Shown here: positions 1-41,925 of the stretch, one piece after another
Numbering within the stretch: position 1 is the first letter of the stretch
How the letters are laid out: each line of letters opens with the position of its first letter
IMG/VR virus record: IMGVR_UViG_3300030104_000420
Span: 1-41,925 of that record
Source: a virus
Length of the DNA stretch: 41,925 nucleotides
Reading direction: 5' to 3' (one strand)
Notes under the pieces: model-generated
Told to the model about the DNA's origin: nothing
The model's input: the letters and a program-made list of their open reading frames with translations, nothing else
Database searches by the model: none
Position numbers and translations under genes: made by a program

Positions 1-1809
1 TTTCATTTTGAATTTAAACAAACTGGAACTGGTACTGCATCAACATCAACAATAGGTGCAGATACAAGTGGACAAACAAATCATTACACTTCTAATGGTT
101 TAGATGCTTATGATTCAAATATGCCTGATAGTCCTGAAAATAATTTTGCCGTTTTAAATCCTTTAGACCAAACAACTGCCACATTGTCAGAAGGTAATTT
201 AAAAATTGTTTCACCCGGTAATATTGGTGCAAATGCTACTTATAAAATGTCTTCTGGAAAATGGTATGCAGAATTTTATATTGATAACTCAGGTTCACGA
301 ACAGTAGATGCTCATGTTGTAGTGGGTGATATAAACTATGTAGCTAACTTTACTGGTACTGTCGGCAGTTTTGTTTATTATAACGCAGCAGGAAATCTTA
401 ATGGAACAACTGGAAAAGCTACATTTACAACAGGAGATATAATAGCTGTGGCTATAGATGCTGACAATGGAACTGTGGCTTTCTACAATGATAACTCATT
501 ACAAGGAACAGTATCAAGTTTGAGTTATGATGCTTATTGTCCATCTATAACAAATTTTAATGGTTCAGGTGCTTTTGCTGTGGCTAACTTTGGTCAAGAT
601 GGAAGTTTTGCAGGTACATTAACTGGTGGTGCTATAGGAAGTGCAACAGATGGAAACGGACATGGCAAATTTAAATATGCACCACCATCAGGCTATCTAG
701 CATTATGTTCAGCTAACCTTGAAGAACCAACTATAGGTCCTAATTCTACTACACAAGCTGATGACCATTTTAATACAGTATTATTCTCAGGTAATGGAAG
801 TGGTGCATCTGTAACAGGTGTTGGATTCCAACCTGATTGGATATGGGCAAAAAACAGAACTAATTCTTATTCACACGAACTTTGGGATTCAAGTAGGGGT
901 GTAAATTCTGATTTACAAAGTGATAATGCAAATCCTGAAATTACAGATGTTAATCGCCTAGTGTCTTTTGATTCAGATGGTTTCTCTTATGGTGCTAGTT
1001 CTAACTTATATGTTAATAGCACTAATTCTGTAGCTTGGAACTGGAAAGCAAATGGTGGCACAACCTCAACTATTTCAGTAGGTGATGTATCAAGTGGTGT
1101 TCCATCTATAGCAAGTACAGTACAAGTAAACGCAACAGCAGGATTTAGTATTGTAACTTTTACTGGAAATGGCTCTGATGATGCTACTATTGGGCATGGA
1201 TTAGGTACTACCCCTGCTATGATTATTACTAAAAATAGAGATGAAACTCAACAATGGAGAGTACACCATAAAGATTTAAGCCAATATTATGTATTATATT
1301 TAGCAGAAGATTATGCACAAATTGCTACAGGTGGTTCTTCAAATGGATATATAAAAACAGTGGGTGATGATACTTATTCTACTCATGCTTCAAATGTAGA
1401 TTCTCTTGGAGTAAATGGTAGTGGTGATAAAATGGTATCTTATTGTTTTGCAGAGATAGAAGGCTACTCAAAGTTTGGCAGTTATACTGGAAATGGCTCT
1501 ACAGATGGTACTTTTGTCTATACTGGATTTAGACCTGCTTGGGTTATGGTAAAAAGAACAGATAGTGCAGATAATTGGTTTATACATGATAGCACAAGAG
1601 ATACAGTTAATCCAAATGCTCATCTTATATATGCAGATATACCTAATAATGAGTATGATGCAACAGGCGATGCTGATAATTCACCACATGATTTTACAAG
1701 TAATGGTTTTAAATTTAGGTCATCAAATGCAAACTGGAACGGAGATGGTGCCGCATACATATACATGGCATTTGCCGAAGCACCTTTTAAATATGCTAAT
1801 GCAAGATAG
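1..1809 (+). CDS. Tail fibre / receptor-binding-type protein, 5' end cut off
   Basis: The frame is open from base 1, so the gene begins before the window; the first internal ATG (121) is probably not the start. The visible 602 residues are rich in Gly, Thr, Asn and Ser, typical of beta-structured fibre proteins. Residues about 50-200 resemble a SPRY/concanavalin-like sandwich. The rest holds three diverged copies of a module with a core like 'TGNGS...GF.P.W...K', starting near bases 778, 1153 and 1477. Such repeats are common in marine phage tail proteins. It is followed after 9 bases by a fibre-assembly-like gene. The exact role, adhesin or other tail spike, is inferred from composition and place. 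Confidence 0.75.
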   Translation, partial: FHFEFKQTGTGTASTSTIGADTSGQTNHYTSNGLDAYDSNMPDSPENNFAVLNPLDQTTATLSEGNLKIVSPGNIGANATYKMSSGKWYAEFYIDNSGSRTVDAHVVVGDINYVANFTGTVGSFVYYNAAGNLNGTTGKATFTTGDIIAVAIDADNGTVAFYNDNSLQGTVSSLSYDAYCPSITNFNGSGAFAVANFGQDGSFAGTLTGGAIGSATDGNGHGKFKYAPPSGYLALCSANLEEPTIGPNSTTQADDHFNTVLFSGNGSGASVTGVGFQPDWIWAKNRTNSYSHELWDSSRGVNSDLQSDNANPEITDVNRLVSFDSDGFSYGASSNLYVNSTNSVAWNWKANGGTTSTISVGDVSSGVPSIASTVQVNATAGFSIVTFTGNGSDDATIGHGLGTTPAMIITKNRDETQQWRVHHKDLSQYYVLYLAEDYAQIATGGSSNGYIKTVGDDTYSTHASNVDSLGVNGSGDKMVSYCFAEIEGYSKFGSYTGNGSTDGTFVYTGFRPAWVMVKRTDSADNWFIHDSTRDTVNPNAHLIYADIPNNEYDATGDADNSPHDFTSNGFKFRSSNANWNGDGAAYIYMAFAEAPFKYANAR

Positions 1810-1818
1810 GAGAAGATA

Positions 1819-2376
1819 GTGGCTTGGAAACATAATGGAAGAACCATACAAATAGGAAAAGCATGGATTGCTGATGATAATACTAAACATCCTAGAGGTT
1901 GGGTAAATTGGAGTGCAGACTTAAAAAAAACTAGAGGTTTAATTTGGGAAGATGACCCAGTTGTAGAGACTTTTGATAATAGATTTTATTCGTCAAAAGA
2001 TGTGGAAAAAAAACTTGCAGATGTAAATGTAGTTGATGAGGATGGCAAAGCTGTAATTGACCATATGACTGGTAAACAAATGGTACAGCTTGGTCTTAAA
2101 TCTATATGGGTAACAAGAACTAAATCAACTGCAAATTATTTACTTCGTAAGTCAGATTGGGAAGTTACAAGAAAAGCAGAAAAAGGTACTGCTATGGCTA
2201 GTGCAACATCTACATACAGAGATAAAGTTAGGACTGCTTGTGATACAATAGAAACTAAAATAAATAATTGCAGTAACTTAACTGAATTTAAAGCATTGTT
2301 TGATGCTCCAGTAGATAGTGATGGTGAGGTAACAGGAGCAAATGCTCCTATCAATGATTTTCCTGACGAGGTGTAA
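1819..2376 (+). CDS. Probable tail-fibre assembly / virion-associated protein
   Basis: 185 aa, GTG start preceded by AGGAGAAG. The middle has 'LLRKSDWEVTRKAEKG' followed by a helical stretch with an alternating charged pattern, resembling the C-terminal region of phage fibre-assembly or DUF4376-type proteins, where a 'R..LL..sDWT' motif precedes a helix. The N-terminal part (Trp-rich, 'WKHNGRTIQIGKAWI') is unfamiliar. Its place directly after the fibre gene, with the next gene starting at the base after its stop codon, supports a role in fibre assembly or chaperoning. The family assignment is tentative. Confidence 0.5.
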   Translation: MAWKHNGRTIQIGKAWIADDNTKHPRGWVNWSADLKKTRGLIWEDDPVVETFDNRFYSSKDVEKKLADVNVVDEDGKAVIDHMTGKQMVQLGLKSIWVTRTKSTANYLLRKSDWEVTRKAEKGTAMASATSTYRDKVRTACDTIETKINNCSNLTEFKALFDAPVDSDGEVTGANAPINDFPDEV

Positions 2377-2571
2377 ATGAAAATGGAACTCAAGCCTGAA
2401 CTACAAGTACAGATGGAATTAGATGCTCACGAGAAGGAGTGTGCTATAAGGTATAAAGCAGTGAATGAAAAACTAGAAGCACTAGATAAAAGAATGTGGC
2501 GAATAGAAGCTATGTCTATGATAGGTACATTAGGCGTGGTAGCTTTAGTAGTCGCAATAGTAATGAAATAA
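2377..2571 (+). CDS. Small coiled-coil protein with C-terminal membrane segment (holin/XhlA-like candidate)
   Basis: 64 aa. The ATG abuts the previous stop codon. Residues 1-45 are charged and helical (heptad-like 'EKLEALDKRMWRIEAM'); the last ~18 residues are hydrophobic ('MIGTLGVVALVVAIVMK') and end with a lysine, giving a tail-anchored layout. Coiled coil plus terminal membrane helix is the layout of XhlA-type lysis accessory proteins, and this is one of few membrane proteins in the window, so it is a candidate lysis or membrane factor. A structural or assembly role is equally possible. Confidence 0.6.
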   Translation: MKMELKPELQVQMELDAHEKECAIRYKAVNEKLEALDKRMWRIEAMSMIGTLGVVALVVAIVMK

Positions 2572-2583
2572 GGATTAAAAATT

Positions 2584-4068
2584 ATGGCAGAAGAAGAAGA
2601 AACTAGTAGTCCTAATAAGCCAATAACTACTGATGAGGAACTTAAGAATGTTGTAGGTGATCTTGCGGCAGGAATTGGAACAAACATACCAAAAGTTGAC
2701 GCTGTTCAAATGGGTGAAACAACACCTAAAACCGTAGCTTCTAATGAGCTTATGGACAAAGATCAAGTTGGAATAAAAGTAGGGGATGTATCTGCGACAG
2801 ATAAAGCAACAACGGAAGATGCGGCAGGAAAATCAGTAACTGCACCCACAAGAGAGATAGACCCCGAAACAGGAGATTATTTAACAACTCCCGGACAGAT
2901 AGACAGCACAACTAAAAACGTAGAGTATGACGCTGAGACGGGAGATGCTAAGATAAAAGATGTCGATAAGATGGATACTGCCCAACTTGATAGAACCACT
3001 ACAGATGCTGACGGTAACGTAGTACCAATAGAATACGTTGATATGACAGGTGTTGAAGGTACAGTAAGCACTAAGTCTATAGCCGATGAAGTATCTGACA
3101 CAGTAGATGAACAGTCTACAGTCAAGTACCAAATAGGTCAACTTATGGAGTCTCTCGAAGAGGGTAAGCCTATGCCAGCGTGGGCATCACCTGCCATTAG
3201 AAAAGTTGGTGCAATCATGCAAGCAAGAGGAATGGGTGGTTCTAGCATGGCTGCCGCAGCGATTACTCAGGCTATGATGGAATCAGGTATACCAATAGCC
3301 ACTGCTGATGCAAACACATATGCAACAATGGAGTTGCAAAACTTAAATAACAAACAGGCAACAACTCTTCAAAATGCAGCCACTTATGCCGCAATGGACA
3401 AAACAAACGTAAACGCAAGATTGCAAGCTGCAATAACTAATGCTCAATCACTACTAGCTGTAGACACAGCAAACCTAACTGCTGAACAATCTACAAATAC
3501 AGTTAACTACAACGCTTTAACAACAGCTTTGTTTAAAGATAGTGCCGCAGAAAATGCACGAAAAGAAATCAATGCAAAGAATGAGTTGCAACTAGAAGAG
3601 TTTTACGTTGAGTTAGGTTCTCAAGTTGAGACAGCAAATGCCAATAGAGAAGTAGCAGTTAACCAATTTAACGCAGGTGAAGAAAATGCGATGGCTCAAT
3701 TTACCAGTAGCCAAGCCGACTCAAGAGATAAATTTGATGCTTCAATGCAATTTGCAATTGATCAATCTAACGTAAATTGGCGTAGACAAATTAACACAGC
3801 CGACACAGCAGTAGCAAATGAAACAAATAGAATTAACGCACAGAATCTGTACAATTCAACTACTACTGCAATGAACGCTTTGTGGCAAAAGTATAGAGAC
3901 AATGCAAGTTGGAACTTTTCAAAGTCAGAATCAGCCGAACAAAGGGCCCATGAGATTGGGGTGATGGCTATGGAATTTGCTAACTCTAAAGAAACATACA
4001 CGCAAGAACAAAAAGATACGATAGGTCTTGCTATAGGAGATTGGCTCGCTACGTGGGCAGCGTCATAA
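2584..4068 (+). CDS. Probable internal virion protein, Ala/Asn/Thr-rich
   Basis: 494 aa, ATG start with AGGA 9 bases upstream. Residues 1-170 are acidic, Thr-rich and probably disordered ('TTDADGNVVPIEYVD'). Residues about 180-225 hold a compact conserved-looking segment ('EEGKPMPAWASPAIRKV' then 'ARGMGGSSMAAAAITQAM'). The remainder is a long Ala/Asn/Gln-rich helical region likely to form coiled coils. No enzyme motif is seen. In podoviruses, runs of such proteins between tail and replication genes are often ejected internal core proteins; that role is inferred from position and composition. An 18-base stretch coding for the EGKPMP segment recurs in the gene at 5312. Confidence 0.6.
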   Translation: MAEEEETSSPNKPITTDEELKNVVGDLAAGIGTNIPKVDAVQMGETTPKTVASNELMDKDQVGIKVGDVSATDKATTEDAAGKSVTAPTREIDPETGDYLTTPGQIDSTTKNVEYDAETGDAKIKDVDKMDTAQLDRTTTDADGNVVPIEYVDMTGVEGTVSTKSIADEVSDTVDEQSTVKYQIGQLMESLEEGKPMPAWASPAIRKVGAIMQARGMGGSSMAAAAITQAMMESGIPIATADANTYATMELQNLNNKQATTLQNAATYAAMDKTNVNARLQAAITNAQSLLAVDTANLTAEQSTNTVNYNALTTALFKDSAAENARKEINAKNELQLEEFYVELGSQVETANANREVAVNQFNAGEENAMAQFTSSQADSRDKFDASMQFAIDQSNVNWRRQINTADTAVANETNRINAQNLYNSTTTAMNALWQKYRDNASWNFSKSESAEQRAHEIGVMAMEFANSKETYTQEQKDTIGLAIGDWLATWAAS

Positions 4069-4089
4069 AAATAAGAAAGGAAATAGGCG

Positions 4090-4644
4090 ATGAGTTCTTG
4101 GTATAGTGGAGTAACTAAGTGGATTGATGACTATATTATAGACCCAGTTGCAGAAACTGTTGGTTACGCTGATGAAATTATAGATGATTATGATGAAACA
4201 GGAGCTATAGGTATGACTGCAGGTGAAAAGTTAGTGGGTGACATAAAAGACTTTGGCGACAGTGATGCCTTTGGGTTTATCAAAAAGGGAGTCAAAGCCT
4301 ACGGAACAGCAAGAGGAATTATAGGTAAAGATGCTAAAGGCAACCAAGTAACAAGACTAGCTAGTAAAGCACCCAAGCACAGAGTTAGAACGTTAGGGCA
4401 GATGGGATTAAGATCATCTGGTCGCCCTGTTAATTACTCTGCGACTCAAACAACATCAGCAGGAGTTGGCTATAACAATCCTGATATCCGTACTGCCATG
4501 ACTACCTTGATGAACAATATGTCAATGAATCAACAGATGAACGCACTATTGGCTCAATATACTGTTAATCCAACGATAGGTCAGGGTAGACAATACAGCA
4601 CAGGTAAAACAACTATAAGTAAACGTAAGAGAGCAGTAACATGA
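4090..4644 (+). CDS. Probable virion protein, unknown function
   Basis: 184 aa, ATG start with AGAAAGGAAATAGG upstream. The N-terminal 70 residues are acidic and Asp/Ile-rich ('EIIDDYDETGAIGMTAGEK'); from about residue 85 the protein turns basic and Gly/Ser/Thr-rich, ending in 'TISKRKRAVT'. No signal peptide or membrane helix. The next gene's ATG overlaps this stop codon as ATGA, so the two are translationally coupled. It belongs to the block of structural-type genes upstream of the very long 1620-aa protein. Function unrecognised. Confidence 0.6.
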   Translation: MSSWYSGVTKWIDDYIIDPVAETVGYADEIIDDYDETGAIGMTAGEKLVGDIKDFGDSDAFGFIKKGVKAYGTARGIIGKDAKGNQVTRLASKAPKHRVRTLGQMGLRSSGRPVNYSATQTTSAGVGYNNPDIRTAMTTLMNNMSMNQQMNALLAQYTVNPTIGQGRQYSTGKTTISKRKRAVT

Positions 4645-5315
4645 AAATAAATCCAAATGCACCACGAGTAGGTTCAGTTGCGGCCAAAGACCCTTTTGCT
4701 GTAGCACCTCCCGGACATTCTTTAACAGAAGACAATAGTAAATGGGCGTGGGGCAGACCCCCAAAAATAGTTGACCCTGAACAAGCACTAGATAACGCAA
4801 TAGCGTCACTAAAGAAACCTAGACTACGGGATGAAATGTTCAAGCTACTATTTACAGGAGCATCTGTAGAAGTTTTAGTTGAAGGATACATCTTGCAAGC
4901 TTTCCACGAGGGTAAGTTTATGCCAGACGTAGGATTACTTATCAAACCACCTTTGGGTTTGTACATTGCACACATGGCAGAAGAAGCAGGTATTCCGTAT
5001 CGTATGTTTGAAAATGATGATGCAGATAAGCAAGGTATTATGGATGATAAGACTTTCTTTACTATGATGAAACAAAACAACCCACGTATGTTTGAGTTTA
5101 TCAGGGAGAATATTAACGAGTCAATCAGAGAAGGTAACATGCCATCTGAGCCTGTAGAAGAAAACTTTATGACGATGGATGCACCTGCACCTCAAGGGAT
5201 AACGATGCCACAACAAGAGGTGGCTATGGAAGAAATGCCAACTGAGGAAATGGAAATGCCACCTGAAGAAGTGGCTATGGAAGAAATGCCAACAGAAGAG
5301 GAAGCAACGATATGA
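4641..5315 (+). CDS. Probable virion protein with acidic Met/Glu repeat tail
   Basis: 224 aa, ATGA overlap at both ends, so it is coupled to both neighbours. Residues about 35-155 look like a folded helical domain ('FKLLFTGASVEVLVEGYILQ', later 'PPLGLYIAHMAEEAGIPYRM'). The last ~45 residues are a low-complexity acidic tail made of two copies of EVAMEEMPTEE and related EM(P)PEE units. The domain is unrecognised; similar helical proteins with acidic tails occur in podovirus internal-protein operons, so a structural or assembly role is likely. Confidence 0.6.
   Translation: MKINPNAPRVGSVAAKDPFAVAPPGHSLTEDNSKWAWGRPPKIVDPEQALDNAIASLKKPRLRDEMFKLLFTGASVEVLVEGYILQAFHEGKFMPDVGLLIKPPLGLYIAHMAEEAGIPYRMFENDDADKQGIMDDKTFFTMMKQNNPRMFEFIRENINESIREGNMPSEPVEENFMTMDAPAPQGITMPQQEVAMEEMPTEEMEMPPEEVAMEEMPTEEEATI
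5220..5293 (+). repeat. In-frame direct repeat in the acidic tail of the 224-aa protein
   Basis: An identical 23-base stretch, GTGGCTATGGAAGAAATGCC plus AAC, occurs at 5220-5242 and 5271-5293, exactly 51 bases (17 codons) apart, so both copies encode VAMEEMPT. The repeat explains the low-complexity tail and could vary in copy number between relatives. Confidence 0.85.
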
Positions 5316-7408
5316 GTTTTGGATTAGCATTTGCACAAGGACTTATAGGTGGGTTCAGAAAAAACATAGAAAGAGAACAACAAGCAAGAGCTACTGATGA
5401 TGAAAGGTATGCAACTCTTCAGGACATGTTGTTCAAGGGTACTATGGAAGCGGCTAAAGAGGGTAAGCCTATGCCTAAAATTATAGGTGATAAATTAAGA
5501 GCTGCTAAACAACAAATAGATGATAGACCCGACATTAATTTGTTTGGTACAGGTGTGGCTGACAGATTAAATATTGATATGAATGAACTTGCAGGCAACA
5601 TAAATAATATAGAAAAATATGGGAGAACCTACGGAACAGGAAAGTACTTGGTAGGCTTTAAAACTAAAAGAGAAGGCAAGGTAGCTAATTACAGGGATTG
5701 GCTTGCTGAAGTTTCTGCGTATAGACCCGGAAGTCCTGAATATCAAAGCTTAGTAAATCTAAGAATTAATCAACCGTTTCAATGGAATTTATTGTATCAA
5801 GACATAAAAGCTTCACAGAATGGTTTGTATGAAAATGCAGAGAAGAATGACCCAGATAGAAAGAACATTTTTCAAAAAGATTATACAGGTACATTAAAGG
5901 GTGCGGCCTACGAAGGTTTAAATAAAATATCAGCTATTAATTTTTTTGATGATAACAAACTGTTGCAAATGAAAAATGGAGAAACTACAGATACAAGCTC
6001 AGATATAGATGAGGTTGTAATATATGATGGTAGAATAAACCGTGTAAAACAACAACAAAAAAACAATAAACAAAGAAACTTTTCTTTAATTACAACTATG
6101 ATACAATCTGAAGATGGATTTAAAGAATTAACTTCGGGCATGACTAATGCTGGTGAAATTGCAATAGTAAAAAAAATGGCATTTAATTTTGGAGAAAAAG
6201 ATCATACTCTTATGTTAGACACTTGGATTCACAAACACGCAAACTTACCTGACTTACCTCCTGAAACAGCGTTGAATTGGTTTAAAGCTTCTGTTGTTTT
6301 AGCTAATGCTATGAAGCCAGAGACAGGCATACGGAATATAGAGCAACTTGATCCTGATAAAAGACTTGGCAATATGCAACCACAAGCTCAAGCTGCCATA
6401 TGGGAAAAATTGAAAAAGGTAACAGGTAATGATACACAAGCTATGGTTTGGGCGTTATCTTCTTGGATGGAAGGTCCTGATAAAACAAGTTCTAAACAAC
6501 AAGTGCCATCGGGAATGAACGCCAGATTAAAAACTATAAATTATTCTAAACAAGGATACGTTGAGTTTAGATTATTTGGAGAATCTAAAGGTACTAAATT
6601 TAATTTTCAAACAATAGAAGAACATGTTGATAACAATGAAAAAGTTGTCGCTAAGTTAGTAAACTTACAAGAGCAGTATAAAAAAATTGCAGTTAATCAA
6701 GAAGGACCTTTAGGGTACAACTTATTGTTAAACGCATTAGGTGCTATTGTAGGCCCCGATGGTTTAACAGGAGCTTTATTTAATGATTTAAATTATGGTA
6801 CAGGAGATGACACAGGAAATAACAACAAGACTCTTACAAAAGGGTATATTGATGCCCAGATGAAAAAGAAGTATAAGAATGTATCTGCAACAAGAGCTGC
6901 CGAAATAAATGCTGCAAGGATAAGTCTTGCTTTCTCAATGGCACGAGCAGCCGATCCTTCAGGTCGACTATCTAACCAAGACATAGAATTACAAATGGTT
7001 AAATTGGGTGGGGATTGGACACAAGCTCGATATGCAGTAAAAGCAATAGATGTAGCAATGGAAGAATTTATTATAAACAAAAATAAATTTGATATGATAG
7101 TCAAGTATGGAAAAGGCACTGGACCAGCAAACATGAAAGACTTTAAAGTTATTGACGCTGTTATTGCAGTTGATACTTTAAGAAAAGGAGCAGCAAAACA
7201 TAACTTAGTAGTTGGAGAAGTTAACCCAAATGAAAAACGAGTTTACAATCTTAACCAAGAGTATATCACTAAAGACGGAAAGACTAGAAAAAGATACATA
7301 GAAATAAAAAGACCAAAGACGCTAGATAAAAATGGCAAGCCTACACTAGTAAGAGACAGAGTAACTAACGATGTATTAGATATAAAATTATTTCAAGGTA
7401 AAATTTAA
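5312..7408 (+). CDS. Probable internal virion (ejection-type) protein, 698 aa
   Basis: The ATG overlaps the upstream stop (ATGA) and the gene's own stop overlaps the next start (TAATG), so it lies in a tightly coupled structural operon. The N-terminus (residues 1-15, 'FGLAFAQGLIGGF') is weakly hydrophobic, followed by a charged helical region containing 'AKEGKPMPKIIGDKLRAAK', which shares the EGKPMP motif with the 494-aa protein. The rest is a mixed helical/globular chain without a catalytic motif. By size and order, immediately before a 1620-aa protein, it matches the middle member of a T7 gp14-gp15-gp16 type ejection set. This is a positional analogy, not detected homology. Confidence 0.6.
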   Translation: MSFGLAFAQGLIGGFRKNIEREQQARATDDERYATLQDMLFKGTMEAAKEGKPMPKIIGDKLRAAKQQIDDRPDINLFGTGVADRLNIDMNELAGNINNIEKYGRTYGTGKYLVGFKTKREGKVANYRDWLAEVSAYRPGSPEYQSLVNLRINQPFQWNLLYQDIKASQNGLYENAEKNDPDRKNIFQKDYTGTLKGAAYEGLNKISAINFFDDNKLLQMKNGETTDTSSDIDEVVIYDGRINRVKQQQKNNKQRNFSLITTMIQSEDGFKELTSGMTNAGEIAIVKKMAFNFGEKDHTLMLDTWIHKHANLPDLPPETALNWFKASVVLANAMKPETGIRNIEQLDPDKRLGNMQPQAQAAIWEKLKKVTGNDTQAMVWALSSWMEGPDKTSSKQQVPSGMNARLKTINYSKQGYVEFRLFGESKGTKFNFQTIEEHVDNNEKVVAKLVNLQEQYKKIAVNQEGPLGYNLLLNALGAIVGPDGLTGALFNDLNYGTGDDTGNNNKTLTKGYIDAQMKKKYKNVSATRAAEINAARISLAFSMARAADPSGRLSNQDIELQMVKLGGDWTQARYAVKAIDVAMEEFIINKNKFDMIVKYGKGTGPANMKDFKVIDAVIAVDTLRKGAAKHNLVVGEVNPNEKRVYNLNQEYITKDGKTRKRYIEIKRPKTLDKNGKPTLVRDRVTNDVLDIKLFQGKI

Positions 7409-10400
7409 TGGTTGATGTAATAACAAACACTATGCCTAAAAACGTTTCTTCTAAACTGTCTGCAGAAGAAGATTACGAACAGAACAAAGAATCAGGTAAC
7501 TTTGTTTATCAAGGTAATAAAAAACGTTCTGAAGAAGAAAAGAATGTCAATGTAGAGATGCCTAAACCTAGACCTCAACCTCCGACTGTTGATGATACGG
7601 TAGATGATAAGTCTATACCTGTACCTCAACCTGATGATACAGAAGGGGATAAATCTATAACTCCTCCGTCAGTCGATGATACTAAAGGTGTTACCAAGCC
7701 TATAATAAGAAAAATTAAAGATACAGTAAGACCTTCACAAGGTATGATTGTAGGCTTTGAACCTTCACTTCCGGGATTAGTCAACAAAGTTGATGGAGCA
7801 AAAGCAGGGTTAGATAATGAGAAGTTAGCATCTAGAGCCAAAAAAGATTTACTACTACAAGAGTCAGGCATAAGCGAAGCCGAATTAATAAATGATGTCA
7901 ACAATGGAAATGCGATTGCAGAGCTAGACAACGATGAACTTGGTAAATTAGAATATGCTATTGATATATTAAATGAACCAACGTCTACTTCTGACGAAAA
8001 GAAAACTGCTCAAAATATTTTAGACTCTTCTATAGATATTGTAAACAGTACGAGAGGGCAAGAGGGTGTTAAAGTTGGGTTTAGCAGAGGGGAGAATCTA
8101 GAGTTTCAACCATCCAAAGAAGCTTTAGACGCTGCCAAGTTTGGTAACTTTAGCCTATTAGCAAATGAAGAAAACTATAGCAATAGCAGAAAAGAATTTT
8201 TTAAAATAGTAAAGGGTCAGTTTGATGAAAAGCTAGGAGATGACGCACCTACTATAGAACAAATACTTATGGACACTATTACTACTGGTGAATTTTGGGA
8301 TACGACTGCTGAAGTTTTAAATGAAGACTTAAGAGCATTGGGTATAACTTTACCTCCTATGATATTTAATTTAGTTAGGCACGGTACAGTGGCTTTGGCT
8401 AAAGGTTTAAATCCATTCAGTGATTCTGAAAAAGATATAAGTGAGTATTGGGCAGAAAGTCAATCTGACAGAGAACAAAATGCCGCAAGTTGGAAACAAG
8501 CTTTAGAAAATAATCCCACACCTGCTAAATTAAGAGCTTTATCTGTTGTTATAAATGAAAACATACACAACGCATTAAAAAAACAATTGGATGAAAACAA
8601 GATAGACCAAGCTACTTACGATAGACTTACCAAATCTGATATAATGGGCAAGGATGGTAAGCCTTTAAAGAAAATGATAGTTAGCGAAGATCAAGCACAA
8701 TCTTTTTTATTAGAGTCTATAGAGCAGTTACATGGAAGTCTAAGATTCTTGATGATTGCAGCTCAAAACGTACCTATGATACAGGGTCTTGCAAAAAAAC
8801 AAACTGTTCTTGCTTCTCGAAATATGAAGAATATGAAAAAGAAAGTAAGCAAACTAGAAGCAGAACAAATAGCTTTAGGTAATAATAAGTATGATGGTAT
8901 GAGTCTTCTTGAAAAAGCAAATCGAATGGAACTAGATGGGTTAGATATAAAAGTAAACCACCAAGTACTAGGCATGGCTATGAGGGAAGAAAACGTTGCT
9001 ACATCATTTGGAAGAATGGTAGACAGAAGAGATCGTCTTGCAACTATGTTAGTAAATATGGATAGAAAAAATGTATCCCCAAAGAGCTTAAAGTACATAG
9101 CCATAAAAAAAGAATATGAATCTGTAAAAGGTAAAGTATTTAGAAACTATTGGTCAGGAAGAACTAAGCCTATATTTAGGGAAGCACTATTATTATCCAT
9201 GCCTGCTAGTATTATGCAGTGGGCATCGACTGAAGCATTCAGAGCAGCGGATAGTGGGGTAGATCAATTTACTGCACAAGGTATAGGTGCTTTGTTTCAC
9301 ATGGTAACTGCATTTAGATTTGGTAAAAATAAACAAACTGGTGGTGGTGGAATGTCCATCCAAGATGGAGTTTATAATGTTATCAAATACCCATTTGCAC
9401 AAGCAGGGGAAGCCACCAGTGCCTTTATGGATGTTATGGCAATGTCTAGGATTCCCGGAGTAAGTATACTTCGTAGTAAAGATTTAGAAGAGTACAACAC
9501 CTTAGTAAAACAAGCTAGAAATGGCGTAGGATTGAGCTTGAAAGAAAGACGAGGAGCTAAATACATATTTGATTTAGCAGCACATTTACCAAAAGAAACG
9601 TTGGACAAGCTACTTGTAAATGTGAAGTCTCAAGTAAAATTAGAAGAAGATATCATAGCTCAATTTCCTGTAGGAGAACGAGATGAAATACGACAGTTAG
9701 TTGCTGCTCCTTTTGCACAAGCTACAGGTTTGACTTGGTTGAAAAGTGCCTATGCTTTAAGTGGTACAAATATAGGTGCTAAAGATTTTAAAAACTTTAA
9801 CAAACTACAAGAACTGCAAGACATTTCTGATGCACAGATGAGACAGCTAGAATTTACTGAAAGATCAATACAAAATTTAAGAAACAAATTAATAAACAGA
9901 ACTGACATAGAGAACCCAGCGGCTGTAGAAAAATTAGTAAACAGATATGAAAAAATGTATGATGCACAAAAAGACAGTGTCATAGAAAATAACTACCAAC
10001 TGTTTGACGACTACGAAGAAATGAACAGAAAAATGTTTATTGATCCTGATGTTAACATAACAAATGAAATTGCAGATCAAATGTTAAACACAGGCGTTAA
10101 AGCTAGGATGCGACTTAATCCCTTGTTAACTGAAGGGGAAGCTTTAGAACAACAAATTAATGCTAACTACAAATTACTAGAACAAAGAGCAAGAGTAGTT
10201 AACTCTAATTTAAATAGTCCAAAGCATCCTGCTCGTGCAGCTTCTCTTATGGAAGAAGTTTTTGATTTACACATTGAGTCTATGTACGCTAAAGGTAAAC
10301 TCGCCTACGTTAAATTAGACAAGATGGCTCTGTCCGAAAAGAAAACAGTTGATGTTTCTGATTTAATCTACAACTTTAAAGAGTTGGCTGATCCCTTAAA

Positions 10401-12270
10401 AGAAACAGACTTTGCGGCATTTTTTAGTAAAGATGGTATGTTCTTTAATTCTACTTTAAATAAAAAATTAAGAGTGTCTTTAAATAAAATGGCAGAACGT
10501 TCTTTAGCAGGATTAAATAACAATACTGTTAAAAAATTAAGGGAGATGGCGACAACTGAAGGAAGCGAACATTTTATAGGTAAGAATGTAGATGATGTAG
10601 ATATAGCTTTGTATTATCAAGAGATTGGTGAGCTAAAAGCTTTTAAGGCTGCTCCAAGTGAAGTTGCTGATGTGTACACTGCGTTTAGAGACTATGCAGT
10701 ACGTATGGGAGATAGTCAGCCAGCTTTAGCTAGTAAGTTTGAACAACAGGCTGGTACAATAAAACAACTAATTAGGAAGTTTGATGATAAGTACTACAAC
10801 ATGTGGGAAGAAGCTAACTCCACATACAAAGCAAATGTGTTTGATAAATTAGCAGGTAGTGGTCCTCTGTCAGACTTTGTAGCAAGTAAAGATAACAGAA
10901 TCCTTGAGTTAACTAAAAAGGGAACTCAAAGTGGTCCGTACAAAGGTATATATAAAGAAGGTAGAGAGCCTGATAAACTTTTTAATCGTGTTATCGACTC
11001 TGTTAATAAATACATGAAGTCTGGTAAAGAAGAAGATTTATCTACTGTACAAAATTATATGGCTAATTTTAATAGGCAGTTAACCGATTTAGTAGGCGAT
11101 GAGAATGTATTTGATTTAACCACTCCTCAAGGAATGGCAAAGTATGAAGCTTTTGAGGGTGCTTTAAGTGCTATGATATATTCAAAGTGGGCAAGACCAA
11201 CTTTAGATAAGATTAACAAGCTTGACCCTAGATCACAAAAACTTTTAAACCAATCTACTGGTGGGTATGATTTTACTGCGTTTGATCAAGATAGACTACA
11301 TGACATAACAAGAGCAACTACAGTTAAAATCAAAACAGCAGATGGGATAAAAGAAGTTCCAATTATTAATTTTACAAAAATAATTACAGACGAAAAAGAT
11401 ATTGTAAAAGTAATGGCAGATAGTGCAAAACTACAAGAAAAGTTTCAAACATTTAGAACAGTATCTAACGGTAAAATAAAAAATATAAAGGCTACAGAAG
11501 CTGCCAAGTTAAAACTCAGAGATAAAACTATAGAAGATTTAGGAGTCTTAACAGGGCAAACTCCTATAGGTTTCTATGATAAGTTTATTGTAAATGGAAG
11601 TGTAGATAACTTAACTATCTTAAGAGGGCAAGCAATGGAAAAAGGCATGAAGAAAGAAGATTTCAATAATGCTGTATTGTACTTGGCGACCAATGGTTTG
11701 TTTGCAAGAGGAGGTCAACGCATAATTCCCGGACAAACAATAACAGACTTTGATGGAATTAAAAAACCTATAAGGGGATTTGATAATCCACAAAATATAA
11801 CTAAAGATTTAAGGACAGACAATATAACACAAATATTTGAAGAGTTCTTAGGTGTAGATCACACAAGATACTTAGATGATATATCTGATTTGTTAGCTAA
11901 AGAAAAAGCCGCATCTATGAATGTAGATAAAATAAATGGAATCTTAAGACCGATGGGTGATAACGAAATAATAAGTCGTGCCTTTAACCTAGCAAGAGGT
12001 ATGGTTAGTCCAACTTATGTAGGTGCTGAAATAGCACTGAGGATTGCGAGTGGTGCAGGTGTAGATATGGTTAGAATGGCTGCAGGTTCTAAGGAAGCTT
12101 CAAGACTTATGGCTAAAATGTTAAAGTACCCAGAAAAATTAAACAAAGTAGAATTAGGAAGAATGTCAATTTTAATTCAAGATTTTCTAATTACAGAATT
12201 GGCTAACATGGGGAAAACAATTCCTGACTATTACTTTAAAGTATTCCCAGAAGAAGAAGAAACAACATAA
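7408..12270 (+). CDS. Giant internal virion protein (1620 aa), gp16-like by position
   Basis: The longest gene in the window. Residues 1-15 are unremarkable; about 45-100 are Pro/Asp-rich with repeated '(V/P)DDT' units and probably disordered. Most of the rest is helical, Lys/Glu/Asn-rich, with amphipathic stretches near residues 590-640 ('EALLLSMPASIMQWAST', 'GIGALFHMVTAFRFG') that could contact membrane. I found no lysozyme or transglycosylase motif, unlike T7 gp16; the window's hydrolase lies in a head gene instead. Very long helical proteins at the end of a podovirus late operon usually form the ejected DNA conduit across the periplasm. The function is inferred from size, composition and context. 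Confidence 0.65.
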   Translation: MVDVITNTMPKNVSSKLSAEEDYEQNKESGNFVYQGNKKRSEEEKNVNVEMPKPRPQPPTVDDTVDDKSIPVPQPDDTEGDKSITPPSVDDTKGVTKPIIRKIKDTVRPSQGMIVGFEPSLPGLVNKVDGAKAGLDNEKLASRAKKDLLLQESGISEAELINDVNNGNAIAELDNDELGKLEYAIDILNEPTSTSDEKKTAQNILDSSIDIVNSTRGQEGVKVGFSRGENLEFQPSKEALDAAKFGNFSLLANEENYSNSRKEFFKIVKGQFDEKLGDDAPTIEQILMDTITTGEFWDTTAEVLNEDLRALGITLPPMIFNLVRHGTVALAKGLNPFSDSEKDISEYWAESQSDREQNAASWKQALENNPTPAKLRALSVVINENIHNALKKQLDENKIDQATYDRLTKSDIMGKDGKPLKKMIVSEDQAQSFLLESIEQLHGSLRFLMIAAQNVPMIQGLAKKQTVLASRNMKNMKKKVSKLEAEQIALGNNKYDGMSLLEKANRMELDGLDIKVNHQVLGMAMREENVATSFGRMVDRRDRLATMLVNMDRKNVSPKSLKYIAIKKEYESVKGKVFRNYWSGRTKPIFREALLLSMPASIMQWASTEAFRAADSGVDQFTAQGIGALFHMVTAFRFGKNKQTGGGGMSIQDGVYNVIKYPFAQAGEATSAFMDVMAMSRIPGVSILRSKDLEEYNTLVKQARNGVGLSLKERRGAKYIFDLAAHLPKETLDKLLVNVKSQVKLEEDIIAQFPVGERDEIRQLVAAPFAQATGLTWLKSAYALSGTNIGAKDFKNFNKLQELQDISDAQMRQLEFTERSIQNLRNKLINRTDIENPAAVEKLVNRYEKMYDAQKDSVIENNYQLFDDYEEMNRKMFIDPDVNITNEIADQMLNTGVKARMRLNPLLTEGEALEQQINANYKLLEQRARVVNSNLNSPKHPARAASLMEEVFDLHIESMYAKGKLAYVKLDKMALSEKKTVDVSDLIYNFKELADPLKETDFAAFFSKDGMFFNSTLNKKLRVSLNKMAERSLAGLNNNTVKKLREMATTEGSEHFIGKNVDDVDIALYYQEIGELKAFKAAPSEVADVYTAFRDYAVRMGDSQPALASKFEQQAGTIKQLIRKFDDKYYNMWEEANSTYKANVFDKLAGSGPLSDFVASKDNRILELTKKGTQSGPYKGIYKEGREPDKLFNRVIDSVNKYMKSGKEEDLSTVQNYMANFNRQLTDLVGDENVFDLTTPQGMAKYEAFEGALSAMIYSKWARPTLDKINKLDPRSQKLLNQSTGGYDFTAFDQDRLHDITRATTVKIKTADGIKEVPIINFTKIITDEKDIVKVMADSAKLQEKFQTFRTVSNGKIKNIKATEAAKLKLRDKTIEDLGVLTGQTPIGFYDKFIVNGSVDNLTILRGQAMEKGMKKEDFNNAVLYLATNGLFARGGQRIIPGQTITDFDGIKKPIRGFDNPQNITKDLRTDNITQIFEEFLGVDHTRYLDDISDLLAKEKAASMNVDKINGILRPMGDNEIISRAFNLARGMVSPTYVGAEIALRIASGAGVDMVRMAAGSKEASRLMAKMLKYPEKLNKVELGRMSILIQDFLITELANMGKTIPDYYFKVFPEEEETT

Positions 12271-12287
12271 ACTAAGGAGAACAACTA

Positions 12288-12497
12288 ATGAAAACTTACT
12301 ACAACGGACCACGACAAGGCATGATGTATGGTGGTGGTACAAACTTACGAAAACCAATGCAGATGGGTGGACTTGCACAACAAAACAGAAAGTCAACTGC
12401 AGGTCAGTCAGCCATGATGAACCCGATGGGTAGCATGACTGAAAAGAAAAAATATGACATGGGTATGATGTACGGTGGCAAAGCTAGGAAGAAGTAG
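12288..12497 (+). CDS. Small Gly/Met-rich basic protein, last gene of the late operon
   Basis: 69 aa, ATG start with AAGGAGAACAACTA upstream, a strong ribosome site. The sequence is Met/Gly-rich and basic, with 'GMMYGG' twice (near residues 11 and 60) and a terminal KARKK. Similar 'YGG' or 'GGF' short motifs appear in other structural proteins here (tail of the 560-aa protein; the 865-aa protein). Unknown function; probably virion-associated. Its last 14 bases overlap a small gene on the opposite strand, marking the point where the two transcription units converge. Confidence 0.55.
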   Translation: MKTYYNGPRQGMMYGGGTNLRKPMQMGGLAQQNRKSTAGQSAMMNPMGSMTEKKKYDMGMMYGGKARKK

Positions 12498-12600
12498 TAT
12501 TATCTTTCTTAAAAACTTTACGACCTTTAAAGAAAACAATTGTATTGATAGTGGTGTTGATAGTTATAGCTACAACTAGCCACGCTTCCCACCACTCCAC
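12484..12600 (-). CDS. Small single-span membrane peptide (38 aa)
   Basis: A GTG at 12600-12598 shares one base with the stop of the upstream gene (TAGTG), with AGGAAG about 10 bases before it; the frame runs 38 codons to TAG at 12486-12484. The peptide starts MEWWEAW, has a hydrophobic stretch of ~18 residues ('LVVAITINTTINTIVFF'), then a basic tail 'KGRKVFKK', a clear N-out/C-in membrane layout. The same TAGTG coupling starts the endonuclease I gene. It is the last gene of the leftward operon. Function unknown; lysis or membrane modification is possible. Confidence 0.5.
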   Translation of the reverse strand: MEWWEAWLVVAITINTTINTIVFFKGRKVFKKDNTTSS

Positions 12601-12821
12601 TACAAAAATCTTCCTGACTTATCCATAACCTCTTGTGCAATTGATCTCAAGTATCTTATAAAATCTCCCACCTTATTTGTACCCTCGTACAAAGGCAGTC
12701 CTGTATTCATAGTTCTTTCAAAATCATCAGGTTCAACTGCATCATAAAGTATCTCTACATTCCCATCTTTATTTAAAAACGCTTCTAGTGAAAATAACTT
12801 AGCTTTTACTTTGGACTTCAT
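12600..12821 (-). CDS. Small hypothetical protein, 73 aa
   Basis: The start overlaps the end of the PD-(D/E)XK nuclease gene by 23 bases. The N-terminus is basic ('MKSKVKAKLFSLEAFL'), followed by a beta-like stretch ('KDGNVEILYDAVEPDDFER') and a C-terminal helix ('GDFIRYLRSIAQEVMDK'). No motif recognised. Lies in the distal part of the replication operon and is followed through a TAGTG overlap by the membrane peptide gene. Confidence 0.55.
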   Translation of the reverse strand: MKSKVKAKLFSLEAFLNKDGNVEILYDAVEPDDFERTMNTGLPLYEGTNKVGDFIRYLRSIAQEVMDKSGRFL

Positions 12822-13290
12822 TGATTGGCTCTAATTTACTTATAGGTAAGTTGTAACAATCGGTTCTAAATGTAAAACCGTTGCTTGGGTCTACTTGACC
12901 TTTCTTATACCGAGTAGCTTTAGCGTAGTATTCTTGTTTAGTAATGCTACCTAGTATCCAAGCCTTACTGAGATCAGTCAGTATTCTCACAAACACATAA
13001 CTGTCACAGTCTTGCTTAGTACCATGAGATGCAACCGAGCAATCATAATTAGACTGTGGCTTAGTATTACAACGTTTAGTCTTAACGTCAATTCGATTCC
13101 CATCTTTTACTAAATCATAGTTAAATGTGTTTGCTTCAGTTGCTCCAATGATATCAGCTACAATTATCTCGCCTATCGCACCTACTACGTTACTAGTGCC
13201 ACCTGTAATACTTCCCTGCAGTATGCCTACAGAGGAAGCTTTTTCCCTCGCATGACGCATATAATCTTCGCTGATTGGTACTTCGATCAT
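12799..13290 (-). CDS. PD-(D/E)XK-type nuclease, 163 aa
   Basis: The ATG overlaps the ribonucleotide reductase stop (TAATG). Residues 36-50 ('VVGAIGEIIVADIIG') carry the conserved glutamate helix (E41); 'NYDLVKDGNRIDVKTK' at 57-72 supplies D59 or D68 and K70 of the E...D-x-K active site. This pattern is that of small phage and Holliday-junction-type PD-(D/E)XK nucleases. The C-terminal half ('SKAWILGSITKQEYYAKA') is like the restriction-fold extension of related phage nucleases. Likely role: DNA processing or host DNA degradation; the precise substrate cannot be told. It lies directly behind nrdJ, consistent with nucleotide scavenging. Confidence 0.65.
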   Translation of the reverse strand: MIEVPISEDYMRHAREKASSVGILQGSITGGTSNVVGAIGEIIVADIIGATEANTFNYDLVKDGNRIDVKTKRCNTKPQSNYDCSVASHGTKQDCDSYVFVRILTDLSKAWILGSITKQEYYAKATRYKKGQVDPSNGFTFRTDCYNLPISKLEPINEVQSKS

Positions 13291-15218
13291 TAGCTTGAAC
13301 TCAAGTCTACGACTTCACAGGCATCTGCAGTGCAAGCCAATTCACGAGAACCACTCGTATTGTCTTCCTTTTCATACTTAGAAAACTTAGTCCAATCCAA
13401 AGTAGATGGCACACGACCATTCCATTCTAGATACTCTTCAGCTTCTATGTCCTGATAAGGAGCTTGTTGGTACGTATGATCAGAGAATGGTAAGAATGAT
13501 ACACCTGAAGATATATCAAAATTATCATACAACCAAGCACCTACTTCCATCCATTCTTCTTCCTTTACAGAAATAGTTACAGATGGTTTGTGTTCGCACC
13601 AATTAAGTGCATAGACTTTCCATAGTTCTAGTTGTTCTATTGCACTCATCTCTGTTCTAGTGATAGCACCACTAGGAGATTTCATAGGAAAAGAGAAGAC
13701 AGTAACACTATCAGGTTTTGTGATATCAGCTTCAAATGGTATGCCCTCTTCTTTCATAAATTGTGTAAGTGGGTCTTTGTTATCCCCACGTACAGTTCTA
13801 ACATAAAAATCATTATGTCTAGCATGAATACCTGATGCAGAGTCTGTCAATTGAGATACCGTACCACTCGGCTTTACACAAGTGATTGCAGTACTTCTAG
13901 GTATGCCAATCTTCTCTGCATATTCTTTGTTTGTTTGTATTGCTACTTGTTTCATTTCCTGTAACCAAACCTTTGAGTCTATCTTTTTGGATAATACATA
14001 ATGATCCATAATACCTGTTAATGATACACCAAGCAAACGTTCTTCTTCTGTATTTGTTTTCCAAACTTTACGCAAGTATTTTAAATCTGTAAGGGTAGAT
14101 TGAAAAGTACCTAGCATGGTAGCAATACGTACCTTTGATCGCAATGACAATAGGTCATCATTTTCTCTTACTACAACTTCAGATAAGTTACAAAATTGAT
14201 AAGGTCTAAGTATAATCTCGCTACACGGGTTAGTTCCCCACATGTGTCCTGTCTGTCTTCTACCGTTCTTAGCTACCTGATCATCGGCAGCCTTACGATT
14301 GAACATGCCACGTTCACCTGACTTAGACTCATACAGAGCTAACCATTCTCTCATGTAGGTTTCCATAGCAGGCTTACCTTTGTAGGCTACAGAGTTATTT
14401 GCCAATGCTCTTTGACCATCAGCGTTCCACCACTCGCCTGACTTAGCGTGTGCCATTTGATCATCATTTAAGTTAGATAGGCTAATCAATGCAGATCGTC
14501 TAACACCACCCACAACTACAACCTCACCAACTTTACACATAATGTCGTGGCACTCAATAGGAAATAACTTTCTACCTGTTGCACCCTTGAATTTTTCTAT
14601 AGTGAACTTAAATAAGTTAACAAGAGGATCAGCACCTGATGCCCTGCCACCCATAACTTTTAATCTTGCACCTGCAGGTCTTACTTTAGATACATCCCAT
14701 GTTGGTATCATTCCTGAATACAACAAAGCTACTAATTCTCTGTAGGCTTTTGCCCACCCTGTCTTACTATCTTCCACTGTAATAACAACATCAGACACTT
14801 GCATATTCTCGCTAATGATAGGTAGCTTGTCTACGTTCTCTCTTTCTACAGAGAATCCTACACCTGTACCACACATAAGAATGTACATAGCTTCATCAAA
14901 TGATCTTGGACTATCTACGGGTAGGTAGCTACAGTTGTAGCCACAAGTATTGTCTCTTTTAAGTGCTTCACCTGCAGTCATCATAGCTCTCATAGATGGC
15001 ATAACTTTTAAACTAGTTATGTACTCTTCCATCATTTCCTTATCAACTGCATCTATCTTATAGTTGTGTTTCTCCATAAGAGCATCAGCCATAAAGTCTA
15101 CATACCTGCTGACTGTCTCTCCCCAATTCTCTCGTCTTCCCTCATCTTCCATCCATCTAGCGTACCTAGACTTATGTATAAACTCTTGATATGAGGTGGG
15201 TAACATATTAGATGCCAT
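13290..15218 (-). CDS. nrdJ: Class II (adenosylcobalamin-dependent) ribonucleotide reductase, monomeric type
   Basis: 642 aa, ATG start with AGGAGA upstream. Makes deoxyribonucleotides from ribonucleotides for phage DNA synthesis. Active-site signature NPCSEI at 330-335 (thiyl Cys332, Glu334); the second redox Cys is C343, 11 residues on, as in Lactobacillus leichmannii RTPR (C408/C419). The partner Cys is in 'NTCGYNCSYLP' (C92 or C96). The C-terminal shuttle pair C629/C634 in 'ELACTADAC' has RTPR spacing (C731/C736). It is somewhat shorter than RTPR (~740 aa). Oxygen-independent but needs B12 from the host. It is coupled to a nuclease gene downstream and a DUF3310 gene upstream (11-base overlap). 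Confidence 0.93.
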   Translation of the reverse strand: MASNMLPTSYQEFIHKSRYARWMEDEGRRENWGETVSRYVDFMADALMEKHNYKIDAVDKEMMEEYITSLKVMPSMRAMMTAGEALKRDNTCGYNCSYLPVDSPRSFDEAMYILMCGTGVGFSVERENVDKLPIISENMQVSDVVITVEDSKTGWAKAYRELVALLYSGMIPTWDVSKVRPAGARLKVMGGRASGADPLVNLFKFTIEKFKGATGRKLFPIECHDIMCKVGEVVVVGGVRRSALISLSNLNDDQMAHAKSGEWWNADGQRALANNSVAYKGKPAMETYMREWLALYESKSGERGMFNRKAADDQVAKNGRRQTGHMWGTNPCSEIILRPYQFCNLSEVVVRENDDLLSLRSKVRIATMLGTFQSTLTDLKYLRKVWKTNTEEERLLGVSLTGIMDHYVLSKKIDSKVWLQEMKQVAIQTNKEYAEKIGIPRSTAITCVKPSGTVSQLTDSASGIHARHNDFYVRTVRGDNKDPLTQFMKEEGIPFEADITKPDSVTVFSFPMKSPSGAITRTEMSAIEQLELWKVYALNWCEHKPSVTISVKEEEWMEVGAWLYDNFDISSGVSFLPFSDHTYQQAPYQDIEAEEYLEWNGRVPSTLDWTKFSKYEKEDNTSGSRELACTADACEVVDLSSS

Positions 15219-15492
15219 CTTTGTCTTCTCCTATTGTTTTAATTAATCTATTCAAATACCAATTTGCTTTTCTTAAATCTTCTACACCATTCTTGTATTT
15301 ATATCTACACAAATATTTAAGAATGTTGCCCTGAAGATATGCTTCAAACCCATCACCTGTGACGGATTCTATCATGTCAATAGTTTCTATGCCTGCCTTA
15401 TTGTAATGGGCAGGACTATTAACCATGTCCTCTTTATTCTTGCCTGACAGATACTTAGTTTCGTTTTCTGCTTCTTGTAATTTCTTCATCAT
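15208..15492 (-). CDS. DUF3310-family protein
   Basis: 94 aa from ATG 15492; the frame extends to a TTG at 15513 that overlaps the previous stop (TTGA), an alternative start giving 101 aa; neither has a good ribosome site. The core 'VNSPAHYNKAGIETIDMIE' followed by 'FEAYLQGNILKYLCRYKYKNGVEDLRKANWYLNRLI' in broken form is the classic DUF3310 pattern (NxPxHY, then a helix with 'N..KYl.Ry..Kng..DL.Ka..YL'). The family is frequent in phage nucleotide/replication modules, often near thymidylate or nucleotide enzymes, with poorly known biochemistry. Here it directly precedes ribonucleotide reductase. Confidence 0.8.
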   Translation of the reverse strand: MMKKLQEAENETKYLSGKNKEDMVNSPAHYNKAGIETIDMIESVTGDGFEAYLQGNILKYLCRYKYKNGVEDLRKANWYLNRLIKTIGEDKDGI

Positions 15493-15509
15493 ATACTCTA
15501 TATGTCTTA

Positions 15510-15848
15510 TCAATGTTCTTTACCAAAATCTACTTTAATTACATTATCAGGAATGTCAAGCTTTTCTCCTGTTTTATCTTGGTATTGTAGCTGAATTTCT
15601 TTGGCCGCAAAGTTAAATTCTATTTCAGATTCACCACATCTAAATACTTCGTCGCCTTGTCTACGTAGCAAAGCCATGACACCCTCGTGCATAATAGATG
15701 CAACTGAATGATCATCAAAAGTCTTGTACTTCTTACCCGTTGTATCGTAAGCTACCAGATGAAATTGATCGTCTGGCAATTCAGATATAATTATGTAGTA
15801 CTTGTCTTTCTCTAAGGACATCATTGTGTCCATATCTTTCTTTTTCAT
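15510..15848 (-). CDS. Hypothetical protein, 112 aa
   Basis: The frame is open to 15887, but ATG 15848 overlaps the endonuclease I stop as ATGA and has GGAG 11 bases upstream, so I take it as the start. The N-terminus is Lys/Met-rich ('MKKKDMDTMMSLEKDKYY'); then alternating beta-like segments ('YYIIISELPDDQFHLVAY', 'VFRCGESEIEFNF') and an acidic end. No motif recognised. Coupled on both sides within the replication operon. Confidence 0.6.
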   Translation of the reverse strand: MKKKDMDTMMSLEKDKYYIIISELPDDQFHLVAYDTTGKKYKTFDDHSVASIMHEGVMALLRRQGDEVFRCGESEIEFNFAAKEIQLQYQDKTGEKLDIPDNVIKVDFGKEH

Positions 15849-16219
15849 TTCTTTAACCACTCCATAGGTATTGATCCTTCTGCCCACCTGAAGTCATGCT
15901 TAAGACACCAATCAGCATAGGTAGTTTTACTTCCTTTATAAATTTTATTCCTAGCGTTCATAAACACCATACGTATATCTAGCTTCTTGTGTTGTTCTTT
16001 TACCAAAGCCATCTTAACTCTATCTGCTTTGTCAAACTCACCTTTGGCTTCAATATATATGTTCGTAGCAGGGATGTAGAAATCAGGAGTATAGGTACGT
16101 ATCTTAGGCACATAAGTAATCTTATGCTTTTCGTACTCAAACTTTATCTTGTTGTCTATAAGTTTTCTAGCTATAGATAATTCAAATTTAGATCGGTAGC
16201 CTGCGTTTTTTTTAGCCAC
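15845..16219 (-). CDS. T7-type endonuclease I (Holliday junction resolvase)
   Basis: The frame is open to ATG 16345, which would overlap the upstream gene by 127 bases; GTG 16219 shares its G with that gene's TAG stop (TAGTG) and gives 124 aa beginning MAKKNAGYRSKFE, close to the T7 gp3 N-terminus, so I use it. Conserved residues of the PD-(D/E)XK core: E13 (SKFELS), D46 (YTPDFYIP), E57 and K59 (IEAKG), with spacing like T7 E20/D55/E65/K67. 'LDIRMVF' and 'KIYKGSKTTYADWC' also match gp3. The enzyme resolves branched DNA before packaging and can degrade host DNA. Confidence 0.88.
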   Translation of the reverse strand: MAKKNAGYRSKFELSIARKLIDNKIKFEYEKHKITYVPKIRTYTPDFYIPATNIYIEAKGEFDKADRVKMALVKEQHKKLDIRMVFMNARNKIYKGSKTTYADWCLKHDFRWAEGSIPMEWLKK

Positions 16220-16614
16220 TATGTTTTCCCCACTCGGATTTTCCAATTCAATGACTCTAGGCGTTTGTTTATATACCCTGCCATCTTCGGGGATTGTTTT
16301 TCTATTATAGTAAGTTCGTCTAATAGGGGATATATCGGCACACATAAAATCTTTCCATAACTAAGGCTGTAGTTTATTGTTTGAAATTCATTCTCCACCT
16401 TAATAATATCTCTAGCTTCTGTTTCAGGCGTAACTGCACCATGTTCAGAAAAGTTATCTCTCAGGGTCAAAGGTATTCCTCTGTCATGTTGTCTAAGGAA
16501 TGTTATATCTCTGCCACCACCAATACCTTTATGAGACTCAATGTATACGTGGTACAAGTTCTCATTTAACTCAAGTAGCTTTGTTTGATAGCTATGTAGG
16601 TAGATTGCTGACAT
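16219..16614 (-). CDS. Hypothetical protein, 131 aa
   Basis: The ATG overlaps the upstream stop (TAATG), and its TAG overlaps the endonuclease I GTG start. Starts 'MSAIYLHSYQTKLLELNENL', has a Gly-rich turn 'HKGIGGGRDITFLRQHDRG', and ends basic. The middle ('LSYGKILCVPIYPLLDELT') is mildly hydrophobic but not a membrane span. No motif recognised. Placement between a Cas4-like nuclease and a junction resolvase suggests a DNA metabolism accessory, without sequence proof. Confidence 0.6.
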   Translation of the reverse strand: MSAIYLHSYQTKLLELNENLYHVYIESHKGIGGGRDITFLRQHDRGIPLTLRDNFSEHGAVTPETEARDIIKVENEFQTINYSLSYGKILCVPIYPLLDELTIIEKQSPKMAGYINKRLESLNWKIRVGKT

Positions 16615-17504
16615 TACAATGTTTTCTTTTTTAATACGTCATACCACACTCTAGGTGCTGACTTAGCCTTTGATGTTACCTTATCGTGTAGCTGGGCATT
16701 TGACCAACAATGTGATCTGTATCCACACATGCTACATATCTTGTGTAAGGTTTTGTTACCTGTTCTTACTTCTTCACCTTTTACCTTATAAGTTTCAAAC
16801 TCTGTCTTGTAAGGTTTTACAAAATTAGGATCGGGATCAAGTAATCTTTTTACTCTTCTCTCTGCATCCTTCATGTATTCTCTTCTGTCTTCGTCTTGCC
16901 AATCAGGTGCTTCAACCATGACTATTTCGCCACTAGATTTGTTTACAACAATCCAACCACCAAAAGGCAACCCCGTAGCTTCACCGTACAAATGTCCTTG
17001 CATGACATACCCAAAGGGATCATCTTCTTTTATCTTATCATATCCCCCGTAACCCGTGTACTTGAATTTAAATGCCCACTCACTAGCAGACTTTACATCC
17101 CAAACTTTCTCCACTCCCATTTCATCTCTCAAGATAAGATCAAGTGTTCCTGTTATTTCATGTCCTGCAATGGTAAGTTTTACAGGCTTTTGTTTAGCAA
17201 CAATCTCTACTTCTGCTTGTTCCATTATGAGTACGATTATGGATTCAACCAAGTCTCCAAACATAAAACGAAACAAAGCATTGTAGTCCATGTCCTCTTT
17301 GATGCCTTGCCTATCTAACAACTGTTGGCACAGAGGTCTACCTAGACCTGACATACGTATACTGAACTTACGTTCTTTATTTAGTTGTCTTTCTACAGAC
17401 TCTTCACATTCTTTTGCAAAGTCTTTAATAGCACTAGGGGAGACCGTGACTTCCCCCCTAGTTGCTTTCTGCATGTAGTCTTGGATTTTAAGCAGATTTA
17501 ACAT
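16614..17504 (-). CDS. Cas4/RecB-like PD-(D/E)XK exonuclease with Fe-S cysteines
   Basis: The frame opens at a GTG (17534), but ATG 17504 overlaps the upstream gene by only 17 bases and is preferred; neither start has a clear ribosome site. 296 aa. Nuclease motifs: E87 (FGDLVESII), D122 (GTLDLIL), D136-x-K138 (WDVKSAS), then the QxxxY-type motif 'VMQGHLYG'. One Cys near the N-terminus (C59, 'GRPLCQQLL') plus 'CSMCGYRSHC' (C257, C260, C266) make the four-cysteine Fe-S cluster arrangement of Cas4/AddB-type nucleases. Expected role: 5'-3' resection in phage recombination or host DNA degradation. No CRISPR genes are near; the upstream gene looks like its ssDNA-binding partner. Confidence 0.82.
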   Translation of the reverse strand: MLNLLKIQDYMQKATRGEVTVSPSAIKDFAKECEESVERQLNKERKFSIRMSGLGRPLCQQLLDRQGIKEDMDYNALFRFMFGDLVESIIVLIMEQAEVEIVAKQKPVKLTIAGHEITGTLDLILRDEMGVEKVWDVKSASEWAFKFKYTGYGGYDKIKEDDPFGYVMQGHLYGEATGLPFGGWIVVNKSSGEIVMVEAPDWQDEDRREYMKDAERRVKRLLDPDPNFVKPYKTEFETYKVKGEEVRTGNKTLHKICSMCGYRSHCWSNAQLHDKVTSKAKSAPRVWYDVLKKKTL

Positions 17505-18342
17505 TGAAATCAGCCGACAAGTCCTGTTCCTCACTAGGAGAAATGAGTTTCAAAGCTTCTCTGTGCTGAATTAAAACATTCTCATTGTGAGCCTTTACAG
17601 TCTCTGAGAAATCTTTCATCAATGCCTTGTCTGTATCCGAGACTTGTACTTCCGAATGGAGAGTCGGAACAGGTACATAGTAAATAACTGAACCTGACTT
17701 GACTCTGCTAGTTGCTAACTTAATAACAACCTTTTGCATAATCTTCTTCTGCCTAGTTAAGCTATCTATGAAATCTCTGATAGGTTTAAAGCCTGATCGC
17801 TTAAAGTAAGATACAAAAGGTTTATCCTTTATATCCACCTTTGTGCCATCTGCCTTAGTAAAATCCCCATTAATCTGCCCATATATAACTTGGTTACATA
17901 CTGCAGATCGAGACTTTACTTTAAGTGGGTCATCATCCTTAAGAACCTCTTCTTCTTTCAAAGATAGTCTACCACACTTATTGCCTGCTAATGTGTCAGG
18001 AAATTCTCCTGCCAACGTAGGCTTCTGTACTGACTTGCAAGAGAAAGTTCCCTGCTCCATATCATACACACTCCATTCAAAAGTACGTAGGATAGGTCTG
18101 ATAAACACTTCCTTTGCATAGATAAACTCACCATCTAAGAACATCTTCCATGAGCCACGAGTCAGAGAAACACCGTCTTCTGTCTCCGTATCATAGTTTA
18201 TGTTCAATCTAGGCAAGCCAACATTAGATGTCGCCTTTGATTGTCCTGTTAGTTCCATAAATTTAGCAGTATCGTCATCACTAAATGCTGATACTAGCTG
18301 ATCCATTTCGTTTCCGATTGTAGTCATTTCGTTAGTTTCCAT
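17488..18342 (-). CDS. Putative single-stranded DNA-binding protein
   Basis: 284 aa, ATG start with AAAGGAAATAAAA upstream. N-terminal acidic segment, then a beta-rich domain ('GSWKMFLDGEFIYAKEVFI', 'TFEWSVYDMEQGTFSCKSV') with two cysteines, and basic/aromatic stretches ('FVSYFKRSGFKPIRDF'). The end is acidic ('SPSEEQDLSADFNVKSA'), as in SSBs that recruit partners through an acidic tail. I do not recognise a standard OB-fold signature. The call rests on its position between DNA polymerase and a Cas4-like nuclease, which is where related marine podoviruses carry their ssDNA-binding protein. Could instead be another replication accessory. Confidence 0.45.
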   Translation of the reverse strand: METNEMTTIGNEMDQLVSAFSDDDTAKFMELTGQSKATSNVGLPRLNINYDTETEDGVSLTRGSWKMFLDGEFIYAKEVFIRPILRTFEWSVYDMEQGTFSCKSVQKPTLAGEFPDTLAGNKCGRLSLKEEEVLKDDDPLKVKSRSAVCNQVIYGQINGDFTKADGTKVDIKDKPFVSYFKRSGFKPIRDFIDSLTRQKKIMQKVVIKLATSRVKSGSVIYYVPVPTLHSEVQVSDTDKALMKDFSETVKAHNENVLIQHREALKLISPSEEQDLSADFNVKSA

Positions 18343-18381
18343 TTTTATTTCCTTTAAGTTTATTTAAAATGTAATTTGATC

Positions 18382-19917
18382 CTAATGGTTAACTTCAGAT
18401 AAGTCAAGCCAATTATTACCTATTTTTAATTCTATTCCTATTGGCATGTCGTATTCTAAGCCATACCTAGCTTTCGAGCCATCAGAAATAGATAACATGG
18501 CTTCAGATAATACCTTGATACACTGATCTTTTTCATCAGGATGTACGTCAAGTACTATTGAATCATGTACTGTGTTGCATATTACTGACTGCATTTTATT
18601 TTTTTGCATCACCTTATCTAGTTCAACTAGTGCTATAGGTAGCAAGTCAGCAGTTGCAAATCCTTGTACGGGGTAGTTACAGATAGCAGTTCTGTTTGTG
18701 GCTGCACCCCAATCTGTCCACTTAGCATCGGGGAAAGAATAGACACGACCTGATGGTAGTTTGATCTCTTTTGTCCTGACTGCTTCTTTCTCTAATTCCT
18801 TGTGCCATTCGGTAACTTTCTCATACTTCTCTTTAAAAGCCGTGTAGTAGGCTTGTTGTGCTGGAGTACCACTGACCCCACCATAGAGAGGTTTGAACGT
18901 GTGTGCCTTTGCATCCTGCCTAGAACACCCTATTATGGATGCAGTGTAGCTATGAACATCTGTTCCCTTAAGAACATCATCATATGCTTGTGGGTCTTTG
19001 GATAAAAAGCCTGCTACCCTAAACTCTAATTGAGAGTAATCACCCTCAAGTATATAGCCACCATCAAACCTACTTTCTACTATCTTACGTATAGCAAAGG
19101 TAGAACCACGTGGCATGTTTTGAAAGTTAGGATTACGACTAGATAATCTACCCGTTGCAGTAACACATTGCATAAATTCAGGATGTACAAAGTTATCATC
19201 ATCTACGTTATTCTTCATACCCTCAACAAAAGTAGATAGGTAGGTACGAATAGCATTGTATCTAGAGTAGGCTACACAAAACTCACGTGCTTCACCACTT
19301 AGTTCGGTTGATCTATCTTCTAGAGTTACCTTGTCTGTCTTAAATCCTGCAGATGCAGTATCTTTTGGATTACGAGGTACAATCTTAAAGCCTGCCACCT
19401 CATTAGTGTCCATGTATCTGATGCCTTTACCTTTACATGGCTTGCATATCCGTAATGCTTTACTTGGCTCACCATTTTTGTTGACAAGCCTGACACGACC
19501 ATGACCTAAACAACCTGCACATTGTTGACCTACAGTTTTGTACACAATGTCTGTCATGTTACGTACATTACGAATGAAATCATTCTTTCTCATACGAGTA
19601 CGTAGCTTTGGTTTAATTGTGTTACCCCTCATTTCGTGACCCAGATTAAATGTCATAGACCAGAGAGGTTTATCCTTTACCTTACGTGAGTACAACAAAA
19701 CACTACGATCATCAGGACTAGATAGATTGATTGGTGTATCCCCCATTGCTTCTTTAGCCATAGTCTGTAGTTTGTTTTCTAGATAGAGTAGTTCTGTATT
19801 ATATTCTTTCTCTATCTCATCTAAGGTATCTAAGTTTATTTTAAGTCCGTTCATCTCAATACGAGTCAGGACTTTTGTCATTTCAAGCGAAAGCTTTAGT
19901 GTCGGTACTAATGTCAT
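18382..19917 (-). CDS. Family A DNA polymerase, polymerase domain with DnaJ-type zinc module
   Basis: 511 aa from ATG 19917, chosen because GGAG lies 9 bases upstream; the frame continues to a TTG at 19953, and ATG 19881 just after the exonuclease stop is another option. Palm motifs: TATGRLSS (253-260), motif A DYSQLEFR with D293, motif B R333/K337/F341/Y345-G, motif C VHDS with H451-D452. Residues 133-164 contain two CxxCxGxG repeats (C133/C136, C158/C161), the DnaJ cysteine-rich pattern, as I recall for the polymerase of SAR116 phage HMO-2011. There is no exonuclease domain; it is the overlapping separate gene upstream. Replicates the phage genome. Confidence 0.92.
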   Translation of the reverse strand: MTLVPTLKLSLEMTKVLTRIEMNGLKINLDTLDEIEKEYNTELLYLENKLQTMAKEAMGDTPINLSSPDDRSVLLYSRKVKDKPLWSMTFNLGHEMRGNTIKPKLRTRMRKNDFIRNVRNMTDIVYKTVGQQCAGCLGHGRVRLVNKNGEPSKALRICKPCKGKGIRYMDTNEVAGFKIVPRNPKDTASAGFKTDKVTLEDRSTELSGEAREFCVAYSRYNAIRTYLSTFVEGMKNNVDDDNFVHPEFMQCVTATGRLSSRNPNFQNMPRGSTFAIRKIVESRFDGGYILEGDYSQLEFRVAGFLSKDPQAYDDVLKGTDVHSYTASIIGCSRQDAKAHTFKPLYGGVSGTPAQQAYYTAFKEKYEKVTEWHKELEKEAVRTKEIKLPSGRVYSFPDAKWTDWGAATNRTAICNYPVQGFATADLLPIALVELDKVMQKNKMQSVICNTVHDSIVLDVHPDEKDQCIKVLSEAMLSISDGSKARYGLEYDMPIGIELKIGNNWLDLSEVNH

Positions 19918-20479
19918 TAAATAGTTCTCCAAATGTTGTGCCAAAGGCTTCAAGTTGTTTTACTGCCACTTCTTCTGTAGCGATTACGTCTGCTATACCA
20001 TACTCTTGTACAATCTCATAAGGTATATCATAAAATGTTTTACCATCTTTTAGAAAAGGTGCAACTAAATCTTTTTCTTTTTGTGTAACACCATATCGTT
20101 TTGCAAGAGAGTCAAGACTAAGTGACCACCTCTTTGCTTTAGCTAAGATATATTCAGCTACCATTGTATCGTACACATGACGATCATAGGTAAAGCCACA
20201 TGCTCTTATCCATGTAAGATCAAACTTAAGATTCTGCCCAACAAGTACATCGGCACTATCCAAAGTATTCTGCATTGTTTCAAACCAACCATCTTCTACA
20301 AATGCTCGATTGTCTGAGTGAGATATAAAATCGTAGCCTACCTCATCTTCTCCTAGCCACTTGTACCCGATTGATACAAGAGTATTACCAAAGTAAGGCA
20401 GGGCAGTAGTGCCGCCTGACTCCTTTGTCTTATGTGTTGTCTCAACATCAAGTGTCAAGACGTTTAGTTTTTCTGCCAT
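19883..20479 (-). CDS. DnaQ/Pol A-type 3'-5' exonuclease (proofreading domain as separate gene)
   Basis: 198 aa from ATG 20479, which has a near-perfect AGGAGAAACA before it; the frame extends further upstream into the HNH gene. Exo I: LTLDVETT (D11, E13). Exo II: GQNLKFDLTW (D87). Exo III: YGIAD (D164), the YxxxD form. These are the metal ligands of DEDDy exonucleases found at the N-terminus of T7/Pol I polymerases. Here the domain stands alone and ends 34 bases inside the polymerase gene, in another frame, so the ancestral polymerase appears split. It probably still works with the polymerase domain as a two-subunit enzyme. Confidence 0.87.
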   Translation of the reverse strand: MAEKLNVLTLDVETTHKTKESGGTTALPYFGNTLVSIGYKWLGEDEVGYDFISHSDNRAFVEDGWFETMQNTLDSADVLVGQNLKFDLTWIRACGFTYDRHVYDTMVAEYILAKAKRWSLSLDSLAKRYGVTQKEKDLVAPFLKDGKTFYDIPYEIVQEYGIADVIATEEVAVKQLEAFGTTFGELFNDISTDTKAFA

Positions 20480-20756
20480 TGTTTCTCCTATCTGTATGTA
20501 TTGAATGACAATTAGCACAGAGTATTCTGCACTTTCTTACTTCTTTAATTAAATTCTTTATGCTATGTAGCACCATGTGGCTGACTTGTTTAGTCTTGCC
20601 ACCTAGATGGTCAAACTGTAAGGCAAGAGCATTTTTTCTGTATCCACATATGTCACAACCACATCTCATCTTAATGTAGTTGAGCCAACGTCTTCTACGT
20701 TTTGCTCTTGCAGTAATTTTAGCATTTCTATTAATAGTACACACCCCTTTGCACAT
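20448..20756 (-). CDS. HNH endonuclease, likely free-standing homing type
   Basis: 102 aa, very basic N-terminus ('RAKRRRRWLNYIKMRCG'). Zinc/HNH core: CDICG (C34, C37), then 'LQFDHLGGK' with the catalytic-site D49-H50, then 'CRILCANCHSIHT' (C80, C83, H84). This is the compact HNH layout of phage homing endonucleases. No ribosome site at ATG 20756, which lies 26 bases inside the helicase gene; a GTG at 20744 is an alternative. It overlaps both helicase (upstream) and exonuclease (downstream), an insertion exactly at the replication gene junctions, where homing endonucleases often sit. Confidence 0.85.
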   Translation of the reverse strand: MCKGVCTINRNAKITARAKRRRRWLNYIKMRCGCDICGYRKNALALQFDHLGGKTKQVSHMVLHSIKNLIKEVRKCRILCANCHSIHTDRRNNGRKTKRLDT

Positions 20757-21960
20757 CTATCTGAGCATTAATCATTCCATGCCACCCGTTGATTTTATTT
20801 TTAGATATACAAATATGTCTTACTATATTATCTACCTCACTTGATCCTGTCTTACCAATACCTATGATTGCATCAGCTTCACCAGCTTTACCTGTCCTAG
20901 AATTGTCAAGCATAGAGTAGTCAATAAATTGACGATCATGTGCATCATAGCTTGCCTGACTGACTGCCCATATAAGTAGCTGATTTCGCTTGGCAATTTC
21001 TCTTGCAGTAACGTAGGTCTCTTTTAATCTTTCGTCACCACGATTATATTGACCACCAACACGAAACTTATCTAGCTGATCACAGAACATAATGTCAGGT
21101 TTATTTAGTTTTGCATAATCATCCATCTCCTCCACAGATGTACCAACTGAATCCATGATTGTCAGATAAGGTTCTATCTCAAAGTGATATCGTTCAAGTA
21201 GCTGATCTTTTTGCATGACCATTTCTTCTCTTGTCAATTCAAAATAAGATTGAATGATACGTAGCTTGATACGTTGAGCAGGTTCTTCGTTTGCCCAATA
21301 AGTAACTTTGAATTTTTGTTTGATGTAAGATGATGCAAGGAAACAACAAAAAGTAGTCTTACCCACTTCAGGTCTAGCAAATATTATCCCTAGATTACCC
21401 TTATCCATTCCTTTAAGTTTTTCTTGGATAAGGTTGAATTTAAAAGGGAAATCTGTGTCTCCTGCTTCTTCTTCAAGCAACTGAGACAAATCACTTTCTA
21501 CTATATTGTAGGTAGTTTTGTCACTAATGCGGCCATCTTCAACTGCATCTATAAGTCTACGTAACTCGCCAAACTCTTCGTTCTCACCTGTAAATATTTC
21601 AAGTGCTTTCTCGCCTATCTGCCTTGCTCTATCTCTAAGCCACAGATTGTTAACTAAGTCTAGATGAAGTTCGTCATCACCTGACACAGTACTTTCTAAT
21701 TCAGATATAACTTCTTGTATTCTGTTTCTAGCCGAATCAGGCATGGCAGGATTTCTGTCGTTAAAGACTCCTGCAAGTTCAGACTTAGTTAAAGTCTTGG
21801 CGTACTTAGTATGGGAATATACTATTGTGTCAAAGATATCTTTTAGTTCCCTATCAAACATATCTCTATCTATTTTGTTCTTTACCTTTGCAAAGAAATC
21901 AACATCTAAACAAAATCCTAAAACTTGCTTATCTACTGATATGATTGTTGATGAAGTCAT
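20731..21960 (-). CDS. Replicative DNA helicase, DnaB/gp4-type
   Basis: 409 aa; AGAGGAA precedes GTG 21963 and ATG 21960, and I take the ATG. Residues 1-140 are a helical N-terminal domain like that of DnaB; the RecA-like motor follows, with Walker A 'ARPEVGKTT' near residue 195-203, an acidic 'WANEEP' (motif H1a) and Walker B 'IMFCDQ' near 290-295. 'DNSRTGKAGEADAIIGIGK' near the end fits the H4/arginine-finger region. Unlike T7 gp4 it is not fused to a primase; the primase is the preceding gene, overlapping by 32 bases. Unwinds DNA at the phage fork. Confidence 0.88.
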   Translation of the reverse strand: MTSSTIISVDKQVLGFCLDVDFFAKVKNKIDRDMFDRELKDIFDTIVYSHTKYAKTLTKSELAGVFNDRNPAMPDSARNRIQEVISELESTVSGDDELHLDLVNNLWLRDRARQIGEKALEIFTGENEEFGELRRLIDAVEDGRISDKTTYNIVESDLSQLLEEEAGDTDFPFKFNLIQEKLKGMDKGNLGIIFARPEVGKTTFCCFLASSYIKQKFKVTYWANEEPAQRIKLRIIQSYFELTREEMVMQKDQLLERYHFEIEPYLTIMDSVGTSVEEMDDYAKLNKPDIMFCDQLDKFRVGGQYNRGDERLKETYVTAREIAKRNQLLIWAVSQASYDAHDRQFIDYSMLDNSRTGKAGEADAIIGIGKTGSSEVDNIVRHICISKNKINGWHGMINAQIDVQRGVYY

Positions 21961-22723
21961 CACGTTCCTCTTTCTCCATATTTTTCAGGTCTTTCTTTAG
22001 CACTACTAACTTAGTAGGTACATAATTAGACAAATGCCTGACAATGTCAACTGCTTTCCGAGTTGCATCTTTGTCTAAAGCCACAAAAATTTTTTTATAA
22101 TTTTGGATTACTTGTATGTGTGAATCCAAAAGGGAAGTTCCCATCAAAGCTAATCCCCGTACAAAGTTACTAATACTGCAAGCACTAGGACAATCTTCGA
22201 CAATAAATAAGTTCCCTCCCTTTCCACATAAAAAAGGATATCTACTATTTCCATATCTTAACCACTTCGGTTTACTATTTGTTAAACTTCTTCCCGTTGC
22301 ATCAACTACCTTATCTCCATCTTTGACAAGATAGACAACACGATCACGTTGGAAGTCATATCTAATATCAACTAAGCCACCTAGATAAGCATCATAAGAA
22401 TGTACTTGCTTAACATAGTTCTCAGCATTGATATTGCGAGACAAAGAGACAAACGTATCAGGTATAACAAAATCTACCTCTGTCTCTTCTTGTTTAGTTT
22501 CTTTTTTGACAAATGCCTGACTTGAATTATCTCTTGTCAAACTGACACCCGTTCCACCTTTAGTATTGCAATCAGCGTGGAAACAATACCACAATCTTTC
22601 AAAACCATTGTCACTTACACTAAAGGTATTTGGCTTGCCACATAAAGGGCAATCAGACCTATAGCGCCCATAAGCAGGAATGGAGAGGGATTCAACATAG
22701 CCTTTTAACCATTTTGGACTCAT
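21929..22723 (-). CDS. DNA primase (zinc-binding + TOPRIM)
   Basis: 264 aa. Zinc motif: C25-x2-C28 ('CPLCG') and C47/C52 ('WYCFHADC'). TOPRIM: E176 in 'LFIVEDCPSACSIS' and D217-x-D219 in 'IFVALDKDATRKAV'. This matches the primase half of T7 gp4 and related stand-alone phage primases. Synthesises RNA primers for the helicase-polymerase machinery. The start overlaps the upstream gene (ATGA); the end overlaps the helicase gene by 32 bases, so primase and helicase are a split version of the T7 bifunctional protein. Confidence 0.88.
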   Translation of the reverse strand: MSPKWLKGYVESLSIPAYGRYRSDCPLCGKPNTFSVSDNGFERLWYCFHADCNTKGGTGVSLTRDNSSQAFVKKETKQEETEVDFVIPDTFVSLSRNINAENYVKQVHSYDAYLGGLVDIRYDFQRDRVVYLVKDGDKVVDATGRSLTNSKPKWLRYGNSRYPFLCGKGGNLFIVEDCPSACSISNFVRGLALMGTSLLDSHIQVIQNYKKIFVALDKDATRKAVDIVRHLSNYVPTKLVVLKKDLKNMEKEERDDFINNHISR

Positions 22724-23007
22724 CTACTTGTAGCATCTTTATACTGTTTGGTATTTACAGTATAGACTTGTGCTAACTTATCTAGATCGTACTTACTTTT
22801 AAGTTCATCAAAAACTCCAATATGTCCAACTAACTTGCGAGACTTTGCTACCAAGATAGGTATCCATGTTAGGTAGTCTCGTTGATTACCTAGCTTAACT
22901 TGATCTTTGTCAACCAAACCTAAACGTACTGCTGACAACTTTGCCCACAATACATGGTGCTTATCATAACTACGCTGAGTTATGTCTACTTTAATCTCTT
23001 CCATCAT
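22720..23007 (-). CDS. Hypothetical protein, 95 aa
   Basis: ATG 23007 follows GAGGATAGCAG; a second ATG is next to it (23004). Begins 'MMEEIKVDITQRSYDKHHVLW' in pattern, continues helical and basic ('LSAVRLGLVDKDQVKLGNQRD' in part), ends 'TKQYKDATSR'. No recognised domain. It is the second gene of the leftward operon, directly before primase with an ATGA overlap, so it may be a replication accessory. Confidence 0.6.
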   Translation of the reverse strand: MMEEIKVDITQRSYDKHHVLWAKLSAVRLGLVDKDQVKLGNQRDYLTWIPILVAKSRKLVGHIGVFDELKSKYDLDKLAQVYTVNTKQYKDATSR

Positions 23008-23191
23008 CTGCTATCCTCAAATCTTCTAAGTATAGTTTAATTGCATTTCTCATCAGATCAGCTACGCTTACTTGTGTTGCATACCTATCTGTTTCCCTAG
23101 TAGCAAATTTCTCTAGTTCGTTGTAGTCTGCTTTAGAAACTGTCAAGTTATAAACTTTAGTTTCTTCAGGTATCTTATTTGGTCTACTCAT
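22991..23191 (-). CDS. Ribbon-helix-helix-like DNA-binding protein (probable early regulator)
   Basis: 66 aa, ATG start with GGAGATAAT before it. Pattern of a RHH repressor: a short basic arm (SRPNKIPEE), a beta strand ('KVYNLTVSKAD'), helix A ('YNELEKFATRE'), a turn, and helix B ('SVADLMRNAIKLYLEDL'). It is the first gene of the leftward operon, right behind promoter and palindromic sequence, the usual arrangement of an autoregulated repressor. A shared 12-mer in this leader and in a second leftward leader at 30442 is a candidate target. Domain call from pattern only. Confidence 0.5.
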   Translation of the reverse strand: MSRPNKIPEETKVYNLTVSKADYNELEKFATRETDRYATQVSVADLMRNAIKLYLEDLRIADDGRD

Positions 23192-23207
23192 ATTATCTCC
23201 AATCTCC

Positions 23208-23252
23208 CTCGTGGGGTGTATCTCCCAATGGGATAATTGCGTATACCACGAG
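23208..23252. promoter_or_regulatory. Candidate operator region: inverted repeats and shared 12-mer
   Basis: CTCGTGG (23208-23214) and CCACGAG (23246-23252) form a 7-bp inverted repeat enclosing TCCCA-A-TGGGA (23223-23233). The 12-mer GGTGTATCTCCC (23215-23226) also occurs at 30442-30453, again downstream of a leftward promoter. These features lie between the leftward -10 box and the regulator's start codon, so a bound protein or leader hairpin could control the replication operon. Confidence 0.45.
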
Positions 23253-23269
23253 ATGTATTTTTACGTCAA
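23240..23269 (-). promoter_or_regulatory. Leftward sigma70-type promoter of the replication operon
   Basis: On the minus strand TTGACG (23269-23264), 18-base spacer, TATACG (23245-23240). The five of six match at -35 and four of six at -10 make a plausible host-type promoter about 50 bases before the first leftward gene. No phage RNA polymerase gene is seen in the window, so host polymerase is expected. Confidence 0.6.
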
Positions 23270-23292
23270 GAAAAAAATAATAAAAAAATAAT

Positions 23293-23322
23293 TTGACATA
23301 TGTTTTTAGTTAGTTGTATAAG
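23293..23322 (+). promoter_or_regulatory. Rightward sigma70-type promoter of the accessory operon
   Basis: TTGACA (23293-23298), 18-base spacer, TATAAG (23317-23322), about 30 bases before the first rightward gene. The -35 context ATTTGACATAT is also found at the strong promoter at 30524. It is preceded by a nearly pure A/T run (23270-23292). Confidence 0.7.
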
Positions 23323-23351
23323 TTTCCCTGATCATAAATATAGGAGATAAT

Positions 23352-23570
23352 ATGATACATTGGAAAACTAATGAAGAAATGGGAGATGGCTTTCAATTCG
23401 TTAAAAGTGAGCATCTAGAAGTTAAATACAATGCTTTAGTTAAGGTTGAAACTCACGAGAAAAATACCATGAGAACTAAATATCTAGTTAGAGATTGGTG
23501 GAGTAACAAACAGTTGTTTGAACTTAGAACTTTTATTAATGATACCTTATCAGAGAGAGGACATAGCTAA
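23352..23570 (+). CDS. Hypothetical early protein, 72 aa
   Basis: First gene behind the rightward promoter; ATG with ATAGGAGATAAT upstream. Aromatic and charged ('HWKTNEEMGDGFQFVKSEH', 'LVRDWWSNKQLFELRTF'). No motif recognised. Its TAA overlaps the ATG of the methyltransferase gene (TAATG), so the two are coupled. Immediate-early position suggests a host-takeover or methylation accessory role, unproven. Confidence 0.55.
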   Translation: MIHWKTNEEMGDGFQFVKSEHLEVKYNALVKVETHEKNTMRTKYLVRDWWSNKQLFELRTFINDTLSERGHS

Positions 23571-24739
23571 TGATATATCTTGAATTATTTTCAGGTGGTA
23601 GTGTAGCTAGGCAATCTGTAAAAGAATTAGGTTTGCCCGTTACTAGGTGGTATTCATCAGAGATCAACAAGTATCCAATTCAGATAGCTAACGACAACCA
23701 TGATGATCTAATTCATCTAGGTGGTGTCGAGGGTGTATTAGATAAACTAGTTTCACATAAAGACATTGATGTTATTTTTTGTGGATCGCCTTGTCAGGGT
23801 TTTTCCGTAGCAGGAAAACAATTAAACTTCGAGCATGAACAATCCAAGTTGTTCTTTACATTCCTCGATATCTACAAGGCTATCTATACTGTTAATCCTC
23901 ATGTTAAGCTACTCTTTGAAAATGTCAAAATGAAAAAAGAATGGGAACAGATTATCCTATCTAAACTACAAGAGATAAATCCAAGCCTAAAGCTACACAT
24001 TATTGATTCGGCTTTGGTATCTGCTCAACGAAGAGTTCGTATGTACATTACTGACATAGAGTTTGATATGCCTGAAGATAGAGGTATCTTACTTAAAGAT
24101 ATTATCGAATGTGGTTGTGTAGATAGGAACAAATCCTACTGTCTAGATGCTAACTATTGGAAAGGGGGTAATTTGAAGATGTACTTTGAGAAATCTCGCA
24201 GACAATTAGTATTTGGAGATGGTTGTCATCAGGTAGGAATAGCTGATATTAAAGGCTACGACATTATCAAAAGAGTTTACTCAATCGAGGGTAAATGCCC
24301 TACCTTAACTACCATGCAAGGTGGACACAGAGAACCTAAGATAGTCTGTGGAGAAAAGCCACTTAGGTCGGCATCAATAACGGGTAGAAGAATAGATAGC
24401 AATGGTGTTCGTAAAGATGATGACACTAGCCTACCTATTGTTCAAACTCTTGAAGTATCCGACACAGATAAGTCAAGATGCTTATCTACCTTAACTAAGG
24501 ATACAGTATTGTCAGATTTACCTAAAGGTAGGTATCCTGATGCTTATGGTGAACATTCAATGAGGTGGAGAAAACTTACTGTAAAGGAATGTTGTAGGTT
24601 GCAAACTTTACCTGATGATTACTGTAAGTCTGTTAGTAACTCTCAAGGTTACAAGATGCTTGGTAATGGTTGGAACAATGAAACTATCAAATGTATTCTA
24701 AAAGGTTTGACAGATGATTTTAAATGGGGTAGGGGTTAA
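23570..24739 (+). CDS. DNA (cytosine-5) methyltransferase
   Basis: 389 aa. Motif I 'LELFSGGSVA' (4-13), motif IV 'GSPCQGFS' with catalytic C75, motif VI ENV (117-119), motif VIII QRRVR (153-157), then a target-recognition region (~165-290) and near the C-terminus 'LTVKECCRLQTLP' and 'YKMLGNGW' as motifs IX-X. Transfers a methyl group from S-adenosylmethionine to cytosine C5. No companion restriction enzyme is visible, so it is an orphan enzyme, probably protecting phage DNA or altering host gene expression early in infection. The recognition sequence cannot be read from the protein. Confidence 0.92.
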   Translation: MIYLELFSGGSVARQSVKELGLPVTRWYSSEINKYPIQIANDNHDDLIHLGGVEGVLDKLVSHKDIDVIFCGSPCQGFSVAGKQLNFEHEQSKLFFTFLDIYKAIYTVNPHVKLLFENVKMKKEWEQIILSKLQEINPSLKLHIIDSALVSAQRRVRMYITDIEFDMPEDRGILLKDIIECGCVDRNKSYCLDANYWKGGNLKMYFEKSRRQLVFGDGCHQVGIADIKGYDIIKRVYSIEGKCPTLTTMQGGHREPKIVCGEKPLRSASITGRRIDSNGVRKDDDTSLPIVQTLEVSDTDKSRCLSTLTKDTVLSDLPKGRYPDAYGEHSMRWRKLTVKECCRLQTLPDDYCKSVSNSQGYKMLGNGWNNETIKCILKGLTDDFKWGRG

Positions 24740-24742
24740 AAC

Positions 24743-24883
24743 ATGAATGACGCTTTGCAAGAAAAACTAGATGCTTTAGAGAAAGCATACAATGAAGATA
24801 AGGTATCTAGCATTTGGTTGTTAGATACAGTAAAAGAAATATTAGACTATTTTAAACCTTTAGGGAGAGATCGTGATGTTTGA
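24743..24883 (+). CDS. Small hypothetical protein, 46 aa
   Basis: ATG 24743, three bases after the methyltransferase stop, with GGGG about 8 bases upstream; stop TGA at 24881-24883. Helical, acidic peptide ('NDALQEKLDALEKAYNEDK', then 'IWLLDTVKEILDYFKPLG'). It overlaps the next gene's start by 8 bases. The tight spacing on both sides supports it being real. Function unknown. Confidence 0.55.
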   Translation: MNDALQEKLDALEKAYNEDKVSSIWLLDTVKEILDYFKPLGRDRDV

Positions 24884-25097
24884 TAAGCAAGCTAAATTAA
24901 TAAATGAGAAAAGAAATCTCACACAAAAATATGTAAGTGATCTGTATTGGGAATATGATAGAATGTCTAGTTCAGGTCAAGAAACATTAGATAAACTAGC
25001 TACCTTGTATGATATCGAAACTAATCAAGAGTTAGAAGAAAGACTATCTAAAATGTCAAAGGAAGAAATGAAACAAGCATTGGAGAAATCACAATGA
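24876..25097 (+). CDS. Small hypothetical helical protein, 73 aa
   Basis: ATG 24876 (preceded by an in-frame GTG at 24873) with GGGAGAG upstream. Highly charged, helical throughout ('KLINEKRNLTQKYVSDLYW', 'ELEERLSKMSKEEMKQALEK'), likely coiled coil. Its stop overlaps the next ATG (ATGA). Function unknown; a typical small early phage protein. Confidence 0.6.
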   Translation: MFDKQAKLINEKRNLTQKYVSDLYWEYDRMSSSGQETLDKLATLYDIETNQELEERLSKMSKEEMKQALEKSQ

Positions 25098-25225
25098 CTA
25101 GCAAACAATATAAGGAAATGTTGCGTTTTATTGTAGATGAATTAGACACTAGAGAGTTATTGAAATTAAAAAGTATAATTGAAGATAGAATTGCAGATAG
25201 AAAAGATGGAGGTTATAATGACTAA
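25094..25225 (+). CDS. Small hypothetical protein, 43 aa
   Basis: ATG 25094 overlaps the previous stop as ATGA; TGGAGAAATCACA precedes it. The peptide is helical and charged ('YKEMLRFIVDELDTRELLK', 'SIIEDRIADRKDGG'). It ends 8 bases inside the next gene, whose ribosome site (GGAGG) lies within this gene's last codons. Function unknown. Confidence 0.55.
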   Translation: MTSKQYKEMLRFIVDELDTRELLKLKSIIEDRIADRKDGGYND

Positions 25226-25883
25226 ATATTATTCAAGAAGTAAGCAGAAGTTTATCGACATAGCTAATATGCCTGACCAATATGTCAGAAATGCTTTTGT
25301 CAAGATGTGTAGTGAGGAATCAACCAAGATGAACTCTTATTTAGCATCACATTACAAAAAACTTGCAGAAGATAACTTTATCGCAAGTGTAGATGATCTA
25401 GAAAAGAATGAGATCATGGTAGGTAGTTTAACTAAGGAAAGAGATGACTACAAGAAGAAAGCCAATGACATGGAAATGGCTAAGATGAATATCAATCGTG
25501 ATTTGCTAGATGTAAAAGACAAATTGAAAGACACAGTATCTAAACAAGCCTACCAAATCATGTGGGATAATTGTGAGAAACTTAAAGAAGATTACAAGTA
25601 TGCAAATGATCGCATGATGATGTATGCTGAAATGCTCAATAGTTTAAGTCCTAAAGGTAAACATTATGTGTTTAGCGAGATACCTAACACAGATGATGGT
25701 TGGGAATTTGTTGACAAACTCAAACGCTATCTTAACAAGGAAAGCTACAAGGTTAGAGTTCGTGGTCAATATCTAGATGACGAAACCAAAAAGACTGAGG
25801 GTTGGAGAAGATATACTTATGGTCAACCAATCGAGAAATCCAAGTGTCTTAGGGTTTATGTAGATATCAACAATGACAAATAA
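25218..25883 (+). CDS. Coiled-coil hypothetical protein, 221 aa
   Basis: The frame extends to 25179 but ATG 25218 has GGAGG 5 bases upstream (25208-25212) and is the start. Residues ~60-140 are a long coiled coil ('KERDDYKKKANDMEMAKMN', 'KLKEDYKYANDRMMMYAEM'). The C-terminal ~70 residues look globular ('DGWEFVDKLKRYLNKESYK', 'KCLRVYVDIN'). No known motif. Early operon; role unknown. Confidence 0.6.
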   Translation: MTKYYSRSKQKFIDIANMPDQYVRNAFVKMCSEESTKMNSYLASHYKKLAEDNFIASVDDLEKNEIMVGSLTKERDDYKKKANDMEMAKMNINRDLLDVKDKLKDTVSKQAYQIMWDNCEKLKEDYKYANDRMMMYAEMLNSLSPKGKHYVFSEIPNTDDGWEFVDKLKRYLNKESYKVRVRGQYLDDETKKTEGWRRYTYGQPIEKSKCLRVYVDINNDK

Positions 25884-26055
25884 GATGACACTAAAACATG
25901 ACAAACCAAATCACACTATTGATCATGGCTATATGTGTGATAAGTGTGGTAGCAAGGGAGATGTCTTTGATCTAGGTATTCTTCTTTGTGGTGTTTGCTA
26001 CCTACTTAAGTATGATCCATCTAGGGTAGATAAAGTTAAAAGAAAAATCATTTGA
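25873..26055 (+). CDS. Small zinc-knuckle protein, 60 aa
   Basis: Two CxxC pairs, 'CDKCGSKG' (C22, C25) and 'LLCGVCYLL' (C39, C42), spaced as in a zinc ribbon. ATG 25873 overlaps the upstream gene by 11 bases; a second ATG (25885) directly follows the upstream stop and could be used. C-terminus is basic (KVKRKII). Probably binds nucleic acid or a host protein; exact role unknown. Confidence 0.6.
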   Translation: MTNKMTLKHDKPNHTIDHGYMCDKCGSKGDVFDLGILLCGVCYLLKYDPSRVDKVKRKII

Positions 26056-26111
26056 CTAGGTAGTTTATCTGTAGTAATTGTTTGTTTCATTTTAATTATA
26101 GGAGATATGAA

Positions 26112-26249
26112 ATGAATGATTATGAAAAATTAGAATGGTTACATTTTGCAATACAAGAATCCATTAAGGGCAATCATGGAGAATTAAAAAATGCTCTTGA
26201 GGTTGTGGAGAGTTTAAGAGAACCCTATTTAAAAGGAGATAAAAAATGA
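26112..26249 (+). CDS. Small hypothetical protein, 45 aa
   Basis: ATG 26112 with TAGGAGATATGA upstream; a two-codon ATG-AAA-TGA reading frame sits just before it (26107-26115). Helical peptide beginning MNDYEKLEWLHFAIQES, ending KGDKK. Its TGA overlaps the next ATG (ATGA), a coupling used through this operon, which supports it as a gene. Function unknown. Confidence 0.55.
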   Translation: MNDYEKLEWLHFAIQESIKGNHGELKNALEVVESLREPYLKGDKK

Positions 26250-26608
26250 GCAGAGAACATTTCCACGAAAGCCAAATAGAAGATAGAGTATCTGAACTTA
26301 TGGAAAAAGGTATGTCAGATGAAGATGCTATCCAACAAGCTGAAAGCGAGTATGATGGTCAAGTTAATCTAGTTGAGGAGCAAGCACTCAGAATACATGA
26401 AAAAGCATTTGAGATGAATAAAGAAGATATTCAGAGGAAAGTTAAGCAAGGTTGCTATCGAGATGAAATAATCTTAGATAAGGTAATCGAGTATTTGAAA
26501 GCCAATTCTAATTCAGATAGCGAACACCATGCAGTAAAAGAAGAATCAAAAAGATTGCTAGGTTGGATAGATCATTGGATAGAGGAGGTAAACATCAATG
26601 CAGAATAA
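26246..26608 (+). CDS. Hypothetical acidic helical protein, 120 aa
   Basis: ATGA coupling to the upstream 45-aa gene, AAGGAGATAAAAA before the start. Glu/Asp-rich, helical; contains 'ELMEKGMSDEDAIQQAESE' and 'RLLGWIDHWIEEV'. No conserved motif recognised. Overlaps the next gene by 11 bases. Confidence 0.6.
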   Translation: MSREHFHESQIEDRVSELMEKGMSDEDAIQQAESEYDGQVNLVEEQALRIHEKAFEMNKEDIQRKVKQGCYRDEIILDKVIEYLKANSNSDSEHHAVKEESKRLLGWIDHWIEEVNINAE

Positions 26609-27011
26609 GATTGCCCGTATCCATGTAAACCAACATGTAATCAAAGCCAATGCAAAGTATGGCGAAAACAATCCCGTATTCACAATTAAGCAAGGTGGCA
26701 AGAATACCTATGCTTATAGTGTCAAGGTAGTTGGTGAGATGGAATTAGTTTATTCGCCTGATAAACCACTTAGTTGTGGTGCTAAAGTTTGGATAGAAAC
26801 ACGGGGAGATATCCAATTTGACAAATCAAGCGACACTAAAGATTTGCCAAATGACAAACTAAGCGACACTAAAGATTTAGTTGATAAAGTATCTGTTAAT
26901 TCTACCACTAATCTAGCTATGAATTTAGATAAATCCCTTAAAGAATTTCTATCTAAAAAAAGAAGAAAAATCCAAAATAAAAATAAATTATCTGCTTGTT
27001 TATCTAGATAA
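26598..27011 (+). CDS. Hypothetical protein with N-terminal beta domain and internal 11-aa repeat
   Basis: 137 aa, GAGGAGGTAAACATCA before ATG 26598. Residues 1-75 are beta-like ('RIHVNQHVIKANAKYGEN', 'AYSVKVVGEMELVYSP'), resembling small phage proteins of unknown role. Residues ~77-98 are two copies of an 11-aa unit (DKSSDTKDLPN / DKLSDTKDLVD), followed by a basic C-terminus (KKRRKIQNKNK) that could bind nucleic acid. Last gene before a 78-base leader. Function unknown. Confidence 0.55.
   Translation: MQNKIARIHVNQHVIKANAKYGENNPVFTIKQGGKNTYAYSVKVVGEMELVYSPDKPLSCGAKVWIETRGDIQFDKSSDTKDLPNDKLSDTKDLVDKVSVNSTTNLAMNLDKSLKEFLSKKRRKIQNKNKLSACLSR
26828..26878 (+). repeat. 33-bp-spaced in-frame direct repeat
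   Basis: The 18-mer AAGCGACACTAAAGATTT occurs at 26828-26845 and 26861-26878, 33 bases apart, encoding the duplicated SDTKDL unit of the 137-aa protein. Flanking GACAAA is repeated too, indicating a recent tandem duplication of a 33-bp unit. Confidence 0.85.
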
Positions 27012-27089
27012 GATAGTTTATAAATCTACCTAGCTACTAATTCAGGTAGCATTAACCAAAAAGGCTTTTAGCCTAGAAAGAGAAATATT
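27012..27089 (+). promoter_or_regulatory. Leader of the DUF932-like gene with two small hairpins
   Basis: The gap holds CTACC...GGTAG (27027-27051 approx.) and AGGCT-TTT-AGCCT (27062-27074 approx.), then a weak GAAAGAGA ribosome site. The hairpins lack a T-tract, so they look like a leader structure and not a terminator. No clear promoter boxes. Confidence 0.3.
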
Positions 27090-28109
27090 ATGGATAACAT
27101 AATAACTATAGATCAAGAAACAAACTTGAAATCAAATACAAATCACAATCACAATAATCCTTTTGACGTTTCATTATTTTCTGATAATGCAAAGATAAGA
27201 AGAATACCTTTATTTGCATATGATGAAGATGAATATGGAGTTGGTAATCAGGTAAAGTTAAAAAATTATTCAGGCTTGTTTAATGAAAGCTTAAATGAAG
27301 TTTTACAATCTAGACCAATAGCAGATACTTATAAGTTAGTACCTCACCAAGATTTATTTTCTTTACAAGCTGATATTTTAGATAAAACAGATTTACCTAA
27401 ACAAAATATTAGAGTTGAAGATAAGTTAATCAATGGTGGTTTACAAGCACAACGAACAATCTACTATGATGATCTTGCTATTCCCGTTTCTAATTCAAAA
27501 GATATAGTTAAGGCAAGAATAGATGTTTTTAATTCTGTAGATACTTCTTGGGCGTTTCAAGTTTTTTCAGGAGCATATAGAAACCTATGTAGAAATACTT
27601 TAGTTTTTGGTGGAGAAAAATCCTATCATCAAAAGAAAAAACATACTCTTAATTTATCACCAAGTGCTATGATTCAAAAGTCAGGTTTAGGTTTATCTAT
27701 GTGGCATCACCAAAAAGATTTAATGCTTAATTGGAGAAAGATACAAGTAACCGATCAACAATTTGCTGATATGTTAAAAGATACTATCTGTACTAAAAAA
27801 ACTAAATCTGCTGAAGTTGGTGTTAATCCCGTTAATGAAACTAAATTGAATTATCTTCTTGGTTTATTTGACGAGGAAAAGAAAGAACTAGGTTCTACTC
27901 TTTGGGGTTGCTACAATGCCTTAACTCATTGGTCAACACACACAGATTATAAAGTTGAAAGATATAATCAGGAAACCAAAAAACTTGAAACTATTTCAGG
28001 TGGTCGCCAAAACGCCAATAAACCGAACGTAGAAAGACAAAGAGCTGATGTTGTCAGGGAATTACTTTCTTCTAATGCTTGGCAGTCTTTAGAAATGGCT
28101 AATGCTTAA
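27090..28109 (+). CDS. DUF932-family (phage/plasmid-like) protein
   Basis: 339 aa. The centre 'FNSVDTSWAFQVFSGAYRN' plus 'LCRNTLVFGG' matches the DUF932 hallmark (N..DGs.af.....RLvCsNgl..G), and 'LWGCYNALTHWSTHTDYKV' near residue 275 matches its C-terminal 'yNa.t.ytsH' helix. Family members are common on phages, plasmids and near anti-defence genes; the biochemical role is not established. The N-terminus is Asn/His-rich (residues 12-24). Moderately expressed accessory position downstream of the methyltransferase group. Confidence 0.7.
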   Translation: MDNIITIDQETNLKSNTNHNHNNPFDVSLFSDNAKIRRIPLFAYDEDEYGVGNQVKLKNYSGLFNESLNEVLQSRPIADTYKLVPHQDLFSLQADILDKTDLPKQNIRVEDKLINGGLQAQRTIYYDDLAIPVSNSKDIVKARIDVFNSVDTSWAFQVFSGAYRNLCRNTLVFGGEKSYHQKKKHTLNLSPSAMIQKSGLGLSMWHHQKDLMLNWRKIQVTDQQFADMLKDTICTKKTKSAEVGVNPVNETKLNYLLGLFDEEKKELGSTLWGCYNALTHWSTHTDYKVERYNQETKKLETISGGRQNANKPNVERQRADVVRELLSSNAWQSLEMANA

Positions 28110-28110
28110 A

Positions 28111-28203
28111 ATGAGTAATGGTTTAGAACTTGCTTATGTTATCTATAGGACAGTTGTAGTAATTCTATTCTGTCTTATAGTTTATGCTATAATTATTATT
28201 TAA
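28111..28203 (+). CDS. Possible 30-aa single-span membrane peptide
   Basis: ATG 28111, one base after the DUF932 stop, TAA at 28201-28203. Sequence begins MSNGLELAYVIYRT and continues as one hydrophobic helix (VVVILFCLIVYAIIII). No good ribosome site, so translation would depend on coupling. A TGCTATAAT extended -10 lies inside it (28185-28193), so the stretch may instead be a promoter. Confidence 0.35.
   Translation: MSNGLELAYVIYRTVVVILFCLIVYAIIII
28185..28193 (+). promoter_or_regulatory. Candidate extended -10 promoter
   Basis: TGCTATAAT is a perfect extended -10 element (TGn-TATAAT). No convincing -35 lies 16-18 bases upstream. It would start transcription shortly before the zinc-binding 90-aa gene. 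Confidence 0.3.
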
Positions 28204-28218
28204 CTAGGAGAACTAAAA

Positions 28219-28491
28219 ATGACTATTGATAAAACTAAATTGCAAACATGTATTGTTTGTAATCAAACTATCCCACCTAAATATCTTGGTAAAGATAAAG
28301 ACAATCAAGATGCTTATTGGTACGAGGGAAACAATGCCTTACCTATCGCTGATGGTCGGTGTTGTGATACTTGTAATGGCATTGTCGTTGCTGATCGTAT
28401 AACAAATTTAACTATGTCAAGAATGCAAAATAACCATTTAAGTTTTAATGATGCAATTAAAAAGGCTAAAGACTTGGGAGGAAACATATGA
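28219..28491 (+). CDS. Zinc-ribbon-like phage protein, 90 aa
   Basis: ATG with CTAGGAGAACTAAAA upstream. Metal pattern: CIVC (C11, C14) and RCCDTC (C48-C49, C52), around 'YWYEGNNALPIADG'. This C..C / YW..G.NA.P..dGRCC..CN layout is one I recognise from small proteins of many marine phages; no function is known to me. C-terminal half helical. Stop overlaps the next ATG (ATGA). Confidence 0.65.
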   Translation: MTIDKTKLQTCIVCNQTIPPKYLGKDKDNQDAYWYEGNNALPIADGRCCDTCNGIVVADRITNLTMSRMQNNHLSFNDAIKKAKDLGGNI

Positions 28492-28955
28492 AAAGACAAC
28501 ATTTAAATAAGATGTCTACCTTACTTGAAACTTTGGAAATCGTATCTAACAATGCCAAGAAAAAAGGTCATAGATCAGGCTATAGATGTCATCAATTAGC
28601 TAAAGAATTAGCTGATCAATTTAATGTCTTTGTACCTACCTTGACATCAATAATAACCAACAAAGAAAACAAAAATAATCCAAGTTTAATTTCAGGTAAT
28701 CACATGATGACAAAAGGTGAACACGAAATATACAAGGTTATTAAATCGGGAGTAAGATTAAAAGTAGTTGACATATACGACAACAAACTAACAGACAAAT
28801 CTTATAACACGATCAAACAATATGTATTCTTTTTAAAGAAAAAAGGTTTTGTTCAATCTATTAAAGTTAAAGGAAAGAACTATAAATATTATAAAGCTAT
28901 GCCATTAAATTTTAATACTATGGATAGAAATTTGGTTAATAAATTATCTAGTTGA
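28488..28955 (+). CDS. Probable winged-helix DNA-binding protein, 155 aa
   Basis: ATGA-coupled to the previous gene. N-terminal half basic and helical ('LEIVSNNAKKKGHRSGYRC'). C-terminal half fits a winged helix: helix 'EHEIYKVIKSG', 'LKVVDIYDN', recognition-type helix 'DKSYNTIKQYVFFLKKKGF', wing 'VQSIKVKGKNYKYYKA'. Strongly basic overall. Likely a transcription regulator or nucleoid-type protein. It is directly followed by an intrinsic terminator, so it closes a transcription unit. Confidence 0.5.
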   Translation: MKRQHLNKMSTLLETLEIVSNNAKKKGHRSGYRCHQLAKELADQFNVFVPTLTSIITNKENKNNPSLISGNHMMTKGEHEIYKVIKSGVRLKVVDIYDNKLTDKSYNTIKQYVFFLKKKGFVQSIKVKGKNYKYYKAMPLNFNTMDRNLVNKLSS

Positions 28956-28982
28956 CTTTAAAAAATAAATAAGATTATAATT

Positions 28983-29017
28983 AACCACCTTTGGGATATC
29001 TCTTAGGTGGTTTTTTT
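28983..29017 (+). terminator. Rho-independent terminator
   Basis: AACCACCT (28983-28990) pairs with AGGTGGTT (29005-29012); a run of seven T follows (29011-29017). An 8-bp stem with GC-rich centre in AT-rich DNA right after a stop codon. Confidence 0.85.
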
Positions 29018-29054
29018 AAAACCCTAATTTAAATAGTTAAAAGGAATTTCAAAA

Positions 29055-29420
29055 ATGAAAACAGAAACTTATTTAATTAAACATGAATACGACCAAAACA
29101 AAAAAGAAATGATTTCTAAACCTTGCAAAGTTGAAATGCGTTGGAAGATTTACGACGCTTTCGCTTGTTTAGAGATTATCGGTTTTAAGGAAAAACACGA
29201 AACAATAAAGCACTTGTTATATTGCCATAAAGACCAAACAGTAAACATTTTAAATAGTCTTAATGAACAGATTGACAATGCAGATGATTTAGAACCTTGT
29301 AAAAAAGATAGGTTTTACTTTAATGAAAATGTTGGTGTTCAATTTGCTGATGTTCAATGGGGTTTGCATGGTCAATTAGATTTAGAAGACTTAATTGCTA
29401 CTAAGCAGGGAGTTAAATAG
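29055..29420 (+). CDS. Hypothetical protein, 121 aa
   Basis: ATG with AAAGGAATTTCAAAA upstream, first gene after the terminator. Mixed charged/aromatic; 'KVEMRWKIYDAFACLEIIGF' and 'RFYFNENVGVQFADVQWGL' suggest an alpha/beta fold. Contains four cysteines without a CxxC pair. Coupled to the next gene, whose ATG follows the TAG directly. Function unknown. Confidence 0.6.
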   Translation: MKTETYLIKHEYDQNKKEMISKPCKVEMRWKIYDAFACLEIIGFKEKHETIKHLLYCHKDQTVNILNSLNEQIDNADDLEPCKKDRFYFNENVGVQFADVQWGLHGQLDLEDLIATKQGVK

Positions 29421-29618
29421 ATGGCTTACTTTTTTAAATGTAATATATGTAAATATAAAGAAACTTTTGCCGATCAATTTCTGATTCCTGAAAAGGCATT
29501 AGAAGGTAAACTTAATGATTATGAAAATGTAGTTTGTTCGGGTTGTATCTCAGCCAAAACAAGATTAAAAGGTAATCATATAATAATTGAAAGGAAGAAT
29601 AACAATGCAAACATTTAA
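29421..29618 (+). CDS. Small zinc-ribbon protein, 65 aa
   Basis: ATG directly after the previous stop, GGGAGTTAAATAG before it. CNIC (C7, C10) and CSGC (C39, C42) form a typical two-knuckle zinc ribbon. C-terminus is basic. It ends 14 bases inside the next gene. Third CxxC protein in this operon; role unknown. Confidence 0.6.
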   Translation: MAYFFKCNICKYKETFADQFLIPEKALEGKLNDYENVVCSGCISAKTRLKGNHIIIERKNNNANI

Positions 29619-29937
29619 TTTAACTCTTGAGAATATGCCACATAGAACAAAGAAACTTTTAAATATTGCAAAGGTTGAAAATATGCGTTCACCTCGTAGT
29701 AATAAAGAAGTAGCAAACCAATTCATTATTACTTTGCAGAATGGTATTACTGTATTTCAAAGCTACAATTCTATTATCTGCGTTAAAGCTGATGGCGAAA
29801 CTTATTTGGATTATGATAGGTGGAATTATTCTAAAACGACTAGCAAATATAGAAATATGTTTTTGAATGAAAGCACAGTTAATACAGTTAAAAAGATTGG
29901 CTTGGGTGAATATGCTTGTGTTCGCTTGAATAAATAA
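29605..29937 (+). CDS. Small conserved-type phage protein, 110 aa
   Basis: The frame extends to a TTG at 29587, but ATG 29605 has AAGGAAGAATAACA before it. Pattern 'VANQFIITLQNGITVFQSYN' ... 'DRWNYSKTTSKYRNMFL' ... 'GEYACVRLN' matches a small family I know from diverse phages (F-Q-S-Y, W-[ND]-Y-S-x-T-T-x-K-Y-R). Function not known. An intrinsic terminator follows after 22 bases, so it is the last gene of the accessory operon. Confidence 0.6.
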   Translation: MQTFNLTLENMPHRTKKLLNIAKVENMRSPRSNKEVANQFIITLQNGITVFQSYNSIICVKADGETYLDYDRWNYSKTTSKYRNMFLNESTVNTVKKIGLGEYACVRLNK

Positions 29938-29959
29938 GTTAACAAGTTTCTTCCCTGAA

Positions 29960-29996
29960 AGCACTCTAGATTAGTTTCTAGGGTGCTTTTTCTTTT
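29960..29996 (+). terminator. Strong rho-independent terminator
   Basis: AGCACTCTAGA (29960-29970), loop TTAGTT, TCTAGGGTGCT (29977-29987): an 11-bp stem with one G-T pair, followed by TTTTCTTTT. Ends the rightward accessory operon. Confidence 0.92.
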
Positions 29997-30120
29997 ATTA
30001 GCCTAATATATATCTAATTCGTTGTTTCTGTTGTGTATTCGCTTTAAATGGCGTTCGGGTTATTGTTCGCAATCTGCATCGCAATGAATACCTTTTGGGG
30101 TTTAGTTGTATGATCTAAAA

Positions 30121-30312
30121 ATGACAAATAGCATTACACGGGCGTATATATGTCAGGCAATCGGCAGTTTAACAGTTGGGTTTGGTTATTGGGTTGGCTT
30201 TTTAGCCTATGGTGTTAGTTCTTGGAGGTCAGAGATGACAAATCAAAATGTAAGAAAATCCTTACGTGTGTGGGTACGCATGGGTCACCCCCCTCCCCCC
30301 AGCATTTGCTAG
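30121..30312 (+). CDS. Doubtful small membrane-type ORF
   Basis: 63 codons from ATG 30121 without ribosome site. Residues ~8-32 are hydrophobic ('AYICQAIGSLTVGFGYWVGF'). A second in-frame ATG at 30235 has GGAGG with 6-base spacing and would give a 25-aa basic peptide ending in a Pro run encoded by the C-rich tract. Either could be real; the shorter has the better start signal. It may also be chance coding in a control region. Confidence 0.22.
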   Translation: MTNSITRAYICQAIGSLTVGFGYWVGFLAYGVSSWRSEMTNQNVRKSLRVWVRMGHPPPPSIC

Positions 30313-30340
30313 CAATGTCGCCATATTTTTATCTGAATGA

Positions 30341-30390
30341 GTTACTTGTATGAACTATTTGCATCCCTTTGGGATACCCCTGCAAGTAAC
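30341..30390. repeat. Nested inverted repeat, possible structured RNA or protein site
   Basis: GTTACTTG (30341-30348) pairs with CAAGTAAC (30383-30390), enclosing a tight hairpin ATCCC-TTT-GGGAT (30363-30375). No T-tract follows on either strand, so it is not a normal terminator. It lies ~75-120 bases downstream of a leftward promoter, so it could fold in that transcript. Confidence 0.5.
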
Positions 30391-30441
30391 AGAGCTAGAG
30401 ACTCCCCTCTATACTAAGAACAGTTAATTCCCTGTGTATAT

Positions 30442-30453
30442 GGTGTATCTCCC
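30442..30453. promoter_or_regulatory. Second copy of the shared 12-mer GGTGTATCTCCC
   Basis: Identical to 23215-23226. Here it overlaps the near-palindrome CTCCCGGAG and is followed by GGAG-GTGTTA-CTCC. As at the first copy it lies 15-27 bases downstream of a leftward -10 box. Confidence 0.5.
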
Positions 30454-30468
30454 GGAGGTGTTACTCCG

Positions 30469-30496
30469 ATTATATCCATCTTATCAGAAAAGTCAA
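30469..30496 (-). promoter_or_regulatory. Leftward sigma70-type promoter without an obvious gene
   Basis: On the minus strand TTGACT (30496-30491), 16-base spacer, perfect TATAAT (30474-30469). Reads away from the terminase into the gene-poor region. The only open frame nearby is about 20 codons (ATG near 30325). May make a small or antisense RNA. Confidence 0.55.
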
Positions 30497-30523
30497 GACA
30501 TTTGTGCATAAATTTTTTTTTAT

Positions 30524-30552
30524 TTGACATATATATGTTATATCTGTATAAT
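30524..30552 (+). promoter_or_regulatory. Consensus rightward promoter of the late (head) genes
   Basis: TTGACA (30524-30529), 17-base spacer, TATAAT (30547-30552): a perfect sigma70 consensus with ideal spacing, about 100 bases upstream of the first head-module gene. The best promoter in the window; probably read by host RNA polymerase. Confidence 0.88.
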
Positions 30553-30652
30553 CTCTGTATCAAGACCAGTTTCGAGCAGCAGCAACCAAACTGAATCTCG
30601 TGCTTTGGCTCAAGCTAAAAGGTTCTTGACTCACTAACTATAGGAATTAACC
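30553..30652 (+). promoter_or_regulatory. Structured 5' leader of the late transcript
   Basis: TCAAGACC (30560-30567) can pair with GGTTCTTGA (30621-30629, one bulge), enclosing AGTTT (30568-30572) with AAACT (30588-30592) and an alternative CGAG/CTCG pairing (30573-30576 with 30597-30600). The sequence is less AT-rich than its surroundings. A folded leader is plausible; no known riboswitch recognised. Confidence 0.4.
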
Positions 30653-30862
30653 GTGTTTGAAGCATTTGTACTCGTTTGCTACTTAGGAGTAGACACCGAT
30701 TGTAGACAATTGCAGGATACACGTGGACCTTATCCTACAGAAATGCTGTGTAAACAGCGTATTGTAGAAATAACAGTCGAATTACCTAAGTATTTACCGA
30801 ATTACCAAGCAAAAGCGTACCGTTGTGACAAATTTACTACCACAAACAAAAAATTCACGTGA
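30653..30862 (+). CDS. Small Cys-containing hypothetical protein, 69 aa
   Basis: GTG start with TAGGAATTAACC before it. Hydrophobic N-terminus ('FEAFVLVCYLGVDTDCRQL'), then 'DTRGPYPTEMLCKQRI', and 'YQAKAYRC' near the end: four cysteines spaced as if two disulfides form. The 'C..l.DTrGPY.t...C..R' pattern is familiar from small proteins of marine phages, of unknown role. First gene of the late transcript; its end overlaps TerS by 38 bases in another frame. Confidence 0.6.
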   Translation: MFEAFVLVCYLGVDTDCRQLQDTRGPYPTEMLCKQRIVEITVELPKYLPNYQAKAYRCDKFTTTNKKFT

Positions 30863-31229
30863 AATATCACCCCAACAGGAGCAATTCCTAACCAATCTAT
30901 TCGATAATGGTGGAAATGTTACTGACGCAGCGTTAGCAGCGGGTTATTCTAAGGGTAGTGTCACGTGGTTAAAGAACAGTTTAGCCGATGAAATAATCAA
31001 TCGCACAAAGAACGTACTGTCTATGCACGCTTTTAAGGCTGCTACACGCCTAGTAACGACAATAGACAACCCCGTACCCGAAAGAGGAGACGACCTACGC
31101 TTCAGGGCTGCAGAATCGCTTTTAAACAGGGTTGGACTGGGTAAACAAGAAACAACCAACGTAAATGTACAGGCAGTTCACGGTATTGTGTTGCTGCCAC
31201 CAAAGAAAGAGGTAGTAATCGATGGCTAA
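30825..31229 (+). CDS. terS: Terminase small subunit
   Basis: 134 aa, GTG start inside the preceding gene. Residues 14-45 'SPQQEQFLTNLFDNGGN...DAALAAGYSKGSV' are the HTH region typical of TerS ('q..F...l...GN...AA..AGYS'), followed by a helical oligomerisation region and a segment 'LRFRAAESLLNRVGLG' seen in many small terminases. Recognises viral DNA and loads TerL. Located 0.9 kb upstream of TerL with three small genes between. Confidence 0.8.
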   Translation: MTNLLPQTKNSREISPQQEQFLTNLFDNGGNVTDAALAAGYSKGSVTWLKNSLADEIINRTKNVLSMHAFKAATRLVTTIDNPVPERGDDLRFRAAESLLNRVGLGKQETTNVNVQAVHGIVLLPPKKEVVIDG

Positions 31230-31491
31230 CAAAGTATATTCAAACGATCCCCAAGCATCAAGGTATCAGAAACCAAGAAAAGCAACGGTGTTAGAGAAGT
31301 CAATGGAGAAAAAGAAAAGAAAAGCTGATCACTATAGAATGAGAGAAATAAATAAAGATGCCTATGATCCCACAGAGCCAGTTCCAAGTGACATTTTCAA
31401 GGATGCTGAATCAAAACGACTGTACGATAGGTTAGGCAGACAAGAAAAAATGTATGGAAGATACCAAAGAAAAGATGAACGTGAAGCTTAA
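31222..31491 (+). CDS. Small basic protein with YSNDPQASRYQ N-terminus, 89 aa
   Basis: ATG within the last codons of terS, AGAGGTAGTAATCG before it. Residues 5-20 ('VYSNDPQASRYQKPRK') recur almost unchanged at the start of the 96-aa gene at 31874. The remainder is highly charged and helical ('EKSMEKKKRKADHYRMRE', 'KRLYDRLGRQEKMYGRYQ'). Basic; possibly DNA- or capsid-associated. Function unknown. Confidence 0.6.
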   Translation: MANKVYSNDPQASRYQKPRKATVLEKSMEKKKRKADHYRMREINKDAYDPTEPVPSDIFKDAESKRLYDRLGRQEKMYGRYQRKDEREA

Positions 31492-31513
31492 AAAAAGAAA
31501 GAGGTCGTAATCG

Positions 31514-31867
31514 GTGGGGATATATAATAAAAAACAACAAGTACGAACAATCCTAAATAAAAAGACTGGTGAGTCTAAAGTTTTTAAAAGTTCTGGTGTA
31601 GATGCAAAAGGTCTACATTATTTTACTTCATCAGATAGTGCTAAAATAGAAAAGTTCCTGACAGGAAACAACCCGTCAGCAAAAACTGGATTACCTACAA
31701 CTACAGATAAAAAAGGTAACATTCTTGTAGCAAAACCAAAAAGCTTTGCGAGTGCTGCAGAACGTGAAGGCCCTATAACAAAGATACAACAACCGATGCT
31801 TATAAGTAAAGATGCAATTCGTAAAGACCTTAAAAAAAGATATTACAACTCACCAAAGAAGAGGTAA
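31514..31867 (+). CDS. Small basic hypothetical protein, 117 aa
   Basis: GTG start; the upstream AAAGAAAGAGGTCGTAATCG is nearly the same as the leader of the preceding gene, showing a duplicated ribosome-site region. Lys-rich, with a middle 'GVDAKGLHYFTSSDSAKIEK' and a basic end 'RKDLKKRYYNSPKKR'. No motif recognised. Lies between the two genes that share an N-terminal motif. Confidence 0.55.
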   Translation: MGIYNKKQQVRTILNKKTGESKVFKSSGVDAKGLHYFTSSDSAKIEKFLTGNNPSAKTGLPTTTDKKGNILVAKPKSFASAAEREGPITKIQQPMLISKDAIRKDLKKRYYNSPKKR

Positions 31868-31873
31868 TTATAG

Positions 31874-32164
31874 ATGGCTAAAAAAAACAAAATGTATTCA
31901 AATGATCCTCAAGCATCGAGATATCAACAACCACGTAAAGCAGGCAGTGGGGATGCTTTAATGAACACAGCAGGAGTATTGCTAGGGGCAGGTGGAGCAT
32001 ACGTAGGTAAAACTTACTATGATTTATTTAAAACTCAAGCTGAACTTATGAAAGGTGGTAAGGGGCATAAGGTTAAGAGTAAACCTAGAATGGGAGTCAA
32101 CCCTAAAGACCTTTCAATAAAAGGTGGTTCAGGACCTAAAGGTAAACGCCTTAAAAGAATATAG
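31874..32164 (+). CDS. Small protein with YSNDPQASRYQ N-terminus and hydrophobic segment, 96 aa
   Basis: ATG with AAGAGGTAATTATAG upstream. Residues 7-22 ('MYSNDPQASRYQQPRKA') match the 89-aa protein. A Gly/Ala-rich weakly hydrophobic stretch follows ('NTAGVLLGAGGAYVGKTYY'), then a basic Gly/Lys tail ('KGKRLKRI'). The stop is immediately followed by the TerL start. May be a minor virion or packaging protein; unproven. Confidence 0.6.
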   Translation: MAKKNKMYSNDPQASRYQQPRKAGSGDALMNTAGVLLGAGGAYVGKTYYDLFKTQAELMKGGKGHKVKSKPRMGVNPKDLSIKGGSGPKGKRLKRI

Positions 32165-33850
32165 ATGACCGATGCACCAAAGAGGGGTCGCCCTAAGAAA
32201 GACCCCGAAGCACCAAAGCAAAGATATTTTCTGTCCAGAGCCGAACAAGCCAGACGACAGACACAAAAGAGGTTACGTGATGCTAAGAAACGTGCAGACA
32301 AAGTAACCAAAGTAGCAGAAAGTAAAAGAAGATATGCCAGAAAGCTTGAAGAGAAAGTTGGTAAAGTTGAGAAAGCTCTTAAGGGAGATGCAACTACCGT
32401 TATCGATACAGGGGAGTTGGCAAGCCTTCCTCCACCTGTGCAAGAAATTGTCGGCAATCGGGAAATCGTGTTTCAACCGAATGAAGGACCTCAAGAAGAG
32501 TTTTTGTCATCGGGTGAAAGAGATGTTCTCTATGGAGGTGCTGCTGGTGGGGGAAAATCTTTCGCCTTGTTGGCAGACCCCCTTCGTTATTGCACTAATC
32601 CTAATCATAGGGGTCTTCTTCTTAGGCGTACTCTTGACGAACTTACTGAGTTAATAGACAAATCCCGTCAACTGTACCCCAAAGCGTTTCCCGGTGCAAA
32701 GTTTAGGGAGTCAAAGTCAACGTGGCACTTCCCATCTGGAGCAACAATCTGGTTTACCTATCTAGACAAAGACAAAGATGTAACCCGATTTCAAGGACAA
32801 GCTTTCAACTGGATAGGGATAGACGAAATAACCCAATACCCAACACCCTACGTGTGGGATTACCTGAGATCAAGACTGAGAAGCACCGATCCCGAACTAC
32901 AACAAAGTTTGTATATGAGGTGTACAGCGAATCCGGGTGGAATCGGTGGGTGGTGGATTAAGAAGATGTACATTGACGTAGGTGAACACAACAAACCGTT
33001 CCCTGCAGCAGATGTCGAAACAGGTAGACCGTTCACGTGGCCGCAAGGACACGAAAAGGAAGGTCAACCTTTGTTCTATCGTAGGTTCATTCCTGCGAGA
33101 CTAACAGACAACCCGTTCCTTATGGCAGATGGACAATATGAAGCGATGCTTCGTTCACTACCAGAGATAGAACGGAAAAGATTACTTGACGGGGATTGGG
33201 ATGTAGCCGATGGTGCAGCCTTCCCAGAATTTAGCAGGGTTAAACATGTTGTGGAGAGCTTCCAATTGCCAACTAACTGGCCCCGTATCAGGGCGGCTGA
33301 CTACGGGTATGCGAGTCCTTCTTGCGTTCTTTGGGGTGCTATTGATTGGGATAATAATATCTGGATTTATCGGGAGTTATACGTAAAACAGTTGACAGCA
33401 GAACAATTAGCCGATAGAATACTAGAAGCAGAGCAATTAGACCCTCTACCCCACTACACAGTACTTGACTCCTCTTGTTGGAATAAGACAGGGTTTGGTC
33501 CTTCCATAGCAGAAACAATGATGAGATCAGGAGTCCGTTGGACACCGTCTGATCGTAACAGAATACAAGGTAAGATGGAAATACATCGTAGGCTTGCAGA
33601 TGACCCAAGAACAAATGAACCGAGATTACGAGTGTTTTCTAATTGTAGCAACACTATCAAGCAATTGGCAGCAATTCCTCTTTCCAAGACTAACAGCGAA
33701 GACGTAGATACTAAAGCAGAAGATCACGCATACGATGCACTGCGATATATGTTGATGACAAGAATGACAGGGTATGCAGCAATTCACGAAACGCTTAATG
33801 GCATTAAGGCTCAAGTCTATCAGGTACAAAATGAAACATTTGGATATTAA
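32165..33850 (+). CDS. terL: Terminase large subunit (packaging ATPase/nuclease)
   Basis: 561 aa. Walker A 'GGAAGGGKS' (124-132), Walker B 'WIGIDE' (216-221), coupling motif region 'CTANPGG' (253-259). The RNase H-like nuclease domain has D379 ('RAADYGYAS'), D435 ('TVLDSS') and D520/D524 ('AEDHAYDALRY'). Residues 1-75 are an extra basic arm: an AT-hook-like 'KRGRPKK' followed by a Lys/Arg-rich coiled coil, beyond the usual ATPase start. Pumps DNA into the prohead and cuts it to length. ATG directly follows the previous stop. Confidence 0.95.
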   Translation: MTDAPKRGRPKKDPEAPKQRYFLSRAEQARRQTQKRLRDAKKRADKVTKVAESKRRYARKLEEKVGKVEKALKGDATTVIDTGELASLPPPVQEIVGNREIVFQPNEGPQEEFLSSGERDVLYGGAAGGGKSFALLADPLRYCTNPNHRGLLLRRTLDELTELIDKSRQLYPKAFPGAKFRESKSTWHFPSGATIWFTYLDKDKDVTRFQGQAFNWIGIDEITQYPTPYVWDYLRSRLRSTDPELQQSLYMRCTANPGGIGGWWIKKMYIDVGEHNKPFPAADVETGRPFTWPQGHEKEGQPLFYRRFIPARLTDNPFLMADGQYEAMLRSLPEIERKRLLDGDWDVADGAAFPEFSRVKHVVESFQLPTNWPRIRAADYGYASPSCVLWGAIDWDNNIWIYRELYVKQLTAEQLADRILEAEQLDPLPHYTVLDSSCWNKTGFGPSIAETMMRSGVRWTPSDRNRIQGKMEIHRRLADDPRTNEPRLRVFSNCSNTIKQLAAIPLSKTNSEDVDTKAEDHAYDALRYMLMTRMTGYAAIHETLNGIKAQVYQVQNETFGY

Positions 33851-33854
33851 ATAA

Positions 33855-35537
33855 ATGGCAGAAATAACAAAAGATTCCACCTTAAGAGAAGTTTTAACTT
33901 CTTATGCAAACAAAAATAAAAGAGGTTCTAGTTTTGTCACAGAAGGCGTAAAGCTATTTAAGGATATTGCTGATAAAAAAGGATCGGCTCTTCAATTATT
34001 TACTCCTGATAAAAACGGAAAAACATTACTTAATAGAACACTGACTAGTATAGATGTAGATTCTGTAGGACTAAAACAACCTATGCAAAACTTGCGTCAA
34101 GTTGGTCTATCGTTAAAGTCTATAATACCAGAGTCTAGTGATCTGTATAATTTTTTACCTGATAAAGAAAGTAACAGCGAAAAAAACTTAAAGATATTTG
34201 GAATTGAAGAGCCTGCTAAAGCTAAATCTTTAGTATCTCTTAAAGTAAATTCTGAAACAATGAACGAATTGTTTTCTAAGATTCAAGAGTTTAAGTTAGA
34301 CCCTAAGACAGAAGCCATAGCTGATGCTATGTTATTTAATTTAAATACAGGATTAAGACCTAACGCTGCAGCAGGATTAAAAGTGGGAGGAGTTTACTTT
34401 CCTGAAAGTGGTGCTATATACATTGATGCTGAAACTAAAGGAGCAAAAGGAAGAAGAATAAATGTTCCTTTAAGTCCTCTTGCAGATTCCATTCTTCAAA
34501 AGCGTATCGCTGATGGCAAGGTAGTCAACGATCAATTTTTTGTAAAGCCTGATGGTAAAGTTGTAACATCAAGCGATATGACTAATTTATTAAAGAAGAT
34601 AAAGATAAAAGATATCTTGTTTGATGCTTCTACAAATAAATATTATGATAGCCTAGCTCCAGATGGTAAAGATGTTCCCGGAAAAAGAGGATCAAGTCTT
34701 TTTAGAAATATACACACAAAGATAGGTCAAAAATCAGGAGTTGCTTTTGAGAGAATAGCCTATCTACAAGGTAGAAGTCTTGTATCTGCTGCACAAGGAT
34801 CAGTCGGAGAAGTTGTAACTTACGCTACAGACTTTCCCGGAGACATTGACCCAAAAGGTTTTGATGCACAGCAAGCAAGTAAAATAAGTTCAATCTTTCA
34901 GCCTTCTTTAGAAAAATATAACTACGATATATCAGGAAAAACTGCTAGAATAACAAAAGCAACAAAAGGATTTGAAAATTATTTTGATGCACCTGTTCTC
35001 GATCAATCTGCTACTATTGAAGGTACATTTACAGATGTAACCGACAAAAAAGCAATGAGTTTTGAAGATTTTAGCGAAGAAGAAATAGCTGAGTTAAATA
35101 AAGCTGGCATTAAAGATAATAGACCACCAGAAAAAAAGGCTTTAACAAGAATACAAAAGTTAAAACAGGGTGTGACTAAGGCAGCCACATCTAAAACAGG
35201 AAAAGCCGTTCTTACTGCTGCTGGGATAGCAGCATCGAATATCGCCAAGTCATCCCCTCTCGTTGCAGGTGGATTAGAATACCAAATGTCTAAAGACGAA
35301 GGCAAAGGTGAATTTGAATCTGGAGTAAGAGGACTTGCAGAAGCAGCTAATCCTCTACCAATTGGAATTAGAGAATTTGAACAAGCTGGAGAATTTGTAG
35401 CTGAAAAAGCTAGAGATGATTCTTCAATAAGTGATAGTGGGTCTTTCTTAGATGCACTTACAGGCTCGTTAACAGGGCAATCATTGAATCTATCTGGAGG
35501 TTATGCTTCTGGGGGATTTGTAAACAAGGCAGAATAG
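33855..35537 (+). CDS. Tyrosine-recombinase-fold protein in the head module, with Gly-rich tail
   Basis: 560 aa. Residues ~155-325 align by eye with the catalytic domain of XerD/phage integrases: 'LFNLNTGLRPNAAAGLKVG' (box I, R168), 'ETKGAKGRRINVPLSPLA' (beta-hairpin Lys, K195/K198), 'SLFRNIHTKIGQKSG' (box II, R284), 'IAYLQGRSL' (the LLGHs box, with R307 instead of His/Trp) and 'VVTYATDF' (Y323). Box II His is Ser281, and Y323 lies 16, not 9, residues past the last box, so catalysis is doubtful. Residues 440-475 are Ala-rich and hydrophobic; the end 'GGYASGGFVNKAE' resembles virion proteins. It sits between TerL and portal genes, so it may be structural. Could be an active integrase. Confidence 0.6.
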   Translation: MAEITKDSTLREVLTSYANKNKRGSSFVTEGVKLFKDIADKKGSALQLFTPDKNGKTLLNRTLTSIDVDSVGLKQPMQNLRQVGLSLKSIIPESSDLYNFLPDKESNSEKNLKIFGIEEPAKAKSLVSLKVNSETMNELFSKIQEFKLDPKTEAIADAMLFNLNTGLRPNAAAGLKVGGVYFPESGAIYIDAETKGAKGRRINVPLSPLADSILQKRIADGKVVNDQFFVKPDGKVVTSSDMTNLLKKIKIKDILFDASTNKYYDSLAPDGKDVPGKRGSSLFRNIHTKIGQKSGVAFERIAYLQGRSLVSAAQGSVGEVVTYATDFPGDIDPKGFDAQQASKISSIFQPSLEKYNYDISGKTARITKATKGFENYFDAPVLDQSATIEGTFTDVTDKKAMSFEDFSEEEIAELNKAGIKDNRPPEKKALTRIQKLKQGVTKAATSKTGKAVLTAAGIAASNIAKSSPLVAGGLEYQMSKDEGKGEFESGVRGLAEAANPLPIGIREFEQAGEFVAEKARDDSSISDSGSFLDALTGSLTGQSLNLSGGYASGGFVNKAE

Positions 35538-35546
35538 GAGACAACT

Positions 35547-35762
35547 ATGCCAGACAATAACTACAACTACGGACCTTCATATGTAATGAACTCCGATAAA
35601 ACAGCTTACAACGCACCAGATGCACCTTTAACTCGTGAAGGTAAAGACTTTGACACAAAGATGGGTAACTACGATTTGCAATCTGATATGCCAAAGAAAC
35701 AGTCTAAACCAACTGTTGAAGCTTCTTTCAACACAATGGCTGACAATAAAAACTACTTCTAA
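35547..35762 (+). CDS. Small hypothetical (probably structural) protein, 71 aa
   Basis: ATG with AGGAGACAACT upstream. Polar, Asn/Asp/Tyr/Lys-rich ('DNNYNYGPSYVMNSDKTAY'), predicted largely disordered, ending 'NTMADNKNYF'. Thirteen bases before the portal gene. No motif; possibly a minor head protein. Confidence 0.55.
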   Translation: MPDNNYNYGPSYVMNSDKTAYNAPDAPLTREGKDFDTKMGNYDLQSDMPKKQSKPTVEASFNTMADNKNYF

Positions 35763-35775
35763 GTAAGGTAAATAC

Positions 35776-37890
35776 ATGTCTGATAATTTTCTTCAACCTG
35801 AAGATGATACTGGCGTACCTATAGCTAATCCATCCGAGCAAATGCCCGGACTAGCAGGCTACGTAAAAAAGAAGTTTGAGGATTCTGAAAATGGGAGACG
35901 TACCCATGAACACAGATGGCTACAATCTTTTAAAAACTTCAGGGGTATCTACGATTCAACGACACAGTATCGTGATTCTGAACGTTCCAAAGTTTTCATT
36001 AAAATAACCAAAACTAAGGTTCTTGCAGCGTATGGGCAAATAGTAGATATTCTGTTTGCTAATAAAAAGTTCCCAGTGGTTGTTGAACCTACTCCTATGC
36101 CAGAAGGTATAGAAGAGTTTGCTCACATGAAGACACCTCTTGATGAAGATCAACCAGTAGACCCATATGGGTTTGAAGGAGATGGAAGAGAAGTTCCACC
36201 CGGAGCATTACAGGCTGATCAACCTCACAAACTTGGAAGTTATGATAAAGAATTTCCAGACATGTTAGTTAAAGGTCCTGCTAAAATGGCAGAACCTCAA
36301 GTTAAACCTGCGCAGAAGATGGCACTACGGATGGAGAAGTGTATTCACGATCAGCTTCTTGATACCAATGCAGTCAGTGTGTTTAGGCAAGCTATTTTTG
36401 AAGCATCTTTGTTAGGTACGGGAATCATTAAAGGACCATTTAATTTCTACAAAAAAGTTCACAAGTGGGAAAGAGATGAAAACGGGCAAAGAAACTATGT
36501 TCCCTACGAAAAAGTTGTACCTCGCATAGAATATGTATCTGTGTGGGATTTTCACCCTGATCCATCGGCAACAAGTATCGAAGACTGTGAGTACGTAATA
36601 CAAAGACATCGTATGAACCGTCAACAACTTCGTGGTTTGATACAAAGACCGTACTTTGACGCAGAAGCAATTGAAGAGTGTCTTTCTAAAGGTGCAAATT
36701 ATGAAGATAAATATTATGAAGACACTATTCGTGAAGATGAAACTGAGCCACATGTTTTAGAAAACAGATTTGAAGTTCTTGAATACTGGGGAGTTATCGA
36801 CAAAAAGTATGCTAACGAAGTGGGCATGGATGGCGTTAATGAAATGTCAGAATTTGATCAGGTACAAGTAAATGTGTGGGTGTGTGGCAACATGGTTATT
36901 CGTTGTGTAGCAAATCCGTTTACTCCTGCTAGAATACCTTTTCAAGCATTTCCATTTGAAATCAATCCTTATCAATTGTGGGGAGTTGGTGTTGCAGAGA
37001 ACATGGAAGATGCACAGCTACTTATGAATGGTCACGTAAGAATGGCTATTGATAACTTAGCACTTGCAGGTAATCTTGTATTTGATGTAGACGAAGCAAG
37101 CTTAGTTCCCGGACAGAACATGGACATATTTCCCGGAAAAATATTCCGAAGACAGTCGGGCGTAACAGGAACTGCAATCAATGGTCTTAAGTTTCCAAAC
37201 ACTGCAGGCGAGAATATACAGATGTATCAGATATCTCGACAACTTGCAGATGAAGAGACGGGCATACCATCAATTATGCACGGACAAACTGGAGTAACAG
37301 GAACAGGTAGAACTGCAGCAGGTTTATCAATGTTAATGGGTTCTGCAGGTCTTGCCATGAAGACAGTTATAAAAAATATAGATGATAACTTATTAAAACC
37401 AATTGGTGAAGCGTATTTTCAGTGGAACATGCAGTTTAATGAAAATGTGGATGACATAGAGGGTGATCTGGAGATTAAACCTCGTGGGGTAGCAGCAGTA
37501 ATGCAAAAAGAAGTGAGAAGTCAGCGTTTGACATCTTTACTACAGACGGTAGCAAACCCTATGCTTGCACCATTTATTAAAATACCGAATTTAATGAAAG
37601 AATTAGCAATAGCTCAAGATATTGATCCTGATAGCTTAGTTAATGATGCAAATGAAGCTCAAATATATGCAGAGATGCTGAAAGGAATGATGCCAGATGC
37701 TCAACAAGGAACAGGCGAGGGTGCTAACCCCAATAATCAACAGCAAGGAATGGGTCAACCTAGTGGAGTATCTCAACGACCTGAAGGAACTGACAATCAA
37801 GGGTCTGGTAACGGCACAATCGGAGTCGGAGCTACGCCAACTGCAGGGGAAGCTGGCTTTACTGGAAATGCTCCTCAACTTGAAGAATAG
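35776..37890 (+). CDS. Portal protein (head-tail connector)
   Basis: 704 aa, in the podovirus portal size range. Central features typical of portal proteins: 'HRWLQSFKNFRGIYDS' near the start, 'FRQAIFEASLLGTGIIKGPF', 'YVSVWDFHPDPSATSIEDC' and 'YQLWGVGVAENMEDAQLLMN', then the crown-region helix 'GLSMLMGSAGLAMKTVIKN'. Forms the dodecameric ring through which TerL packs DNA. The last ~70 residues are a Gln/Gly/Asn/Pro-rich low-complexity tail, and that stretch carries a second gene in another frame (37697-37918), which may explain its composition. Followed by scaffold and capsid genes as expected. Confidence 0.9.
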   Translation: MSDNFLQPEDDTGVPIANPSEQMPGLAGYVKKKFEDSENGRRTHEHRWLQSFKNFRGIYDSTTQYRDSERSKVFIKITKTKVLAAYGQIVDILFANKKFPVVVEPTPMPEGIEEFAHMKTPLDEDQPVDPYGFEGDGREVPPGALQADQPHKLGSYDKEFPDMLVKGPAKMAEPQVKPAQKMALRMEKCIHDQLLDTNAVSVFRQAIFEASLLGTGIIKGPFNFYKKVHKWERDENGQRNYVPYEKVVPRIEYVSVWDFHPDPSATSIEDCEYVIQRHRMNRQQLRGLIQRPYFDAEAIEECLSKGANYEDKYYEDTIREDETEPHVLENRFEVLEYWGVIDKKYANEVGMDGVNEMSEFDQVQVNVWVCGNMVIRCVANPFTPARIPFQAFPFEINPYQLWGVGVAENMEDAQLLMNGHVRMAIDNLALAGNLVFDVDEASLVPGQNMDIFPGKIFRRQSGVTGTAINGLKFPNTAGENIQMYQISRQLADEETGIPSIMHGQTGVTGTGRTAAGLSMLMGSAGLAMKTVIKNIDDNLLKPIGEAYFQWNMQFNENVDDIEGDLEIKPRGVAAVMQKEVRSQRLTSLLQTVANPMLAPFIKIPNLMKELAIAQDIDPDSLVNDANEAQIYAEMLKGMMPDAQQGTGEGANPNNQQQGMGQPSGVSQRPEGTDNQGSGNGTIGVGATPTAGEAGFTGNAPQLEE

Positions 37891-37918
37891 TCATGGAGAC
37901 GTTATAAAGAATGTCTAG
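37697..37918 (+). CDS. 73-aa helical protein nested out of frame in the portal gene's end
   Basis: ATG 37697 with AAAGGAATGATGCCAG upstream; runs 194 bases inside the portal gene, passes its stop and ends at TAG 37918, overlapping the next ATG (37911) by 8 bases. The protein is ordered-looking: 'ARVLTPIINSKEWVNLVEYL' then 'LRQLQGKLALLEMLLNLKN'. The 'spEW..l..yl' plus 'L..lQG.l..l..LlnL' pattern is one I know from small proteins beside portal genes in other phages. That conservation-like signal makes it more credible than the low-complexity portal frame it overlaps. Possible head-assembly factor. Confidence 0.62.
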   Translation: MLNKEQARVLTPIINSKEWVNLVEYLNDLKELTIKGLVTAQSESELRQLQGKLALLEMLLNLKNSHGDVIKNV

Positions 37919-40508
37919 TATATTTGACACTTTAGATTTTGCTAGTGATTTTTTTGGGCAACCCGATAGAAATAAACAAAAAGTATCACGAAGAGAATAC
38001 AGAACGGGATACATTGATTATTATGATCAATCACTAGATGCTACAGGCATTAAAGCAGATTTGTCAAGAAGGTCGCCTACAGATAGTAAAGAAGAAGAAA
38101 GTAAACAAGTTAGTGTAAATCAAGTTGGTGTTACTGATAGTGGGGATGATGATCCTATGTCAATATCCAATTTAACAAATTTATCGGCAGGTTTTGATAG
38201 TAATTTAAATAGCTCATCTTCTATATTAGATTTAGAAAATAATTTTATAGATTACAACACATCCTTACAAAATGCAGGTTTTAAAGATAGAAGTGACAGT
38301 TTCCTAAATAAAAACTTTGGAATATCACTTGCTGCCGTTCCTCAAAGTGGAAAAGAAGCAAAAGAAGATGTAAAATCACTAGCTTCTAAAAGAGGATTAA
38401 CTTCCTTACTTAAATCGGGTGCTAAAAGAGGTTTAGCATATCTGGGAATGAGTCCAATTATAACAGGTGGAGCAACAGGATTTGTTACAGGTAAAACATT
38501 AAGTGATCCACTTGGAAACCCATCATACAGACCAGATCATTCAATTTTAGGCACAGTTATGGACATAAACTATTCCATACAAAGTAACAATATTAGTCAA
38601 AGTATGGCTGCAATAAACGCAAATAATGTAACAGGATATAGAGGTGCTAAATCACCTACTGGATTTTTTGGTTATATAGGGGGTCAACTTGTAAGCAGGG
38701 CCCCGAATGGTAAATCCTATACTGGTGTAAATGCTGAGTATGGAAGAATGGCTGAAGCTTTTAGTAAAGGCTATGCTCCTTTAGGGTATAATGTTGACAG
38801 TGAGTCAGGACAACACTCTATTGCATCTAGGACAGGAGCATTTAGGGGTTACGATGAAAGAGGATATCACGTTAGTGGAAATCAATTTTCAAAAGCAGGA
38901 TCAATGTCAGATGTCAGAGTTACAGCAGAAACATATTTTGGAAAAGGTGCAGGTAGAGAAGAAGATAAAAAGGTTATAGAAGCTCTTCAAAGAGTAAGAA
39001 GTCAATACAATTTCTTTGGTCGTCTTAAAGATACTGTAAAGAATCCAGTAACTCTTTCTCAAGTATTAGCCGAGAAAGCCAGCACTGGATCATATGACAA
39101 CAAGTATACTAAAGGGTCTGATTTAGGAGATGCTGCAGATTCAGTAGGATCAACAGGAGATTTAGGTGGAGCTACGAGTGCAGGATATTCAACTCCTTCT
39201 GCTGTAGCATCAGCTTCTAGTTTTGATGATGGTGGAGAACATGACCATTCTCCTAGTGGTGACTCTGACAGTGGTCTGGGAGATCAGGGTGGAGTAGGAG
39301 GAGGTTATACTGCCAAAGGTGGATTTATTGGAAGTAAAAAGAACTTTGCACTAGGTGGCAGAGGAGATGCCGAACCTGCAGGATTTATTGGAGGACCCCC
39401 AGAGAAATTTAACAAACAAACAACTATCGCAGATGATATACCCCTAACAGTAAAAGATGGTACATTTGTAATTAATGCTCCTGCTGTAGAAAATGAAGGA
39501 TCATTAAGTATACAGAAAATGTTAGCTGAAGGCTACGAAAAAGCCATGACTAGGGATATAGGGGTTGACAAAAATTTTAGAATTGGTAAAATACCAAGTA
39601 AAGAAGAATTAGATATACAAATCTCTCGTGGTGAAGTAGTAGTTCCACCACATGTAGCAAAAGTTATAGGCTACGACAAACTAGAAAAAATCAACAACAA
39701 AGGTAAGCGTGAAGTAGAACGCAGACAAAAAGCTGGTGATCAGGAGAAGGTACAAGCTGGTCAAGGTTTTGCCGCAAAAGGTGGTGTATTTACCATAGAC
39801 AAGGTTGCCGATTCCTACAAAGAAAAATACGCAACTCCACAACTAGCAAGACAAGCAACTATGAAACTTGCTAAAAAAATGCCACTAGCTGATGCTTTAG
39901 CCATACTTATATGGGGGGAAGCTAAAAATTTAGGGGATGAAGGACTTGAGGGTGCGGCTCACGTTTTAATAAATAGAGCAAACGCAGAAAAGTATCCGGG
40001 TTTTGGTAAAAGCATATATGAAGAATTGACAAGAACCTATGAAGGTGCAAAGGGCGAAAGAATTTTTCAGTTTAATGCACTTGAACCTACAAAATTTAGA
40101 GAGACTATTAAAAAATTTAAAAAAGATAATGATACGTATCTTAGAGTAAGAAACATTGCTGAAGAAGTTATGGCAGGTGCTAGAAAAGATTTTACAAACA
40201 ACGCTTTGTTTTTTTATAATCCCTTTACTTCAGGAAGTGATTGGTACAAAGAACAAGTAAGCAAAAAACACTTTAAAGAAACATATAGAACAGTAAATCC
40301 TAAAAACAAAAAAGCTTTACATGTGTATCACGTACCATCTGATTTTAAGATGGATACAATTTTAGGTGCAGAAAAAATTACTCCTGAACAATTTAAACCT
40401 TCAACCCCGATACCTAACGAAGTAACATTACCTATGAAACGACCTAAAGAGGTAGAAGATCGTAGTGATGATGGAGGTTTTTTAGATTATCTTAAAAAAT
40501 TATTTTAA
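37911..40508 (+). CDS. Large virion protein with C-terminal SleB-type cell-wall hydrolase
   Basis: 865 aa, GGAG 14 bases before ATG. Residues 1-150 acidic/Ser-rich; a weakly hydrophobic segment near 165-200 ('SGAKRGLAYLGMSPIITGG'); Gly-rich linkers (~430-500) with 'YTAKGGFIGS' and later 'FAAKGGVFTI'. Residues ~655-800 match the Hydrolase_2/SleB fold: 'LAILIWGEAKNLG' with catalytic-type E670, 'AAHVLINRANAEKYPGF', 'FQFNAL' and 'NNALFFYNPF'. Such domains cut peptidoglycan. As a virion protein it would open the cell wall at DNA entry; it is also the only evident lysin-type domain in the window, so a lysis role is possible. Confidence 0.8.
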   Translation: MSSIFDTLDFASDFFGQPDRNKQKVSRREYRTGYIDYYDQSLDATGIKADLSRRSPTDSKEEESKQVSVNQVGVTDSGDDDPMSISNLTNLSAGFDSNLNSSSSILDLENNFIDYNTSLQNAGFKDRSDSFLNKNFGISLAAVPQSGKEAKEDVKSLASKRGLTSLLKSGAKRGLAYLGMSPIITGGATGFVTGKTLSDPLGNPSYRPDHSILGTVMDINYSIQSNNISQSMAAINANNVTGYRGAKSPTGFFGYIGGQLVSRAPNGKSYTGVNAEYGRMAEAFSKGYAPLGYNVDSESGQHSIASRTGAFRGYDERGYHVSGNQFSKAGSMSDVRVTAETYFGKGAGREEDKKVIEALQRVRSQYNFFGRLKDTVKNPVTLSQVLAEKASTGSYDNKYTKGSDLGDAADSVGSTGDLGGATSAGYSTPSAVASASSFDDGGEHDHSPSGDSDSGLGDQGGVGGGYTAKGGFIGSKKNFALGGRGDAEPAGFIGGPPEKFNKQTTIADDIPLTVKDGTFVINAPAVENEGSLSIQKMLAEGYEKAMTRDIGVDKNFRIGKIPSKEELDIQISRGEVVVPPHVAKVIGYDKLEKINNKGKREVERRQKAGDQEKVQAGQGFAAKGGVFTIDKVADSYKEKYATPQLARQATMKLAKKMPLADALAILIWGEAKNLGDEGLEGAAHVLINRANAEKYPGFGKSIYEELTRTYEGAKGERIFQFNALEPTKFRETIKKFKKDNDTYLRVRNIAEEVMAGARKDFTNNALFFYNPFTSGSDWYKEQVSKKHFKETYRTVNPKNKKALHVYHVPSDFKMDTILGAEKITPEQFKPSTPIPNEVTLPMKRPKEVEDRSDDGGFLDYLKKLF

Positions 40509-40600
40509 GAATTAGTCAGCTACCCAGTAATATCACTGGCCCTGACATCCGAAGCAGCTACCCACAGCCATGTGGCACTGCAATAAATGAGGTAAATACA
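40509..40600 (+). promoter_or_regulatory. Tandem hairpin element upstream of the scaffold gene
   Basis: CAGCTACCCA occurs at 40517-40526 and 40555-40564, a 38-bp tandem arrangement. Each copy provides the left arm of a hairpin: CCAGT-AATATC-ACTGG (40524-40539) and CCACA-GCCA-TGTGG (40562-40575). The stretch is clearly GC-richer than its surroundings, lies between a stop codon and the scaffold's GAGG ribosome site, and lacks a T-tract. The frame of the scaffold gene is open through it but has no ATG/GTG/TTG start. Likely a structured RNA leader or processing site for the highly expressed scaffold and capsid genes. Confidence 0.55.
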
Positions 40601-41494
40601 ATGGCAACACAAGTAAAAGGTGCGAGAGCAAACAAACCAAATGACTCCTTTGGAGTAGTTAATAATCCAAATCTTTACAAAAACAAATATCGTGAAGAGG
40701 TGGATAAAGAAGACGATAATGAAGAAGAAGTACAAGCTCAAGACCCCACTGAAGAGGTGGCTACTCAAGAGGAAAGTACAAGTTTCGTAGAAACAAAACA
40801 ACCAGAAGGACACGATTACAAAAAACGTTATGATGATTTAAAAAAACATTATGATGCTAAACTTGATGAGTTTAAAAGTGAACGTGAACAAATGGTTAGT
40901 GAGATAAAAGCAATTAAAGATAACATGCAAAGTTTACCACAAGGAACTGTTGCTCCAAAATCTGCAGAAGAACTTCAAGAGTTTAAAGAAAAATATCCTG
41001 ATGTCTTCGAGGTGGTGGAAACTGTTTCTGGTTTAAAAACTGAACAGACGGTTGCTAGTCTACGAGAAGAAATTCAAGTCGTTAAAGAGAGGGAAAAGAC
41101 TCTTAAGAAAGAGAAAGCATACGAAGAATTACTTCGTTTACACCCTGATTTTGGTGAGTTAAAAAGCAATGAAAAGTTTATTGCATGGCTCGATGATCAA
41201 CCTGAACAACTTAGTAATGGTATTTATAAAAACAATACTGATGCTACGTGGGCAAGCAAGATCGTATCTCTTTACAAAGCAGAGATGGGCATATCTACTA
41301 AAAAACCTACTAAATCTAATCGAACAGATGCGGCAGCTACAGTTACTAAAACTCAACCTAAAGAAGTTGCTACAACTGATCAAAAAGGGAAGATTTGGAA
41401 AATGTCCGACATCGCCAAGCTGAAAGCGTGGGAGTTTGAAAAACTTGAAAAAGAAATAGACTTAGCACGAGCAGAAGGGCGAATAACTCAATAA
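40601..41494 (+). CDS. Capsid scaffolding protein
   Basis: 297 aa, ATG with ATGAGGTAAATACA upstream. Acidic and helical: acidic N-terminal segment (residues ~30-65), a coiled coil ('YKKRYDDLKKHYDAKLDEF', 'QVVKEREKTLKKEKAYEEL'), a compact helical domain ('LHPDFGELKSNEKFIAWLD'), and a C-terminal 'WKMSDIAKLKAWEFEKLE' helix, the likely capsid-binding end, with the basic/acidic pattern of podovirus scaffolds. The order scaffold then major capsid protein is standard. Guides prohead assembly and is lost before packaging ends. Confidence 0.85.
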   Translation: MATQVKGARANKPNDSFGVVNNPNLYKNKYREEVDKEDDNEEEVQAQDPTEEVATQEESTSFVETKQPEGHDYKKRYDDLKKHYDAKLDEFKSEREQMVSEIKAIKDNMQSLPQGTVAPKSAEELQEFKEKYPDVFEVVETVSGLKTEQTVASLREEIQVVKEREKTLKKEKAYEELLRLHPDFGELKSNEKFIAWLDDQPEQLSNGIYKNNTDATWASKIVSLYKAEMGISTKKPTKSNRTDAAATVTKTQPKEVATTDQKGKIWKMSDIAKLKAWEFEKLEKEIDLARAEGRITQ

Positions 41495-41523
41495 CTAACC
41501 TCAAATAGAGGAAGGATAAGAAA

Positions 41524-41925
41524 ATGGCTTTTGATACAGCTGCAGGGTACGCTAACTTACCGTCAGGTAACTTTGCTCCCTCAATTTTTAGCCAAAAAGT
41601 TCTTAAGTTCTTCCGTAGAGCTTCGGTTGCAGAAGATATTACGAATACCGACTATACTGGCGAAATTGAAAACTTTGGCGACACTGTTAACATCATAAAA
41701 GAACCAACACTTACTGTGTCAGCGTACACAAGAGGTTCTGTAGTTAACGCACAAGACTTGGCAGACGATCAGATTACAATGACCGTTGACCAAGCAAATG
41801 CTTTCGCATTTAAAATAGATGACATCGAAGAAAGACATTCACATGTCAACTTTGAAGCATTAGCAACTTCTTCAGGTGCTTTTGCTCTAAAGAGAAAATT
41901 TGATGCCAACATACTACAGGCTATG
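41524..41925 (+). CDS. Major capsid protein, 3' end cut off by the window
   Basis: ATG 41524 with GAGGAAGGATAAGAAA before it; 134 codons open to the last base. Begins MAFDTAAGYANLPSGNFAPS; continues 'IFSQKVLKFFRRASVAEDI', 'GDTVNIIKEPTLTVSAYTRG' and 'FKIDDIEERHSHVNF', the N-arm and early P-domain pattern of P22/HK97-fold coat proteins in marine podoviruses ('kvl.~f...s~~~~i~n.dy.G.i...Gd.V.I.~~p'). Follows the scaffold gene by 29 bases. Codons look more GC-rich than neighbours, as usual for a highly expressed coat gene. Confidence 0.9.
   Translation, partial: MAFDTAAGYANLPSGNFAPSIFSQKVLKFFRRASVAEDITNTDYTGEIENFGDTVNIIKEPTLTVSAYTRGSVVNAQDLADDQITMTVDQANAFAFKIDDIEERHSHVNFEALATSSGAFALKRKFDANILQAM

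Follow-up and report, generated by a model that had tools for sequence, protein, structure and literature searches.

A divergent protein with a predicted tyrosine-recombinase fold in the head operon of uncultured HMO-2011-like phages

Integrases serving lysogeny are normally encoded beside attP and regulatory genes, often by tRNA-derived sequence. Phages of the HMO-2011 type belong to the most abundant viruses in the sea. In this group, HMO-2011, CRP-1, CRP-2 and CRP-3 carry tyrosine-recombinase integrases near their replication genes; for CRP-3, integration has been demonstrated (PMC6918029). The tyrosine-recombinase family also includes the baculovirus protein VLF-1, which takes part in capsid and nucleocapsid assembly and in DNA packaging (PMC3649998, PMC11654684, PMC10657434). 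VLF-1 is a structural component; its deletion disables capsid formation, and mutation of its Tyr yields non-infectious virus (PMC3649998). Another tyrosine recombinase, gp143 of phiCbK, is found in phages without known lysogeny and has been proposed as a resolver of replicative intermediates or multimers (PMC3556154).

In this study, we analyzed a protein, here called INTL, which is encoded between the terminase and portal genes of an uncultured phage. With Tn1549 Int, XerH, Cre and lambda Int (PF00589, PHROG 216, PHROG 1) it has in common the two-domain fold, here predicted, and the same order of box I Arg, hairpin Lys, box II Arg and conserved Tyr. Unlike these proteins, INTL lacks the box II His, bears Arg in place of the box III His/Trp and has its Tyr at +16, and it further differs from them by a variable C-terminal part of ~180 aa, a conserved end peptide and its place in a head operon. 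The integrases of HMO-2011, CRP-1, CRP-2 and CRP-3 likewise have no box II His; apart from their location they differ from INTL by GH in box III, a Tyr at +9 and the lack of a tail. phiCbK gp143 consists, unlike INTL, of a 208-aa catalytic core only, was described in connection with DNA replication and has neither linker nor tail peptide. By use, VLF-1 would be the nearest analogue, as a tyrosine recombinase in particle assembly and packaging, although it belongs to an insect virus of another realm and was demonstrated in virions, whereas INTL is a putative particle protein. No description of the INTL family was found in the open-licence literature.

From an uncultured virus record of 47,083 bases, the window, i.e., the whole stretch of DNA that was analyzed, covers 41,925. 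The open reading frame of INTL given in a first-pass annotation was reproduced exactly, starting with ATG at 33855 and ending with a stop codon at 35535-35537 (Table 1). Judged from its gene content, the carrier belongs to the podophage relatives of marine HMO-2011-type phages: it has homologues of their genes for TerL, portal, primase, helicase and DNA polymerase, the portal protein shows 52% identity with that of Pelagibacter phage HTVC115P, and TerL shows up to 56% identity with those of HMO-2011-type isolates. The gene following that of the 297-aa protein occupies the position of the HMO-2011 capsid gene and was assigned by this position.

Table 1. Position of INTL, its parts and the neighboring genes in the window
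Feature	Position	Strand	Evidence
TerL, terminase large subunit	32165..33850	+	PHROG 979 E=1.3e-60; Pfam Terminase_6N; 4 nt upstream of INTL
INTL, divergent protein of predicted tyrosine-recombinase fold, 560 aa	33855..35537	+	ORF; PHROG 216 E=8.1e-8; fold matches; 62 distinct homologues
INTL residues 1-125, helical N-terminal domain, by its position the putative counterpart of the tyrosine-recombinase core-binding domain	33855..34229	+	Confident AF2 helices
INTL residues 126-356, catalytic-type domain	34230..34922	+	Conservation in 62 homologues; codon variation; model
INTL catalytic-type codons R168; K195; K198; R284	34356-34358; 34437-34439; 34446-34448; 34704-34706	+	
INTL catalytic-type codons H287; R307; Y323	34713-34715; 34773-34775; 34821-34823	+	
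INTL residues 383-545, hypervariable, mostly disordered linker	35001..35489	+	pLDDT mostly <50; 20% pairwise identity; dN/dS
INTL residues 546-560, C-terminal peptide SGGYASGGFVNKAE region, invariant Phe555	35490..35534	+	Motif count in homologues
71-aa protein of unknown function, always the downstream neighbor of INTL	35547..35762	+	Synteny, all loci with downstream neighbor
Portal protein, SU10 type	35776..37890	+	PF23899 E=2.7e-28; PHROG 332 E=2.7e-76
Post-portal protein, 865 aa, Hydrolase_2 (cell-wall hydrolase) domain, GGF[IL] motifs resembling the INTL tail	37911..40508	+	PF07486 E=9.2e-7
297-aa protein, 3' of the post-portal gene	40601..41494		

Two further features of the window were observed. 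The DNA polymerase, encoded by one gene in HMO-2011, is split into overlapping ORFs (18382-19953 and 19883-20518, minus strand), which both match PHROG 17; the split at 18382-20518 may be a frameshift, a sequencing error or genuine. Between TerS and TerL, two small genes on the plus strand (31222-31491 and 31874-32164) encode proteins with nearly the same start (YSNDPQASRYQ.PRKA), as if they were paralogous.

The first-pass annotation had proposed a tyrosine-recombinase fold for INTL, and both profile searches and structure models bore this out. In profile searches, INTL matched the integrase families PHROG 216 (E=8.1e-8) and PHROG 1 (E=8.5e-7) and, under the curated cut-off, Pfam PF00589 (E=4.8e-4); among 34 family members, 32 matched PHROG 216 and 22 matched PF00589. 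NCBIfam contained no useful family. In the PDB, no match was obtained by sequence profile with the full alignment, and the core found only XerH (E=0.06). The sequence-profile similarity spans only residues ~134-252, from box I to the Lys hairpin, and boxes II and III and the Tyr were assigned by their order, their invariance and fold matches of low identity (10-18%). The full-length AlphaFold2 model is confident over residues 1-382, and the core model reached a mean pLDDT of 85.8 and a pTM of 0.67; residues 310-330 are of low confidence, and two models disagree there. All 19 PDB fold matches of the core model with E<=1e-3 are tyrosine recombinases, led by Tn1549 Int (2.5e-6) and XerH (2.8e-6) and including XerA, lambda Int and Cre. 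The significant PDB matches of the full-length model are likewise all tyrosine recombinases, and in a library of viral models integrases rank top. The Foldseek alignments comprise 330-390 columns and cover both the N-terminal and the catalytic domain. By its predicted fold, INTL thus genuinely belongs to the tyrosine recombinases. It is better described as a divergent member of the superfamily than as a canonical integrase because neither the box II His nor the box III His/Trp was found; its invariant Tyr lies at +16, in a part modelled with low confidence. Descent from the integrases of its own phage group was considered and rejected, the profile-profile match being weak (probability <3%) and confined to box I and the hairpin.

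For the analysis of catalytic residues, the window was compared with 62 distinct homologues encoded by uncultured viruses (63 rows); many of these homologues stem from short contigs, and as related sequences they are not independent observations. All residues and motifs named in the first-pass annotation (GLRP with R168, K195/K198, R284, YLQGRS with R307, and Y323) were found at their places. Of the five residues it had put forward for a conservation check, four are invariant wherever covered, with R168 present in 63/63 rows, R284 and R307 in 62/62 each and Y323 in 60/60, the three rows without a letter at Y323 being two truncated contigs and the homologue L059. The fifth, K195, is kept in 57/63 rows, and it is K198 that is found in 63/63. 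K195 aligns with what we take to be the catalytic-Lys column of XerH. N285 and H287 are also present in 62/62 rows. Among the eight Arg of the catalytic domain only R168, R284 and R307 are invariant, and Y323 is one of its two invariant Tyr. Codons vary at these positions (five for Arg168, six for Arg284, both for Tyr323). Five randomly chosen domain columns would all be invariant with a probability of ~1e-4, which is a rough guide only, as the sequences are related. In L059 (INTL gene at 1479-3443), a 21-residue in-frame deletion relative to L042 removes the equivalent of Tyr323; this loss of the Tyr stretch (AYLQGRGAVGEVDR) may be a natural deletion or an assembly error.

The spacing had also been described correctly: Y323 lies 16 residues past R307, and Ser316 occupies the +9 position, the standard distance of the Tyr past box III. 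S316 varies among the homologues, and Y323 is therefore the candidate nucleophile, located in a region with a pLDDT of 55-71. The absence of the box II His and the replacement of the box III His/Trp by Arg, both noted before, hold throughout the family: the former position (S281, three residues before R284) is taken by A, S, P, Q, G or T, and the latter is Arg (R307) in 62/62 rows. The invariant H287, the sole His of the catalytic domain, is located three residues, or a single helical turn, beyond R284 and might stand in for the box II His. The box I Arg, the hairpin Lys and the box II Arg of canonical tyrosine recombinases are all present.

Given these deviations, INTL could have lost catalysis and retain the recombinase fold solely to bind DNA as a structural, packaging or ejection protein. 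The missing box II His and box III His/Trp, the Tyr at +16 instead of +9, the loss of the Tyr stretch in L059 and the location in a head operon would all agree with such a protein. We nevertheless regard it as unlikely, because the three box Arg, the hairpin Lys and the Tyr are invariant among the 62 homologues despite the variation of their codons. Furthermore, the ordinary integrases of the HMO-2011 group read xDLRR at box II and thus also lack the His, including that of the integrating phage CRP-3 (PMC6918029), so that loss of this residue alone does not preclude activity. The first-pass annotation had offered two options, a structural reuse of the fold and an integrase carried in the particle; both may apply, and the invariant Tyr and Arg residues favor retained chemistry in INTL.

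The C-terminal part of INTL evolves in a different way. The model shows residues 383-560 as mostly disordered, and the mean pairwise identity is 20% for residues 383-545 vs. 60% for the catalytic domain. Relative to the window, dN/dS was 0.42-0.76 for the C-terminal part and 0.09-0.14 for residues 1-382, with synonymous sites near saturation in several pairs. A hydrophobic segment had been suggested here in the first-pass annotation. The part is mildly hydrophobic, with a maximal 19-residue Kyte-Doolittle mean of 1.13 and values >=1.6 in only 5/55 homologues, and a strong transmembrane segment found no support. In all 55 complete homologues, the motif [GNS]F[ILVA] occurs within the last 12 residues; its Phe is invariant, with both Phe codons in use. 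The same kind of ending was found in 17/25 post-portal proteins and in 1/295 of all remaining genes together, counts to which no probability is attached since sequences within a family are related. Small GGF-like motifs occur in other phage proteins as well. Some phages show the likeness directly; in L033, INTL ends with SSGGFIEKRE, and AAKGGFINK closes the post-portal protein. In HTVC115P, which has no INTL, the post-portal protein has a related but different ending, AKGGLLSADKYKI. A conserved end of this kind, carried on a rapidly changing tether, resembles a peptide for docking or for cargo loading.

This C-terminal part bears on a second alternative, according to which INTL is an active Xer/Cre-like resolvase that is expressed from the head operon and resolves late concatemers or multimers inside the cell, outside the particle. 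The retained catalytic residues, XerH and Cre among the closest solved folds and the late-operon position beside TerL would be expected of such an enzyme, and a comparable role has been proposed for phiCbK gp143 (PMC3556154). We consider it distinctly unlikely, as it leaves both the hypervariable linker and the invariant end peptide common with the post-portal protein unexplained.

The genomic place of INTL is fixed. TerL is located directly 5' of it in 58/58 loci with a detected neighbor, at a distance of -4 to +6 nt, and a gene of ~72 aa follows directly 3' in 52/52 loci, with the portal gene next where the contig reaches. When the near-identical L001 is left out, identity to the window is ~74-96% for TerL, 71-97% for the portal protein and 39-82% for INTL; with the same gene order throughout, the position has thus been kept over considerable divergence. 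No separate integrase was detected in 20 records (19 related ones and that of the window), which may be incomplete, and the PF00589 matches arising in these INTL-carrying records fall on INTL itself. In HMO-2011, CRP-3 and CRP-212, TerL adjoins the portal gene without an INTL-type gene between them; HTVC115P, HTVC033P, HTVC103P and ctYwJ313 have only small genes there, and in phiM6 and RHph_N3_19, which are more distant, other genes occupy this place. Six records of cultured relatives yielded no match in a profile search run without a positive control, and tblastn with three family members, two of them distant, gave none of note in 50,697 phage records. Where cultured HMO-2011-type relatives possess an ordinary integrase, its gene lies near the replication genes, in agreement with PMC9038755.

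In the window, the intergenic gaps beside INTL are 4 nt (TerL) and 9 nt (71-aa gene), leaving no room for attP, and neither tRNA nor Rfam matches were obtained. No relatives of INTL came up when 84,980 prokaryote genomes, which may not include the host, were scanned twice with pattern seeds. The least probable reading, an ordinary lysogeny integrase that happens to lie in the late operon, could appeal to the lack of any other tyrosine recombinase among those seen in these phages and to HMO-2011-type relatives that can be temperate (PMC6918029, PMC9038755), but an integrase with attP was rejected as the main reading because of the lack of attP room, of tRNA and of prophage copies in the genomes scanned, and the integrase of cultured relatives sits elsewhere and has no such tail. 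The first-pass annotation had also argued against an ordinary integrase, and the fixed position in the head operon, the narrow gaps and the absence of a second integrase and of bacterial copies in the material searched agree with it.

With respect to possible DNA substrates, no Cre/Xer-type inverted-repeat target site was found in the window except an AT-rich palindrome at 30522-30543. Direct terminal repeats were absent from the record of the window and from a 54-kb relative. Two long records run collinearly yet have their breaks at different places, which would be weakly compatible with circular or permuted genomes that need a resolution or circularization step.

The explanation we prefer, and to which we give about an even chance, is that a marine HMO-2011-like podophage lineage has recruited a tyrosine recombinase, INTL, into its head/packaging operon, where INTL acts on phage DNA. 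INTL would be co-expressed with TerL and the portal protein, and its linker and tail peptide, the latter serving as the same signal as that of the post-portal protein, would tether the recombinase domain to the prohead, the packaging vertex or the ejection machinery. It could then be packaged with the phage DNA or act on it during packaging or cell entry, and strand exchange via the Tyr would resolve multimers or circularize the genome. INTL would thereby be used as VLF-1 is in baculoviruses and not as a lysogeny integrase. A virion or head-assembly role is indicated indirectly by the invariant TerL/portal synteny and by the tail peptide common with the post-portal protein, and INTL is probably associated with the particle. 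That an active INTL inside the particle, docked by its tail at the portal or packaging vertex, couples genome resolution or circularization to packaging or injection is possible, though we hold it to be rather doubtful. If true, a tailed-phage family with an active in-particle recombinase would represent a bacteriophage counterpart of VLF-1. A recombinase in a packaging operon suggests that DNA recombination may be directly coupled to packaging or entry, in a convergent parallel to VLF-1. Catalysis and particle targeting of INTL can both be tested directly, given its invariant residues and tail peptide.

The comparison of homologous loci also provided observations on single proteins. The post-portal protein has a modular build, with GGF[IL] often at its end and different C-terminal parts added in other phages. 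Among seven versions checked, only that of the window contains the Hydrolase_2 domain. Some INTL homologues (L029, L033, L034, L045, L046, L050, L051, L059 and L061-L063) have an additional N-terminal stretch of ~100-150 residues of unknown function.
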